From Verrucomicrobia bacterium Ga0077533 (lineage in GTDB: Bacteria; Verrucomicrobiota; Verrucomicrobiia; Opitutales; Opitutaceae), in contig LNEH01000193.1 of NCBI GenBank assembly GCA_001464505.1, positions 1-51,083 of the forward strand: a DNA stretch of 51,083 bases. Reading direction: 5' to 3'. The notes beneath the pieces are model-generated. The model saw only the letters and a program-made list of their open reading frames with translations, did no database searches and had not been told where the DNA came from. Shown in pieces: positions 1 to 51,083 of this stretch; the stretch's first letter is position 1, and every line of letters starts with the position of its first letter. The position numbers and the translations under genes are program-made.

Positions 1-15
1 AGGAAATATCCACCC

Positions 16-234
16 ATGAAAAAACTATACGTCAAAGAGGACAATGACCACCGCCCGCTCGACTGGAGCAAGGCCCGCCGCGCCGTGTTTCCCAACCTGA
101 AGCCAAGCAGCAGCTCCATCTCCCTGCGGATGCCCAACATGGTGCTGGCCCGCCTGAAGATGAAGGCGCACAAGCAGGGCGTGCCATACCAGTCCTACAT
201 CAAGACCGTCCTGGCCAAGGAAGTGGCCCGCTAA
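16..234 (+). CDS. CopG/BrnA-type antitoxin (RHH), toxin partner outside window
   Basis: This 72-residue protein resembles the CopG-type antitoxins that pair with BrnT-like toxins. It has a short N-terminal segment with the family-like stretch LDWSKARRAVFPNLKPS, then a ribbon-helix-helix core (SISLRMPNMVLARLKMKAHK) and a VPYQSYIK tail. Such antitoxins bind their own promoter as dimers and neutralise an mRNA-cleaving toxin. The start is the ATG at 16, preceded by an AGGAAA-like ribosome site at 1-6. The toxin gene normally lies immediately upstream, so it is probably cut off by the window edge. The stop overlaps the stop of the convergent kinase gene by a few bases, leaving no room for a terminator. 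The family call is from recognised sequence style; the identity of the toxin is inference. Confidence 0.75.
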   Translation: MKKLYVKEDNDHRPLDWSKARRAVFPNLKPSSSSISLRMPNMVLARLKMKAHKQGVPYQSYIKTVLAKEVAR

Positions 235-2486
235 TCCTCGGTCGGTCGCAGCACCAACCGGTAACCCATCGCGTCGGTCGGCCTGGTCTCCGGGGTCAGC
301 TCGATCCGGGAAGCAGAACGGCAGTGGACGGGGCCGACTTTCCAACTGCCTCCGCGCAGGACGGGTTCGCGGGCGCTCCGCACGCCGTGGGCCCACTCGC
401 CCACGTTGCCCAGCATGTCGTAGAGTCCCCAGCCGTTCGGCTTGAATCTGGCGACGGGCGAAGGCGCATCCTGCGCGCCGCCGCGCAGGTAGAAAGCCAG
501 CGCGTTCAATGCCGGGTCGTCCCGTTCACTGGTCAGCTGGCTGCCATCGTTGAATCCTGTTTCGGTGCCGGCGCGGCAGGCATATTCCCACTCCACTTCC
601 GTGGGCAGGTCGGCCTTGTAGGGCAGCCCGAGCTTCCGCAGCACCTCATTGGCTTTGTCCAGCACGCCGCCGGTCCCGACCAGATCGCGCCACGCCACTT
701 GCTCCACCGGCCGCGTCTCGTCGCCCAGCGCGCGGCTGGTGCTGGGGTTCTTGCCGGTGAGCGTCCGGTGCTGCCGCTGTGTCATCTCCGTCTCCGCGAC
801 ATAAAACCCCTTGGGGATGTCCCTTTTCGCCTGGGTGAGATCGGTGCGCTGGCGGCCGCGCTCATCCGGCGGGGAGCCGAGGAAGAATTCACCCGGCGGC
901 ACCCATTTGAATTTCAGCTCGCCGCCGTCCGGCAGTTTCACGAGCACCGAGGCGGGCGGGGGCAGACGAATCATTTCCAGGGGAATGCTTTCCGTGGTCG
1001 CCAAGACATCCACTCCCAGTTCGAGTGTCTGATACTTCGGCGCACTGGCCGTCAGCGTGACCCGGCCGGGTCGCAGCTCAATCACCGCGGCCCCGCTGCC
1101 GTCGGCGGTAGCCGTTCTCTCCCCAATCTTGAGCCGGGCCATCGCGGGCAAGCCGGTGAACCGCACCGGGTGCGGCGGCAACAGCACCAGCGGCACCGTG
1201 GCCTCGGTTTCGTTTTCGCTCCCGCCGACCTCCCCTGCCCAATCCACATGCCCCGGCGCCGTGACACGCACCAACTGCGGGCCCGGGGGCAGATCCAACG
1301 GCATCCGGCCGGTTGTGCCCACGGAAAGATTGCGTTCGCGGTAGGTCACTACCGCGCCCGGAGGCAGCCCGGTGAGCACGAACCGGCGATTGGCGGGACC
1401 CGTCGTCTTCGCGGCAAGCGGTTCCGGCAGTAGCTTTTCAACCGCGGGCAACTGGAGCGCGGGAGCTTCGACGGCGGGTTGGCTCTCCGGTGCCACCACG
1501 ATCGGTGGCGCCGGCCGCGGCCACTGCCAGACCGCCACCCCGATGGCTGCCAGGGCCGCCAGTCCAACCGGCAGGAGCCAGCGCCTGCCGCCGCTCTTCT
1601 GCTGGATTTGGCGCAGGGCCGTCAGGGCCGCCGCCGCGGTCTGGTAACGTTGCGCCGGATCTTCCGCCAGGCAGGTGCCGATGAATTTATCCCAACGCTG
1701 GTCGAGCCCGGGCACGAGGCGGCTGGCAAGTTGGGCCATCCCATGCGGCTTCCGGCCGGTCAGCACATAATAAGTGATCACGCCCAGCGCATAAATGTCG
1801 GAGCGCAGATCGGACGGGCGCATGTTGCGCGCCTCGGGCGACATGAAATCGATGGTGCCGACCATCATCCCGGTCGTGGTGACGCTGTCGCCGGTGAACG
1901 GCGACGCGGTGCCGCCGGTGCGGCGGTATTCCTCGTCGGCCACCGCCCGGGCCAGGCCGAAGTCCGAGATTTTGGCCTCGCCCGATTTTTCCAGCAGCAC
2001 ATTGGCCGGCTTCAAGTCACGGTGGATGACCCCGGCCTCATGGGCATGCTGCAGCCCCTGCAAAATCTGGTCCATCAGGCGCTGCACCTCGGCGGGAGGG
2101 GCGCCGCCGCCGGGTTGGCGGTTCTTCTCGAACCATTCCTCAAACGAGCCCCCGTCGATATATTCCAGCACCAGGTAGAGCTTGCCCTGGCTCTCGCCAA
2201 AATCGGTCACGTTGACGATATGGGCGTGCTTGAGCTTGGCAATTGTCGTGGCCTCGCGCTTGAACCGCTCCACGAAGGATTTCTCCTGCGCCAGCACCGC
2301 CGGCAGGGCCTTCAGGGCGAACTGCTTCTTCAACGCCGTGTGTTCCACGAGGTAAACCACGCCCATCCCGCCCTGCCCCAGCACCTTTTTCACGGAGTAT
2401 TGCCCGACCACATCCCCGGCCTGGAACAGGTCGCTTTTAATCCCGGCGCGCGGCGCGAAAACAGTTTTATCCGATGCGGGATCCAT
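231..2486 (-). CDS. Membrane Ser/Thr protein kinase with C-terminal FGE-sulfatase (SUMF1-like) domain
   Basis: This is a 751-residue Hanks-type kinase. The glycine loop GQGGMG is at about residues 37-42, the ATP-binding lysine is in ALKA at about 59, the catalytic HRD is at 155-157 and DFG is at 175-177. A single membrane helix (about 303-321) follows, so the kinase faces the cytoplasm. The C-terminal part should lie in the periplasm. It contains beta-rich PEGA-like segments (about 365-500) and then a formylglycine-generating-enzyme-like domain from about 520 (VPPGEFFLGSP through LRGGSWKVG). In bacteria this fold often serves as a ligand- or protein-binding module rather than a sulfatase maturase, so enzymatic activity is not assured. 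The gene is divergent from a PEGA/propeller gene and close to an FHA gene, which suggests a small phosphosignalling group. Confidence 0.88.
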   Translation of the reverse strand: MDPASDKTVFAPRAGIKSDLFQAGDVVGQYSVKKVLGQGGMGVVYLVEHTALKKQFALKALPAVLAQEKSFVERFKREATTIAKLKHAHIVNVTDFGESQGKLYLVLEYIDGGSFEEWFEKNRQPGGGAPPAEVQRLMDQILQGLQHAHEAGVIHRDLKPANVLLEKSGEAKISDFGLARAVADEEYRRTGGTASPFTGDSVTTTGMMVGTIDFMSPEARNMRPSDLRSDIYALGVITYYVLTGRKPHGMAQLASRLVPGLDQRWDKFIGTCLAEDPAQRYQTAAAALTALRQIQQKSGGRRWLLPVGLAALAAIGVAVWQWPRPAPPIVVAPESQPAVEAPALQLPAVEKLLPEPLAAKTTGPANRRFVLTGLPPGAVVTYRERNLSVGTTGRMPLDLPPGPQLVRVTAPGHVDWAGEVGGSENETEATVPLVLLPPHPVRFTGLPAMARLKIGERTATADGSGAAVIELRPGRVTLTASAPKYQTLELGVDVLATTESIPLEMIRLPPPASVLVKLPDGGELKFKWVPPGEFFLGSPPDERGRQRTDLTQAKRDIPKGFYVAETEMTQRQHRTLTGKNPSTSRALGDETRPVEQVAWRDLVGTGGVLDKANEVLRKLGLPYKADLPTEVEWEYACRAGTETGFNDGSQLTSERDDPALNALAFYLRGGAQDAPSPVARFKPNGWGLYDMLGNVGEWAHGVRSAREPVLRGGSWKVGPVHCRSASRIELTPETRPTDAMGYRLVLRPTED

Positions 2487-2590
2487 GGTGGGACAGCGCA
2501 GAATGAACCAGCCCCCCCGCCCAGTGGCCAGTCAGAAACTGAAATGCCGGGTTGACCGGCCTTCCCCTGCGGGGCTTAGCTAGCGGCATC

Positions 2591-4387
2591 ATGCTGCGCA
2601 AGCTTTGCCGCTCCACCGCGATCCTCACGCTGGCTCTAGCCGCCGCCGCCCCGGGCTGGGGTGTCCCGCTCAAGGTCAATGTCTCCCCGGCCGGAGCCAC
2701 CATTGTCACCGAAACCGGTCAGCGTCTCCCCGCCCCTGCCACCATTGACCTCAAGCGGCGGGACGCCCCGTATCACTTCACCATCGAGAAATCCGGCTAC
2801 CAGACCGAGACCGCCTCCTGGCACACCAAGGAAAAGGTGCGCGAAATCTCCGTCACGCTCCACCCCCTCTTCACCGAGAGGGAAGTGACCATCCGCTCGA
2901 ATCCCGACGGTGCCGCCGTCACTATCAACGGCCAGCCGGCCGGCGTCACGCCGCTCACCAAGGCGGCCACGTTCTCCCGCGACGACAAGAACTCACCCTG
3001 GAAGCCGCTCAGCGTCACCATCACCAAACCCGACTACCAGAGCGAGTCGCTCGCCCTCCCTTACGACAATCCCACCGCTTCGCTGCTCCTCGGCCAGCTG
3101 CGCAAGGAACGCGTCTTCAGCGTCGATGCCAAAGCCACCGACGGCTCGCCCATCCAGGCCAGCCTCACGCTGGATGGCCGCGAACTCGGCGCCGCCCCGC
3201 AGAAGGTTCCCGTTGTCTTCACTCGCGCCGACAAATCGAAGCCCTGGCCGGCCTTTGTGCTCCGCGCTGAAATCCCCACCATCTATCAGCCGGCGCAGGT
3301 CACGCTCACGCACGATTACAACGACATCTTCTCCTTCACCCTCAAGGCCGTCACCGAGCTTCCCGTCGGACTCTACACCCCCACCGTCGATCTGACCGCC
3401 ACCGGGGCGCGCCTGGCGGTCAACCAGACCACCCGGCTTGGCACCCTCGACACCGGCGAGCGCGTCGCTGATATCGCCGGGCTCGCCCGCCTCACCCGCT
3501 TTCTCCGCCGCGACCAGAACCTCAAGGCCCCGCTGTCGGCGCTCAACTCCTACGCCATCACCCCCGACGGCGAGTCCGCCATCCTCTCCGTCACCTCGCA
3601 GGATGACACCGGCAGGTTCTACTCCGCCCTGTTCCTCAAGCGCATCGAGGACGATGGTGGCGGCACCGCGCGGCTGATCGACAACAACAAGCGCTACTTC
3701 GACAGCTTCCCGATCATCGCGCCCGACGGCAGCGGCATCCTCGTGTTCCAGTCCAACCGGGGCGATCTCAACAAGTTCGACGTCTTCCGCATCAACTTCG
3801 CCGACAACCGCACCGCCGGCGGCGTCTCCCGCATCACCAACGACCAGCGCTTCAACTACGGGCCCAGTTATACCGACAGCAACCGCGAGGTCGTCTATCT
3901 CTCCATCGAGCCCAACTACCCGCCCGCCCGCCCCCAGCTCAGCACGGTCAAGCTCGACGGCGCGTTGCCCACCCAGTTCCAGATCAACGCCGAGGAGGTC
4001 AGCCACCGCGAGCATTCCAAGATCCTCTTCACCCGCATGGACGAGTCCACCGGCAAGCGCCAGATCATCTCCGTCGAACCCGACGGCCGGCTCGAGACCA
4101 ACCTGGTCTCCGATGATTCCTTCCTCGCCGCCAACTGTTTCAATCCCGTCGCCAGTTTCGCCAGCCCCGTCCGCATCCTCTTTGTCTCCGACCGCGGCAA
4201 GGACGACCAGGGCCGCGCCAACAACAACATCTACGTGATGAACGCGGACGGCTCGCAAATCCAGCAGCTCACGTCGAACGGTTCCGACGACATCCTCCCC
4301 GCCTGGTCGCCCACCGACCCCGGCGTGGTTTACTTCCTTTCCAACCGCGGCGGAGCCTACAATCTCTGGCGCCTCCGCTTGAAGTAA
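2591..4387 (+). CDS. Exported PEGA-repeat and TolB-like beta-propeller protein
   Basis: This 598-residue exported protein begins with a clear signal peptide (MLRKLCRSTAILTLALAAAA). I therefore chose the ATG at 2591 over an in-frame TTG at 2552. The mature N-terminal half carries at least three PEGA-type beta repeats, recognisable by phrases such as NPDGAAVTINGQPAGVTPLT and a distant copy around DGRELGAAPQKVP. The C-terminal half (about 300-598) has TolB/WD40-like blades with typical DGS..QLT and SPTDPGVVYFLSNRGG motifs. Such proteins sit in the periplasm or on the outer membrane and bind peptidoglycan or partner proteins. The gene is divergent from the kinase that also carries PEGA-like segments, and is followed by the FHA gene on the same strand about 110 bp later. 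The specific role is unknown. Confidence 0.8.
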   Translation: MLRKLCRSTAILTLALAAAAPGWGVPLKVNVSPAGATIVTETGQRLPAPATIDLKRRDAPYHFTIEKSGYQTETASWHTKEKVREISVTLHPLFTEREVTIRSNPDGAAVTINGQPAGVTPLTKAATFSRDDKNSPWKPLSVTITKPDYQSESLALPYDNPTASLLLGQLRKERVFSVDAKATDGSPIQASLTLDGRELGAAPQKVPVVFTRADKSKPWPAFVLRAEIPTIYQPAQVTLTHDYNDIFSFTLKAVTELPVGLYTPTVDLTATGARLAVNQTTRLGTLDTGERVADIAGLARLTRFLRRDQNLKAPLSALNSYAITPDGESAILSVTSQDDTGRFYSALFLKRIEDDGGGTARLIDNNKRYFDSFPIIAPDGSGILVFQSNRGDLNKFDVFRINFADNRTAGGVSRITNDQRFNYGPSYTDSNREVVYLSIEPNYPPARPQLSTVKLDGALPTQFQINAEEVSHREHSKILFTRMDESTGKRQIISVEPDGRLETNLVSDDSFLAANCFNPVASFASPVRILFVSDRGKDDQGRANNNIYVMNADGSQIQQLTSNGSDDILPAWSPTDPGVVYFLSNRGGAYNLWRLRLK

Positions 4388-4496
4388 GCCGCGCTTGTAG
4401 CCATCTTGTCCAACCAGACCGGTGCCTTGCGCGATTCATCCTCCCTGCCTGTCGCGAAGGTGGCTGTGAACCGGGCCCCGACAAATTTCTCTCCTC

Positions 4497-5369
4497 ATGG
4501 CTGACGCTCCTCCCTCCCAAGCCTGGCTGGAACTTGCCGATGGCCGCATGCATTGGCTGGACCAGAACAACTGCACCATCGGCCGGGGCGCCACCAGCAC
4601 CCTGGTCCTCGATCTGCCCGGCATTTCCCGCAGTCATGTGATGCTGCAGCCCGGCCCCGGCGGCGGTCATCTCGTCGCTGATCTTCGCAGCACCAACGGC
4701 ACCTACGTCAACGGCCTGCGCCTCGAGCAGGTCGTGCCCCTGCGCGATGGCGACAAGATTGAGCTCGGCGATGTCACCCTCACTTATCGCTGCCAGCAGG
4801 CCACCGAGACCGGCGCCCCCGCTGCCGCCGCCCCTGGCGCGACCTCCGTGCAGATTCACTCCGGCGCCTCCTGGCTCCTGCTCCTCGACCTCATCGGCCA
4901 CACCACGCATACCCACCAGGTCGGCGCCGAGGCCGCCACCGCCGATTTCAAGCGCTGGCTCGAGCTCGTCCGCCCTGTCCTCCTCCGCTCCGGCGGCACC
5001 ATCAACGCCTACCTCGGCGACGCCGTGTTTGCCTATTGGCGGGAGGACCGCCACCCTGCGGACAAGGTCGGCGCCGCCATCGCCGAACTCGTGCGGCTCC
5101 AGACCGTGAGTCCCCGCCCCTTCCGGCTCATTCTGCATCACGCCTCCATCCGCATCAGCGGCGGCCTGCAGGGCGAATCACTCACCGGCTCGGATGTCAT
5201 CTTCCTCTTCCGCATCGAAAAATCCACCAAGAACCTCGGCTCCACCTGCATTCTCAGCGAGGCCGCCGTCCATTCGCTGAAACTCCAGTCAGCCGCCCGC
5301 CCGCTGGGCCGCCACCCGGTGCGCGACTACCCGGGCGACCACGCCTTCTTCAGCCTGTCGGCCGGCTAA
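4497..5369 (+). CDS. FHA domain fused to class III cyclase homology domain
   Basis: The 290-residue protein starts with a forkhead-associated domain (about 10-100). Its phosphothreonine-binding residues are visible: GR at 29-30, SRSH at 44-47 and TNG at 66-68. After a Pro/Ala linker comes a class III nucleotide cyclase fold (about 122-290). Both metal-binding aspartates are in place: DLIGHT (Asp131) and LGDAVFAYW (Asp175). The motif that normally reads VNxAxR is VIFLFR at 234-239, so the transition-state asparagine is missing while the arginine remains. Cyclase activity is therefore doubtful and a regulatory or degenerate domain is likely. The FHA domain probably reads a phosphothreonine made by the adjacent kinase (inference from proximity). 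No membrane segment is seen, so the protein is cytoplasmic. Its stop overlaps that of purK on the other strand. Confidence 0.82.
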   Translation: MADAPPSQAWLELADGRMHWLDQNNCTIGRGATSTLVLDLPGISRSHVMLQPGPGGGHLVADLRSTNGTYVNGLRLEQVVPLRDGDKIELGDVTLTYRCQQATETGAPAAAAPGATSVQIHSGASWLLLLDLIGHTTHTHQVGAEAATADFKRWLELVRPVLLRSGGTINAYLGDAVFAYWREDRHPADKVGAAIAELVRLQTVSPRPFRLILHHASIRISGGLQGESLTGSDVIFLFRIEKSTKNLGSTCILSEAAVHSLKLQSAARPLGRHPVRDYPGDHAFFSLSAG

Positions 5370-6493
5370 CCCGGCAGCCGCGCCTGGTATTTCCGGGCCA
5401 GCTCGAGCGCCATGTCGGCATCGCGGGCCGTCACGGTAAAGTGGCCCATTTTTCGCCCGGGGCGGGCCTCGGCCTTGCCGTAGAGGTGCAGCCGCACGTT
5501 CGGCTGCGCCAGCAGCGTGTCCCACCTGGGTTCACCGTTCGCCCACGCGTCGCCCAGGATGTTCACCATCACCACGGGCGACAGCAGCGTCACCGCGCCG
5601 AGCGGCAACCCGCAGATGGCGCGCACCTGCTGCTCGAACTGGGAAGTCATGCAGGCATCGAGCGTCCAGTGCCCGCTGTTGTGGGTGCGTGGGGCGAGCT
5701 CGTTGACCAGCACCGCGCCCGTTTTAGTGACAAAATATTCCACGCCCATCACGCCGACCAGATCGATCTTCTCCGCGATGAGCCGCGCCAGTTTTTCGGC
5801 GGCCGCCGCGACCGCCGGGGCCACCCGCGCGGGCACGATGGAGAAATCCAGAATGTGATTGGCATGAATGTTCTCCGCGACCGGAAACACCCGCACCGCC
5901 GCGTTCGGCGAGCGCGCGACGATCGCCGACACCTCGCAGGCAAAATCGATGAACTGCTCGATCACGACGGGCTGGCCGGCGAATTTCTGCGCCGCGGCCG
6001 GAATTTCCGCCTCGCTCATCACCTTGAGCTGGCCCTTGCCATCGTAGCCGAAGTCCGCCGTTTTCACCACGCAGGGCAGGCCCACCTCGCGCAGGCCGGC
6101 CGCCAGGTCGCCGCCCGCCGCCACCTCGGCAAACTTCGCCTGCGGGAATTTGTTGTCGCGCAGCCAGCGTTTTTCGCGCGCGCGGTTCTGCGTGGTCGCC
6201 AGCACGCTCCAGTGCGGCCGCAACCGTGTGATCGTCTCGATCGCCTGCAACGGCGCCGCCGGCACGTTCTCGAATTCATACGTGACGACATCGCACTCTT
6301 TCGCGAAGGCCGTCAGCGCCGCCGTGTCCTCGTAGGGGGCGTTGATCTCCTTGTGCGCCACGGCGCCGGCGGGACAATGCGCCGCCGGTTCGTAGATATG
6401 GACCCGGTAACCGAGGCGTGCCGCCGCCTGCGCGAGCATCCGTCCGAGCTGACCGCCGCCGAGCACGCCGATGGTTTTTCCCGGAAGAATCAT
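5366..6493 (-). CDS. purK: N5-carboxyaminoimidazole ribonucleotide synthase
   Basis: PurK is an ATP-grasp enzyme that carboxylates AIR to N5-CAIR with ATP and bicarbonate; PurE then isomerises the product in purine biosynthesis. The 375-residue protein has the family N-terminus GVLGGGQLGRMLAQAA, VVTYEFENVP at the end of the first domain, the ATP-grasp core (VKTADFGYDGKGQ, VIEQFIDF) and the C-terminal NELAPRTHNSGHWTLDA signature. The start chosen is the ATG at 6493, which overlaps the hicA stop as ATGA and implies translational coupling; an ATG two codons upstream (6499) is equally readable. purE lies on the same strand upstream, but a hicBA pair separates the two. The 3' end overlaps the convergent FHA gene by 4 bp. 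Confidence 0.96.
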   Translation of the reverse strand: MILPGKTIGVLGGGQLGRMLAQAAARLGYRVHIYEPAAHCPAGAVAHKEINAPYEDTAALTAFAKECDVVTYEFENVPAAPLQAIETITRLRPHWSVLATTQNRAREKRWLRDNKFPQAKFAEVAAGGDLAAGLREVGLPCVVKTADFGYDGKGQLKVMSEAEIPAAAQKFAGQPVVIEQFIDFACEVSAIVARSPNAAVRVFPVAENIHANHILDFSIVPARVAPAVAAAAEKLARLIAEKIDLVGVMGVEYFVTKTGAVLVNELAPRTHNSGHWTLDACMTSQFEQQVRAICGLPLGAVTLLSPVVMVNILGDAWANGEPRWDTLLAQPNVRLHLYGKAEARPGRKMGHFTVTARDADMALELARKYQARLPG

Positions 6494-6729
6494 GCGCATT
6501 CGTATGCCGCCAGAAAATCCTCCCGCGAGATTTGCGATTGACGCAGGATGAGGCGCAACGTGGAACCCTTGATCACGGGATGATTGGGCAAGGTCAGCGG
6601 CGTGCGGGTTCCGTCGCGATTTTGCCGCAGCATGGCAATATGCTCGCGTTCGCGCACCACCTGAAACCCCAGGCCCTTGAGCGCCCGCATAACGCGCACC
6701 CGAGGGGCATCAGCGGGAAATTTTGGCAT
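6490..6729 (-). CDS. hicA: HicA-type toxin (mRNA interferase)
   Basis: The 79-residue protein matches the HicA/YcfA fold. It has RVMRALKGLGFQVVR followed by the conserved catalytic histidine in REREHIAML, then LPNHPVIKGSTLRLILRQ near the C-terminus. HicA toxins are small double-stranded-RNA-binding-like RNases that cut mRNA when free of HicB. I placed the start at the ATG at 6729, because the upstream extension to 6765 runs back into the hicB frame and shows no family resemblance. The gene is 7 bp downstream of hicB and its stop overlaps the purK start. Antitoxin-first order is common but not universal in hic pairs. The catalytic histidine is intact, so the toxin is probably functional. Confidence 0.85.
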   Translation of the reverse strand: MPKFPADAPRVRVMRALKGLGFQVVREREHIAMLRQNRDGTRTPLTLPNHPVIKGSTLRLILRQSQISREDFLAAYECA

Positions 6730-6736
6730 GACTTGC

Positions 6737-6955
6737 TCAAACCGTCGCTTCGGCCACGAACGCATCGATCGTCGGGGTCTCGGGCGAAACCACTTCCGGG
6801 CCGAAAGTCTCGATATGGAACTTGAGCGCCGATTTCACGTCTTGCAGCGCTGCTTCGAAGGTATCGCCCTGGCCGACGACCACTCCCTCCACGCCCACCG
6901 GATAAGCCACGTAGCCATCCGCATGCTTTTCGACAATGATCTTGACGGTTTTCAT
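6737..6955 (-). CDS. hicB: HicB-type antitoxin (short form)
   Basis: This 72-residue protein has the HicB partial RNase-H-like fold. A strand region (VKIIVEKHADGYVAYPVGVEG) is followed by VVVGQGDTFEAALQDVKSALKFHIETFG, the usual HicB helix. It lacks an obvious C-terminal HTH or RHH domain, so it belongs to the short antitoxins that neutralise HicA but may need another factor to bind DNA. It lies 43 bp downstream of purE and 7 bp upstream of hicA on the same strand, and so sits inside the purine gene pair. Expression could come from a local promoter in the 43-bp gap or by read-through from purE; I could not identify a convincing promoter. Confidence 0.8.
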   Translation of the reverse strand: MKTVKIIVEKHADGYVAYPVGVEGVVVGQGDTFEAALQDVKSALKFHIETFGPEVVSPETPTIDAFVAEATV

Positions 6956-6998
6956 GGGTGGTAGTTTTGCCGGCGACCGTGAAAACGCAAGGCGGGCT

Positions 6999-7484
6999 TC
7001 AGGGCAGCCGTGCTTTCAGGATCTTTTTCGTCTGCTTCGCGCGGAAACTTTGCCACGCCCGTCTGGTCTTCGCGTCGCTTTGCGCGAGCAGCGAGGCCGC
7101 AAAAAGCGCGGCGTTGACCGCCCCGGGCCGGCCGATGGCGAACGTCGCCACCGGCACGCCGCCGGGCATCTGGACGATGGAGAGCAGCGCATCGAGTCCA
7201 TGGAGCGATGGGGTTTCGACGGGCACCCCGAGGACGGGCAGCGGGGTGAGCGAGGCCGTCATGCCCGGCAGGTGGGCGGCCCCGCCGGCCCCGGCGATGA
7301 TGAGTTTCAGGCCGCGCTTCTCGGCGGATTCGGCATAGCTGACCATGAGCTTCGGCGTGCGGTGGGCGCTGATGACGCGCTTCTCAAACGGCACCCCCAA
7401 CGCCGCGAGGGTCGCGGCGGCGTGTGACATCGTCGCCCAGTCCGAGGCGCTGCCCATAATGATTCCGACGAGTGGCTTCGCCAT
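6999..7484 (-). CDS. purE: N5-carboxyaminoimidazole ribonucleotide mutase
   Basis: PurE converts N5-CAIR to CAIR in de novo purine synthesis. The 161-residue protein carries the class I signature: [11 protein letters not shown] at the N-terminus (phosphate-binding serine loop), VISAHRTP with the catalytic histidine, [14 protein letters not shown] and [17 protein letters not shown]. The length is normal for the family and the protein forms octamers in characterised species. The start at 7484 gives [12 protein letters not shown], which fits family N-termini. Downstream on the same strand are hicB, hicA and purK; upstream, a 73-bp palindromic repeat separates it from the RDD gene. The purE-purK neighbourhood is ordinary for bacteria apart from the inserted toxin-antitoxin pair. 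Confidence 0.96.
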
Positions 7485-7521
7485 TGGCCACAGCGAAAGC
7501 CTTTAAAGAAAAGGCGCAAGA

Positions 7522-7594
7522 CTGTAGCGGCGGTCTATGACCGCCGTCGAAAACCTGCGGGCACTCGTCCGGCGGTCATAGACCGCCGCTACAG
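7522..7594. repeat. REP-like inverted pair (REPIN), copy 1 of CTGTAGCGGCGGTC family
   Basis: A near-perfect palindrome about 73 bp long. The left arm starts CTGTAGCGGCGGTCTATGAC at 7522 and the right arm ends with its reverse complement at 7594, with a loop of about 23 bp. Each arm also holds a smaller hairpin (GCGGTC/GACCGC). A second copy with the same arms is at 18902-18974. The head sequence contains GTAG, the tetranucleotide typical of REP elements mobilised by RAYT (TnpA-REP) enzymes. It lies between the RDD gene stop and the purE start and could act as a transcription or mRNA-decay boundary. Confidence 0.85.
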
Positions 7595-7616
7595 GGCAGG
7601 CACATATTCGATTTGC

Positions 7617-9380
7617 TCAAAGCAGCGCCGTGCCCTTCGGCACTTTGACAATGGTCGTGCCGGCAATCTTGTCGTGCCAGCTTTGCTTCTCGTCGTCGAA
7701 GGCGACCCAGATGAAGCCGATGCCCGCCACCGCCAGCGAGAGGAATGCGCTCAGACCACGCACGACGGCCACGCCCCAGTCGAGCGGGCGGTCGTCGAGC
7801 CGCACGACCTTCAGGCCGCAGATGATGCCGCCAATGGTCGTGCCTTTGGTGGCCCACATGATGACGCAATAGACCGCGATCCAGAACGGAAACGCCCCGC
7901 CCGGGTGAAAATTGAATACCCGGAACAGGCCCTCGGTCATCCCCGTGACGATACCGATCAGGATCAAATCCAGCAACGACGCCGCCAGCCGGAGCCAGAA
8001 GCCCACCCGCGGCAGCGTGGCGGCTGAGATCACGGGCGGAGCCACCGCGACCAGCGGGCTCACCATGGGGGGAGCCTCGCCTTGAATACCGGAAACGGGG
8101 GCCACCGCTCCGGACAGGGCGGGTGCCGCCGCCACGACCACCGGTTTGGCCGGACGGCTGGCCTTGAACTGCAGGATCAAGGTATAGACCACCACGCCCA
8201 GCCCGAGAATGCCGAGCAGCTTGTAGGTGACGAAGCCGACGATCGGAATAGTATAAAGTCCGAGCACAATCACCCCGCCGATCAGCACGCCGAACACCGG
8301 GTGCGCCAGCGGACCGTCCCCCAGCAGTCTGGTGAAACGCCGGCCCAGCCAGGCCAGCATCACGATTTTGCCGAAGAGCGAGGCAAAAAACAACCCGAGC
8401 GAAAAGAGCGGGATCAGCACAAAGCCGATCGCGATGGCCAGGGTGATCGCCAGGAGAATGTAGGCCACCGGCGTGAGCAGCATGGTGAGCAAGGCCGCCA
8501 GCAACGAGTAGCCGGGACGCTGTTCCAGCGTTTCCACGCACTTGTTCACCCCGCTGGGCGTGATCAGCGCGATCAGCGCGTAGAAGGCCAGGAAAGCCAG
8601 CGCGATGCACCACGCCCACAGCAAGTTGCCATCAAACGCGAGGGGCCGGGCATACATCAGGCACTGGGTGAACCAGGTGGTCAGTCCGGTGAAATCGAAG
8701 TGCTTGCCCGCGATGGCGATGTTTTGCACATTGCCCCGGACCACGGCCTTGGCGTCGCGCTTGACCTGTCCGCCAATGCAGACCACCTCGCGTTCCACCA
8801 CGGCCTCGGGCCCGAGCTCAACATCGCCCATCACGGCCACGACCTCGCCTTTCACGTGGCCGTTGACGTAGACGTTGCCGAGCACGGCAACGACCGCGTC
8901 ACCCACCGTGCCGCCCGTCACCCGGCTGTTGCCCATAATGGAGACCACGGCGTCATTCACCTCGCCCGCCGAGGTGGAGGAACCGAAGATTGAAACCACG
9001 GCCTCGGCCTGCTCCCCGGCCACCAGTGTGCTGTCGCTGCCAAAACTGATCCGCTCGTTGCTGGAATGCTTCTTACTGTCATAGCCGACCGTCCAATGAG
9101 GTTTACCGCGTTTTTTGCGCGGAGCCGGGGCTTCCGCCTTCTGGTCGTCGGCACCGAGTTCGCGCAACTGCCCGTCGGTCTTCCCCGCTTCGGACACCGC
9201 AGTCTTTTCTTCAGCCGGGGCGGCAGGAGGTTCGGCCGCAGGGGGCGGGGCGACCTTTTCATCGGTTACCACCGGAGCCGGGGGTGAGGGCTGATTTCCC
9301 TGCGCCCGAAGCACCGGCACCAGGGCGAGGGTGAGCGCCAGCCACGGGGCAAAAAGGAGGGAGTTCAACTTGTTCTTCAT
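7617..9380 (-). CDS. Bactofilin-like repeat protein fused to membrane and RDD domains
   Basis: The 587-residue protein begins with a signal peptide (to about residue 27), then a Pro/Ala-rich linker. A beta-helical repeat stretch (about 95-215) follows, with hydrophobic periodicity such as VNDAVVSIMGNSRVTGGTVG and NVYVNGHVKGEVVAVMGDVE, resembling polymer-forming bactofilin domains. Several membrane helices (about 245-395) come next, then a second linker and a C-terminal RDD domain (about 460-580) with its conserved Arg (VGFWLRLAASLLDLI), Asp and GGIICGLKVV motif. RDD proteins have been linked to ion or solute transport and export; bactofilins scaffold envelope structures. Expected topology places the beta-helix outside the cytoplasm, which is unusual for a bactofilin-like module. 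The gene follows the anti-sigma-like gene by 12 bp, so it is probably in the ECF sigma operon. Function unknown. Confidence 0.8.
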   Translation of the reverse strand: MKNKLNSLLFAPWLALTLALVPVLRAQGNQPSPPAPVVTDEKVAPPPAAEPPAAPAEEKTAVSEAGKTDGQLRELGADDQKAEAPAPRKKRGKPHWTVGYDSKKHSSNERISFGSDSTLVAGEQAEAVVSIFGSSTSAGEVNDAVVSIMGNSRVTGGTVGDAVVAVLGNVYVNGHVKGEVVAVMGDVELGPEAVVEREVVCIGGQVKRDAKAVVRGNVQNIAIAGKHFDFTGLTTWFTQCLMYARPLAFDGNLLWAWCIALAFLAFYALIALITPSGVNKCVETLEQRPGYSLLAALLTMLLTPVAYILLAITLAIAIGFVLIPLFSLGLFFASLFGKIVMLAWLGRRFTRLLGDGPLAHPVFGVLIGGVIVLGLYTIPIVGFVTYKLLGILGLGVVVYTLILQFKASRPAKPVVVAAAPALSGAVAPVSGIQGEAPPMVSPLVAVAPPVISAATLPRVGFWLRLAASLLDLILIGIVTGMTEGLFRVFNFHPGGAFPFWIAVYCVIMWATKGTTIGGIICGLKVVRLDDRPLDWGVAVVRGLSAFLSLAVAGIGFIWVAFDDEKQSWHDKIAGTTIVKVPKGTALL

Positions 9381-9392
9381 GGGGAAAGCGGT

Positions 9393-9983
9393 TTAGCTGT
9401 TGCGATAAAGATAGCGGTAGGCCGCGCTGCCGAGCCCGACAAAGGTGGCATACATGGCCGCGATGAAGGCCAGGCCGCCATAGAGCCAGAGCGGCGGGAT
9501 GCCGGCCGCCAGATGCTGGGCGAAGTTCACGGTCCAGGCGCCTGCGCCCACGAGGCGGGTGACCCAGCCAAAACCGACGCCGATTTCCTGGGCCACCGCC
9601 CCGGCGGCGGCTCCCTGACTCAGCAGGTAGAAACCCATGACCGCCGCTCCGGCCACGGCGGTGCCGATGGCCAGAAACGCGGCGCGAACCCCTGCGGGCC
9701 AGTAGGCCCATGATTTGTGATACCACGCGACGGCCGCTTGGTGCTCGATCGCGGCGAGGACGCGCGATTCCAGCGTGCGGGGTGCCCGGCGGGGCGGGAG
9801 GGCGCGCAATTCGCGGTGGATGAGTTGCTCAAGTTGTTCGGCACTCAGGGCGTGGACGGCGAGGCGCGCCTCCACCGCGGCCTGCAAGCGCGTCGCGAAA
9901 CCCGCGGGTGCCTGGCGGGGCGGGAGGGCGCGCAATTCGCGGTGGATGAATTTCTCGAGGTCTTCTGGAGTCGTCTTTTTCAT
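9393..9983 (-). CDS. Anti-sigma-factor-like membrane protein with 42-residue tandem repeat
   Basis: This 196-residue protein lies directly downstream of an ECF sigma gene and upstream of the RDD gene, the usual place for an anti-sigma factor. Its N-terminal cytoplasmic part has two tandem units of about 42 residues (KFIHRELRALPPRQAP and QLIHRELRALPPRRAP). The underlying DNA is identical over 36 bp at 9788-9823 and 9914-9949. At least two or three membrane helices follow (about 92-112, 152-190). No zinc-binding HxxxCxxC motif is seen. I start at the ATG at 9983; the longer in-frame extension upstream is the translation of a dispersed repeat element (10002-10072) and is not part of the protein. 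The anti-sigma role is inferred from position and topology, not from a recognised domain. Confidence 0.72.
   Translation of the reverse strand: MKKTTPEDLEKFIHRELRALPPRQAPAGFATRLQAAVEARLAVHALSAEQLEQLIHRELRALPPRRAPRTLESRVLAAIEHQAAVAWYHKSWAYWPAGVRAAFLAIGTAVAGAAVMGFYLLSQGAAAGAVAQEIGVGFGWVTRLVGAGAWTVNFAQHLAAGIPPLWLYGGLAFIAAMYATFVGLGSAAYRYLYRNS
9788..9949 (-). repeat. Intragenic direct repeat, two 36-bp identical units 126 bp apart
   Basis: The 36 bases at 9788-9823 recur exactly at 9914-9949. The 126-bp offset equals 42 codons, so the repeat keeps the reading frame and duplicates the IHRELRALPPR motif in the anti-sigma-like protein. Exact DNA identity with divergence outside the unit suggests a recent duplication, gene conversion or strong codon-level constraint. 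Confidence 0.85.
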
Positions 9984-10001
9984 GGCTGCTCCTCGCGGCG
10001 T

Positions 10002-10072
10002 GTCATGCTGAACGAAAGTGAAGCATCCACGGCAACAAACGTTGCTGGATTCTTCGCTGCGCTCAGAATGAC
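10002..10072. repeat. Dispersed palindromic element of the GTCATNCTGA...TCAGAATGAC type
   Basis: An imperfect 71-bp palindrome. The left arm begins GTCATGCTGAACGAAAGTGA, and the right arm ends GCTGCGCTCAGAATGAC, its approximate reverse complement. This resembles a family of short dispersed repeats whose arms read like GTCATTCTGAGCG..GAAGAATCC, seen widely in unrelated bacterial genomes. It sits in the 132-bp gap between the ECF sigma gene and the anti-sigma-like gene. Read through in frame it encodes a spurious HSERSEESS peptide that automatic annotation tends to add to downstream genes. Confidence 0.75.
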
Positions 10073-10115
10073 CGGTTTTGAAAATGGGTTCATTGTTCGT
10101 GAGTGGTTGCGGCAA

Positions 10116-10712
10116 TTATTGCTGGAAGCTCTCATGGGTGCTGCCGCTGCGCACCAGGATCTTCGCGAGGGCCTCGCGGCCGCGGAGGATGTCGGTTTTC
10201 ACTTTGCTGAGGGATACGCGGGTCTTTTTCGCGATGTCCTCGTAGGGCATGTCCTCGAAATGGTAAAGCACCAGCGGCACGCGCTGATGCTCGGGCAGTC
10301 TTTCCAGGGCCCGCTCGACCCACTCCCGGCGCTCCGAGGAATCCACGCCGGAGAAAAATGTGTCGGGCGCGGCAAATTCGACTTCCTTTTCGCCGCCTTC
10401 GTCATCCCGGTGGATGAGATCGGAGAAAAAGCTCCAGCGTTTCTTGTAGCGCTGGATGTGGTTGATGGAAAGGTTGGTCGCCACCGTTTTCAGCCAGCCG
10501 CCGGCCGAAGGACTGGTGCGAAGATTGTCAAAATGCTCGTGCGCCTTGATAAAGACTTCCTGGGCAATATCCTCCGCCTGCGTCTCGTTGCCGATGAGCC
10601 GCACTGCGGTGGAATAGACCATGTCTTGGTAGTTGCGCATGAACGTGGTGAAGTCAGCAGGCGGTGCCGTCACGCCCCGGGTTGGAGTTTGCACTGTGGG
10701 ATCTTCATTCAC
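10116..10712 (-). CDS. ECF-type RNA polymerase sigma factor
   Basis: This 198-residue sigma-70-family factor has region 2 at about 20-100 (FMRNYQDMVYSTAVRLIG, then DIAQEVFIKAHEHFDN and WLKTVATNLSINHIQR). Region 4 is near the C-terminus (LERLPEHQRVPLVLYHFEDM, then YEDIAKKTRVSLSKVKTDI with the HTH). A variable acidic linker lies between. ECF factors direct RNA polymerase to envelope-stress or signal-specific promoters. I chose a GTG start at 10712; no ATG exists between it and region 2, and the longer extension to 10814 would overlap the putA promoter region. The next genes on the strand (anti-sigma-like, RDD fusion) are likely co-transcribed, although a 71-bp palindromic element interrupts the gap. 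putA is divergent. Confidence 0.9.
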   Translation of the reverse strand: MNEDPTVQTPTRGVTAPPADFTTFMRNYQDMVYSTAVRLIGNETQAEDIAQEVFIKAHEHFDNLRTSPSAGGWLKTVATNLSINHIQRYKKRWSFFSDLIHRDDEGGEKEVEFAAPDTFFSGVDSSERREWVERALERLPEHQRVPLVLYHFEDMPYEDIAKKTRVSLSKVKTDILRGREALAKILVRSGSTHESFQQ

Positions 10713-10874
10713 GCTAAGAACACGGCGCCCGACGGCTTGGTTGCAGAAACCTCCTGCCACGCAAACCGCGCAAGGCCAAGTCCATAAGCTGCCATAACCC
10801 CTTGGCCGCCGCAAAGTCGCACGCCAGATGAGTTTCCCGCCTAATACCCCTGATACGCAGTTGTTTTGCTCCTT

Positions 10875-10904
10875 TTGGCCGACCGGGCCGACCTTGCCTA
10901 TTTA
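10875..10904 (+). promoter_or_regulatory. Candidate sigma-70-like promoter for putA
   Basis: TTGGCC at 10875-10880 and TATTTA at 10899-10904 are separated by 18 bp, in the gap between the divergent sigma-factor gene and putA. If real, transcription would begin around 10911. That excludes the ATG at 10904 as the start of putA and favours the ATG at 10940. The match to consensus is only fair, so this is a prediction. Confidence 0.3.
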
Positions 10905-10939
10905 TGCTCCCGGCCGAAACTCCGCCGTTAAACATTCCC

Positions 10940-13900
10940 ATGGCCACTTTCCTGACTCCTGACCCGAAAATCGAGACCGCCGTCCGCGCCAAGGGCGAAC
11001 AGCTCTTCGCCCTCATGGACCAGCAGCCGCCCCCGGCGCTGTTCTCCAAGAAAGGCGCCTATGCCCGCCTGATGGACTGGTCGATGAAGGATCCCGTCTT
11101 CAAGACCCAGCTCTTCCGCTTCGTCGACGTCCTCCCTTCCCTCAACTCTTCCGCCGAGATCGTCCGCCACCTGCAGGAATACCTCGGCGACAAGGCGGTC
11201 GAACTCAACCCCGCTCTCAAGGCCGGCCTCGCCGCGTCGTCGTTCGCTCCCGCACTTGTCGCCACGCCCGTCAAGGCCCAGATCGTCGACATGGCCGGGC
11301 AGTTCGTCGCCGGCGAGACGGGCGAGGATTTGCTCAAGCAGATCAAAAAGAACCTCAAGCTCGGCATTGCCACCACGATCGACCTCCTCGGCGAAACCGT
11401 CGTCAGCGACGCGGAGGCCGACGTGTTTCTCCAGCGCAACCTCGAGATCCTCGACTCGGTCTCGAAGTTCTACGCGAAGGAGCCCGCGCCCTGCTTCAGC
11501 GACCTCGGGCCGGACGGCCCGCTGCCGCGTCTCAATCTCTCCGTCAAGATCTCCGCCCTCACGCCCGACGTCCACCCGGCCGATCCGGAAAACTCCATCG
11601 CGGCCCTCAAGCACCGGCTGCGCCCGATTCTCCGCCGCGCCGCCGAGGTCGGCGCGCTGATCAACTTCGACATGGAGAGCTACAAGCTGAAGGACCTCAC
11701 CCTCGCGCTCTTCAAATCCATCTTCGAGGAACCCGAGTTCGCCCAAAAACCCGCCATCGGCATCGCCGTGCAAGCCTACTTGCGCGACTGCGAGGCCGAC
11801 CTCCGCGACCTCGTCGCCTGGGCGCGGAAAAACAACCGCCCGCTCAGCGTCCGCCTCGTCAAGGGCGCGTATTGGGACTACGAGACCGTCATCGCCCAGC
11901 AGCGCGAGTGGCCCATCCCCGTCTGGCAAAAGAAACCCGAGTCCGACGCCAACTACGAGAAACTCACCGTATTCCTCCTCGAGAACGCCGACCTCATCAC
12001 CGCCAACTTCGCCTCGCACAACGTCCGCTCCTGCGCCCACGCCATCGTGCAGGCCGAGCGGCTCGGCGTCCACCCGAAGCATTACGAGTTTCAGGCGCTC
12101 TACGGCATGGCCGACGAGCTGAAGGCCGCGTTGCTGCAAATGGGCCACCGCGTCCGCGAATACAGCGCCATCGGCGAACTCCTCCCCGGCATGGCCTACC
12201 TCGTGCGCCGCCTCCTCGAAAACACCTCCAACGAGGGCTTCCTCCGCATCAAGAACATGGGCGAAGCCAGCAAGGAGCAGCTCCTCGGCAATCCCGCCGA
12301 CGCCATCGCCGCCGCGCCCGAGCCGCTCGCCCGCCCGCCGCGCCCCGCCGGTGGATTCGTCAACGCCGCCAACACCGATTACACCGTTGCCGCCAACCGC
12401 GAGCGGCAGCGCGCCGCGCTCCAGGACTTTGCCGCCACCAAACTCGGCCGGAAATGGCCGTGCATCATCAACGGCAAAAAGATCACCGACCGGCCGTTCC
12501 TGCCCTCCGTCAATCCCGCGCGCCCCGCGCAGATCGTCGGCTACTGGGCCAAGGGCAACGTGCAGGACGCCGAGGACGCGGTCGCCGCCTCCGTCGCCTT
12601 CTTCCCGCAGTGGCGCGCCACGCCCGTTGACGAACGGGCCAGGATGCTCGAGCGCGCCGCCGACCTCATGGAGTCGCGCCGGATGGAGATCAATTCGCTG
12701 CTCATCCTCGAGGGCGCGAAACCCTGGGTCGAGGCCGACGGCGACACCTCCGAGGCGATCGACTTCCTGCGCTTCTACGCGGTGGAGATGCGCCGCATGG
12801 CCAGGCCGGTGGTCACGCAACCCGTCCCCGGCGAGCGCTGCGTGCAGACGTGGACGCCCCGCGGGGTCGGCGTCGCCGTGGCGCCGTGGAATTTCCCCCT
12901 CGCCATCCTCACCGGCCTCACGGTCGCGCCGCTCGTCGCCGGCAACTGCGTCATCATCAAACCCGCGCGCCAGACCTCGATCATCGGCGCCTACCTGATG
13001 GAGATCATGATGGCGGCCGGCGTGCCCGCGGGTGCGTTGCACTACCTCCCCTGCTCCGGCGCCGATGCCGGCGCGCACCTCGTGGCGCACCCCCGGGTCG
13101 ACTTCATCGCCTTCACCGGCTCGCGCGAAGTGGGCCTCGGCATCTGGGAGGAGGCGGGCAAGACCCGGCCCGGCCAGCTGAATCTCAAGAAGGTCGTCTG
13201 CGAGATGGGGGGCAAAAACGCCATGATCATCGACAACGATGCCGACCTCGACGAGGCGATCCCCGCCGCGCTTTACAGCGCGTTCGGCTTCGCCGGCCAG
13301 AAGTGCTCCGCGCTCTCGCGGCTCATCGTGCTCGCGGACGTCCACGACCACTTCGTCGAGCGTTTCCTCTCCGCCTGCCCCACCCTGCCCGTCGGTGATC
13401 CGTCGCTGCCCGGCACGATCGTCAATCCTGTCATCGACGACGCGGCGCAGAAATCCATCCTCGGCTACATCGAGGCCGGCAAGAAGGAGTCGAAGCTCGC
13501 CTGGCAGGCGACGCTCACCCCCGAACAGATCGCCAGCGGCGGCTACTATGTGCCGCCGACGGTGTTCACCGGCTGCAAGCCCGACCACCAGATCGTCCGC
13601 GAGGAAATCTTCGGGCCCGTGCTCGCCATCCTCAAGGCCAAGGACCTCGACGAGGCATTCGCGATGGCGAACGACAACGACTATGCGCTCACGGGCGGCT
13701 TCTTCTCGCGCAGCCCCAAGGCGCTCGAACGCGCGCAGCAGGAATTCCTCGTCGGCAACCTCTACCTCAACCGCGGCTGCACCGGTGCCATCGTGCAACG
13801 GCATCCCTTCGGCGGCTTCAAGATGTCCGGCGGCGGCACCAAGGCCGGCGGCCGCGAATACCTGGAGAACTTCCTCTTCCCGCGCTTGATCGCGGAAAAC

Positions 13901-13942
13901 ACCCTCCGCCGCGGTTTCATCCCGCCAGACGAAAACGAGTAG
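10940..13942 (+). CDS. putA: Bifunctional proline dehydrogenase / glutamate-semialdehyde dehydrogenase
   Basis: PutA oxidises proline to pyrroline-5-carboxylate with FAD, then oxidises glutamate semialdehyde to glutamate with NAD. The 1000-residue protein has the proline dehydrogenase barrel at about 150-450 ([59 protein letters not shown]) and an aldehyde dehydrogenase domain from about 500. The latter shows [37 protein letters not shown] with the general base, and [12 protein letters not shown] with the catalytic cysteine. The length matches short PutA proteins without the N-terminal ribbon-helix-helix repressor domain, so this one should not autoregulate. The start used is ATG 10940 ([10 protein letters not shown]); an in-frame ATG at 10904 is the alternative. 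A LolA-like gene follows about 50 bp later on the same strand. Confidence 0.95.
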
Positions 13943-13992
13943 ACCCCCGGCCCGCTCCGTTGAATATCCCGGCACGCCGCAGGCCGCTTCAC

Positions 13993-14805
13993 ATGAAACG
14001 CTACCTTCTCCTCTGCACTGCGGTCTTTTTGACCGGCAGCCCGGCCATCGCGCAAAAGAGCCTCGTCGTCGAACCCGCCCCGCTCGGTTCGCCCAAGCCG
14101 GACAAGGTCATCTCGAAAAGCGCGGTGGCTTACGCGAACCTCCAGACGCTGTCCGCCGATTTTGAATACATCGTCCGCTCGAAAACCCGGGCGCAGGTGG
14201 TGCGCGGTCACGCGAGGCTGATGAAACCGAATTTCGCCCGCCTGACCTTCGAGCGCATCACCGAGCCTTCCTATCCGAACCTCATCGGCTCCGACGGCAA
14301 GCTGGCCTACACTTTTGTGCCACCGGGATACAACAAGGACGTGAAACCGGTTCCGTTTCCGGGCTACGACCCACTGCTGACGGCGCGGCAAGCCTCGGGA
14401 CTCGCAGCCGGCGGGACCATCCGCACCGCCAAGGTCTCGCGCGACGGCCGCGAGTTGCGGCTCTGGGATAGCATCGCGCTCCAGGCGTTTTTCAGCCTCA
14501 ACGACGCGCTCGAGTATTTCTATTCGGGGCGGAAGAGCTTCATCGTCGTCGAGGGCGCCCGCGTCGTCGAAGGCACGCGCTACACGGTGCTCTACAACCA
14601 TCTGTCGGGCGGCAGCGTCGCCGGCGGCGCGATGTCGGACTTCGAACAGCGCCTTTTCATCGACGCGGACGGGCTCATCAAGCTCTACACGATCCAATTT
14701 CAGGAAGCGGGCGAAACCGGTCTCCAGATGATGCGCCTGAGCAATATCAAGGTGAACGAGCCGATGACGCCGGAGGATTTTGCTTTCACCCCGCCGGAGG
14801 AATAA
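13993..14805 (+). CDS. Exported LolA/LppX-like outer-membrane lipoprotein-sorting-type protein
   Basis: A 270-residue exported protein with a signal peptide (MKRYLLLCTAVFLTGSPAIA), which is why I chose the ATG at 13993 rather than the frame start at 13960. The mature part is a single beta-rich domain: LQTLSADFEYIVRSKTRAQV, GHARLMKPNFARLTFE, then SDGKLAYTFVPP and a C-terminal RLSNIKVNEPMTPEDFAFTP. This pattern resembles LolA-like or DUF2092-like folds that bind lipid acyl chains in the periplasm. The ending EDFAFTPP is typical of that group. It follows putA closely but has no evident functional link to proline catabolism. The fold assignment is from pattern resemblance, and the ligand is unknown. 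Confidence 0.65.
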   Translation: MKRYLLLCTAVFLTGSPAIAQKSLVVEPAPLGSPKPDKVISKSAVAYANLQTLSADFEYIVRSKTRAQVVRGHARLMKPNFARLTFERITEPSYPNLIGSDGKLAYTFVPPGYNKDVKPVPFPGYDPLLTARQASGLAAGGTIRTAKVSRDGRELRLWDSIALQAFFSLNDALEYFYSGRKSFIVVEGARVVEGTRYTVLYNHLSGGSVAGGAMSDFEQRLFIDADGLIKLYTIQFQEAGETGLQMMRLSNIKVNEPMTPEDFAFTPPEE

Positions 14806-14813
14806 CCCGCTTG

Positions 14814-14840
14814 CCAGTCTGGCCAGACTGGCCAGATTGG
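14814..14840. promoter_or_regulatory. Candidate operator: 18-bp perfect palindrome plus third half-site
   Basis: CCAGTCTGGCCAGACTGG at 14814-14831 is a perfect palindrome made of two 9-bp units, and a third unit, CCAGATTGG, follows at 14832-14840. It ends 4 bp before the GTG start of the Phd-like antitoxin. Phd/YefM-type antitoxins autorepress by binding short palindromes next to their own start, so this is the likely operator. It could instead, or also, act as a stem-loop after the LolA-like gene, but there is no T-run. Confidence 0.5.
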
Positions 14841-14844
14841 CGGC

Positions 14845-15096
14845 GTGGCGAAAAACTGGCAGCTGCAGGAAGCGAAAAACCAATTCAGCACCGTCGTGGA
14901 GAAGGCGCTGACCGACGGCTATCAGGTGGTCACCCGCCACGGACAGCCGGCGGTGGTGGTCATGTCGGTGGAGGATTTCCGCAAGCTGAAGCCCCGCGCC
15001 CAATCACTGAGCCGCTTTCTGGCTGACTCGCCGTTGCGCGACTTGGGCAATCTGCCGAGGCGCCAGCGCGACCTGCCCCGCCAGGTGTTGCTATGA
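14845..15096 (+). CDS. Phd/YefM-family antitoxin
   Basis: This 83-residue protein begins with the family pattern WQLQEAKNQFSTVVEKALTDG and continues YQVVTRHGQPAVVVMSVEDF, the dimerising DNA-binding domain of Phd/YefM antitoxins. The C-terminal tail (RFLADSPLRDLGNLPRRQ) should wrap the toxin. The start is a GTG at 14845. The gene overlaps the PIN-domain toxin gene by ATGA at 15093-15096, so the two are translationally coupled. A palindromic operator candidate abuts the start codon, leaving no Shine-Dalgarno sequence. Pairing of Phd-type antitoxins with VapC/FitB-like PIN toxins is well known. Confidence 0.88.
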   Translation: MAKNWQLQEAKNQFSTVVEKALTDGYQVVTRHGQPAVVVMSVEDFRKLKPRAQSLSRFLADSPLRDLGNLPRRQRDLPRQVLL

Positions 15097-15512
15097 GCTG
15101 GCTCCTCGACACCTGCGTCATCTGCGAGCCGGTCAGCAAGCGGCCGGCCGCCCGGGTGCTGCGCTGGATGGACGAACAGCCTGAAGAATCGCTTTACCTG
15201 AGTGTGCTTACACTGGGTGAAATCCGCCGGGGTGCGGCCCGCCTTCCCGTCGGAGCCAAACGGCGGAATCTTGAGCGCTGGCTCGAGCAGGATCTCGTCG
15301 AGCGCTTTGCCGGTCGGATTCTGCCGGTTGATGCGGAGACCGCCGATCTGTGGGGCCGCCTGCAAGCCCAGGCCGAGATGAAGGGCCTCTCCCTGCCGAC
15401 CTTGGATTCCCTGCTGGTCGCCACCGCGCTGGCGCAGGGGCTGACGGTGGTGACCCGCAACGCCGATGACTTTGCGGGCACCGGGGCAGAACTGGTCAAT
15501 CCGTGGGAGTAA
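15093..15512 (+). CDS. PIN-domain ribonuclease toxin, VapC/FitB-like
   Basis: The 139-residue protein is a PIN-domain toxin. The acidic residues expected around the Mg2+ site are present: the N-terminal Asp in SWLLDTCVICE, a Glu in LTLGEIRRGA, an Asp in PVDAETADLW and the C-terminal Asp in LPTLDSLLVATAL, with VVTRNADDF completing the fold. VapC-type toxins cleave tRNA or rRNA at specific sites and are inhibited by the antitoxin tail. All catalytic positions look intact, so the toxin is probably active. The gene begins within the stop of the antitoxin and is followed immediately by a palindrome-rich repeat element (15508-15627). Confidence 0.9.
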   Translation: MSWLLDTCVICEPVSKRPAARVLRWMDEQPEESLYLSVLTLGEIRRGAARLPVGAKRRNLERWLEQDLVERFAGRILPVDAETADLWGRLQAQAEMKGLSLPTLDSLLVATALAQGLTVVTRNADDFAGTGAELVNPWE

Positions 15513-15627
15513 TACCATTTACTCATTGGATTCGGATCATAGCGAAAGTGCCTTGGGGTAGGGCGGAGCGGCCCGCTCCGCCGTGGGCGGCGCACCGGGC
15601 CGGTGCGCATCCCGTAATTGGTATAAA
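15508..15627. repeat. MITE-like element with TATACCA-type ends and two internal palindromes
   Basis: Directly after the vapC-like stop, the segment opens with GTAATACCATTTAC and closes with GTAATTGGTATAAAC, approximate inverted copies of each other. Inside are two strong palindromes: GGCGGAGCGGCCCGCTCCGCC from about 15567 and GCGCACCGGGCCGGTGCGC from about 15590. The closing motif ATTGGTATAA recurs at 19181-19190 after another repeat cluster. No coding capacity is seen. It is most likely a small non-autonomous repeat. Confidence 0.5.
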
Positions 15628-15632
15628 CTCGC

Positions 15633-15794
15633 TCAATGCCCGGCGTCGGCCGAGTGTTCCTGGATGTATTCCTGCTTGAGCCCGAGTCGCTCGGACGCGT
15701 GCAGCACAAGCATTTTCATCCAGATGTCGCCGGGCGCGGATGGACGACTGCGGCATTGCCACACCGCGCGTGACCGCCCACGCTGCGTGCGCAT
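15633..15794 (-). pseudogene. Possible gene remnant antisense to the MFS upstream region
   Basis: On the minus strand, a short frame ends in about 28 residues that look protein-like (MKMLVLHASERLGLKQEYIQ and a few more, ending at a stop at 15633). The upstream part of the frame is low-complexity Arg-rich and then runs antisense into the MFS gene. This may be the 3' remnant of a gene truncated when the MFS gene arrived, or a chance frame. I do not recognise a family. The rest of the 15513-15797 gap is repeat DNA. Confidence 0.2.
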
Positions 15795-15797
15795 TCT

Positions 15798-17108
15798 ATG
15801 AGCCACCCGCGCGCGCCCAAGGGCATCTGGACCGTCATTGGCGCTTCCTCGGCCGGCACCCTCATCGAGTGGTATGATTTTTATCTCTTCGGCAGCCTGG
15901 CGACGATTCTCTCGGCGCATTTCTTCCCGGGCGACGATCCCACCGCCGGATTCCTGAAAACCCTCGCCATCTTTGCCTCCGGCTTTGTCGTGCGGCCCTT
16001 CGGGGCGCTCGTCTTCGGCCGGCTGGGCGATCTGGTCGGACGCAAACACACCTTTCTTATCACCCTCGTGCTGATGGGTGGCGCGACTTTTCTCATCGGA
16101 CTCTTGCCGGGCTACGCGGAGATCGGTGTCCTCGCGCCGGTTGCGCTCACGCTGCTGCGACTCTTGCAGGGCCTCGCTTTGGGCGGGGAATACGGCGGCG
16201 CCGCCACCTACGTCGCCGAGCACTCGCCCGACAGCCGCCGCGGTTTCTACACCAGCTTCATCCAGACGACCGCCACCCTCGGGCTGTTCGCCTCGCTCGG
16301 TGTCATCCTCCTCTGCCGCCAGCAACTCGGCAAGGAGACCTTCGAGGCCTGGGGTTGGCGCATCCCCTTCCTGCTCTCGATTTTCCTCGTGCTGATCTCC
16401 TATTACATCCGGGTGCGCATGGAGGAGTCGCCGCTCTTCACCCAGGCCAAGTCGGCCGGCAAACTCTCGAAGAATCCGCTGACCGAGAGCTTTGTTCAGC
16501 CCGAAAACCGCCGTCTCGTCCTCATCGCCTTGTTCGGCGCCGTGGCCGGGCAGGGCGTCGTGTGGTATACGGGCCAGTTCTATGCGCTGTTTTTTCTCCA
16601 ACGCGTCGCCCAGGTCGAGTTTGTCACCGCCAATCTCACCATTGTCTACGCCCTGTTGCTGGCCACGCCCTTCTTCGTGCTATTCGGCAGCCTGTCCGAC
16701 CGCATCGGTCGCAAGCCCATCATCCTGACGGGTTGCCTGCTCGCCGCGGTTTTCTACGTCCCCATCTACCACGGGATGATGCATTTTGCCGCGCCCCTGA
16801 ACCAGCCGATGCTCGTCGCGCTGGTGTTCCTGCAGGTGCTGTTTGTCACCATGGTTTACGGGCCGATCGCGGCGTTTCTGGTGGAGCTGTTTCCCACCCG
16901 CATCCGCTACACCTCGATGTCGCTGCCCTATCACATCGGCAACGGCATCTTCGGCGGCCTGACGCCCTACATCGCCTCCTCGCTCGTTGAGCGAACCGGC
17001 AACATCTACGCCGGCCTCGCCTACCCGATTGCCATCGCCGTGATGACCGTCGTCGTCGGATTTTTCCTCATCAAGGAGCGCCGGCACACCAGCCTGGCTG
17101 ACGGTTAG
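15798..17108 (+). CDS. MFS transporter, metabolite:H+ symporter (MHS) family
   Basis: This 436-residue permease with about 12 membrane helices belongs to the MHS branch of the major facilitator superfamily (ProP/KgtP/ShiA type). The N-terminal signature GTLIEWYDFYLFG is diagnostic, followed by FGRLGDLVGRKHTFL in loop 2-3, ALGGEYGGAATYVAE in helix 5 and SLSDRIGRKP in the second half. Family members import proline/betaine, alpha-ketoglutarate, shikimate or other carboxylates with protons; the substrate cannot be read from sequence. Given putA 2 kb away, proline or a dicarboxylate is plausible (inference). There is no long C-terminal coiled coil of the ProP osmosensor type. It converges with, and overlaps by 4 bp, the next gene. 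Confidence 0.88.
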   Translation: MSHPRAPKGIWTVIGASSAGTLIEWYDFYLFGSLATILSAHFFPGDDPTAGFLKTLAIFASGFVVRPFGALVFGRLGDLVGRKHTFLITLVLMGGATFLIGLLPGYAEIGVLAPVALTLLRLLQGLALGGEYGGAATYVAEHSPDSRRGFYTSFIQTTATLGLFASLGVILLCRQQLGKETFEAWGWRIPFLLSIFLVLISYYIRVRMEESPLFTQAKSAGKLSKNPLTESFVQPENRRLVLIALFGAVAGQGVVWYTGQFYALFFLQRVAQVEFVTANLTIVYALLLATPFFVLFGSLSDRIGRKPIILTGCLLAAVFYVPIYHGMMHFAAPLNQPMLVALVFLQVLFVTMVYGPIAAFLVELFPTRIRYTSMSLPYHIGNGIFGGLTPYIASSLVERTGNIYAGLAYPIAIAVMTVVVGFFLIKERRHTSLADG

Positions 17109-17869
17109 AAATCCAGCAGTTGCAACGGGCCGAGTTTTACCTTGAGCCGCTCGTTGTAGGGCGTCACCCGCTTGAAATCCGTGCGCGTGGCCTCCGCCCG
17201 GCGGGCCAGCGGCACCAGCAGCACCGAGGCGTTGCCCTCGGCGGCGATACGCGCGAGGGGTGGGGTGAATTCCGGCAGCACCGAGGCAAACTCAAGCCGC
17301 ACATCGCCCGCTTTCACCTTGACGACGCCCGCCACCCGCCAGGAACTGCGCAGCTTCACCTCGATGAGCGCGAGGGCCGGTTTCGCCCGGACCACATGCA
17401 CGAAGACCTGAAATTTCTCCGGCGGCAGCCGCTGGTTGTCCCCCTTGCGCAAGGGCACTTCGTAGATTATATCGGTGGCGGTCTCGCTGGTGACCGTGGC
17501 GCGGGACAGCTCCAGCAACTGCCCGAGGGTCATGCGGTCCTTGACGCGCTTGGCCATGTCCTTCCGGTGTTTCTTCACCTGTGCCTCGGTCGCCGGCTGG
17601 CCGTCGCGCTGGAGCAGGGTCCATTGCACATCGTCGGGTTGCGAGGGATCATAACGCACCAGGGTCTCGTCCTGGACGCGCCCCTTGCCGTTATACACGA
17701 TTCTCCGCTGCGTGTAGGCCCAGCGGTTGGCGTCACGGCCGTATTGCCGGATGGCTTCCGCCAACGGCTCCGGCGCTCCGGCCAGCGGATCGGTTGCGGG
17801 GGGCGGTTCGTCCGCCGCGCGGGCGGCCGTTCCGAGAGTTAGGAGCAGGGTGAGAAACAAAAGGCGCAT
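17105..17869 (-). CDS. Exported protein of unknown function
   Basis: I do not recognise this 254-residue protein. It has a signal peptide (MRLLFLTLLLTLGTAARA), so the start is the ATG at 17869 rather than the frame start at 18076, which would run under the divergent BRO-N gene. The mature protein is mixed alpha/beta: an N-terminal segment AEAIRQYGRDANRWAYTQRR, a basic helical middle (AQVKKHRKDMAKRVKDRM) and beta-rich C-terminal strands (IIYEVPLRKGDNQ, LIEVKLRSSWRV). This layout resembles periplasmic lipid-binding or outer-membrane-associated proteins, but no motif decides it. It is divergent from the BRO-N gene and convergent with the MFS gene. Confidence 0.6.
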   Translation of the reverse strand: MRLLFLTLLLTLGTAARAADEPPPATDPLAGAPEPLAEAIRQYGRDANRWAYTQRRIVYNGKGRVQDETLVRYDPSQPDDVQWTLLQRDGQPATEAQVKKHRKDMAKRVKDRMTLGQLLELSRATVTSETATDIIYEVPLRKGDNQRLPPEKFQVFVHVVRAKPALALIEVKLRSSWRVAGVVKVKAGDVRLEFASVLPEFTPPLARIAAEGNASVLLVPLARRAEATRTDFKRVTPYNERLKVKLGPLQLLDF

Positions 17870-18027
17870 GGCTCTGGGAACCATGCGCCGGGGATTTGTT
17901 TCGGCAAGAATTTGCCAACCACGTTTTGGCGGACAGACCGCATGATAACGCCGTGATTGCGTCCATTCCCTGTCCTGTTTGGCTCCCTTTTGGGGCACCA
18001 ACCTTCCTCTCCCCCAATCCAATCGCC

Positions 18028-18876
18028 ATGGAAACCCGCATCGCCCTTTTTCAGAAAAAGGAAATCCGCAAGACACTCCACGCCGGCGAGTGGTGGTTTG
18101 TCATCACCGATGTCGTCGCCGCGCTGACCGACTCCGCCAACGCAACGGGCTATTTCAAGGACATGCGCCGCCGCGACCCGGCTCTCGCCGACGCCCTCAA
18201 AGGGGGGGGGCAAATTGCCACCCCCCTTGCTCTGGAGTTCCCTACCGCCGGCGGGCGGCAAAAGCTCACGTGCTGGCACACCGAGGGCATCTTCCGCCTG
18301 ATCCAGTCCATCCCCAGCCCCAAGGCAGAGCCGTTCAAACGCTGGCTCGCCAAGGTGGGCTATGAACGTGTGCAGGAAATCGAGGACCCGGAGCTGGCCA
18401 CCAAGCGCACCCGCGCGCTCTACCGGGCCAAGGGCTATTCCGAGGCGTGGATCGAGCGGCGTATGCGCAGCATCGCCATCCGCGACGAGCTGACCGACGA
18501 GAGGAAAAAGCGCGGGGTGAAGGAGCAGCGCGAATACTCGATCCTCACCGCCGAGATTTCGAAGGCCGCCTTCGGCCTCACCCCGTCGGAATACGCCGCG
18601 CACAAGGGTTTGAAACGCCAGAACCTGCGCGATCACATGACCGATCTGGAGCTGATCTTCTCCATGCTCGGCGAGGCGGCCACCACCGAGATTGCCCGCA
18701 CTACCGACACGCAGGGTTTCGCTCCGAACCAAGCGGCCGCGAAGCAAGGTGGCACCGTGGCCGGCAACGCCCGTCGCGAGCTGGAAAGGAAATCGGGACG
18801 CAAAGTCGTCAGCCGCGAAAACTACCTCGACGCCCCCGAGTCAGCCAAACGCCTGCGTGGTTCCCGCCCGGATTAG
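18028..18876 (+). CDS. BRO-N domain protein (DinD/phage antirepressor-like)
   Basis: This 282-residue protein has an N-terminal BRO-N domain (about 1-110: IALFQKKEIRKTLHAGEWWF, VVAALTDSANATGYFKDMR). A highly conserved core follows (LIQSIPSPKAEPFKRWLAKV, EIEDPELATKRTRALYRAKG, LTDERKKRGVKEQREYSIL). The C-terminal part resembles DinD-type proteins (NLRDHMTDLELIFSMLGEA, GTVAGNARRELERKSG). BRO-N proteins occur in phages and as chromosomal, often stress-linked, solitary genes; the molecular role is poorly known. The start used is ATG 18028. An uninterrupted run of nine G at 18202-18210 lies inside the coding region and could cause slippage. A nested palindromic repeat begins within one base of the stop codon. 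No phage genes lie nearby. Confidence 0.8.
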   Translation: METRIALFQKKEIRKTLHAGEWWFVITDVVAALTDSANATGYFKDMRRRDPALADALKGGGQIATPLALEFPTAGGRQKLTCWHTEGIFRLIQSIPSPKAEPFKRWLAKVGYERVQEIEDPELATKRTRALYRAKGYSEAWIERRMRSIAIRDELTDERKKRGVKEQREYSILTAEISKAAFGLTPSEYAAHKGLKRQNLRDHMTDLELIFSMLGEAATTEIARTTDTQGFAPNQAAAKQGGTVAGNARRELERKSGRKVVSRENYLDAPESAKRLRGSRPD

Positions 18877-19009
18877 GAACCTATCCGAGCAATGGCCTGC
18901 CCTGTAGCGGCGGTCTATGACCGACGACGAAAATCCGATGACGTGCCTTCGGCGGTCATAGACCGCCGCTACAGCACGGCATTTTCCGATTCGATATTCG
19001 GATAGGTTC
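18877..19009. repeat. Nested palindromic repeat: outer GAACCTATCCGA arms around a REPIN copy
   Basis: The outer inverted arms GAACCTATCCGA (18877-18888) and TCGGATAGGTTC (18998-19009) enclose the second copy (18902-18974) of the CTGTAGCGGCGGTC inverted pair also found at 7522-7594. The outer arm begins one base after the BRO-N stop codon. The left inner arm is slightly decayed (GACCGACG instead of GACCGCCG). This fills the first part of the 348-bp gap between the BRO-N gene and pckG; the rest is the element at 19061-19127 and an ATTGGTATAA motif at 19181-19190. I see no gene in the gap. Confidence 0.8.
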
Positions 19010-19060
19010 TATTGAGGCTCGCGCAATGCACTGACACGCGCGAAGCCAATGGCAGGGCGG

Positions 19061-19127
19061 AGCGACGAAGCAATCCAGCCGTTTCGACAAGCTCAAGGCC
19101 CCGAGCCGGTCGAGGGGCTGGATCGCC
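19061..19127. repeat. Dispersed repeat sharing a 65-bp core with 33361-33424
   Basis: The segment starting AGCGACGAAGCAATCCAGCC and ending GGCTGGATCGCC matches 33361-33424 over about 65 bp with only three or so differences. The ends form an inverted pair (GCAATCCAGCC/GGCTGGATCG). This copy lacks the outer GTCATTGCGAG arms present at 33342-33454, so it is probably truncated. It lies between the BRO-N gene and pckG. A GC-rich stem (GGCCCC at 19191-19196 with GGGGCC at 19220-19225) follows and touches the pckG stop. Confidence 0.75.
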
Positions 19128-19224
19128 ATCATCCTTCGCCAAGGCTACGGACGACAGGCGGCGCGCTTCAGGTTACGGCGATTGGTATAAGGCCCCAGCC
19201 CACCGGGAGATGATCCCTCGGGGC

Positions 19225-21003
19225 CTACATGCGGCAGATGAGGAGTTCGCGCTCGAACATCAGCTCCTTGGGCAGCGAGGCGTGCAGGTCGAGGAACAAC
19301 TCCTCGTGGCCGAGCACCTCGGCGCGCCACGCGGCGCGGTCGAAGGCCTGCAGTTCCTCGAACTTCGCCTCGGGGAAATCCATGCCGGTCCAGTCGATGT
19401 CCTTGTAACGCGGCACCCAGCCGATGGGCGTCTCCTTGGCGCGGCCGCCGGCGCGCACGCGGTCGACCACCCATTTCAGCACGCGCATGTTCTCGGAGAA
19501 ACCGGGCCACATGAACTTGCCGTCCTTGTCCTTCCGGAACCAGTTCACGTGAAAGATGCGCGGCGTCTCGGTGAGCTTGCGCTGCATGTTGATCCAGTGG
19601 CGGAAATAGTCGCCCATGTTGTAGCCGCAGAACGGCAGCATGGCCATCGGGTCGCGGCGCACCTTGCCGATCGTGCCGGCGGCGGCGGCGGTCATCTCGG
19701 AACCCATCGTGGCGCCGACATAGACGCCGCTGCTCCAGTTGAACGCCTGGTAAACCAGCGGCATGGTGGTGGCGCGGCGGCCGCCGAAGATGATGGCGCT
19801 GATCGGCACGCCGTCCGGCTTCTCCCAGTCGGGATCGATCGTGGGGCATTGCGAGGCCGGCGCGGTGAAGCGGGCGTTCGGGTGCGCCGCCTTGGCGCCG
19901 CTCTTCCTGGCGATGTCGGGGGTCCACCGGTTGCCCTGCCAGTCGATGGCTTCGGCGGGCGGCGTCTCCGTCATGCCCTCCCACCAGACGCCGCCGTCGG
20001 GGGTCAGCGCGACGTTGGGGAAGATGGTGTTTTTCGCGAGCGCCTTCATGGCGTTGGGGTTCGTGCTGTTGCCGGTGCCGGGGGCGACGCCAAAGAAGCC
20101 GGCCTCCGGGTTGATCGCGCGGAGGCGGCCGTTGGCGTCGGGCTTGATCCACGCGATATCGTCGGGCGGGACGAGCATGGCGAAGTTGGTCTTGCCGCAG
20201 GCACTCGGGAACGCGGCCGCGACATAGGTCTTCTTCCCCTGCGGGTTCTCGACGCCGAGGATGAGCATGTGCTCGGCCATCCAGCCCTCGTCGCGCGCCA
20301 TGGCCGAGGCGATGCGGAGCGCGAAGCACTTCTTGCCGAGCAGCGCGTTGCCGCCGTAGCCCGAACCGTAGGACCAGATCTCGCGGGTTTCCGGGAAATG
20401 GACGATGTATTTCTCCTTGTTGCACGGCCACGCGGCATCCTTCTGGCCCCTGGCCAGCGGGGCGCCGACGGAGTGGACGCAGGGGACGACGCGCTTGAAA
20501 TCCTTGTCGATCAGGTCGAACACCTTCTGGCCGATGCGGGCCATGATGCGCATGTTGGCGACCGCATAGGCCGAGTCGGTGAGTTGCACGCCGATCTGCG
20601 ACATGGGCGAGCCGAGCGGGCCCATGCTGTAGGGCAGCACATACATCGTGCGGCCCTTCATGCAGCCGGCGAAGAGTCCGCGCAGGGTCTTGCGCATCTC
20701 GTAGGGGTTGACCCAGTTGTTCGTCGGGCCGGCCGCCTCCTGGGAGAGCGAGCAGATAAACGTGCGGTCCTCGACGCGCGCCACATCACTGGCGTCGGAG
20801 CGCGCGTAATGGCAGCCGGGCCACTTTTTCTGGTTCAGCTTGATGAAGGTGCCGCCCTTGACCATCAGCGCACACAACGCGTTGTATTCCCTCTGCGAGC
20901 CGTCGACCCAGTGGATCGCATTCGGCTGGCACAGCTCGGCCATCTTCTTCACCCAGCGCAGCAGGTGGACGTTCTTGCTCAGGGGCTTGGAGGTAGACTT
21001 CAT
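19225..21003 (-). CDS. pckG: Phosphoenolpyruvate carboxykinase (GTP)
   Basis: This cytoplasmic gluconeogenic enzyme converts oxaloacetate and GTP to PEP, GDP and CO2. The 592-residue protein has the GTP-class signatures: [34 protein letters not shown], the P-loop with reactive cysteine [13 protein letters not shown] at about 285, [16 protein letters not shown] and [18 protein letters not shown]. The length is typical of the GTP-dependent family and unlike the ATP-dependent enzyme. The start at 21003 gives [20 protein letters not shown], matching family N-termini. It is monocistronic, with a 137-bp gap upstream that should hold its promoter; I could not pick a clear one. Near putA and dicarboxylate transporters, it would draw glutamate- or succinate-derived oxaloacetate into sugar synthesis. 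Confidence 0.96.
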
Positions 21004-21140
21004 CCCCCAAGCCTACGCGGGATCCGGCGGGTGAGTAAACCGGAAAGACCAGCCGGACCGGGTGGTAACAGTTAATTTCAGTTCAGGATAAGGCGCGGCG
21101 TTTCCCCTCTCGCGTGTAAAAACCGTCGACCCTCGCAGGA

Positions 21141-22664
21141 TCAATGTGGGTAAAATAGCGGAGCTCCGGGACCGACCGGCCAGCCGAGGAGCAACCACCC
21201 AACCAACATCGCGGTCCAGCCTACCAGGTTGACCGCGGAATACGGCAGCATCGCGGCGATGATGGTGCCGATGCCGGCTTTCGGCAGGTAGCGCTGCACA
21301 AACATCAGCACGAGCGGAAAGTTTGAGGAGAGCGGCGTGACGATGTTCGTGATGCTGTCACCCACGCGGTAGGTGGCCTGCGTCAGCTCGGGCGAATAAC
21401 CAAGCAACATGAACATCGGCACGAAAACGGGCGCAAGGATGGCCCACTTTGCCGCCGCCGAACCGAGGAAGAGGTCCACGGTCGCGGTGAGCAGGATGAG
21501 CCCGACCAGCAGCGGCACCGGACCGAGCGAGAGCGTCTTGAGCACGGCCGCACCCTCGATCGCAAACAACACACCCAGGTTGGACCAGTTGAAGAGGTTC
21601 ACGAACTGCGCGATGAAGAACACCATCACCAGGTAGCCGGCGACGAGTTCCATGTTCTTCTGCATGCCGCGGTAGACCTCCGCATCGGAACGGATCGACC
21701 CCGCCGCGAAGCCGTAGGCGAGCCCGGGCGCGAGTCCGAAGAGAAAGATGAAAAAGGTCAGACCGCGCACAAAATACGATCCGATGAACCCTGGCTTCGC
21801 CGGGTCCTGCAGAAAGCCGCCCGCCGGCAGCAAACCGGCCAGCACGACCGCCGCCATCAACAGGACCGCCGTGCCCGCCCAGACCAGGCCCCGGCGCTCG
21901 GCGCTCGTGAGCGGCGCCAGCTGCTCGGCCGGCACGTCGCCGCGATACGCGCCCAGCCGCGGCTCGACCACCCGGTCGGTAAGAAAGGTGCCCACGGCCG
22001 TGATGAGGATCACCGAGGCGGCCAGAAAAAAATAATTGGCCATGGGTGACACCGCGTAAGCCGGGGCCAGCGCTCGTGCCGCCTCCTGCGTGAGCCCGGC
22101 GAGCACGACATCGGTCGGCGACAGCAGCAGGTTGGCGGCGAACCCGCCCGACACGCCGGCGAACGCCGCGGCGATGCCCGCCAGCGGGTGCCGCCCCACC
22201 GCATGAAACAGCGTGGCGCTCAGCGGGATCAACAGCACGTAGCCCACATCGCCCGCCGAGTGCGACATCGCGCCGCAAAACACCACCATGAAGGTCAGCA
22301 GCCGGCGCGGGGTCAAACCGACCACCAGCCGCACGCAGGCCCCCAGCAGGCCACTGTGCTCCGCGACCGAAAGCCCGAGCAGGCAGACCAGCACCGGGCC
22401 GAGCGGGGCGAAATTCATGAAGTTCGGCACGATGCCGAGGACCAGACGCCGCAGGCCGTCGGCCGAGACAAGGTTCAGCGCCCGCACCGGTTCGCCGCTG
22501 ACCGGGTTCACCGCGTGCAGCTGACAGACATCCGCCAACCAAGACAGGCCCACGACCCCCGCGCTGAGCAGCAGGAACAGCGTGGCCGGATGTGGCAGCG
22601 CGTTGCCGACACGCTCGATCCAGTCGAGGGCGCGTTGGAAGGTCGTGCCGGACGCGGACTTCAT
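21141..22664 (-). CDS. abgT: AbgT-family p-aminobenzoyl-glutamate-type transporter
   Basis: This 507-residue membrane protein belongs to the AbgT family, in which E. coli AbgT imports p-aminobenzoyl-glutamate and others export sulfonamides. Family features are the N-terminal WIERVGNALPHPATLFLLLS, MNFAPLGPVLVCLLGLSVAE, CGAMSHSAGDVGYVLLIPLS, SGGFAANLLLSPTDVVLAG and the second pseudo-repeat VTPLSSNFPLVLMFVQRYLP. The ATG at 22664 overlaps the stop of the amidohydrolase gene as ATGA, which decides the start. It is the last gene of a four-gene operon with a capA-like gene, a TonB receptor and an N-formylglutamate-amidohydrolase-family gene, suggesting import of an acyl- or aryl-glutamate. Direction and exact substrate are inference. 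Confidence 0.9.
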   Translation of the reverse strand: MKSASGTTFQRALDWIERVGNALPHPATLFLLLSAGVVGLSWLADVCQLHAVNPVSGEPVRALNLVSADGLRRLVLGIVPNFMNFAPLGPVLVCLLGLSVAEHSGLLGACVRLVVGLTPRRLLTFMVVFCGAMSHSAGDVGYVLLIPLSATLFHAVGRHPLAGIAAAFAGVSGGFAANLLLSPTDVVLAGLTQEAARALAPAYAVSPMANYFFLAASVILITAVGTFLTDRVVEPRLGAYRGDVPAEQLAPLTSAERRGLVWAGTAVLLMAAVVLAGLLPAGGFLQDPAKPGFIGSYFVRGLTFFIFLFGLAPGLAYGFAAGSIRSDAEVYRGMQKNMELVAGYLVMVFFIAQFVNLFNWSNLGVLFAIEGAAVLKTLSLGPVPLLVGLILLTATVDLFLGSAAAKWAILAPVFVPMFMLLGYSPELTQATYRVGDSITNIVTPLSSNFPLVLMFVQRYLPKAGIGTIIAAMLPYSAVNLVGWTAMLVGWLLLGWPVGPGAPLFYPH

Positions 22665-23536
22665 GTCACGACCCTGTGGGCCGTCCGCTCCCGCGCCAAT
22701 TCGCAAACAGCCCGGGCAAAACTTTCGAGGTGTCCGCGCATTTCGGCAAAACGGGGGCCGCGCTCGCAGGCGGCTTCGTCGAGATACAAGGCGCGATTGA
22801 TCTCGATCTGGATGCTGTGGCGGGAGGCCGCCGGGTCGCCGTGGGTCACCACCAGATCTCCGCCCCGGTAGGGCTCATTGATCTTTACGCTGAAACCGCA
22901 GCCGGCAAACCAGTCGGCCGTCCAACGGGTAAAGTCGGGATGGGCCGTGCGTCCGTTCCGATCGCTCACCACGATGTCGGGCCGGGGCGCGCCGTCATCC
23001 ACGTTCATGCCGTTGCCGCGCGACTTCATCGAGTGGCAGTTGATGTGCCAGACGGCGCCGTGGGCGGCGTGAAGCGCGTCGAGCCGGCTCTTGAGGGCGA
23101 CGCGGTAAGGGTGGTAGCAGGTCGCGAGGCGATGCTGGACCTCGGCCACGGAGAGAGGCCGGTCATACATCGGCACGCCCGGTAGCGCCAGGTGCCGGAT
23201 GAGCCCCATGCCCCGCCGGCTGTAATCGGTGGGGGCCAGGCGCCCGGGCCACGGAGCAGCGAGCAGCGCGGGGTCGAGATCGTCCGCCGCGCGGTTGGCA
23301 TCGATGTAGGCCCGCGGGAAACAGGCGGCCAGGAGCGTGGCGCCGTGTGAAGGCGCGCCGGCCCAAAGTTCGTCGACGTAGGCGTCCCACGTGGTGAGGA
23401 TGGCCGCGCGCGGGGCGGCAGGCCGGAAGTCGGGCGGCCACTCCATGCCGCTGTGCGGCGAATCAAAGATCACCGGCAGGGACTGACCAGGGCCGGGAAT
23501 CCGGATGGTCAGCGGTGACGGGGAAGTGGTGGACAT
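22661..23536 (-). CDS. N-formylglutamate amidohydrolase family enzyme
   Basis: The 291-residue cytoplasmic protein belongs to the N-formylglutamate deformylase (HutG-type) family, zinc-dependent amidohydrolases releasing glutamate from acyl-glutamates. Motifs include VIFDSPHSGMEWPPDF with the metal histidine, YIDANRAADDLDP, HINCHSMKSRGNG, PDIVVSDRNG and QIEINRALYLDE. All look intact. The start is the ATG at 23536; the longer frame to 23680 would overlap the end of the TonB receptor gene and is low-complexity. No other hut genes are nearby, so a role in histidine breakdown is unlikely. Its overlap with abgT and its place after a TonB receptor suggest cleavage of an imported acyl-glutamate or glutamyl conjugate. 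The family also has distant fold relatives among phage poly-gamma-glutamate hydrolases. Confidence 0.85.
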   Translation of the reverse strand: MSTTSPSPLTIRIPGPGQSLPVIFDSPHSGMEWPPDFRPAAPRAAILTTWDAYVDELWAGAPSHGATLLAACFPRAYIDANRAADDLDPALLAAPWPGRLAPTDYSRRGMGLIRHLALPGVPMYDRPLSVAEVQHRLATCYHPYRVALKSRLDALHAAHGAVWHINCHSMKSRGNGMNVDDGAPRPDIVVSDRNGRTAHPDFTRWTADWFAGCGFSVKINEPYRGGDLVVTHGDPAASRHSIQIEINRALYLDEAACERGPRFAEMRGHLESFARAVCELARERTAHRVVT

Positions 23537-23597
23537 GTCAGAACCCGACCGTGGAAAACTGCCCCACGTGCCGGCAGAATCAACCCGATAGGACGGG

Positions 23598-26500
23598 TCA
23601 GAGACGCTTGGAGAACTCGACGTAGAAACTCCGGCCGCGCGGATCGCCGATGCCGCGGAAGAAACCGTCGGTTTCGCCACTCAGGGCGAAAGGCGGCTCG
23701 GCATCGAAGAGGTTGTTCACGCCGAGGCGGATCGCGGCACCCTTGAGCCAGCCGTCGTCAAACTTCCGGCCGAGGCTGATCCGGGACAACCAGCTTTCCT
23801 CGACGATGTAGAAGCCCTCGCTGGAGATGTGGGCCCCGGTGGCGGTGGTGCGCAGGGATGGATCCTTGGTGCGTCCCGTGTATTCGGTGACCCAGCCCGC
23901 CTGCCAGGGGCCGCGGCTCCATTGCAGGGTGAACGAACCCTTCCATCGGGTGTTGCCGTCGGTCCAGCTCAGATCGCTGGCCGGGCCGCCGGCCACGAGC
24001 GTCTCGTCGAATTTCCGCAGGTGCGAAGCCTCGAGCGTGCCGCGAAAAACACCCCAGGCGGTTTTCGGACTGCGGTAGGAAGCGAGGAAATCGAGGCCGG
24101 AGAGCTTGCGCCCGGCGGCGTTGAGGTAGGACTCGCCGACGAAGCGGAGGGTGCCGACGGCGGCGCGCTGCTGGTCGCGGGGGCGGGAGGCGTTGTAGGC
24201 GGCGAAGGTGGCGAGGTCGGCCGCGGTCACGGCGTTGCGGATGATGTTCGCGCTGCCTGCGGCGCTGAGATCCACCTGGTCGACCGGGCGGGCAATGGCC
24301 GCCGTGTTGGCGGCGAGGAGCAGGGCCGTGTCCTCGGCGATGATGTTGCCCGCATCCAGGCGGGTGATGGCGTCGGTCTGCTCCATTTGCCACCAATCGA
24401 TCCCGAAGGCGAAGCCCTTGAGCGCGGGCGGCTCGAAAACCACCCCAAAGGTGAGGGTGTCGGACTCCTCCGGCCGGAGGGCGCGGTTGCCGGTGCGCAG
24501 GGAGACGCGCCGGGCGGTGGTGCCGTCGTCGGACGAGCCGGTGACCGTGGCGCGGTAGGCGTCGTTTACGCCGGTAATGCTGCGCTGGACGGCGCCGGAG
24601 AAGAGCGAGGCGAGATTGGGCGCGCGAAAGGCCTGGTTGTAGGAGCCGCGGACCATGACCCAATCGAAGAGACGGGCGGAGAGACCGAGTTTCGGCTTGG
24701 TGGTGTCGCCGAAATCCGAGTATTTCTCGAAACGGACGGCGCCCGACAGTTCGACCGATTGCAAACCCGCGCCCTCGCGCCGGCCGACCAGCGGCACGGC
24801 CACCTCGGCAAAGGCGGCGGTGACGTTGCGGGAGGAGTCCGTGTTGTCAGAGGGACTGACCTGGATGTAGTTGTTGTCGCCGATAAGCCGGCTCTGCAGG
24901 CCGAGGGCGGCGACGTCGGCAGCACTGAGCCGGCCAGACTCGGCGTCGCGGAAATCGATGTAGGTTTCGCGCCGGTATTCGCCGCCGGCCGCCATGGAAA
25001 GGGGCCCGGCGGGCATCTCCCAGAGCGGGCCGTTGACGCGAAAATCCCAACTGGCGAGGGAGGTCTCGCCGCGGCGGTAGAAGGTGCCGCGCAACGGCGC
25101 AATGACGGACTCGGGGTTCACGAACGGCGTGCCGCTCGCCACCAGTGCTCCGCTGACGACGGAGAAGGTCGTCATGAACGGGTTCAGGGCGGCGCTGGTG
25201 GTGCGCTCGGCGGCGGCGCGGAGCTGGCTTTCCTTGATGGCGTTGGACTCGAGGTCGACGGTCTGCGCGCGGGAATAAAGCGCGGCGGTTTCCCAATTCC
25301 ATTTTTCGAGGGCGACGCCGCGCAGGCCGGCCACGGCGCGCCAGGTTTCGGAGCGCACGTCGATGAGCCGCGGACCGAACTCGGGCAGGGTGACACGGGT
25401 GAGCACCACCGTCGAAGGCGTGCCGGTGAGCCGAGGCGTGCCGTCAGCATTGGGCGCACCGGCAGAGTCGTAGAAACGCGAGCCGAAGGGGTTGAAGGGG
25501 TTGTCCGCGGAGACGAAGATGTTGTTGTCGGCCGTGGAATCGACGCGCGAGGGTTCGCGTTCGTTGTGCGAATCCGAGCGGTAGAGGTTGAGATCGGAGA
25601 AAAAGGTCAGATTGGGGGAGAACCGGTGGTCGAGGGAGGCGTAGAGGTTGTGCCGGCGGGTCTCGGGAACAAGAAACCGGAAGGCGTTCACGTTCATGTA
25701 ATAGTCGCCGACCGGCGAGCCCACGGCCCGGTTTGGCTCCGTCGCCTGAAGCACACGGGTGCTGGCGCCGGGAGCCGAAGGCACGAAGTAGAAAGTGCCG
25801 TTGGTGGCCAACTGGGCGGAGGTGACGCCCGCCGGACGGGATCCGGTGACCGTGTTGTTGGCGTTGACGGTGCCACGCTGGAATCGGCCGAAGAAACCGC
25901 GATCGGAGCGCACATCGGCGGAGTTGTCGGCCGTCGAGCCGTCCCAGGGCGCCGGGGCGCGCAGGCGAAGGTCGGCATTGCGGGAGAAGTCGCGGTCGGC
26001 GTTGCGGATCTCCTCGCGATTGAGGAAATCGTAATTGAAGACGAGGCTGGTGCGGTTGTCGTTGAAGCGGAGTCCGCCGGAGAGGGTCGCCCGCCACTCG
26101 GTGCCGCCGCCATGCTCGGTGGTGGCGTAGCGCGTCGAAAGTTCAAAGCCGTCGTAACCGCGGTGCAGGATGGTGTTGATCACCCCGGCGGTTGCGTCCG
26201 TGCCGTAGATGGCGGAGGCGCCGTCGCGCAGCACTTCGATGCGGGCGATGGCGGCGGCGGGCAGGACGTTGATGTTGGTCGCCATGCTGGGCACGCCGAT
26301 GTTGCCCTCGGGCATGGAAATGGGATGGGGTGCCAGACGGCGGCCGTTGAGGAGGACCAGCGTGTTGCCGGATCCCAACCCGCGGAGGCTGACGGTGGCG
26401 ATATCGCCGCGGGCATCGGCGCCGGAAGCCTGGCTTTCGGTGATGGGCACCCGGCCGGCCTGCGGCAGGCTGGCAAACAGCTCCGCCGGGGTCGCGACGC

Positions 26501-26699
26501 CGCGGGCACGCAGATCCTCGTCGAGGATCACGGTGACCGGCAGGGCCTTCTCCTGATCGAGCCGCTTCAGGTAGGTGCCCGTGACAGTGAAAGCTTCGAG
26601 TTGCAAGGTCTCGGGCGCCTTGGGCGCGGTCTGGGCGGGGAGCAAAGCGGCGGCGGACAGCAAGGCCGCGGCAGCGGACAGTCGTGGGTGGTTTTTCAT
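23598..26699 (-). CDS. TonB-dependent outer membrane receptor (first)
   Basis: The 1033-residue protein has a signal peptide (MKNHPRLSAAAALLSAAALL), an N-terminal TonB-box-like segment (LEAFTVTGTY), a plug domain and a C-terminal beta-barrel. Plug motifs are ITESQASGADARGDIATVSL, LVLLNGRRLAPHP and IEVLRDGASAIYGTDATAGV. Barrel motifs include VRGSYNQAFRAPNLASLFSG and LRPEESDTLTFGVVFEPP, and the protein ends in a C-terminal aromatic-containing strand (FYVEFSKRL). It lacks an STN secretin-like signalling domain, so it is a transducing-free importer. Its ATG overlaps the capA-like stop as ATGA. It should import a large or scarce nutrient across the outer membrane with energy from TonB-ExbBD encoded elsewhere. 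A paralogue lies at 33494-36694. Confidence 0.93.
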   Translation of the reverse strand: MKNHPRLSAAAALLSAAALLPAQTAPKAPETLQLEAFTVTGTYLKRLDQEKALPVTVILDEDLRARGVATPAELFASLPQAGRVPITESQASGADARGDIATVSLRGLGSGNTLVLLNGRRLAPHPISMPEGNIGVPSMATNINVLPAAAIARIEVLRDGASAIYGTDATAGVINTILHRGYDGFELSTRYATTEHGGGTEWRATLSGGLRFNDNRTSLVFNYDFLNREEIRNADRDFSRNADLRLRAPAPWDGSTADNSADVRSDRGFFGRFQRGTVNANNTVTGSRPAGVTSAQLATNGTFYFVPSAPGASTRVLQATEPNRAVGSPVGDYYMNVNAFRFLVPETRRHNLYASLDHRFSPNLTFFSDLNLYRSDSHNEREPSRVDSTADNNIFVSADNPFNPFGSRFYDSAGAPNADGTPRLTGTPSTVVLTRVTLPEFGPRLIDVRSETWRAVAGLRGVALEKWNWETAALYSRAQTVDLESNAIKESQLRAAAERTTSAALNPFMTTFSVVSGALVASGTPFVNPESVIAPLRGTFYRRGETSLASWDFRVNGPLWEMPAGPLSMAAGGEYRRETYIDFRDAESGRLSAADVAALGLQSRLIGDNNYIQVSPSDNTDSSRNVTAAFAEVAVPLVGRREGAGLQSVELSGAVRFEKYSDFGDTTKPKLGLSARLFDWVMVRGSYNQAFRAPNLASLFSGAVQRSITGVNDAYRATVTGSSDDGTTARRVSLRTGNRALRPEESDTLTFGVVFEPPALKGFAFGIDWWQMEQTDAITRLDAGNIIAEDTALLLAANTAAIARPVDQVDLSAAGSANIIRNAVTAADLATFAAYNASRPRDQQRAAVGTLRFVGESYLNAAGRKLSGLDFLASYRSPKTAWGVFRGTLEASHLRKFDETLVAGGPASDLSWTDGNTRWKGSFTLQWSRGPWQAGWVTEYTGRTKDPSLRTTATGAHISSEGFYIVEESWLSRISLGRKFDDGWLKGAAIRLGVNNLFDAEPPFALSGETDGFFRGIGDPRGRSFYVEFSKRL

Positions 26700-27886
26700 C
26701 GGGGTTGGTTGGTGGAAAGAGTGGCCGGCGGCAGCGCGACCCGGGCCGCATCGCCGTCGTAGAGGAGAACCGTGCCGAACTCGGCGGATTGCGCCGCGAA
26801 ATGCTCGAGCACGCGCCGAGCGTCGGCGCCGCGGGCCGGACGCGGAGCGCCGCGCGTCTCGTTGAAACGCGCCGGGTCAGCGCCATGCTCGTTCAGCAAC
26901 ACGGGGCGCAGGCGGATTTCCGCGACCCGGCCGTCCCGCAGCTCAAGATCCGCCACCACCGATTGCCACACCTCGGGCGCGTAATGCCCGGGCTTGGTGA
27001 TGGTGTGGAAGATCAGGCTGCCCAATCCGTAGAAGATCGGCCGGTTGCGGTAGATCTCAAGGCCGTGCAATTGCGGCACGCCGTGGGACACGAAGACAGC
27101 GGCCCCGGCGTCGATGCAGGCCCGGGCAAAATTCTTCTTCCAATCCGGCGTGAGCAGCCGGTTCTCCTCCCAGTAGTGGTCGTGCTGGTAGACAATCACC
27201 GTCCGGGCCTGGGTGGCGGCGAATCGGATGGCGGCGAAGACCCGCTCGGCATCCTCGACGATCAGGCGGCGCTCGGCGTCGAGCCGCACTTCGTTGACCC
27301 CCGGCCGTTCCGCGGTGGCCGCGGCCCCGGGGCGGAGGCGGCCCGAGGCCAGGGCCACCAGCGCCACGCGGCCCGCGGGGGTCTCCAGGAATGCGGGTGC
27401 GGACGCCTCGCCCAGATTTCGCCCGGTGCCGGCACGGATGAAACCGCGCCGGTCCACTTCGAGCAGGGTGGAGAGAATGCCGGGCGTGCCGAGGTCCCAC
27501 GAGTGGTTGTTGCCCGTGGAGAGAAGATTGAATCCGAGCTCCTTCAAGCAATCGAGCACCACGGGGTCGGCCGCGTGCTGGTATTCGTTCTGCCGCGTGG
27601 GCGTGCCGCCGAACGGTCCCTCGATGGCCGTCTCCAGATTAGTGAAACTCACGTGCGGAGCGCCGGCGCGGAGGAAGCCGGTGAGCGCCGGAAACTCCCC
27701 GGCGTGGACCGCACGCAGGTCATGCTTGATCAGGGACTGGCCGGTCAGTTGCACCCGCAAGGGGGTAGCGTCGGCGTGCATCGGCCCGGCCAGCCAAGAC
27801 AGCATCGGAGCCAGCGCGGTGCGCAGACACCCGCGAGACAGGGCGCGCGGCAACCAGGCGACTAATCGGACGGGAAATCGGGGCAT
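26696..27886 (-). CDS. CapA/PgsA-like poly-gamma-glutamate-type metallophosphatase-fold protein
   Basis: This 396-residue protein has an N-terminal export-type segment and a CapA-family domain (calcineurin-like fold). Motifs are HVSFTNLETAIEGPFGGT, LLSTGNNHSWDLGTPGI, TVIVYQHDHYWEENRLL and DAGAAVFVSHGVPQLHGLEI followed by FYGLGSLIF. CapA/PgsA participates in poly-gamma-glutamate capsule synthesis in Bacillus, but many CapA-like proteins exist without capsule genes and have unknown roles. No capB or capC homologue is present here. I prefer the ATG at 27886 over a GTG at 27901. It is the first gene of the TonB receptor / amidohydrolase / abgT operon and is divergent from the CARF-like regulator. 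A hydrolase acting on a glutamyl polymer or conjugate in the periplasm is the natural inference. Confidence 0.85.
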   Translation of the reverse strand: MPRFPVRLVAWLPRALSRGCLRTALAPMLSWLAGPMHADATPLRVQLTGQSLIKHDLRAVHAGEFPALTGFLRAGAPHVSFTNLETAIEGPFGGTPTRQNEYQHAADPVVLDCLKELGFNLLSTGNNHSWDLGTPGILSTLLEVDRRGFIRAGTGRNLGEASAPAFLETPAGRVALVALASGRLRPGAAATAERPGVNEVRLDAERRLIVEDAERVFAAIRFAATQARTVIVYQHDHYWEENRLLTPDWKKNFARACIDAGAAVFVSHGVPQLHGLEIYRNRPIFYGLGSLIFHTITKPGHYAPEVWQSVVADLELRDGRVAEIRLRPVLLNEHGADPARFNETRGAPRPARGADARRVLEHFAAQSAEFGTVLLYDGDAARVALPPATLSTNQPR

Positions 27887-27956
27887 TGGGGTGAACCGCA
27901 CAAGAGCAGATCCGGCCCAAGCGGCAAAAAGAATGATTTCAATGCCCGTTTAAGTC

Positions 27957-27972
27957 TGCAACATGCGTTGCA
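27957..27972. promoter_or_regulatory. Candidate operator palindrome between capA-like operon and CARF-like regulator
   Basis: TGCAACATGCGTTGCA has 6-bp inverted arms (TGCAAC/GTTGCA) around a 4-bp centre. It sits in the short divergent gap between the capA-like start (27886 or 27901) and the regulator start (27986), 13 bp before the latter. Its position suits a site where the regulator controls both itself and the operon. No sigma-54 -24/-12 element (TGGC-N8-TGC) is visible in the gap, which agrees with the regulator's loss of the sigma-54 contact loop. Confidence 0.45.
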
Positions 27973-27985
27973 AAGCCATCGCCCC

Positions 27986-29476
27986 ATGTCCCGCCCCATC
28001 CTCGTCACTTTTGTCGGCTCCAACGACCCGTATTACACCGAGGGACACGAGGATGGACGGCTCAAGGGACCCGTGCTCTCCGTCCTCGACGCGCGCGTTT
28101 TCGCCCGGGTGGTCCTGCTCAGCCGGTCGCACCGCCACGAAGAGGCCGAGCGCACCCGGTCGGCCATCGCCCGCCTGCATCCCAAGTTGCCGGTCGCGGC
28201 GCGGGCGATCGAACTGGCCGACAGCACGCAGCACGCCGAAATCCTCGGCCAGTTGCGCCCGCTGTTCTCGGACTTGGTGCGAGAGGCGGACGGCCAGACC
28301 CTGCACATATCGCTGCTTTCCTGTCCGCCCGAAGTGCATGCGTGCCTCGTGCTGATCGTCACCGCCGGCGAGGTGCCGGCGCGCCTGCTCAATTTCCGGC
28401 GCACCGTGCATGACGGCCTCGCCGGGGCCCGCCAGCTGCGCGAACTCGACTGGAGCAAACCTCTCGCGCGCCTGACCCCCGAAACCCTCGCCCTGCTCGG
28501 CACCAAACGCGACCGTTGGGACGACGCCGAATTGCAGGCCCCGGACCACGCCGCGCCCCGCCATTATTTCACGCCCCGCACGATGGAGCAGGCCGTTCAT
28601 CTCAGCCGACACGGCGCCCCGCTGCTCGTGCAAGGGGAGCCGGGCACGCAAAAGCAGATCTTCGCCGCCCTCCTGCACCAGTTGGGGCCGCGGCACGACC
28701 GCCCGCTCATCATCTTCAACTGCGCGGCCGTCGCGGGCGCCATCTTCGAGGCCGTGCTCTTCGGCGAAGAATCCCGCGAAGCCGAGGGCAAACTGCGGCA
28801 GGCGGACGGCGGCACCCTCGTGCTCATCAAGTGCCAGCACCTGCCCGCCGAGGTCATGCTCGCCCTGTTGAAAGCGGCGGATGCCGGACATTACTACGTC
28901 GGACGCAGCCGCTCACCCGTGCGGATGAGTTGCCGCCTGATCTTCACGTCCGACCGCGACCTGGAGGCCGAGGTCCGCCTCGCCCGCTTCCCCGCCGAGG
29001 CCTGGGAGCGGCTCAAGCTCAATGCCGTCACCCTGCCGCCCCTGCGGGAACATGCCGCCGACATCGCCCTGCTAGCTCACGACGAACTGGATCGCCTCAA
29101 CCGCACCCTCCCGCGCCCCCGTCGCTTCTCCTCCGGCGCCCTGGCCAAGCTCGAAAGCCATTCCTGGCCGAGCAACATCAGCGAGCTTCGCCGCGTCGTC
29201 GAACACGCCGTCGTTCAGGCCGAGGGGAGCACCATCCAGGAGACTGACATCGCCCTCGATCTCGGTCTCAACATGGCCAACGTCATCACGGTCTCCCCGC
29301 CACGGATCCGCCAGGGGTTCTCGCTCGAGGATTATCTCCGGGCAGTCAAATTCGATCTCGTCCGCGCCGTGTTGCGAAAAACCGGCGGCAACCAGAGCGA
29401 GGCCGCCCGCCTGCTCGGGGTCACACCCCAAGCCGTGAGCAAATACGTGACATCTCTCTCGACTCGTCGGCCTTGA
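27986..29476 (+). CDS. CARF-like sensor / degenerate AAA+ (sigma-54 activator-like) / Fis HTH regulator
   Basis: This 496-residue regulator resembles RtcR-type proteins. Residues 1-145 look like a CARF Rossmann fold: ILVTFVGSNDPYYTEG at the start and SLLSCPPEVHACLVLIVTAG then EVPARLLNFR near the end, the same order as in RtcR. An AAA+ module follows (about 190-410) but is degenerate. Walker A is GEPGTQKQ (217-224) instead of GESGTGKE. The GAFTGA sigma-54 loop is absent between LFGEESREAEG and ADGGT. Walker B is GGTLVLIKC (275-283), without the Asp-Glu pair. The C-terminal HTH (GGNQSEAARLLGVTPQAVSK, 468-487) is intact. It should therefore bind DNA and a nucleotide-type ligand but not remodel sigma-54 polymerase by ATP hydrolysis. 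The ATG at 27986 was preferred to a TTG at 27968. It is divergent from the capA-like operon; no CRISPR or rtc genes are near. Confidence 0.8.
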   Translation: MSRPILVTFVGSNDPYYTEGHEDGRLKGPVLSVLDARVFARVVLLSRSHRHEEAERTRSAIARLHPKLPVAARAIELADSTQHAEILGQLRPLFSDLVREADGQTLHISLLSCPPEVHACLVLIVTAGEVPARLLNFRRTVHDGLAGARQLRELDWSKPLARLTPETLALLGTKRDRWDDAELQAPDHAAPRHYFTPRTMEQAVHLSRHGAPLLVQGEPGTQKQIFAALLHQLGPRHDRPLIIFNCAAVAGAIFEAVLFGEESREAEGKLRQADGGTLVLIKCQHLPAEVMLALLKAADAGHYYVGRSRSPVRMSCRLIFTSDRDLEAEVRLARFPAEAWERLKLNAVTLPPLREHAADIALLAHDELDRLNRTLPRPRRFSSGALAKLESHSWPSNISELRRVVEHAVVQAEGSTIQETDIALDLGLNMANVITVSPPRIRQGFSLEDYLRAVKFDLVRAVLRKTGGNQSEAARLLGVTPQAVSKYVTSLSTRRP

Positions 29477-29575
29477 ACCGCACTCGGAGAGCTGACGGGC
29501 CCCTCCGGCTCCGCATCCTTCGGTTTCAGTCAAACCAGGCTCGCCGGGGCGCCGGGGGTGCGGCACACTGGCGGC

Positions 29576-30019
29576 ATGGTCACCCGCATCCTCTTCCTGT
29601 TCCTCGTCTGCTGCCTTCTGCTGGGCGCACAAAGCGACCCTGCGCCCGCCAAGCCGCCCACCCCGCAACTGCCGCCCGACATGACGATCTATTACTTTTG
29701 CCTGCTCACCCGCGGACCCAAGGCGGGCACCGGCACCAAGGAGGAACTTGCCGCCGGCCAGGCCGCGCACATGGCGAATATCAACCGCCTCGCCAACGCG
29801 GGGAAATTGCTCGTCGCCGGGCCGTTCATGGATCGCGGCGACTGGCGCGGCATCTTCATCTTCAAGTGCGCCTCGCTCGAGGAAGCCAAGGAGCTGGTCG
29901 CGTCCGACCCGCTCGTCAATGACCAGCGCCTCATCGCCGATGTCCGCCCCTGGCTGACCATGAAAGGCAACATCCGCGACCCGGAATTCCCCACCCCGTT
30001 GTTCAAACCCAACCCATGA
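29576..30019 (+). CDS. Exported YCII-domain protein
   Basis: A 147-residue protein with a signal peptide (MVTRILFLFLVCCLLLGAQS), followed by a Pro-rich linker and a YCII-like ferredoxin-fold domain. The latter shows IYYFCLLTRGPKAG, QAAHMANINRLANAGKLLVA, GPFMDRGDWRGIFIF and EEAKELVASDPLV. YCII proteins are small, dimeric and of mostly unclear function; some act as dehalogenase- or isomerase-like enzymes. The conserved His-Asp dyad region (AAHMANINRL and ASDPLV) is recognisable. The start is the ATG at 29576, since the GTG at 29558 only adds six residues ahead of a good signal peptide. Its stop overlaps the start of a 54-residue membrane protein gene by ATGA. Confidence 0.8.
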   Translation: MVTRILFLFLVCCLLLGAQSDPAPAKPPTPQLPPDMTIYYFCLLTRGPKAGTGTKEELAAGQAAHMANINRLANAGKLLVAGPFMDRGDWRGIFIFKCASLEEAKELVASDPLVNDQRLIADVRPWLTMKGNIRDPEFPTPLFKPNP

Positions 30020-30180
30020 ACAAGCTCTGCATCTTTGTCGGCACCACGGTGGTCGGCTATGCGGGCTGGTTTCTGGGCGGGGCCGTCGGCCTGGAATTTC
30101 TCGGCTGCTTCCTGTTGAGCGGTGTCGGCAGCGTGGCCGGAGTCTGGCTCGGCTGGAAGGTTGCGCAGCAGTTCAAGTAA
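30016..30180 (+). CDS. Small two-helix membrane protein (54 residues)
   Basis: A short gene whose ATG overlaps the YCII stop as ATGA (30016-30019), strongly suggesting it is translated. The protein starts MNKLCIFVGTTVVGYAGWFL, continues with two glycine-rich hydrophobic helices separated by GLEF, and ends GWKVAQQFK. The small glycine-spaced helices suggest a helical-hairpin inner-membrane protein. I do not recognise a named family. The stop overlaps the end of the convergent HMG-CoA lyase gene by 8 bp. It is short enough to be missed by automatic annotation. Confidence 0.65.
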   Translation: MNKLCIFVGTTVVGYAGWFLGGAVGLEFLGCFLLSGVGSVAGVWLGWKVAQQFK

Positions 30181-31156
30181 TGCCGCCGGGCCGCGTTCGG
30201 TCGCCGGCGTAAGTGAACCCCTTGGGCAGGCCGGCGTCGGCGAAGTGCCCGTAAAGCGGCTCGCCCGGGAGGGCCTCCGCGACGAGCGCGCGGGCGGCGA
30301 CGAGTTTTCCCAGGTCGATTCCCGTGCGCAGGCCCATCGATTCGAGCAGAAACACCAGATCCTCCGTCACGATGTTGCCGGTGGCGCCCGGCGCATACGG
30401 ACAGCCTCCCAGGCCGCCGAGCGATGAATCCAGCGTGGTGACCCCGGCTTCCAGGGCGGCGACGGCGTTGGCCAGCCCCTGCCCGCGGGTGTTGTGGAAA
30501 TGCCCGGCCCCCAGCTTGTCGCCCAGCTCGCGTTTTACCCGCGCGGTGAGCCGCTTCACCTGCACCGGGTTGGCGTAACCGACGGTGTCGGCGAGATGCA
30601 CGGTGTCGGCGCCGCCAGCGGCCAGTTGCACCGCCAGCGCAACCACCCGGTCCTCGCTGACCGGCCCGGACAATGAGCAGCCGAAGGAGGTCGAGATCGC
30701 AATGCCCACGACGGGACGGCTGCCGGCCGGCAGGGTGTCGCGCCAGGCGCAGATTTTTTTCACCTCAGCCACGGCCTGCTCGGTCGTCATGCGCACATTG
30801 GCGAGGCTGTGCTCATTCGAGGCCGAAACCGGGATGACGAGCTCGTGCGCCCCGGCCGCGGCGGCATCCTGCGCACCCCGCAGGTTCGGGGCCAGGGCGG
30901 CCACCGTAAGACCCGGAATCGTCCGCGCCTGCTTCACGGTATCGGCCGCGTCGGCCATCTGCGGCAAAAGTTTGGGCGAAACGAACGAGCCGGCCTCGAT
31001 AGTGCGAAGCCCGCTGGCCGCCAGCGCCGCAATCCAGCGATTTTTCGCCCCGGTGGGCATCGTCGGCTTGATCGACTGCAGTCCGTCGCGCGGGCCGACT
31101 TCGCGCACCAGCACGTCCACTCTCGAGGCAGCTGGGGTGGCGGTTGCGGAGTTCAT
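30173..31156 (-). CDS. Hydroxymethylglutaryl-CoA lyase
   Basis: HMG-CoA lyase splits HMG-CoA to acetyl-CoA and acetoacetate at the end of leucine breakdown. The 327-residue TIM-barrel protein has the family signatures VREVGPRDGLQ (metal and catalytic Arg/Asp), EAGSFVSPKLLPQMAD, VPVSASNEHS-like IPVSASNEHSLANVR, GHFHNTRGQGLANAVAALEA and the catalytic cysteine loop GGLGGCPYAPGATGNIVTED. The motifs fit the true lyase rather than isopropylmalate or citramalate synthase. No other leucine-degradation genes (liuABCD) lie in the window. The start at 31156 gives a short Ser/Ala/Thr-rich lead before the barrel. It is 90 bp downstream of the gamma-glutamyltransferase gene on the same strand and could be co-transcribed. 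Confidence 0.9.
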   Translation of the reverse strand: MNSATATPAASRVDVLVREVGPRDGLQSIKPTMPTGAKNRWIAALAASGLRTIEAGSFVSPKLLPQMADAADTVKQARTIPGLTVAALAPNLRGAQDAAAAGAHELVIPVSASNEHSLANVRMTTEQAVAEVKKICAWRDTLPAGSRPVVGIAISTSFGCSLSGPVSEDRVVALAVQLAAGGADTVHLADTVGYANPVQVKRLTARVKRELGDKLGAGHFHNTRGQGLANAVAALEAGVTTLDSSLGGLGGCPYAPGATGNIVTEDLVFLLESMGLRTGIDLGKLVAARALVAEALPGEPLYGHFADAGLPKGFTYAGDRTRPGGIT

Positions 31157-31246
31157 GCCGGTCTTACCGGTTCCTTATGCCGCCAACCGGTCTTGAGCCA
31201 AGATACTTTTCCGTCCGCCCCGGCAATTTCCGGTGGCGGTGGGCCT

Positions 31247-32947
31247 TCAATACCCGACGGCCGCGTTGGTGCGGCGGGGATCAGCATAACCGGTGTAGCC
31301 GCCCCCGGGCACCAATTCGATGGCGTTGATGCCGCCAAAATTCCGCCCGGTGCCGGCAGCCTCGACCAATTCCACTTTCCAACCGAGCTGGCGCAAGGCC
31401 TCAGCGTCGGTAGCCGGCAACGAACTTTCCGCCTCGAAGGTTTCCTCGTTGTCCTTCCTCCAATTGCGGTCGAAATGCACGCGCGTGTCGCCGATGGCCT
31501 CGGCGAGCGGCCGGCCGAGGGCCAGGCGATCGAGCAGCGCCTGCAGCAGCGCGGTCGGGATCCTCGACGCCCCGGGGATGCCGATGGCCAGGACCGGTTT
31601 GCCGCCGCGGAAGACCAGCGTCGGGGCAATGGTGCTGCGCGACCGCTTGCCCGATGCCACATAGTTGATGCTGACGGGATCGCTGAACGCAAAATTGCTC
31701 ATCGAGTCGTTGAGCACGACGCCGGTGCCGGGAGGCACGACACCCGCACCGAAATGAAGGCTTAGGGATTGCGTGGCGCAGACGATGTTGCCCGCCGCAT
31801 CCGCGACGACGAAATGCGTTGTGGCGGCCATCGCGCTGGCGGAAAAGCCGCTGTCATCCCATCCCGCCACCTTGAGGCCGGGTTCGGCCGGTGCGCGGAT
31901 TTTCGCCCGGATGGCCTGAATGGAGTCGGGGGCAACGAGTTTCTCGAAGTTGAACCACGCCTCGGGCGCATCCCCGATGCTGCGCTGCACCAGCGGCTGC
32001 ACCTCGCGCCAAGCGCGGCCGATCTGGTCGAGGTTGGCCGCGGACCGGAGCGGACCGCCGGCGAACGACTCATCCTCCAGCACCTTCATGATGGCGAGGA
32101 AGAGCGGCGCGCCGTTGGTCGGCGGCGGGCCCGCCAGCAGGCGATATCCGCGAAAATCGATGCCGATGGGCTCGACAAAACGCGCTTCGTAGCTGGCAAG
32201 ATCAGCGAGCGTCAGCGCTCCCCCGCCCTTTTGCGCCGCCGCCACGATCGCCTCGGCCACCGGACCGCGATAGAAACCGTCGCGCCCGTGCTGCGCGATC
32301 AGCCCGAGGGTGTGCGCGAGATCCGCGTTGGCCAGGTGCGAGCCGACGGCGGGCAACTGCCCGTCCGGCAGGTAAAGCCGGGCGATCTCGGTGTCGCCGC
32401 GCCGGAGTTTCTTTTCCTGGTCGGCGAAAAACTCGCGGGTCTTCGGCAAAATCTCAAAGCCCTCGCGGGCCAGGTTGATCGCCGGCGCAACAGCGTCGGC
32501 CCATTTCAGCCGGCCCCATTTCTGATGCGCCGCCCACAGGCCCGCCGCCAGTCCCGGCACGCAGACCGAGCCATAGCCATAACTGCGATCCTCTTCCGGT
32601 CGCTTCAGGTAGGCCGCCACATCGAGCGAGCCGGCCGCATCCATCGCGTCCACGGCGTAGGTCTTCCCCGTGGCCGCCTCGTAATGGAGGAGCATGAGCT
32701 TGCCGCCGAGCCCGGAGCCGTAGGGCTCCGCCACGCCGAGCGCGAGCGAGACGGCGACGGCGGCATCGATGGCGTTGCCCCCGGCTTGAAGCGTCTCCAG
32801 CCCGGCCTGCGCCGCCTGCGGATGACCGGCCACCACCATCCCGCGCGCGCCGAAGACCGGCTCGACCCGCACCGGCAGCGCGGCGGCGGCCGTCAGCCAG
32901 AGAACGGCGGACAGCAGACCGAGGGCCATGTGACGCGGAACTGCCAT
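31247..32947 (-). CDS. ggt: Gamma-glutamyltransferase
   Basis: GGT is a periplasmic N-terminal nucleophile hydrolase that removes gamma-glutamyl groups from glutathione, poly-gamma-glutamate or other conjugates. The 566-residue precursor has a signal peptide and the large-subunit motifs VVAGHPQAAQAGLETLQAGG, GNAIDAAVAVSLALGVAEPY and GSGLGGKLMLLHY. The autocleavage site is visible as MAATTHFVVADAAGN (catalytic Thr before HFVV). It also has LNDSMSNFAF and GKRSRSTIAPTLVFRGGKP with the glutamate-binding residues. All look intact, so it should mature and be active. A truncated dicarboxylate/glutamate symporter remnant lies just upstream. With the capA-like/abgT operon 4 kb away, a joint role in using gamma-glutamyl compounds is plausible. 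Confidence 0.93.
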   Translation of the reverse strand: MAVPRHMALGLLSAVLWLTAAAALPVRVEPVFGARGMVVAGHPQAAQAGLETLQAGGNAIDAAVAVSLALGVAEPYGSGLGGKLMLLHYEAATGKTYAVDAMDAAGSLDVAAYLKRPEEDRSYGYGSVCVPGLAAGLWAAHQKWGRLKWADAVAPAINLAREGFEILPKTREFFADQEKKLRRGDTEIARLYLPDGQLPAVGSHLANADLAHTLGLIAQHGRDGFYRGPVAEAIVAAAQKGGGALTLADLASYEARFVEPIGIDFRGYRLLAGPPPTNGAPLFLAIMKVLEDESFAGGPLRSAANLDQIGRAWREVQPLVQRSIGDAPEAWFNFEKLVAPDSIQAIRAKIRAPAEPGLKVAGWDDSGFSASAMAATTHFVVADAAGNIVCATQSLSLHFGAGVVPPGTGVVLNDSMSNFAFSDPVSINYVASGKRSRSTIAPTLVFRGGKPVLAIGIPGASRIPTALLQALLDRLALGRPLAEAIGDTRVHFDRNWRKDNEETFEAESSLPATDAEALRQLGWKVELVEAAGTGRNFGGINAIELVPGGGYTGYADPRRTNAAVGY

Positions 32948-32956
32948 CCCAGGGAA

Positions 32957-33229
32957 TCAGCTCCGCAGGCCTTTCTGCGCCCCGGGCGTCGTGACGATTT
33001 CAAAGCAGACGAGCGCCTTCACCCCCACCCGGCCGGCCCTCTTCATGTCCCCCAGGCCCGCGATCCCCGCCACCACGGTGGTGAAGCTGATCGGCGCGAT
33101 CAGCATCTTGATGAAGCCGTCCCCCAGCGGCTTGAGCGGCACGGCCCAGTCCGGCGCCATGACACCCAGCAGCACGCCCAGCGCGATGGCCGCGAGCACC
33201 TGGACATGGAGGGAGCGGAGATATTCCAT
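32957..33229 (-). pseudogene. Truncated dicarboxylate/amino acid:cation symporter (DctA/GltP type)
   Basis: Only the N-terminal 80 or so residues of a DAACS-family carrier remain: [40 protein letters not shown] and [20 protein letters not shown], reaching [10 protein letters not shown]. After that the frame gives about ten unrelated residues (PGAQKGLRS) and stops. Full-length proteins run about 410-450 residues with eight membrane helices and two re-entrant loops, so this fragment cannot transport. The break falls 10 bp before the gamma-glutamyltransferase start, as if that gene or a deletion replaced the rest. I find no continuation in other frames. Confidence 0.85.
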
Positions 33230-33341
33230 GGGGGATGATCAGAGGGTGGCACCCGGCATGAGGCCACCCTCGGCTGAATTGAGGCTGAAACGAATCAGAA
33301 ATTACGCCAGGGCGAGTTACGAAAAGAAATTACTCCTCCCG

Positions 33342-33454
33342 GTCATTGCGAGGAGTGAAACGACGAAGCAATCCAGCCGTTTCGACAGGCTCAAGGCCCC
33401 GAGCCAGTCGAGGGGGTGGATCGCCACGGCGCGCTTCGCGCACCTCGCGATGAC
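33342..33454. repeat. Dispersed palindromic repeat with GTCATTGCGAG arms
   Basis: A 113-bp element with ends GTCATTGCGAG and CTCGCGATGAC (approximate inverted copies) and an internal region shared almost exactly with 19061-19127. It lies in the 264-bp gap between the second TonB receptor gene and the symporter remnant. A hairpin (GAGGGTGG/CCACCCTC, about 33243-33270) is also in this gap. Similar GTCATTGCGAG... elements are known as dispersed repeats in many bacterial genomes; no gene is seen here. Confidence 0.75.
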
Positions 33455-33493
33455 ATGAGCAGTCATGTTTTTGGGGGCCACTCCGGCCTGATC

Positions 33494-36400
33494 TCAGAGT
33501 TTCTTGGTCATCTGCACGGACCAAGACTGGCCGCGCGCCATCAGGTTGTAGACCGACGGATCGTAACCGCGCGAGTCGCTGGAGAGCGGCGGCGTGGCGT
33601 TGAGGAGGTTCACCACGCCCACGCGGACGGTCGTGTCGTTAAGCCACTTGCGGTCGTGGCGGATCCGGTAGGAGACGCTGGCGTTGTAGCTGATCGAGTC
33701 ATTCACGCGGTAGCGGTAGACGGTGCTGCCGTTGGTGAAGACCGGCACGATGTATTTCGGATTGCCGAGCGACTCGGCGATGGACTGGGTCGTGGTGGCC
33801 CCGGCATCGCTGTAGTCGCCGGTGTAGAACGCCGAGAGGCTGGCGTTCCACTGTTGGCGGCGCCAGTTGAGCGTGGCGCTGCCGCGCCACTTGGGGGTCG
33901 CGCCGCCGACGGCGGCGGAGTTGCCCCAGAGCAGCTCGGTGCGCGAGGCCCCGGCGGAGTTGTAGGCATGGAAATCGATGAGCTTGGTCCACGATGTGTT
34001 GAAGGTGAAGTTGCCAATCGCCATCGCGGGGAAGCGGTAGGTCAGGTCGAAGTCCAGGCCGTTCACGAACTGGGAGGAGCGGTTGAAGTAGGTCACGCGC
34101 AGGATGTCGATCGCGCCGACCACGGCCCTCTGGTTGGCCGGGGTGCGCGTGGAGTTGTAGAGCGCGAAGGCGTCGCGGTCGGCCTGCGTCACCGCGAGGC
34201 GGACGACCGAGCCGTCGCCCCGGTAGTTCGCCGTGCCCGAACCGAGGTCAATGGCCCCGATGGTCTGGCCGGCGGCGAGCGCGGCCTGCGTGGCGGCGTT
34301 GAGCGCCTGATTGTCGTCGGCGATCGAGCCGGAGGAGGCGATCACGCTGGTCTGCGCGACTTCCCAGTAATCCACGCCGAGGGAGAGGCCCTTGATCATC
34401 GGGACATCAATCACCACGCCGGCGGACTTGCCCTTGGACTCCTCGGGCTGGAGGTCGGGGTTGCCGGAGGCCACGCTGCGGCGGTTCGACGGGCCGTCGG
34501 TCGGCAGGCCGGTGACGGGACTGCGATAGGTGTCGGTGCTGCCGGTCACGGTGCGGATGAGCGTGCCGGTGAACAACTGCGCGAGATTGGGCGCGCGGAA
34601 GCCCTCGTTGTAGGAGCTGCGCACCATCATCCAGGAATACGGCCGCCAGTTCAGCCCCAGCTTGGGCTTGGTGGTGTCGCCGAAGTCGGAATAACTCTCG
34701 AAGCGCGCGGAGGCGGAGAGCTCGAGCGAGCGGACGAGCGGGAGTTTGAAGTTGTTACCGACGAGTGGCACGATGGTCTCGGCATAGGCGGCGAACACCC
34801 GGCGGGTGCCGTGGGTGTCGGAATTCGGCGAGAAGCCGAGGAAGTCGTTCGAGGTCGGGTCCAGACCGGAACCGGCGGGATTCAACCCGGCGAAGGGCGG
34901 ACGGCTGTCGTCGTAGCCTTCGTAACGGTATTCACCACCGAAGGCCGCGCCGATGGTGTTGCCGCCCCAGATCGGCCAGAGATCACCGCTGGCGCGGAAA
35001 TCGCCGCTGCCGAGCGTGGTCACGCCGGTGCGGACAAACGAGGAGCGGAAGGCCTGCTGCACGAACTCCGGATTCTTGTAGTCGCCGGTGACGACCAGCG
35101 TGCCGCCCTGCACCGCGAAGGTGCGGGTGAAGGGGTTGAAGGTCAGCAACGGGTCGGTCTGGTTGATGGCGGTCCTCAGCAGACTCTTCCGGCTGGGGCC
35201 TTCCTCGTCATCATCCGTCGTGGCTTCGGCAAAGAGCAGCGCGCCTTCCCAGGACCAGGTGTCGAAGAGTTTGCCGCGCAGGCCGGCGACGCCGCGATAG
35301 ACCGTGCTGGTGACGGTGGAGGTGCGGGACATCAGGTCGGTGAGGCGCTTGTTGGTGATGGAGACGGCGGAGGGCGTGCCGGTGAGCCGCGGGGTGCCGT
35401 CGGTGTTGGCCGCGCCGGTGGTGGACCAGAAGCGGGTGCCGAAGGGATTGAAGGGGTTCGTGGCGGGCACGATGATGAAACCGTCTGTGCTCTGGGTGAT
35501 GCCGTCGGGTTCGCGAACCGTCAGCGAGTCGGCGCGATACAGGCCCAGGTCGGCGAAGGCCGAGAGGCGCGGGTTCAGCTCGTAGTCACCGCTGGCAAAG
35601 ATCGTGGTGCGCTGCGTCTCGGGCTGGATGACGCGGTAGGCGTTGTTGTTCCAATAGTAGGTGCTGGTGACGCCGGCGCGGCTGGGCGTGGCGGTCAGGA
35701 ACTGCACGCCGCCGGTGCCGTTGGGGGCGAGGAAGAACACGCCGGCGGCGGAGGCCAGGGTGGCGGGCACGCCGGCCGGGCGCGCGCCGGCGAAGCCGGT
35801 GACACTGCCGAAGGCGTCCGTGGCCGTGATGGTGCCGAGCAGGTAGTTGCCATATTCCGTCGTGGCGGAGCGCAGATTGAAGGTGGTGTTGGTCGAGACA
35901 TTCCACGGCGCCGGGGCGCGGTAGCTGTTGTCGGCCTCGGCGGAGAAATCACGGTCGCGGGCGAACATCGCGGCCCGGTCGTAATAGTCGACGGTGACCA
36001 TGCCGTGGCCCTTGCCGCCGCCGAACTCAAAGCCGTGCGTGAGGGTGGCCCGGTATTCCTCGCCGTCACCAAGCTTGGTCTGGCCATAGCGCAGTTGCAG
36101 CTCGGTCCCGACGAAGCTCCGGCGGGTGAGGTAGTTAATCACGCCCGCCACGGCATCGGTGCCGTAGATGGAGGAGGCGCCGTCGCGCAGCACATCGATG
36201 CGGTCGAGGCCGCGGTTGGGCAGCTGGTTGACGTTGGTCGAGAGGGTCGGCACGCCGGCCTCGCCTTGGCTGATGGGATGCGGGGGCAGCCGGCGGCCGT
36301 TCAACAGCACAAGCGTGTTGCTGGAGGGAATGCCGCGGAGCGAGACGGTGGCGTTGTCGCCGCGCGCGGTGGCGCCAAGGGTGGCGGTCTCGTTGCCGGG

Positions 36401-36694
36401 CAGGCCGGTGACCTGCGAAAGGGAGGTGAGCAGATCGGAAGCCTGCGACGCGTCGCGGGCCTCCATCGCCTGCTGGTCGAGCACGGTGACGGGCAGGGTC
36501 TTTTCCTGGTCGAGCCGGCGGATGTTCGTGCCGGTGACGGTGAAGCGGTCGAGTTGGACGACTTGCTCATCGGGGGCCGCCGGAGCGACGGCCGGCGGAG
36601 TGACCTGCTGGGCAGAAAGCGTCACGGCGATAACCGAGCTCGCCAGCCAGGCGGCGGCGAAGTTTCGGCGAGTGGGGCTGTTGGTTGGGCTCAT
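33494..36694 (-). CDS. TonB-dependent outer membrane receptor (second)
   Basis: The 1066-residue receptor has an export signal with a Ser/Thr/Arg-rich n-region (MSPTNSPTRRNFAAAWLASS), a TonB-box-like segment (LDRFTVTGTN), a plug domain and a beta-barrel. Plug motifs are ATARGDNATVSLRGIPSS, LVLLNGRRLPPHPI and DRIDVLRDGASSIYGTDAVA; barrel motifs are VRSSYNEGFRAPNLAQLFTG and LQPEESKGKSAGVVIDVP. It is a clear paralogue of the receptor at 23598-26699, with the same start of the mature protein (RRLDQEKTLPVTV versus KRLDQEKALPVTV). There is no STN domain. The gene ahead of it on the strand (36718-37578) encodes an exported esterase, 23 bp away, so the pair probably handles one substrate. Confidence 0.93.
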   Translation of the reverse strand: MSPTNSPTRRNFAAAWLASSVIAVTLSAQQVTPPAVAPAAPDEQVVQLDRFTVTGTNIRRLDQEKTLPVTVLDQQAMEARDASQASDLLTSLSQVTGLPGNETATLGATARGDNATVSLRGIPSSNTLVLLNGRRLPPHPISQGEAGVPTLSTNVNQLPNRGLDRIDVLRDGASSIYGTDAVAGVINYLTRRSFVGTELQLRYGQTKLGDGEEYRATLTHGFEFGGGKGHGMVTVDYYDRAAMFARDRDFSAEADNSYRAPAPWNVSTNTTFNLRSATTEYGNYLLGTITATDAFGSVTGFAGARPAGVPATLASAAGVFFLAPNGTGGVQFLTATPSRAGVTSTYYWNNNAYRVIQPETQRTTIFASGDYELNPRLSAFADLGLYRADSLTVREPDGITQSTDGFIIVPATNPFNPFGTRFWSTTGAANTDGTPRLTGTPSAVSITNKRLTDLMSRTSTVTSTVYRGVAGLRGKLFDTWSWEGALLFAEATTDDDEEGPSRKSLLRTAINQTDPLLTFNPFTRTFAVQGGTLVVTGDYKNPEFVQQAFRSSFVRTGVTTLGSGDFRASGDLWPIWGGNTIGAAFGGEYRYEGYDDSRPPFAGLNPAGSGLDPTSNDFLGFSPNSDTHGTRRVFAAYAETIVPLVGNNFKLPLVRSLELSASARFESYSDFGDTTKPKLGLNWRPYSWMMVRSSYNEGFRAPNLAQLFTGTLIRTVTGSTDTYRSPVTGLPTDGPSNRRSVASGNPDLQPEESKGKSAGVVIDVPMIKGLSLGVDYWEVAQTSVIASSGSIADDNQALNAATQAALAAGQTIGAIDLGSGTANYRGDGSVVRLAVTQADRDAFALYNSTRTPANQRAVVGAIDILRVTYFNRSSQFVNGLDFDLTYRFPAMAIGNFTFNTSWTKLIDFHAYNSAGASRTELLWGNSAAVGGATPKWRGSATLNWRRQQWNASLSAFYTGDYSDAGATTTQSIAESLGNPKYIVPVFTNGSTVYRYRVNDSISYNASVSYRIRHDRKWLNDTTVRVGVVNLLNATPPLSSDSRGYDPSVYNLMARGQSWSVQMTKKL

Positions 36695-36717
36695 GGTGCT
36701 GGGGGTGGGTGGGGAAA

Positions 36718-37578
36718 TTATTCGGGAAACAACTGGCGGACGGCAAAGGGTGCCATGCCCTTGTTAGAATGGGCGATGCCGGGGGCTGTGGCCAGTTTCC
36801 AATTGAAGGGTGTTTCCATGGCATCAGCCGCCGCCATGGCCCGCGCAAAGAAATATCGGCCACGGGCAAAGCGGTGGAGTCCCTGCGCGTCGGTTTCGGG
36901 GGTATGCCGCAGGCTCTGGTGCCCGGGATCCGTGTCGGCCTCGCCGAGCAGCACCACCACCGGCCGGGCGAAGGCCGTGCGCAGCGCCGCCGCGTCCGCC
37001 GGAGTGCCCTTGAGGCCGTAGGGAAACTCGGTCGCCAGCTCCGGCAGCATATACCAGCCCGCATTGGCGGCGATGGCCCGGGTGATCCGCGCCTCCGGCA
37101 CGAAATACAGGAAACGCTGCACAAACTGCGACCCGGCCGAGTGGCCGTAGATCATGTAGTCGTTCCGGCCGCTGCCCAGCCGCTCCCGGACGGCATCGAA
37201 TATCGGCTCGATCATGCTGTAAGACCACTGCTCGCGGGGCCGGGGCTGGCCAGCCGCATCGAAGAGGTTGCCCGAGTTGAAGGCTTCCTCGCCGGGAAAC
37301 TCCGTCTTGGAAAATTCCGGCACCACCAGCAGGAAGTTTTTTTGGTCCGCATACTCGATCCAGTCGCTCAGGTATTCCTCGGCGTTCCGCCCCACCCCGT
37401 GGATGACAAAAAGCACGGGGGCGTCCGCCGTGAGCCCGGCCGGCCGGTGATACCACACCGTCAGCTGGTGGCCGCCGCTCTCAAAGGCGAAGTTGTTGCG
37501 AGTGGACGCCTCGGCCGCCGGGGCCACCCCGCCCATCAGGCCTGCAATAACATAGAGGACAGAGCGCAAAGATATCAT
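36718..37578 (-). CDS. Exported alpha/beta-hydrolase esterase (PHB-depolymerase-like)
   Basis: The 286-residue protein carries a signal peptide (MISLRSVLYVIAGLMGGVAP) and an alpha/beta-hydrolase fold. HGVGRNAEEYLSDWIEYADQ has the oxyanion region, MIYGHSAGSQFVQRFLYF contains the nucleophile elbow GHSAG, an Asp lies in LLGEADTDPGHQ, and a His is near the C-terminus (APGIAHSNKGM). The domain is closest in style to the PHB-depolymerase/feruloyl-esterase-like group; the substrate is unknown. The protein should act in the periplasm. It is transcribed just ahead of the second TonB receptor gene with a 23-bp gap, suggesting that it hydrolyses an ester bond of the imported compound. Confidence 0.8.
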   Translation of the reverse strand: MISLRSVLYVIAGLMGGVAPAAEASTRNNFAFESGGHQLTVWYHRPAGLTADAPVLFVIHGVGRNAEEYLSDWIEYADQKNFLLVVPEFSKTEFPGEEAFNSGNLFDAAGQPRPREQWSYSMIEPIFDAVRERLGSGRNDYMIYGHSAGSQFVQRFLYFVPEARITRAIAANAGWYMLPELATEFPYGLKGTPADAAALRTAFARPVVVLLGEADTDPGHQSLRHTPETDAQGLHRFARGRYFFARAMAAADAMETPFNWKLATAPGIAHSNKGMAPFAVRQLFPE

Positions 37579-37611
37579 AACGGGACAGAAGAGGGGATTG
37601 GGGTGTGGCGT

Positions 37612-37860
37612 GGCACCTCCCGTCCGGAAAGTCCGCCGGGCTGGGTGCAGAGTGGGCTGACTCTAGTCCGTCTCGCCGCCGCCGCCTAGAGGGACGCCTC
37701 CCCCGTTGGATGGCGTAGAACTACGCAATCCACCCCGGTCTTGCAGTGGGCCGGGACATGCGTGTGCTCAAGCTGGCCATGCCCGGCCCCGCCACCCCCA
37801 GCCCGCTGAAATTCGCGACACGGCAACGTTCCGCGGCCTGCTGAAGAACGCACGGCAAAG
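37612..37860 (+). pseudogene. Decayed copy of response-regulator promoter and 5' coding region
   Basis: This segment aligns along its length with 39494-39756, the promoter and first codons of the intact LuxR-type regulator, at roughly 75-80 per cent identity by eye. Shared stretches include ACTCTAGTCCG, GCCTAGAGGGACGCCTC, CGGTCTTGCAGTGGGCCGGG and CGCGGCCTGCTGAAG. The copy has lost the codons for the VLVDD phosphorylation motif by deletion and is frameshifted. Homology ends at the stop codon of the DASS transporter gene (37862). The remaining 33 bp up to the esterase start show nothing recognisable. Confidence 0.75.
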
Positions 37861-37861
37861 T

Positions 37862-39397
<1,536 letters not shown>

Positions 39398-39493
39398 GTT
39401 TTTTTGGGGGGATTGATCCGGGTGAACTTTTCCAATATTCGCTTCGGTTGCTGGGCCGTCAATTCATCGAATGCCATTTGTTGCAACGCAGCA

Positions 39494-39640
39494 GGGCGCC
39501 TCCCGACAGGAAAGTCCGGCGGGGGTATGCGGGGTGCGCCAACTCTAGTCCGAATCACCGTGGCCGCCTAGAGGGACGCCTCTACCGGCTTGATGGCGTA
39601 TAACTACGTAATTCAGCCCGGTCTTGCAGTGGGCCGGGAC
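39494..39640 (+). promoter_or_regulatory. Conserved upstream region of the LuxR-type response regulator
   Basis: About 145 bp upstream of the regulator are conserved in the decayed copy at 37612 onward, including parts that do not encode protein, so they are likely functional DNA. Visible elements are CTCTAG and CTAGAG about 23 bp apart as an inverted pair, and CGTATAACTACG (39597-39608), an inverted repeat whose equivalent in the decayed copy is GCGTAGAACTACGC. The latter is a candidate binding site for a LuxR-type regulator. It also lies in the divergent gap before the DASS transporter gene. Confidence 0.4.
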
Positions 39641-39661
39641 ATGCGTGTGCTCAACTTGGCC

Positions 39662-40318
39662 ATGCCCACCCCGCCTCCCCCCCCGCTGCGCTTTGTCCTG
39701 GTAGATGATACCGCCACTTTCCGCGGCCTGCTGAAGGACGCGCTGCAACGGCGATTCCAGCCGCAGTCGCTGCTCGACTTTGGCGACGGTCGCGAAGCGC
39801 TCGCCTCCTGTCTGGCCGCCCCGCCCGATCTCCTGATCGCCGATCTTTATCTGCGCGACATGGACGGCCGCGATCTTGTGCGCACCCTGCGGCAGCGCGG
39901 CATCGGCACCCGGGTCGTGATGCTGACTGCTCACCCGGAAGCCCAATTGCCGGCCGAACTGCTGTCACTCGGGGTGGCGGGTTTTGTGGACAAAAATTCC
40001 CCCCTCGAGCAAATCGACCGCGCCGTGCAGTGCGTGCTCGATGGCGGCATGTTTTTTTCCGCCACCGTCCCGCCGCCGGTGCCCTCGTCGATGGCCAGCG
40101 AACCGCCCTTGCCCCGCCTCGGTGCCGAGGTGCTCTCGGGGCGCGAGCAGGAGATCGTCCGGCTCGTCGCCCGCGGCCTGGTGTCGAAGGAGGTTGCCGG
40201 CCAACTCGGTCTGAGCCCGCGCACCGTCGAAAAACACCGGGCGCGCATCCTCGCCAAGCTCGACCTGCATGATGTGCCGACGCTGGTGCGCTGGTGCCTG
40301 CGCAACGGGCTGGGCTGA
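39662..40318 (+). CDS. Response regulator, receiver plus LuxR-type HTH (NarL/FixJ family)
   Basis: This 218-residue response regulator has a receiver domain (about 10-125: LRFVLVDDTATFRGLLKDAL with the acidic pair, PDLLIADLYLRDMDG with the phosphoacceptor Asp, VVMLTAHPE, FVDKNSPLEQ with the conserved Lys). A Pro-rich linker leads to a C-terminal LuxR HTH (LSGREQEIVRLVARGLVSKE, VAGQLGLSPRTVEKHRARIL). I use the ATG at 39662, though an ATG at 39641 and a TTG at 39590 are in frame. The stop codon abuts the stop of the convergent histidine kinase gene, making them a likely cognate pair despite opposite strands. The 5' end exists in a second, decayed copy at 37612-37860. Confidence 0.92.
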   Translation: MPTPPPPPLRFVLVDDTATFRGLLKDALQRRFQPQSLLDFGDGREALASCLAAPPDLLIADLYLRDMDGRDLVRTLRQRGIGTRVVMLTAHPEAQLPAELLSLGVAGFVDKNSPLEQIDRAVQCVLDGGMFFSATVPPPVPSSMASEPPLPRLGAEVLSGREQEIVRLVARGLVSKEVAGQLGLSPRTVEKHRARILAKLDLHDVPTLVRWCLRNGLG

Positions 40319-42316
40319 TCAGGCCGGGTCCGATCTGGCCGCGACGGGCAGGAGCACGCGGAAAACCGCGCCGCTGCCCGGCTGGGACTGCACCTCGAGC
40401 CGCCCGCCCTGCAAGGTGAGCAGTTCCCGCGCGATGAACAGGCCGAGGCCGGTCGAGTCCTCGCCCGCGCCCGTCGGCTTCGCCGACAAAGGCTGATGGG
40501 GTGAAAAGATTTTCGCGAAATCCGCCGGCCCGAGCCCGGGGCCGTTGTCGCGCACCTCCGCATGCACCCAGCCCGCGGCCTCGCCGGTGGCGACGGTGAT
40601 CACCCCGCCCGGCGGGGTGAACTTGAGCGCGTTGCCGATCAGATTGTCGAACACCTGGCGCAGCCGTTCCGCGTCGGCGTTGACCGCGGGCAAGGGGCCG
40701 GCTGCGGGCACGAAGGTGAGCCGCTGGTTCTTCGCGCCGGCCGCCGCCGCGAGGCTTTCGGTCGCGCTGCGCGCGATCTCCGCGAGATCGTGCTCCGCCG
40801 AGTGCAGCTGGAGGTTGCCCTCCTCCATCGCGGCCGCCTCGAGGAAATCCCGCACCAGGCTGCGCATGCGCGCGGTGTCCGCCTGGATGCTGCCCGCCAA
40901 CCGGCGCACGGTCGCGGCGTCCCCGGGCTCGCGCCCGATCAGGCCGGCGGTGGCGTTGAGCGCGGTCAGGGGGACTTTCAGATCGTGCGAGGCGATCTGC
41001 AGCAACCGCGACTTCAGGCGGTCGGCCACCTCCGCCCGTTCCCGGGCGTGCTCGGTCATGGCGTGCAGCCGGCGTTCGGTCCGCAGGCGGAAGCGTTGTA
41101 ACATGATGACGGCGCCGAACAGCACCACGCCGCCGACCAGGCCCGCCGCCAGCGTCAGATTCTGGGCCCGGCGGCGTTGGAGCTCCGCCTGCTGCAGCTC
41201 CTGGTCGCGCTTGAGCAGCGCGATCTCCAGCTCGCGTTGCTCGGCGCCGTAATGGGCGCGCAGCTCCTCCATGCGCTGCCGGTCACGCTCGTTGCGCATC
41301 TGCTCGGTCGCGGCGGCGGCTTTCCGCTGGTAGTCGAGCGCCGCCGCCAGGTCGCCCCGGGCCTCGCTGGTCAGGGCGAACTCCTGATAAACCTCGGCCA
41401 GCACCTCGGCGCTTTCCAAGGTGCCGGCGATCGCCAGGGCCGTGTTCAGATGCGCCAAGGCCTCGTCGGGGCGGCCGGCTTTGCGCAGCACGAGGGCGAG
41501 CCGGCGGTGCGTGTTGGTGATATAGCGCCGGTATTTCAGCGCCTCGAACGTGGTGAGCGCGCGCTGGAGGTAGTCGATCGCCTTGGCGGATTCGCCGCGG
41601 GCCTCCGCGATGAGTCCCAGGTTCGTGAGCGACTCGGCGATGGCCCGGCGGTTGCCGTAGCCTTCGCGGATTTTCAACGCCTCCCTGTGGATGACGGCGG
41701 CCTGGTCGTGGTTGCCAATGCCGAGGTAGTAGTTCCCCAGGCTGTTCATCAGACTGGAACGGATCCGCCCATCACCCGCCTTGGCCGCGAAATCCAGTCC
41801 GAGCTTGAAATGCTGCAACGCGTCGTCGTTGCGTCCGTAGCGCTGGCAGGTCAGGCCGAGGCCGCCGTGGGTGCGGGCCAGCACGGAGTCGTCCGCCAGT
41901 TGCGTGGCGAGCTTGAGTTCCTCGAGGTGGCTTTCGAGCGAGTGCGGGTAGTCGGTGAGGTTCCAGTAAAGCCGGCCCAGCAGGTAGAGGAAATCCACCT
42001 GCAGGCGCACGTCGCCCAGCCCGCGCGCCCGCGCGAGACCGTCCCGCGCGCCGGTCAGTCCCGCCGTGTAGTCGCCGCGGCGCCGCTGTAAATTCACCAC
42101 GGTCACCAAGGCGCGCAGGGCCTCCAGTTCGGAGCCGGCCTTCGCCAGGGTTTCCTGCGCCGCCGCCCAGACATCGTCGCCATCGGGCAGTTCGGAATCG
42201 ATCGCCGTGGAAAACGGCGGACCGGGGTCACGCGCCGCCTGGGGGGTGACGGGCTGGGCCCGGCCGTAGGCGCAAAAGGCCACCAGCACAAGCGCGGGCA
42301 GAAACAGGCGTGGCAT
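40319..42316 (-). CDS. Sensor histidine kinase with N-terminal TPR repeats
   Basis: The 665-residue protein has a signal peptide (MPRLFLPALVLVAFCAYGRA), at least six TPR units in the periplasmic part (for example YPHSLESHLEELKLATQLAD, HDQAAVIHREALKIREGYGN, SAKAIDYLQRALTTFEALKY) and a coiled-coil stretch (EELRAHYGAEQRELEIALLK). One membrane helix follows (about 390-410). The cytoplasmic kinase core has the H-box ASHDLKVPLTAL, N-box FDNLIGNALKF, G1 RDNGPGLG and G2 STGLGLFIARELL, all intact. I chose ATG 42316 because the 42346 start only adds residues before the signal peptide. TPR sensors of this kind detect protein or peptide partners. It converges with the LuxR-type regulator, with stop codons side by side at 40316-40321. 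Confidence 0.9.
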   Translation of the reverse strand: MPRLFLPALVLVAFCAYGRAQPVTPQAARDPGPPFSTAIDSELPDGDDVWAAAQETLAKAGSELEALRALVTVVNLQRRRGDYTAGLTGARDGLARARGLGDVRLQVDFLYLLGRLYWNLTDYPHSLESHLEELKLATQLADDSVLARTHGGLGLTCQRYGRNDDALQHFKLGLDFAAKAGDGRIRSSLMNSLGNYYLGIGNHDQAAVIHREALKIREGYGNRRAIAESLTNLGLIAEARGESAKAIDYLQRALTTFEALKYRRYITNTHRRLALVLRKAGRPDEALAHLNTALAIAGTLESAEVLAEVYQEFALTSEARGDLAAALDYQRKAAAATEQMRNERDRQRMEELRAHYGAEQRELEIALLKRDQELQQAELQRRRAQNLTLAAGLVGGVVLFGAVIMLQRFRLRTERRLHAMTEHARERAEVADRLKSRLLQIASHDLKVPLTALNATAGLIGREPGDAATVRRLAGSIQADTARMRSLVRDFLEAAAMEEGNLQLHSAEHDLAEIARSATESLAAAAGAKNQRLTFVPAAGPLPAVNADAERLRQVFDNLIGNALKFTPPGGVITVATGEAAGWVHAEVRDNGPGLGPADFAKIFSPHQPLSAKPTGAGEDSTGLGLFIARELLTLQGGRLEVQSQPGSGAVFRVLLPVAARSDPA

Positions 42317-42420
42317 CCGGGGCACGGCGGCAATCGGCCACAACACCCGCGTGTTTTCAACCCAATTGCCCCGGGCTGGTATTGCTTTGGGACGTTCCTC
42401 TGCAAAGAACGCCCCATCTC

Positions 42421-42581
42421 AATGTCACCTATTGTTGAGGTTCGCGAAATACAGTGGCGCGGGCCGACGCTCTTGTAGGTCGGGCTTTACGCCCGACGCG
42501 CTGGGGAAAACAGTCGGGGATAAACCCCGACCTACAGCCGAAACGTGTCACCCAATTATACGAGACTCAGTAAGTGACATT
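42421..42581. repeat. Nested palindromic element: AATGTCAC outer arms around a TGTAGGTCGGG inverted pair
   Basis: The outer arms AATGTCACCTA (42421-42431) and TAAGTGACATT (42571-42581) are inverted with one mismatch. They enclose an inner inverted pair from TGTAGGTCGGG at 42474 to CCCGACCTACA ending at 42536. Each inner half also forms its own hairpin (GTCGGGCTTTACGCCCGAC and GTCGGGGATAAACCCCGAC). The inner heads begin with TGTAG like the repeats at 7522 and 18902, although the stems differ. It occupies most of the 313-bp gap between the histidine kinase and CDF genes; I see no gene there. Confidence 0.75.
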
Positions 42582-42629
42582 CCCTCTGGCAATCGGCGAA
42601 TTCACGGCGGGGAACTTAACAAAGTAATC

Positions 42630-43535
42630 CTAGGTCCGCGCCGGCTCGATGTGCACCGCGACATCGCTGATGGCGAGCGGGGCCGCCCCGAGCGTGTCCT
42701 TCACGGCGTGGGCGATCGCATGGCCTTCGCGCACACTGAGCGACCCGTCCACATGCACATGGATGTCCACCAGCAGGCTCAAGCCGCTCCGCAGCACGCG
42801 GCATTTTTCCACATAGCGCACGCCGGGCACGGTGCCGGCCAGCCGCCGGATTTCCGCCTCCGTTTCCACCGGCACCACCGTGTCCATGATCTCGCCGAGC
42901 GCGGAACGGGCGATGCCGACGCCGTTGTAGGCGATGAACGCGCACGCCAGCAAGGCCGCCCAATCGTCCGCCGCCTCGTAGCCCTGGCCGCCGATGACCC
43001 CGATCGAAATGCCGATGAATGCCGCCGCCGAGGTGAGCGCGTCGCTGCGGTGGTGCCAGGCCTCGGCCTTGAGCGCGGTGGCGCCGTATTGCGCGTCAAG
43101 CCTCTGGACCCGGCGGGCGAAAAGTTCCTTCACCGCCACGACCACGGCGAGCAACGGCAGCGTCAGCCAGTGCGGGCCCCGGTGCGGCGTGATGATCTCC
43201 AGCACGCTCTCCCACCCGATGCCCAGCGCCGCGAGGAACACGACGCCCGCCACGAACAGCCCGGCCAGCGCCGAAGCCTTGCCGTGGCCGTAGGGATGGT
43301 CCGCGTCGGGCGGCTTGGCGGCGACCCGGAAGCCTGCCCACACCAGCAGCGACGACAGCGTGTCCAGCAGCGATTCGGCGGCATCGGCCACGAGCGCGTA
43401 GGAGTGACCCCAGATGCCGCCGGCCAGCTTGGCCGCGCCGAGCACCAGGTTGAGCAAAATGCCCGACGCCACGAGCCGGGCGCTGGTTTCCGCGCGCTGC
43501 GTGACGGTCCGATGGTTGTCGTTCTGGGGGGGCAC
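42630..43535 (-). CDS. Cation diffusion facilitator (CDF) metal exporter
   Basis: This 301-residue inner-membrane protein with about six helices belongs to the CDF family, which exports Zn2+, Fe2+, Mn2+, Co2+ or Cd2+ in exchange for protons. Family motifs are SYALVADAAESLLDTLSSLL (metal site Asp pair in helix 2), DADHPYGHGKASALAGLFVA and AWHHRSDALTSAAAFIGISI (HxxxD in helix 5). A cytoplasmic ferredoxin-like domain follows (EIRRLAGTVPGVRYVEKCRV, VDIHVHVDGSLSVREGHAIA). The helix-5 His/Asp set suits zinc or iron, but metal preference cannot be settled by eye. It stands alone on its strand, near the zinc-type ABC/DUF3299 operon 1 kb away, so a shared metal theme is possible. Confidence 0.9.
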   Translation of the reverse strand: MPPQNDNHRTVTQRAETSARLVASGILLNLVLGAAKLAGGIWGHSYALVADAAESLLDTLSSLLVWAGFRVAAKPPDADHPYGHGKASALAGLFVAGVVFLAALGIGWESVLEIITPHRGPHWLTLPLLAVVVAVKELFARRVQRLDAQYGATALKAEAWHHRSDALTSAAAFIGISIGVIGGQGYEAADDWAALLACAFIAYNGVGIARSALGEIMDTVVPVETEAEIRRLAGTVPGVRYVEKCRVLRSGLSLLVDIHVHVDGSLSVREGHAIAHAVKDTLGAAPLAISDVAVHIEPART

Positions 43536-43620
43536 GAGCGCACCCTAGGTCGGGCGCGCGCCGGCCACAAGGCGGCATTGACCGCCCGCCCCCGCCGGCC
43601 TACGGTGCCGCTTGTCGCCC

Positions 43621-44076
43621 ATGTCTGATACCGCCACCCCGGTCGCCGCCGACCCCGTCAAGCAGTTCTCCGTGTTCATCGAGAACCGCGTCGGCCGCCT
43701 GCACGACCTCGTCGGGCTGCTCGCCAAACACAATGTCCACATCATGGCGATGACCACCATCGACCAGACCGACACCGCCCTCGACCGCATGATCGTGGAT
43801 GACCCCGACCGCGCCCGCGAGCTGATGGCCGCGAACAATTTTTTCTTCACCGAATGCGAGGTGGTCGCGGTCGAGTTCAGCGACGAGTCCCAGCTCAGCG
43901 CGGTGCTGAGCGCCCTGCTCACCGTGGAGGTGAACATCCATTACGCCTACTCCTTCCTGATGCGTCCGCGCGGCAAGTCGGCCCTCGCGCTCAGCGTGGA
44001 GGACAACGACCTCGCCGCCAGCGCGCTCAACACTCGCGGCTTCAAGGTGCTCACGCAGCGGGATATCTCGCGGTAA
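43621..44076 (+). CDS. Tandem ACT-domain regulatory protein
   Basis: The 151-residue cytoplasmic protein contains two ACT domains in tandem. The first is KQFSVFIENRVGRLHDLVGL through HNVHIMAMTTIDQTDTA, with the glycine turn that binds amino acids. The second is FFTECEVVAVEFSDESQLSA through VNIHYAYSFLMRPRGKSALA. No catalytic domain is fused, so it is probably an amino-acid-binding regulatory subunit or stand-alone sensor. The ATG at 43621 is preferred over a TTG at 43612. A DUF4242 gene follows 23 bp downstream on the same strand. ACT proteins of this tandem type occur widely, but the ligand is not known. Confidence 0.85.
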   Translation: MSDTATPVAADPVKQFSVFIENRVGRLHDLVGLLAKHNVHIMAMTTIDQTDTALDRMIVDDPDRARELMAANNFFFTECEVVAVEFSDESQLSAVLSALLTVEVNIHYAYSFLMRPRGKSALALSVEDNDLAASALNTRGFKVLTQRDISR

Positions 44077-44099
44077 ATCCGCCTTCACCCCAACCCACC

Positions 44100-44375
44100 A
44101 TGCCCAAATACGTCATCGAACGCGAAATCCCCGGAGCCGGCAAACTCACCGCACAGCAGTTGAACGCCATCTCGCAAAAATCCTGCAGTGTCCTGAAAAA
44201 TCTCGGGCCCCAGATCCAATGGATCGAAAGCTATGTTACCGATGACAAGGTGTATTGCGTCTACATCGCTCCGAACGAGGCGATGGTGCGCGAGCACGCC
44301 AAACAGGGCGGCTTCCCGGCCAACCGGGTCTCCGAGATCCGGCGCATGATCGACCCAACCACTGCCGAAGCCTGA
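44100..44375 (+). CDS. DUF4242 / SCO4226-like nickel-binding family protein
   Basis: This 91-residue protein is a single ferredoxin-like domain of the DUF4242 type, related to the SCO4226 nickel-binding protein of Streptomyces. It begins MPKYVIEREIPGAGKLTAQQ and has QIQWIESYVTDDKVYCVYIA followed by NEAMVREHAKQGGFPANRVS. The last stretch, containing the REHAKxGGFP pattern, is the most recognisable feature. A longer frame exists upstream (to 43854) but overlaps the ACT gene in another frame, so the ATG at 44100 is the real start. It is probably co-transcribed with the ACT protein. Metal binding is inferred only from the family name. Confidence 0.85.
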   Translation: MPKYVIEREIPGAGKLTAQQLNAISQKSCSVLKNLGPQIQWIESYVTDDKVYCVYIAPNEAMVREHAKQGGFPANRVSEIRRMIDPTTAEA

Positions 44376-44385
44376 GGGCCGGCGG

Positions 44386-44862
44386 TCAGCCCTTCACTCC
44401 GGTCATCCGCTCGCCCTCGAGCAGGTAAACGCCGGTCAGGTAGCCGTTCTCGAACATCTCCCCGACTGTCAGTTTGCCCTCAAAAGTGATGGGAATGTCC
44501 ATCAGCGGCTTCACGCCGCCGCCGGCCATCTTCACGACGATCCACTCGTTGATCCTCGGCATGGCGCCGTAGCAGCACATCATCGCGTCCTTCACCAGCA
44601 GGAATTCCGTCACCAGCCCCTTGTCCATTTTGGTCGGCAGCATGAAGCCCGTGACCGCGACTTTCTTTTGGTCGAGCGCCTTGATTCTTTCTGGAATCTG
44701 GTCCGTCGGGCCGGCGGTCTCGGTCTCGGGCGGCGTGTAATTGAACGACGCCAGCCGGTCGAAGCCGACGTTCTCGTAACCGTCCGCCTTCGCCGGCTCG
44801 GCCGCGCGCAACACCGCCACAGCGGCAACCAGCAACAGGAGATGACGGAGGAGGTTCTTCAT
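44386..44862 (-). CDS. Exported DUF3299 protein, last gene of MacB-like ABC operon
   Basis: The 158-residue protein has a signal peptide (MKNLLRHLLLLVAAVAVLRA; start ATG 44862) and a DUF3299 domain. It shows LDQKKVAVTGFMLPTKMDKG, VTEFLLVKDAMMCCYGAMPR, INEWIVVKMAGGGVKPLMD and PITFEGKLTVGE. The CCYG pair is conserved in the family. DUF3299 proteins are periplasmic, of unknown biochemical function, and often encoded with a lipoprotein-release-type ABC transporter, as here. In Pseudomonas aeruginosa, to my recollection, PA4066 is a comparable protein in the zinc-responsive PA4063-PA4066 operon. Upstream on the strand are the His-rich periplasmic protein, the permease and the ATPase. It lies 10 bp from the DUF4242 stop on the other strand. 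Confidence 0.85.
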   Translation of the reverse strand: MKNLLRHLLLLVAAVAVLRAAEPAKADGYENVGFDRLASFNYTPPETETAGPTDQIPERIKALDQKKVAVTGFMLPTKMDKGLVTEFLLVKDAMMCCYGAMPRINEWIVVKMAGGGVKPLMDIPITFEGKLTVGEMFENGYLTGVYLLEGERMTGVKG

Positions 44863-45052
44863 GGCGCGGAACCTAGCCACGCCCGGGCGCGCGTCAAAGA
44901 ATTATGGAACCCCCGAAGAATTGGAGCTTCGGGCCCCGTTCAACGGCGGAACTCGGGGAGTATCGTCCTGCTCGCGGGGTCTGGTTCCTGCTTTCCTGGG
45001 TTCCCCACCGGCCTGGAGGAGTTTTCAGAGGACCCTTGCCCCGGAACGGCCG

Positions 45053-45502
45053 TCACTTGCGGGCAACACCCGTCTTGAACTTGAAGACGGTGTCCTTGAA
45101 CACCGTGCCGCGAACCTCGATCGTCGCGATGACGCCCTTGAACGCGGCCACGTCCTTCAGCCAGCCGGCCCGGGCCGTGAATTGCGCCGTGTCGCCCACG
45201 GTCTCGCCGGAAAGTTCGTTCGGCGTCGCGGCCAGGACCAGTTTGGCCTGCTGGCCGTCAAACTCCACGGCGAGGTCGAAGGACTTGAGCGGCAGGCGCA
45301 CGAAATTCTCCGCATGCGCGTCAAGCACGTAGGCGGTGAGCGTGCCGGCGGCGGCATCCCGCACGAACTCGAGGTTGAACTGGTGGTCGCCCAGCTCGAC
45401 CAGCGTGCCACCGTGCGGAGCGGCATGGTGGTGCCCCCCCTCCTGGGCCGGGGCCATTGGGCCGAGGACCAGCGCCAGCCACCACATGGAAAAAGTTTTC
45501 AT
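45053..45502 (-). CDS. His-rich periplasmic protein of MacB-like ABC operon
   Basis: A 149-residue exported protein with a signal peptide (MKTFSMWWLALVLGPMAPAQ) and a mature N-terminus EGGHHHAAPHGGTLVELGDH, a likely metal-binding tail. The remainder is a beta-rich domain (HQFNLEFVRDAAAGTLTAYV, LDAHAENFVRLPLKSFDLAV, GWLKDVAAFKGVIATIEVRG) similar to small periplasmic proteins that accompany metal-related or CusB-like systems. Several extra His residues fit a zinc or copper chaperone. It lies between the permease and DUF3299 genes on one strand. The 190-bp gap after it holds a 7-bp hairpin (CCCGAAG/CTTCGGG, 44912-44933). The metal-binding role is inference. Confidence 0.7.
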   Translation of the reverse strand: MKTFSMWWLALVLGPMAPAQEGGHHHAAPHGGTLVELGDHQFNLEFVRDAAAGTLTAYVLDAHAENFVRLPLKSFDLAVEFDGQQAKLVLAATPNELSGETVGDTAQFTARAGWLKDVAAFKGVIATIEVRGTVFKDTVFKFKTGVARK

Positions 45503-45564
45503 GGACAATAAGAGCGGTTTGAAGGTTTTGCGGGGAAGCAGTCAGCATCCGGCCCGGTGCAAGC

Positions 45565-46767
45565 TCACGACACCGGGGCGATGGTCTCGGCCACGGGCAC
45601 GCGGTAGGCCTTCCACGCCGGCACGAGGCCGCCGAGCACGGCCAGGCCGGTGAACACCACCGGGCCCCACCAGAACACCGGGTTCCATTGCAGGGGCTCG
45701 AGCACGACGCCCGTCTGCGCCCGGATGAGCGACGCCACGAAACCGGCCAGGCCCGCAAACACCGCGAAGCCCGCCGCCGACCCGAGCAGCCCGATCGCCG
45801 CCGCCTCGCCGACCACGGCGCCAAACACCGTGCGCCGCCGCGCCCCGAGCGCCCGCAGGATGGCGATGTCGCGCGCCCGCGCGCTCATCGAATTGTAGAT
45901 GCTCACGAGCACCGAGCCGGCCGCGACCGCCGCCACCAGCCACGCGATCAGCGTGAGCACCCGGTCCGCCCAACTGATCTTGTTGAAGAGGTCCGCCACG
46001 ATCGCGCCGATGGGATAGGCGAAAGTCAGCTTGTTACCCTGCTTGTTGATCATCATGTCGAGCATCAAACCGGCGGCCGGCGCGCGGAGCTGGATGAGCA
46101 CCGCGCTGACATCGCTCGCGGTGCGCGGGTCATGCCCGCCCATCGTCTGCACGCCTTCGAGCGGGATCCAGACGACGCGATCGACCGGCGTGCCCGTCGG
46201 CTCCAGCAAACCGACGACGGTGTAAACCTCCTCGTGCTTCGCCCGCGGGTCGTAGGCGAGGCCATGATAGGGCTGAAAGGTGTCGCCCACTTTCCAACCG
46301 AGTCGCCGGGCCGCAAAGGCGCCGACGACCGCCTCGCGCGTGCCGGCGGTGAACAGTTTTCCACTGGCGGCGACCGCATATTTCTTGCCCGGCAAATACT
46401 CGACGGCAAAGAACGACGGCGGCGTGCCGACGATCCGCCAGCCCTGGTGGTTGTCGCCGACAGCGATCGGGATGGCGGTCCTGACGGCCGGGTGGCGGCG
46501 GATGGCCTCGACCTCGGCGGCCGCCAGATTGCCGGGCGAGGCCTCGAGGTGGAAGATGGCGTTGAGCACGAGCTGCAGCTTCGAGCCGCGCGCGCCGAGC
46601 ACGGCGTCGAACCCGGAATTGGTGGCGGCGAACACCGCCTGCGACTGCGTCTTCACCACCCACACGGTCAGCAGCAGGCCGGCGGCGAGCGCGATGCTGG
46701 CGGCCGTCACCACGGTCGAGAGCGCGTGCTGCCGGAGCGAGCGGTAGATGAGGTTGAAGAGCATCAT
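45565..46767 (-). CDS. ABC transporter permease, MacB/FtsX (LolC/E) type
   Basis: This 400-residue permease has one N-terminal membrane helix, a large periplasmic domain (about 40-265) and three C-terminal helices with the FtsX-like core (ARARDIAILRALGARRRTVF, GEAAAIGLLGSAAGF, VVFTGLAVLGGLVPAWKAYR). This is the mechanotransmission class, which moves or releases substrates from the periplasmic side rather than transporting through the membrane. The start MMLFNLIYRSLRQH at 46767 is chosen; the upstream extension to 46926 is translation of a repeat (46779-46912). The ATPase gene lies upstream. The substrate is unknown, but synteny with His-rich and DUF3299 genes suggests metal stress. Confidence 0.9.
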   Translation of the reverse strand: MMLFNLIYRSLRQHALSTVVTAASIALAAGLLLTVWVVKTQSQAVFAATNSGFDAVLGARGSKLQLVLNAIFHLEASPGNLAAAEVEAIRRHPAVRTAIPIAVGDNHQGWRIVGTPPSFFAVEYLPGKKYAVAASGKLFTAGTREAVVGAFAARRLGWKVGDTFQPYHGLAYDPRAKHEEVYTVVGLLEPTGTPVDRVVWIPLEGVQTMGGHDPRTASDVSAVLIQLRAPAAGLMLDMMINKQGNKLTFAYPIGAIVADLFNKISWADRVLTLIAWLVAAVAAGSVLVSIYNSMSARARDIAILRALGARRRTVFGAVVGEAAAIGLLGSAAGFAVFAGLAGFVASLIRAQTGVVLEPLQWNPVFWWGPVVFTGLAVLGGLVPAWKAYRVPVAETIAPVS

Positions 46768-46778
46768 GACGGGAGGCG

Positions 46779-46912
46779 AAGCTCCAAGCTCCAACATCCA
46801 AACTCCACTGAAACACCAAACGGCAAAGCGCCAAAGATCAGGCAAGCATGCTGGGTTTCCTTGTTTGGAGCCTGGTGATTCTCTGGAGCTTGGATGTTGG
46901 AGTTTGAAGTTT
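46779..46912. repeat. Palindromic dispersed repeat, GCTCCAAGCTCCAACATCCA type
   Basis: A roughly 134-bp element whose ends are imperfect inverted copies: GCTCCAAGCTCCAACATCCA on the left and TTGGATGTTGGAGTTTGAAG on the right, with further pairing inside (CACTGAAACACCAA with GGTGATTCTCTGG). It occupies the whole gap between the ATPase and permease genes of the ABC operon. Similar CTCCAACATCCA repeats are common in many environmental bacteria. When translated it yields spurious N-terminal extensions, so start calls for the permease should ignore it. Confidence 0.75.
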
Positions 46913-47587
46913 TCATTGCGTAGCAATGGCGCGGTTCATCGCCGAGAAATCCTGCATGTGCTCGAAGGCCGCCAGCACCCGCTCGTCGTGGCTCACGAGC
47001 AATAGCGCGGCGCCGGACTCGCGGCACACCTCGCGAATGAGCTCAAGCGACTCGCGGCCGTGGCGGCGGTCGAGGTTGCCCGTCGGCTCGTCGGCGAGGA
47101 CGAGCTGGGGGCGGTTGGCCAGCGCGCGGGCCACGGCCACGCGCTGCTGCTGGCCGGTCGAGAGCTGGCGGGGGAAATGCCCGAGCTTGTCGCCCAGCCC
47201 GACGCGCTGGAGCAGCGACTCCGCGTGCGCCCGGTCCACCCCGCGCCCGAACGCCATGCCGAACTCCACGTTTTCGAGGGCGTTGTGGCCCTGCAGCAGG
47301 TTGAAGGTCTGGAAAATGTAGCCGATGGTCTCCGCGCGCAGCCGGTCGCGCCCGGCCTCGCCGAGTCTGGCCAGGTCTTGGCCGTCGAGCACGATGCCCC
47401 CCGAGTCCGGCGCCAGGATGCCCGCGATGAGGTTGAGGAAGGTCGTCTTGCCGGTGCCGCTCTCGCCCCGGAGCGCCAGTTGGGCGCCGGCCTCCAGCGT
47501 GAATGCCTTCACCTCCAACACCCGGTGCATCCCGCCCCCGGGCCGGGCGTAGGTCTTGGTCAGGTTGGTGATTTCCAGCAGCGGCAT
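46913..47587 (-). CDS. ABC transporter ATP-binding protein, MacB/LolD type
   Basis: The 224-residue ATPase has Walker [18 protein letters not shown]-loop [20 protein letters not shown], signature [16 protein letters not shown], Walker [13 protein letters not shown] and the H-loop [10 protein letters not shown]. It matches the MacB/LolD class that partners with FtsX-type permeases. It is the first gene of the operon, followed by the permease (after a repeat), the His-rich protein and the DUF3299 protein. The 141-bp region upstream is shared with the divergent hppA gene. I looked for a Zur-like AT-rich palindrome there and did not find a convincing one. Confidence 0.92.
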
Positions 47588-47728
47588 GGGCGGGTCCGAT
47601 AAGGCGGAACGGCAAGGAAGATTAAACCTTCTGCCACGTCAACGGTTCCGGTCCGTTTGGGTGGATTTTACTGGCCTCGCCCCGGGGCGTTTGCCAAGTT
47701 CCGCGCCCAACACACTCCCACCACCCGT

Positions 47729-50167
<2,439 letters not shown>

Positions 50168-50174
50168 CAGGTGG

Positions 50175-50196
50175 AGCGCGTTGCCCCCAACGCGCT
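50175..50196 (+). terminator. Hairpin after hppA
   Basis: AGCGCGTT (50175-50182) pairs with AACGCGCT (50189-50196) around a 6-base loop, 8 bp after the hppA stop. It is followed by only two T residues, so it is probably an auxiliary 3' hairpin to the stronger terminator at 50212. Confidence 0.5.
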
Positions 50197-50211
50197 TTAC
50201 CACCCTCGACC

Positions 50212-50239
50212 AGGCCGCGGCACGAGTCGCGGCCTTTTT
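50212..50239 (+). terminator. Rho-independent terminator of hppA
   Basis: AGGCCGCG (50212-50219) pairs with CGCGGCCT (50228-50235) around an 8-base loop and is followed by a run of T (50235-50239). This is a textbook intrinsic terminator between hppA and the toxin gene that starts at 50279. Confidence 0.85.
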
Positions 50240-50278
50240 GTTGCTTGCTTCCGTGCGCCAATGGCGTAGCCTGCCTCG

Positions 50279-50590
50279 ATGGAGTTCATTGAAACCTCCG
50301 TGTTCAGCAAAAGCGCGCACGGCCTGCTGGAGGAAGACGATCTGACCGATCTCCAGTCGGTGCTTATGCTCCGGCCCGAAGCGGGGACGATCATCCCCGG
50401 CCCTGCCGGCTGCCGCAAACTGCGCTGGGCCCTGCCCGGTCGCGGCAAGAGCGGTGGCGCACGTGTCATCTACTACTGGCTGCGCTCCGACCACCAGATT
50501 TACCTTCTTCTGGCCTACGCCAAAAACCGCCAGGAGAATCTCACCCCGGAACAGGCGCGCCTCCTGCGCCACATCGTCGAAGACCTATGA
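50279..50590 (+). CDS. RelE/HigB-type toxin
   Basis: The 103-residue protein has the RelE/ParE superfamily pattern. It starts MEFIETSVFSKSAHGLLEED, with the middle motif IPGPAGCRKLRWALPGRGKS and then GGARVIYYWLRSDHQIYLLL and AYAKNRQENLTPEQARLL. The K-R..GRGKSGGARV..Y core is typical of HigB-type ribosome-dependent mRNA interferases. The gene precedes its antitoxin, the order usual for higBA, and overlaps it by ATGA at 50587-50590. It lies directly after the hppA terminator. The pair is bounded on the right by a second copy of the hppA 3' end, suggesting that it arrived with an insertion at hppA. Confidence 0.9.
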   Translation: MEFIETSVFSKSAHGLLEEDDLTDLQSVLMLRPEAGTIIPGPAGCRKLRWALPGRGKSGGARVIYYWLRSDHQIYLLLAYAKNRQENLTPEQARLLRHIVEDL

Positions 50591-50877
50591 AAGCCGAAAA
50601 CTTCACCCTCCTCCTCCAAAGCGCCGCCGAGATGCGCGCCATCCGCCGCGGCGGGCGCAAGCCGGCCCGCGTCCGGCGGGTCACAGCCGAATCCGCGCAG
50701 GTCGTGCGCATGCGCCTCGGGCTCAGCCAGCCGATGTTCGCCGATCTGCTGGGCATCAGCGTGGCCACGCTGCGCAACTGGGAACAAGGCCGCCGTCAGC
50801 CCACGGGGGCCGCCGAAATCCTGCTCCGCATTGCCGCCAAGCATCCCACCATCGTCCAGGACGCCGTCTCCGCCTGA
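50587..50877 (+). CDS. HigA/NadS-like HTH antitoxin
   Basis: The 96-residue protein has an N-terminal helical stretch (FTLLLQSAAEMRAIRRGGRK) and a C-terminal XRE-type HTH (VRMRLGLSQPMFADLLGISV, ATLRNWEQGRRQPTGAAEIL). It is the antitoxin and autorepressor partner of the upstream RelE/HigB-type toxin. The genes overlap by ATGA. The arrangement and the pattern RRVTAESAQVVRMRLGLSQP resemble proteins annotated as NadS family. After its stop, within about 10 bp, begins DNA homologous to the hppA 3' end. Confidence 0.9.
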   Translation: MKAENFTLLLQSAAEMRAIRRGGRKPARVRRVTAESAQVVRMRLGLSQPMFADLLGISVATLRNWEQGRRQPTGAAEILLRIAAKHPTIVQDAVSA

Positions 50878-50887
50878 TTCCCCGCCA

Positions 50888-50956
50888 GCCCTCGTATTCG
50901 TGTATCGCAGCTTCTACGCGATGCGCATCCCCGACGAGAACACCGCCGGCATCTGA
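50888..50956 (+). pseudogene. Second copy of the hppA 3' end
   Basis: These 23 codons read ALVFVYRSFYAMRIPDENTA plus GI and a stop. They align with the true hppA C-terminus ALVFVYRSFYSMRIPEDAAA plus KA and a stop at 50099-50167. The two copies share 21 identical bases (50108-50128 and 50897-50917) and then 11 more after a three-base difference. There is no start codon or upstream hppA sequence, so it is a remnant. Homology begins at about 50880, right after the antitoxin stop. The last 127 bp of the window contain only a short inverted pair, GGATTCA/TGAATCC (51057-51078), and no gene that I can support. Confidence 0.85.
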
Positions 50957-51083
50957 AGCACTATTTATCGCCCCTTCCCATATCTGGTTCCTCGCTGTTT
51001 CCAGTGGGTAAAAGGCCTGCACCAGCGCCCGGCCCCGGAAGGGTTGGACCACTAATGGATTCAGCAAGAGATGAATCCTTGAA

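Follow-up and report, generated by a model that had tools for sequence, protein, structure and literature searches.

The window, by which we mean the whole 51,083-nt stretch of the Opitutaceae genome Ga0077533 (Verrucomicrobiota) that was analysed, carries a gene for a putative transcription regulator (P0001), a divergent run of genes with uptake and hydrolase annotations, and a conserved tandem dyad between them. The features are the following:

21141–22664, minus strand: AbgT-family transporter (PF03806, 607 bits)
22661–23536, minus strand: N-formylglutamate amidohydrolase-like protein, FGase (PF05013, 226 bits)
23598–26699, minus strand: TonB-dependent receptor, 1033 aa (PF00593, PF07715)
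26696–27781, minus strand: PGA_cap (CapA-like) protein, divergent to the regulator (PF09587, 150 bits; start uncertain, could be 27901)
27925–27970, no strand assigned: 46-bp conserved block, a CAAA-N3-AAT extension plus the putative operator (column conservation)
27940–27970, no strand assigned: putative tandem dyad operator, CAAT-GCCC-GTTT-N7-CAAC-ATGC-GTTG (14/16 to consensus)
27986–29476, plus strand: CARF/pseudo-AAA+/Fis-HTH regulator P0001, 496 aa (Pfam and PADLOC profile matches)
27986–28468, plus strand: CARF sensor domain, residues 1–161 (AlphaFold model, PDB matches)
28571–29275, plus strand: AAA+ domain of the sigma-54-activator type, residues ~196–430, its catalytic and sigma-54-contacting elements dead (motif losses)
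29318–29449, plus strand: Fis-type helix-turn-helix region, residues ~445–488 (HTH_8 at 456–483)
31247–32947, minus strand: gamma-glutamyltranspeptidase, a possible further member of the gene group (PF01019, 392 bits); it adjoins the regulator in locus L046 too

Beside the gamma-glutamyltranspeptidase gene lies a truncated sodium:dicarboxylate symporter (32957–33229, 90 aa, profile positions 1–79 of 387), and two pairs of small ORFs at 6490–6955 and 50279–50877 resemble, by eye, toxin–antitoxin modules (HicA/HicB-like and RelE/HigA-like).

The regulator is accompanied by a conserved set of nutrient-uptake genes

The original prediction placed the regulator beside nutrient-uptake genes. Pfam matches bear this out, and the neighbourhood is conserved across the clade of closest homologues described below. 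A divergent PGA_cap and/or TonB receptor gene was found at all ten clade loci, and the FGase-like gene comes next at 8/8 loci with contigs long enough. AbgT is present in seven of those eight, the remaining one (L042) having a YfcC-like transporter in its place; L042, L044 and L046 also contain an M20 amidohydrolase gene. The FGase of the window scored 82.9 against the HutG equivalog model, far under its cut-off of 278.75, and the AbgT protein scored 542 and 428 against the two NCBIfam AbgT models (cut-offs 754 and 864, respectively). Since both proteins miss the NCBIfam cut-offs that name a substrate, the substrate is one that we infer: judging from the gene content, the operon probably serves to import glutamyl compounds of the N-acyl, gamma or poly type and to cleave them.

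An AbgT protein at least 67% identical to that of the window occurs in 17 of 252 genomes, among them eight of the ten that carry the regulator. The nine others have this AbgT without the regulator (two of them, at L100 and L101, with TonB receptors alongside), hence the regulator is not obligatory for the operon. At L100 (2482–16010) genes for gamma-glutamyltranspeptidase, a TonB receptor, PGA_cap, a second TonB receptor, M20, FGase and AbgT form a one-way, operon-like run with neither regulator nor tandem dyad.

The AAA+ domain has lost its motor in a whole clade

P0001 matches the Pfam families Sigma54_activat (81.6 bits), AAA_lid_14 (54.2 bits), HTH_8 (30.5 bits) and, barely above the cut-off of 23.1, RtcR (23.9 bits). 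The full-length PADLOC profile RtcR_PspF2 (PDLC01995) covers residues 5–491 of 496 (E 6.9e-66); the intact relatives P0002 and P0004 match it at E 2e-124 and 3.3e-124. A structure search recovered an AAA+ fold of the sigma-54-activator type in the middle part of the protein. The Fis-type HTH, expected to be in good order, proved to be so by its HTH_8 score and its sequence (NQSEAARLLGVTPQAVSK), and 24 of the 44 columns of this region are invariant across the ten clade members.

The ORF translation agrees with the reading of the Walker A motif as GEPGTQKQ, and the motif is indeed altered, with the correction that its lysine (K223) is retained and the glycine preceding it has become Q222. The other two losses that had been proposed hold as well: the Walker B motif (LVLIKC) lacks Asp-Glu, and GAFTGA is missing, the alignment showing a seven-residue gap at its position. 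Two further losses were absent from the earlier description, namely that of the sensor-II arginine (WPGNxREL changed to WPSNxSEL, S399) and that of the first arginine of FREDLxxR, an arginine finger, which is replaced by P336. The sensor-II arginine and the FREDLxxR arginine fingers are functional residues of sigma-54 enhancer-binding proteins.

Carriers of the regulator at 59% identity or more number 10 among 252 genomes of the family (its own included), distributed over four genera; the nine homologues (59–69% identity to P0001) come from three other Opitutaceae genera. An eleventh match in these genomes (G245, 32% identity) is an intact relative. A search of 20 further genomes from the same genus gave no full-length match. 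Two matches at E ≤ 1e-130, both within the same family, were found among 372 genomes drawn from the order, a draw that bounds the spread only roughly because it held few known carriers. A wider contig scan returned nine loci, all from Opitutaceae or Opitutia, which are known clade members and no additional ones, and none of 68 candidate stretches from viral contigs was a relative.

All ten clade members share the losses: Walker A reads GEPGTQK identically, GAFTGA is deleted with the seven-residue gap, the Walker B acids are replaced by IK or LK (LIK or LLK), the sensor-II position is serine, and the first arginine of FREDLxxR is gone, the second being retained in nine. They were set beside 13 intact relatives, a set (4 + 9) chosen from the matches listed by near-full-length coverage and not by motifs; partial matches such as G534 and G478 were left out. 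L053 (G082), at first a candidate, proved to be an ordinary activator of the receiver type and entered neither the tree nor the counts. The first four of these relatives are 29–32% identical to P0001. All 13 have GxxGxGK, the Walker B DE, the sensor-II arginine and the first FREDLxxR arginine; exact GAFTGA is found in 11, and L104 (GSFTGA) and L108 (DAFTGA) were counted as intact despite their variants. Neither GAFTGA nor the Walker B acids occur in any of the nine close homologues, and only distant relatives retain both. In a tree built after removal of the columns for Walker A, L1 and Walker B (its midpoint root being a drawing aid only), the ten clade members lie on one side of a branch with support 100/100 and length 1.08. 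For the two closest pairs, whole-protein dN/dS came to 0.10 and 0.08; three more distant pairs gave 0.14–0.24, and no single domain exceeded 0.36 (0.36 for the CARF domain of window/L040, 0.35 for the linker of L045/L047).

The N-terminal domain has a CARF fold with new basic residues

CARF domains are known as nucleotide sensors, at work in RNA repair and in defence against phages. Because AAA+ matches filled the fold search with the full-length protein, the N-terminus was folded separately: residues 1–161 were modelled by AlphaFold from the ten clade sequences (pLDDT 79, pTM 0.77). The best PDB match of the model was VC1899 (Z 14.9, rmsd 2.8, 131 aligned residues), followed by Cami1, Csm6, Cad1 and Can2, with Csa3 lower down. 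The best 50 PDB entries in VIA-align (Z 11.1–14.9) belong to CARF or CARF ring-nuclease proteins, an identity that we presume for some of them, and so do the Foldseek matches with E ≤ 0.001 (22/22). Moreover, Pfam RtcR is detected at E ≤ 0.01 throughout the clade (10/10), and the intact relative P0002 passes the Csm6-CARF cut-off. Profile (RtcR) and structure prediction both fall inside CARF, as had been predicted, and the model thereby confirms the CARF fold of the P0001 N-terminus.

The motif after strand 4 is SGTP in most intact relatives and SCPP in P0001 and its nearest relative, L040; the remaining clade members have SGTP or AGTP (six) and SGPP or SGPA (two). Within the CARF domain, 17 columns are invariant in the clade with a residue found in at most one of the 13 intact rows, and eight of these are basic: K27, R47, H49, R50, H83, R139, H142 and R149, with the caveats that the H49 column is arginine in three intact rows and that R149 lies in a stretch absent from the intact rows. 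No basic residue of this domain is invariant among the five nearest intact rows. In the secondary structure predicted by the model, the eight residues fall at strand ends, in first helix turns or in the last hairpin, a topology that would set them about the ligand-binding edge of the fold. Their conservation suggests an anionic ligand. For RtcR, it was reported that the CARF domain is inhibitory and that oligoadenylates are not its signal (PMC9650030). A tentative proposal, to which we give less than even odds, is that the CARF sensor was rebuilt for a nutrient, the eight basic residues at the pocket edge suiting a polycarboxylate (for instance a product of gamma-glutamyl compounds or of poly-gamma-glutamate), while the motor died and the ancestral enhancer site was retained and moved beside the gene's own start, which would leave a classical one-component regulator.

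A tandem dyad precedes the regulator gene at all clade loci

A palindrome (TGCAACATGCGTTGCA) noted earlier at 27957–27972 is indeed present and turned out to be the second half of a conserved double dyad. The consensus, CAAC-N4-GTTG-N7-CAAC-N4-GTTG, stands just upstream of the regulator start with the same geometry at 10/10 clade loci and scores 12–16 of 16 fixed bases, on a pattern read by eye from the same ten loci that it is scored on. The ten-locus result was equalled by 1 of 5000 shuffles, and the score of the window locus was reached by none of 500. In ten-column windows, the 46-bp block holds 1.06–1.36 bits per column inside and 0.18–0.53 outside. Ten control loci that contain AbgT and lack a regulator gene (nine in the regulator-less genomes, and L102 on a different contig of G280) reached only 10–12 of 16. 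The dyad ends 14–33 bp before the regulator start codon at all ten loci, and the regulator start lies 158–323 bp from the divergent start codon by gene call at nine loci, L040 being left out as its gene call is unsure.

In its own genome (assembly 82.75% complete), the tandem dyad of the window is the only site with at most two mismatches. Nine clade genomes hold 15 such sites versus 8 for the reversed pattern; since the excess of seven corresponds to the regulator-adjacent sites, the others are at chance level. G280 has one site elsewhere (one mismatch) that is closer to the consensus than the one at its regulator, and no site in G261/G262 comes within two mismatches.

Among the intact relatives, L105 matches the tandem pattern exactly (16/16) at the 3′ terminus of the regulator gene, and in its sister L104 a pair of perfect dyads, spaced 20 bp apart, follows closely 3′ of the gene; in the remaining 11, the best tandem dyad scores no more than 12 of 16. 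A scan of 387 genomes of the phylum gave a single exact match to the pattern (at L105) and likewise a single one to the reversed control, hence it is the place of the L105 dyad and not its number that counts. Its presence at L104 and L105 indicates that the dyad is probably older than the loss of the motor; less probably, it arose twice.

A 12/13 sigma-54 promoter lies ~100 bp beyond the dyads of L104, and the sigma-54-like site of L105 is weak (10/13; 35 of 200 shuffles equal it). When 400 bp on each side of the gene were scanned, sites of at least 12/13 were found at 0/10 dead and 6/13 intact loci (Fisher p 0.019), and at the threshold of 11/13 the counts were 1/10 (the window) and 7/13, which is not significant (p 0.074). 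The lone upstream site of the window scores 11/13, and 13 of 200 shuffles are as good.

At L104 (8491–9497) the dyads and the 12/13 site stand ahead of two genes, the first for a KTSC-domain protein and the next for a single-strand-binding protein; at L105 (6017–6989, reverse strand) the exact tandem dyad and the 10/13 site accompany two ORFs that by eye are alike to those of L104. Intact CARF-sigma-54 activators are found immediately 5′ of cas10 at L111 (6872–11213; III-B-like) and L103 (7001–9730; III-A-like, cut off by the end of the contig stretch). In both, a sigma-54-like promoter (12/13 and 11/13, respectively) intervenes between activator and cas10, and it is possible that these type III CRISPR loci are under sigma-54 control by a CARF sensor. 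At L050 (9998–16774), L108 (1267–7872) and L052 (308–7428), the intact relatives are followed by type I restriction-modification genes, and in L050 the stretch that separates the regulator from the restriction subunit contains a 12/13 sigma-54 promoter.

Discussion

Taken as a whole, our results support the original prediction of a DNA-binding regulator that works without sigma-54 remodelling and that may be controlled by a ligand. We consider it most likely, with a probability of roughly 0.62, that P0001 is a sigma-54-independent CARF regulator that represses both its own gene and the divergent glutamyl-compound operon until released by its ligand. Its ancestor, a sigma-54 activator of the RtcR_PspF2 (CARF-AAA-HTH) kind, whose members often neighbour phage-defence genes, would have given up ATP hydrolysis and sigma-54 contact, the AAA+ fold possibly being retained as a scaffold for oligomerisation and signal transmission. 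Between the divergent start codons, the Fis-type HTH would bind both CAAC-N4-GTTG dyads (spacing 19 bp) and thereby repress, at ordinary sigma-70 promoters, both the regulator gene and the operon for the TonB receptor, the N-formylglutamate amidohydrolase, AbgT, and PGA_cap or the M20 amidohydrolase. The rebuilt CARF pocket may then bind an anionic ligand, for which a glutamyl compound or one of its breakdown products is the most likely candidate, and DNA binding would change as a result. Since the promoter scan found no sigma-70 promoter pattern in the intergenic region of the window, the use of sigma-70 is argued here by exclusion.

We favour a repressor because the dyad ends so close to the regulator's own start codon, a position that suits autorepression. 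The main rival is a sigma-70 activator of the kind of VpsR or the Rhodobacter capsulatus NtrC, which would recruit the housekeeping polymerase at the dyad when ligand is present. Enhancer-binding proteins that lack GAFTGA are reported to act at sigma-70 promoters, some of them without ATP hydrolysis (PMC10274813), and the distance between the divergent start codons leaves room for an upstream activator site; however, the dyad of all ten loci sits 14–33 bp from the start codon of the regulator itself, and we regard activation as less likely than repression. An ATP-dependent form of it is unlikely, since R. capsulatus NtrC requires ATP binding (PMC10274813) and both the P-loop glycine and the Walker B acids are gone here.

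Sigma-54 could also be reached indirectly, were P0001 a non-catalytic subunit or a dominant-negative partner in rings with an intact enhancer-binding protein. The same genome has four other matches of the sigma-54-activator type, and the AAA+ fold has been retained under purifying selection. Yet no sigma-54-like site of at least 12/13 lies within 400 bp of the gene at any of the ten loci, and no intact CARF-AAA-HTH partner was found in the genome (82.75% complete), as the four other matches cover only residues from ~198 on; we hold such mixed rings to be highly improbable. The remaining explanation, that P0001 is a decaying gene with motifs eroded by chance, could appeal to the patchy distribution in the family (10/252) and to the lack of a full-length match in 20 genomes of the same genus. 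Against it speak the identical altered Walker A in 10/10 members, dN/dS well below 1, the strongly conserved HTH, and the conservation of tandem dyad and neighbouring genes. Given that 9/9 homologues share the losses under purifying selection, we reject decay as scarcely credible and return to the ligand-released repressor.

CARF-AAA-HTH regulators have been known near restriction systems since 2014 (Makarova et al., PMC4012209) and near CoCoNuTs since 2024 (PMC11090510). P0001 shares the domain order of RtcR_PspF2--CARF_AAA_HTH (PDLC01995) over its whole length, and a similar tandem dyad stands beside two intact relatives; it differs in lacking the Walker B acids, the P-loop glycine, the sensor-II arginine, the first arginine finger and GAFTGA, in having no sigma-54-like site of at least 12/13 nearby, and in adjoining nutrient genes instead of restriction-modification or CRISPR genes. 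RtcR of the rtcBA operon likewise combines CARF, an NtrC-type AAA+ domain and a Fis HTH, and it drives a sigma-54 promoter (PMC9650030). Unlike RtcR, P0001 scores 153.6 bits on NCBIfam NF038308, for which the cut-off is 650, and neither rtcA nor rtcB is found among its scanned neighbour genes. The absence of the loop-1 GAFTGA contact with sigma-54 is shared with VpsR and the NtrC proteins of R. capsulatus and Caulobacter, and promoters other than those of sigma-54 are to be expected. Those three proteins have a response-regulator-like N-terminus, and Caulobacter NtrC needed its Walker A and B residues (PMC10274813). In P0001, unlike in these proteins, the sensor is a CARF domain and most of the nucleotide-handling residues are gone. 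Finally, like Csa3 and other CARF-HTH factors, P0001 couples CARF to putative DNA binding without an active ATPase. Csa3 has a winged HTH straight after its CARF domain and belongs to CRISPR loci, while P0001 has an AAA+ scaffold and a Fis HTH and lies outside defence. The portions of the literature covered by our search contain no CARF regulator with a dead ATPase, with an earlier mention in the 2020 CARF classification being possible. Hence, what we describe is a variant, new in combining a CARF sensor, a dead AAA+ domain and a nutrient operon, as CARF-AAA-HTH regulators and GAFTGA-less activators are already known.

The clade offers a traceable case of a sigma-54 activator that lost its ATP motor and its sigma-54 contact, apparently in both protein and promoter; a like double dyad can still be made out at every dead locus found and at two intact ones. 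It would also be a case in which a CARF sensor has left defence and RNA repair for the probable control of nutrients. With few candidate ligands and a defined 31-bp site, the question of which ligand a non-CRISPR CARF domain senses becomes testable in these bacteria.
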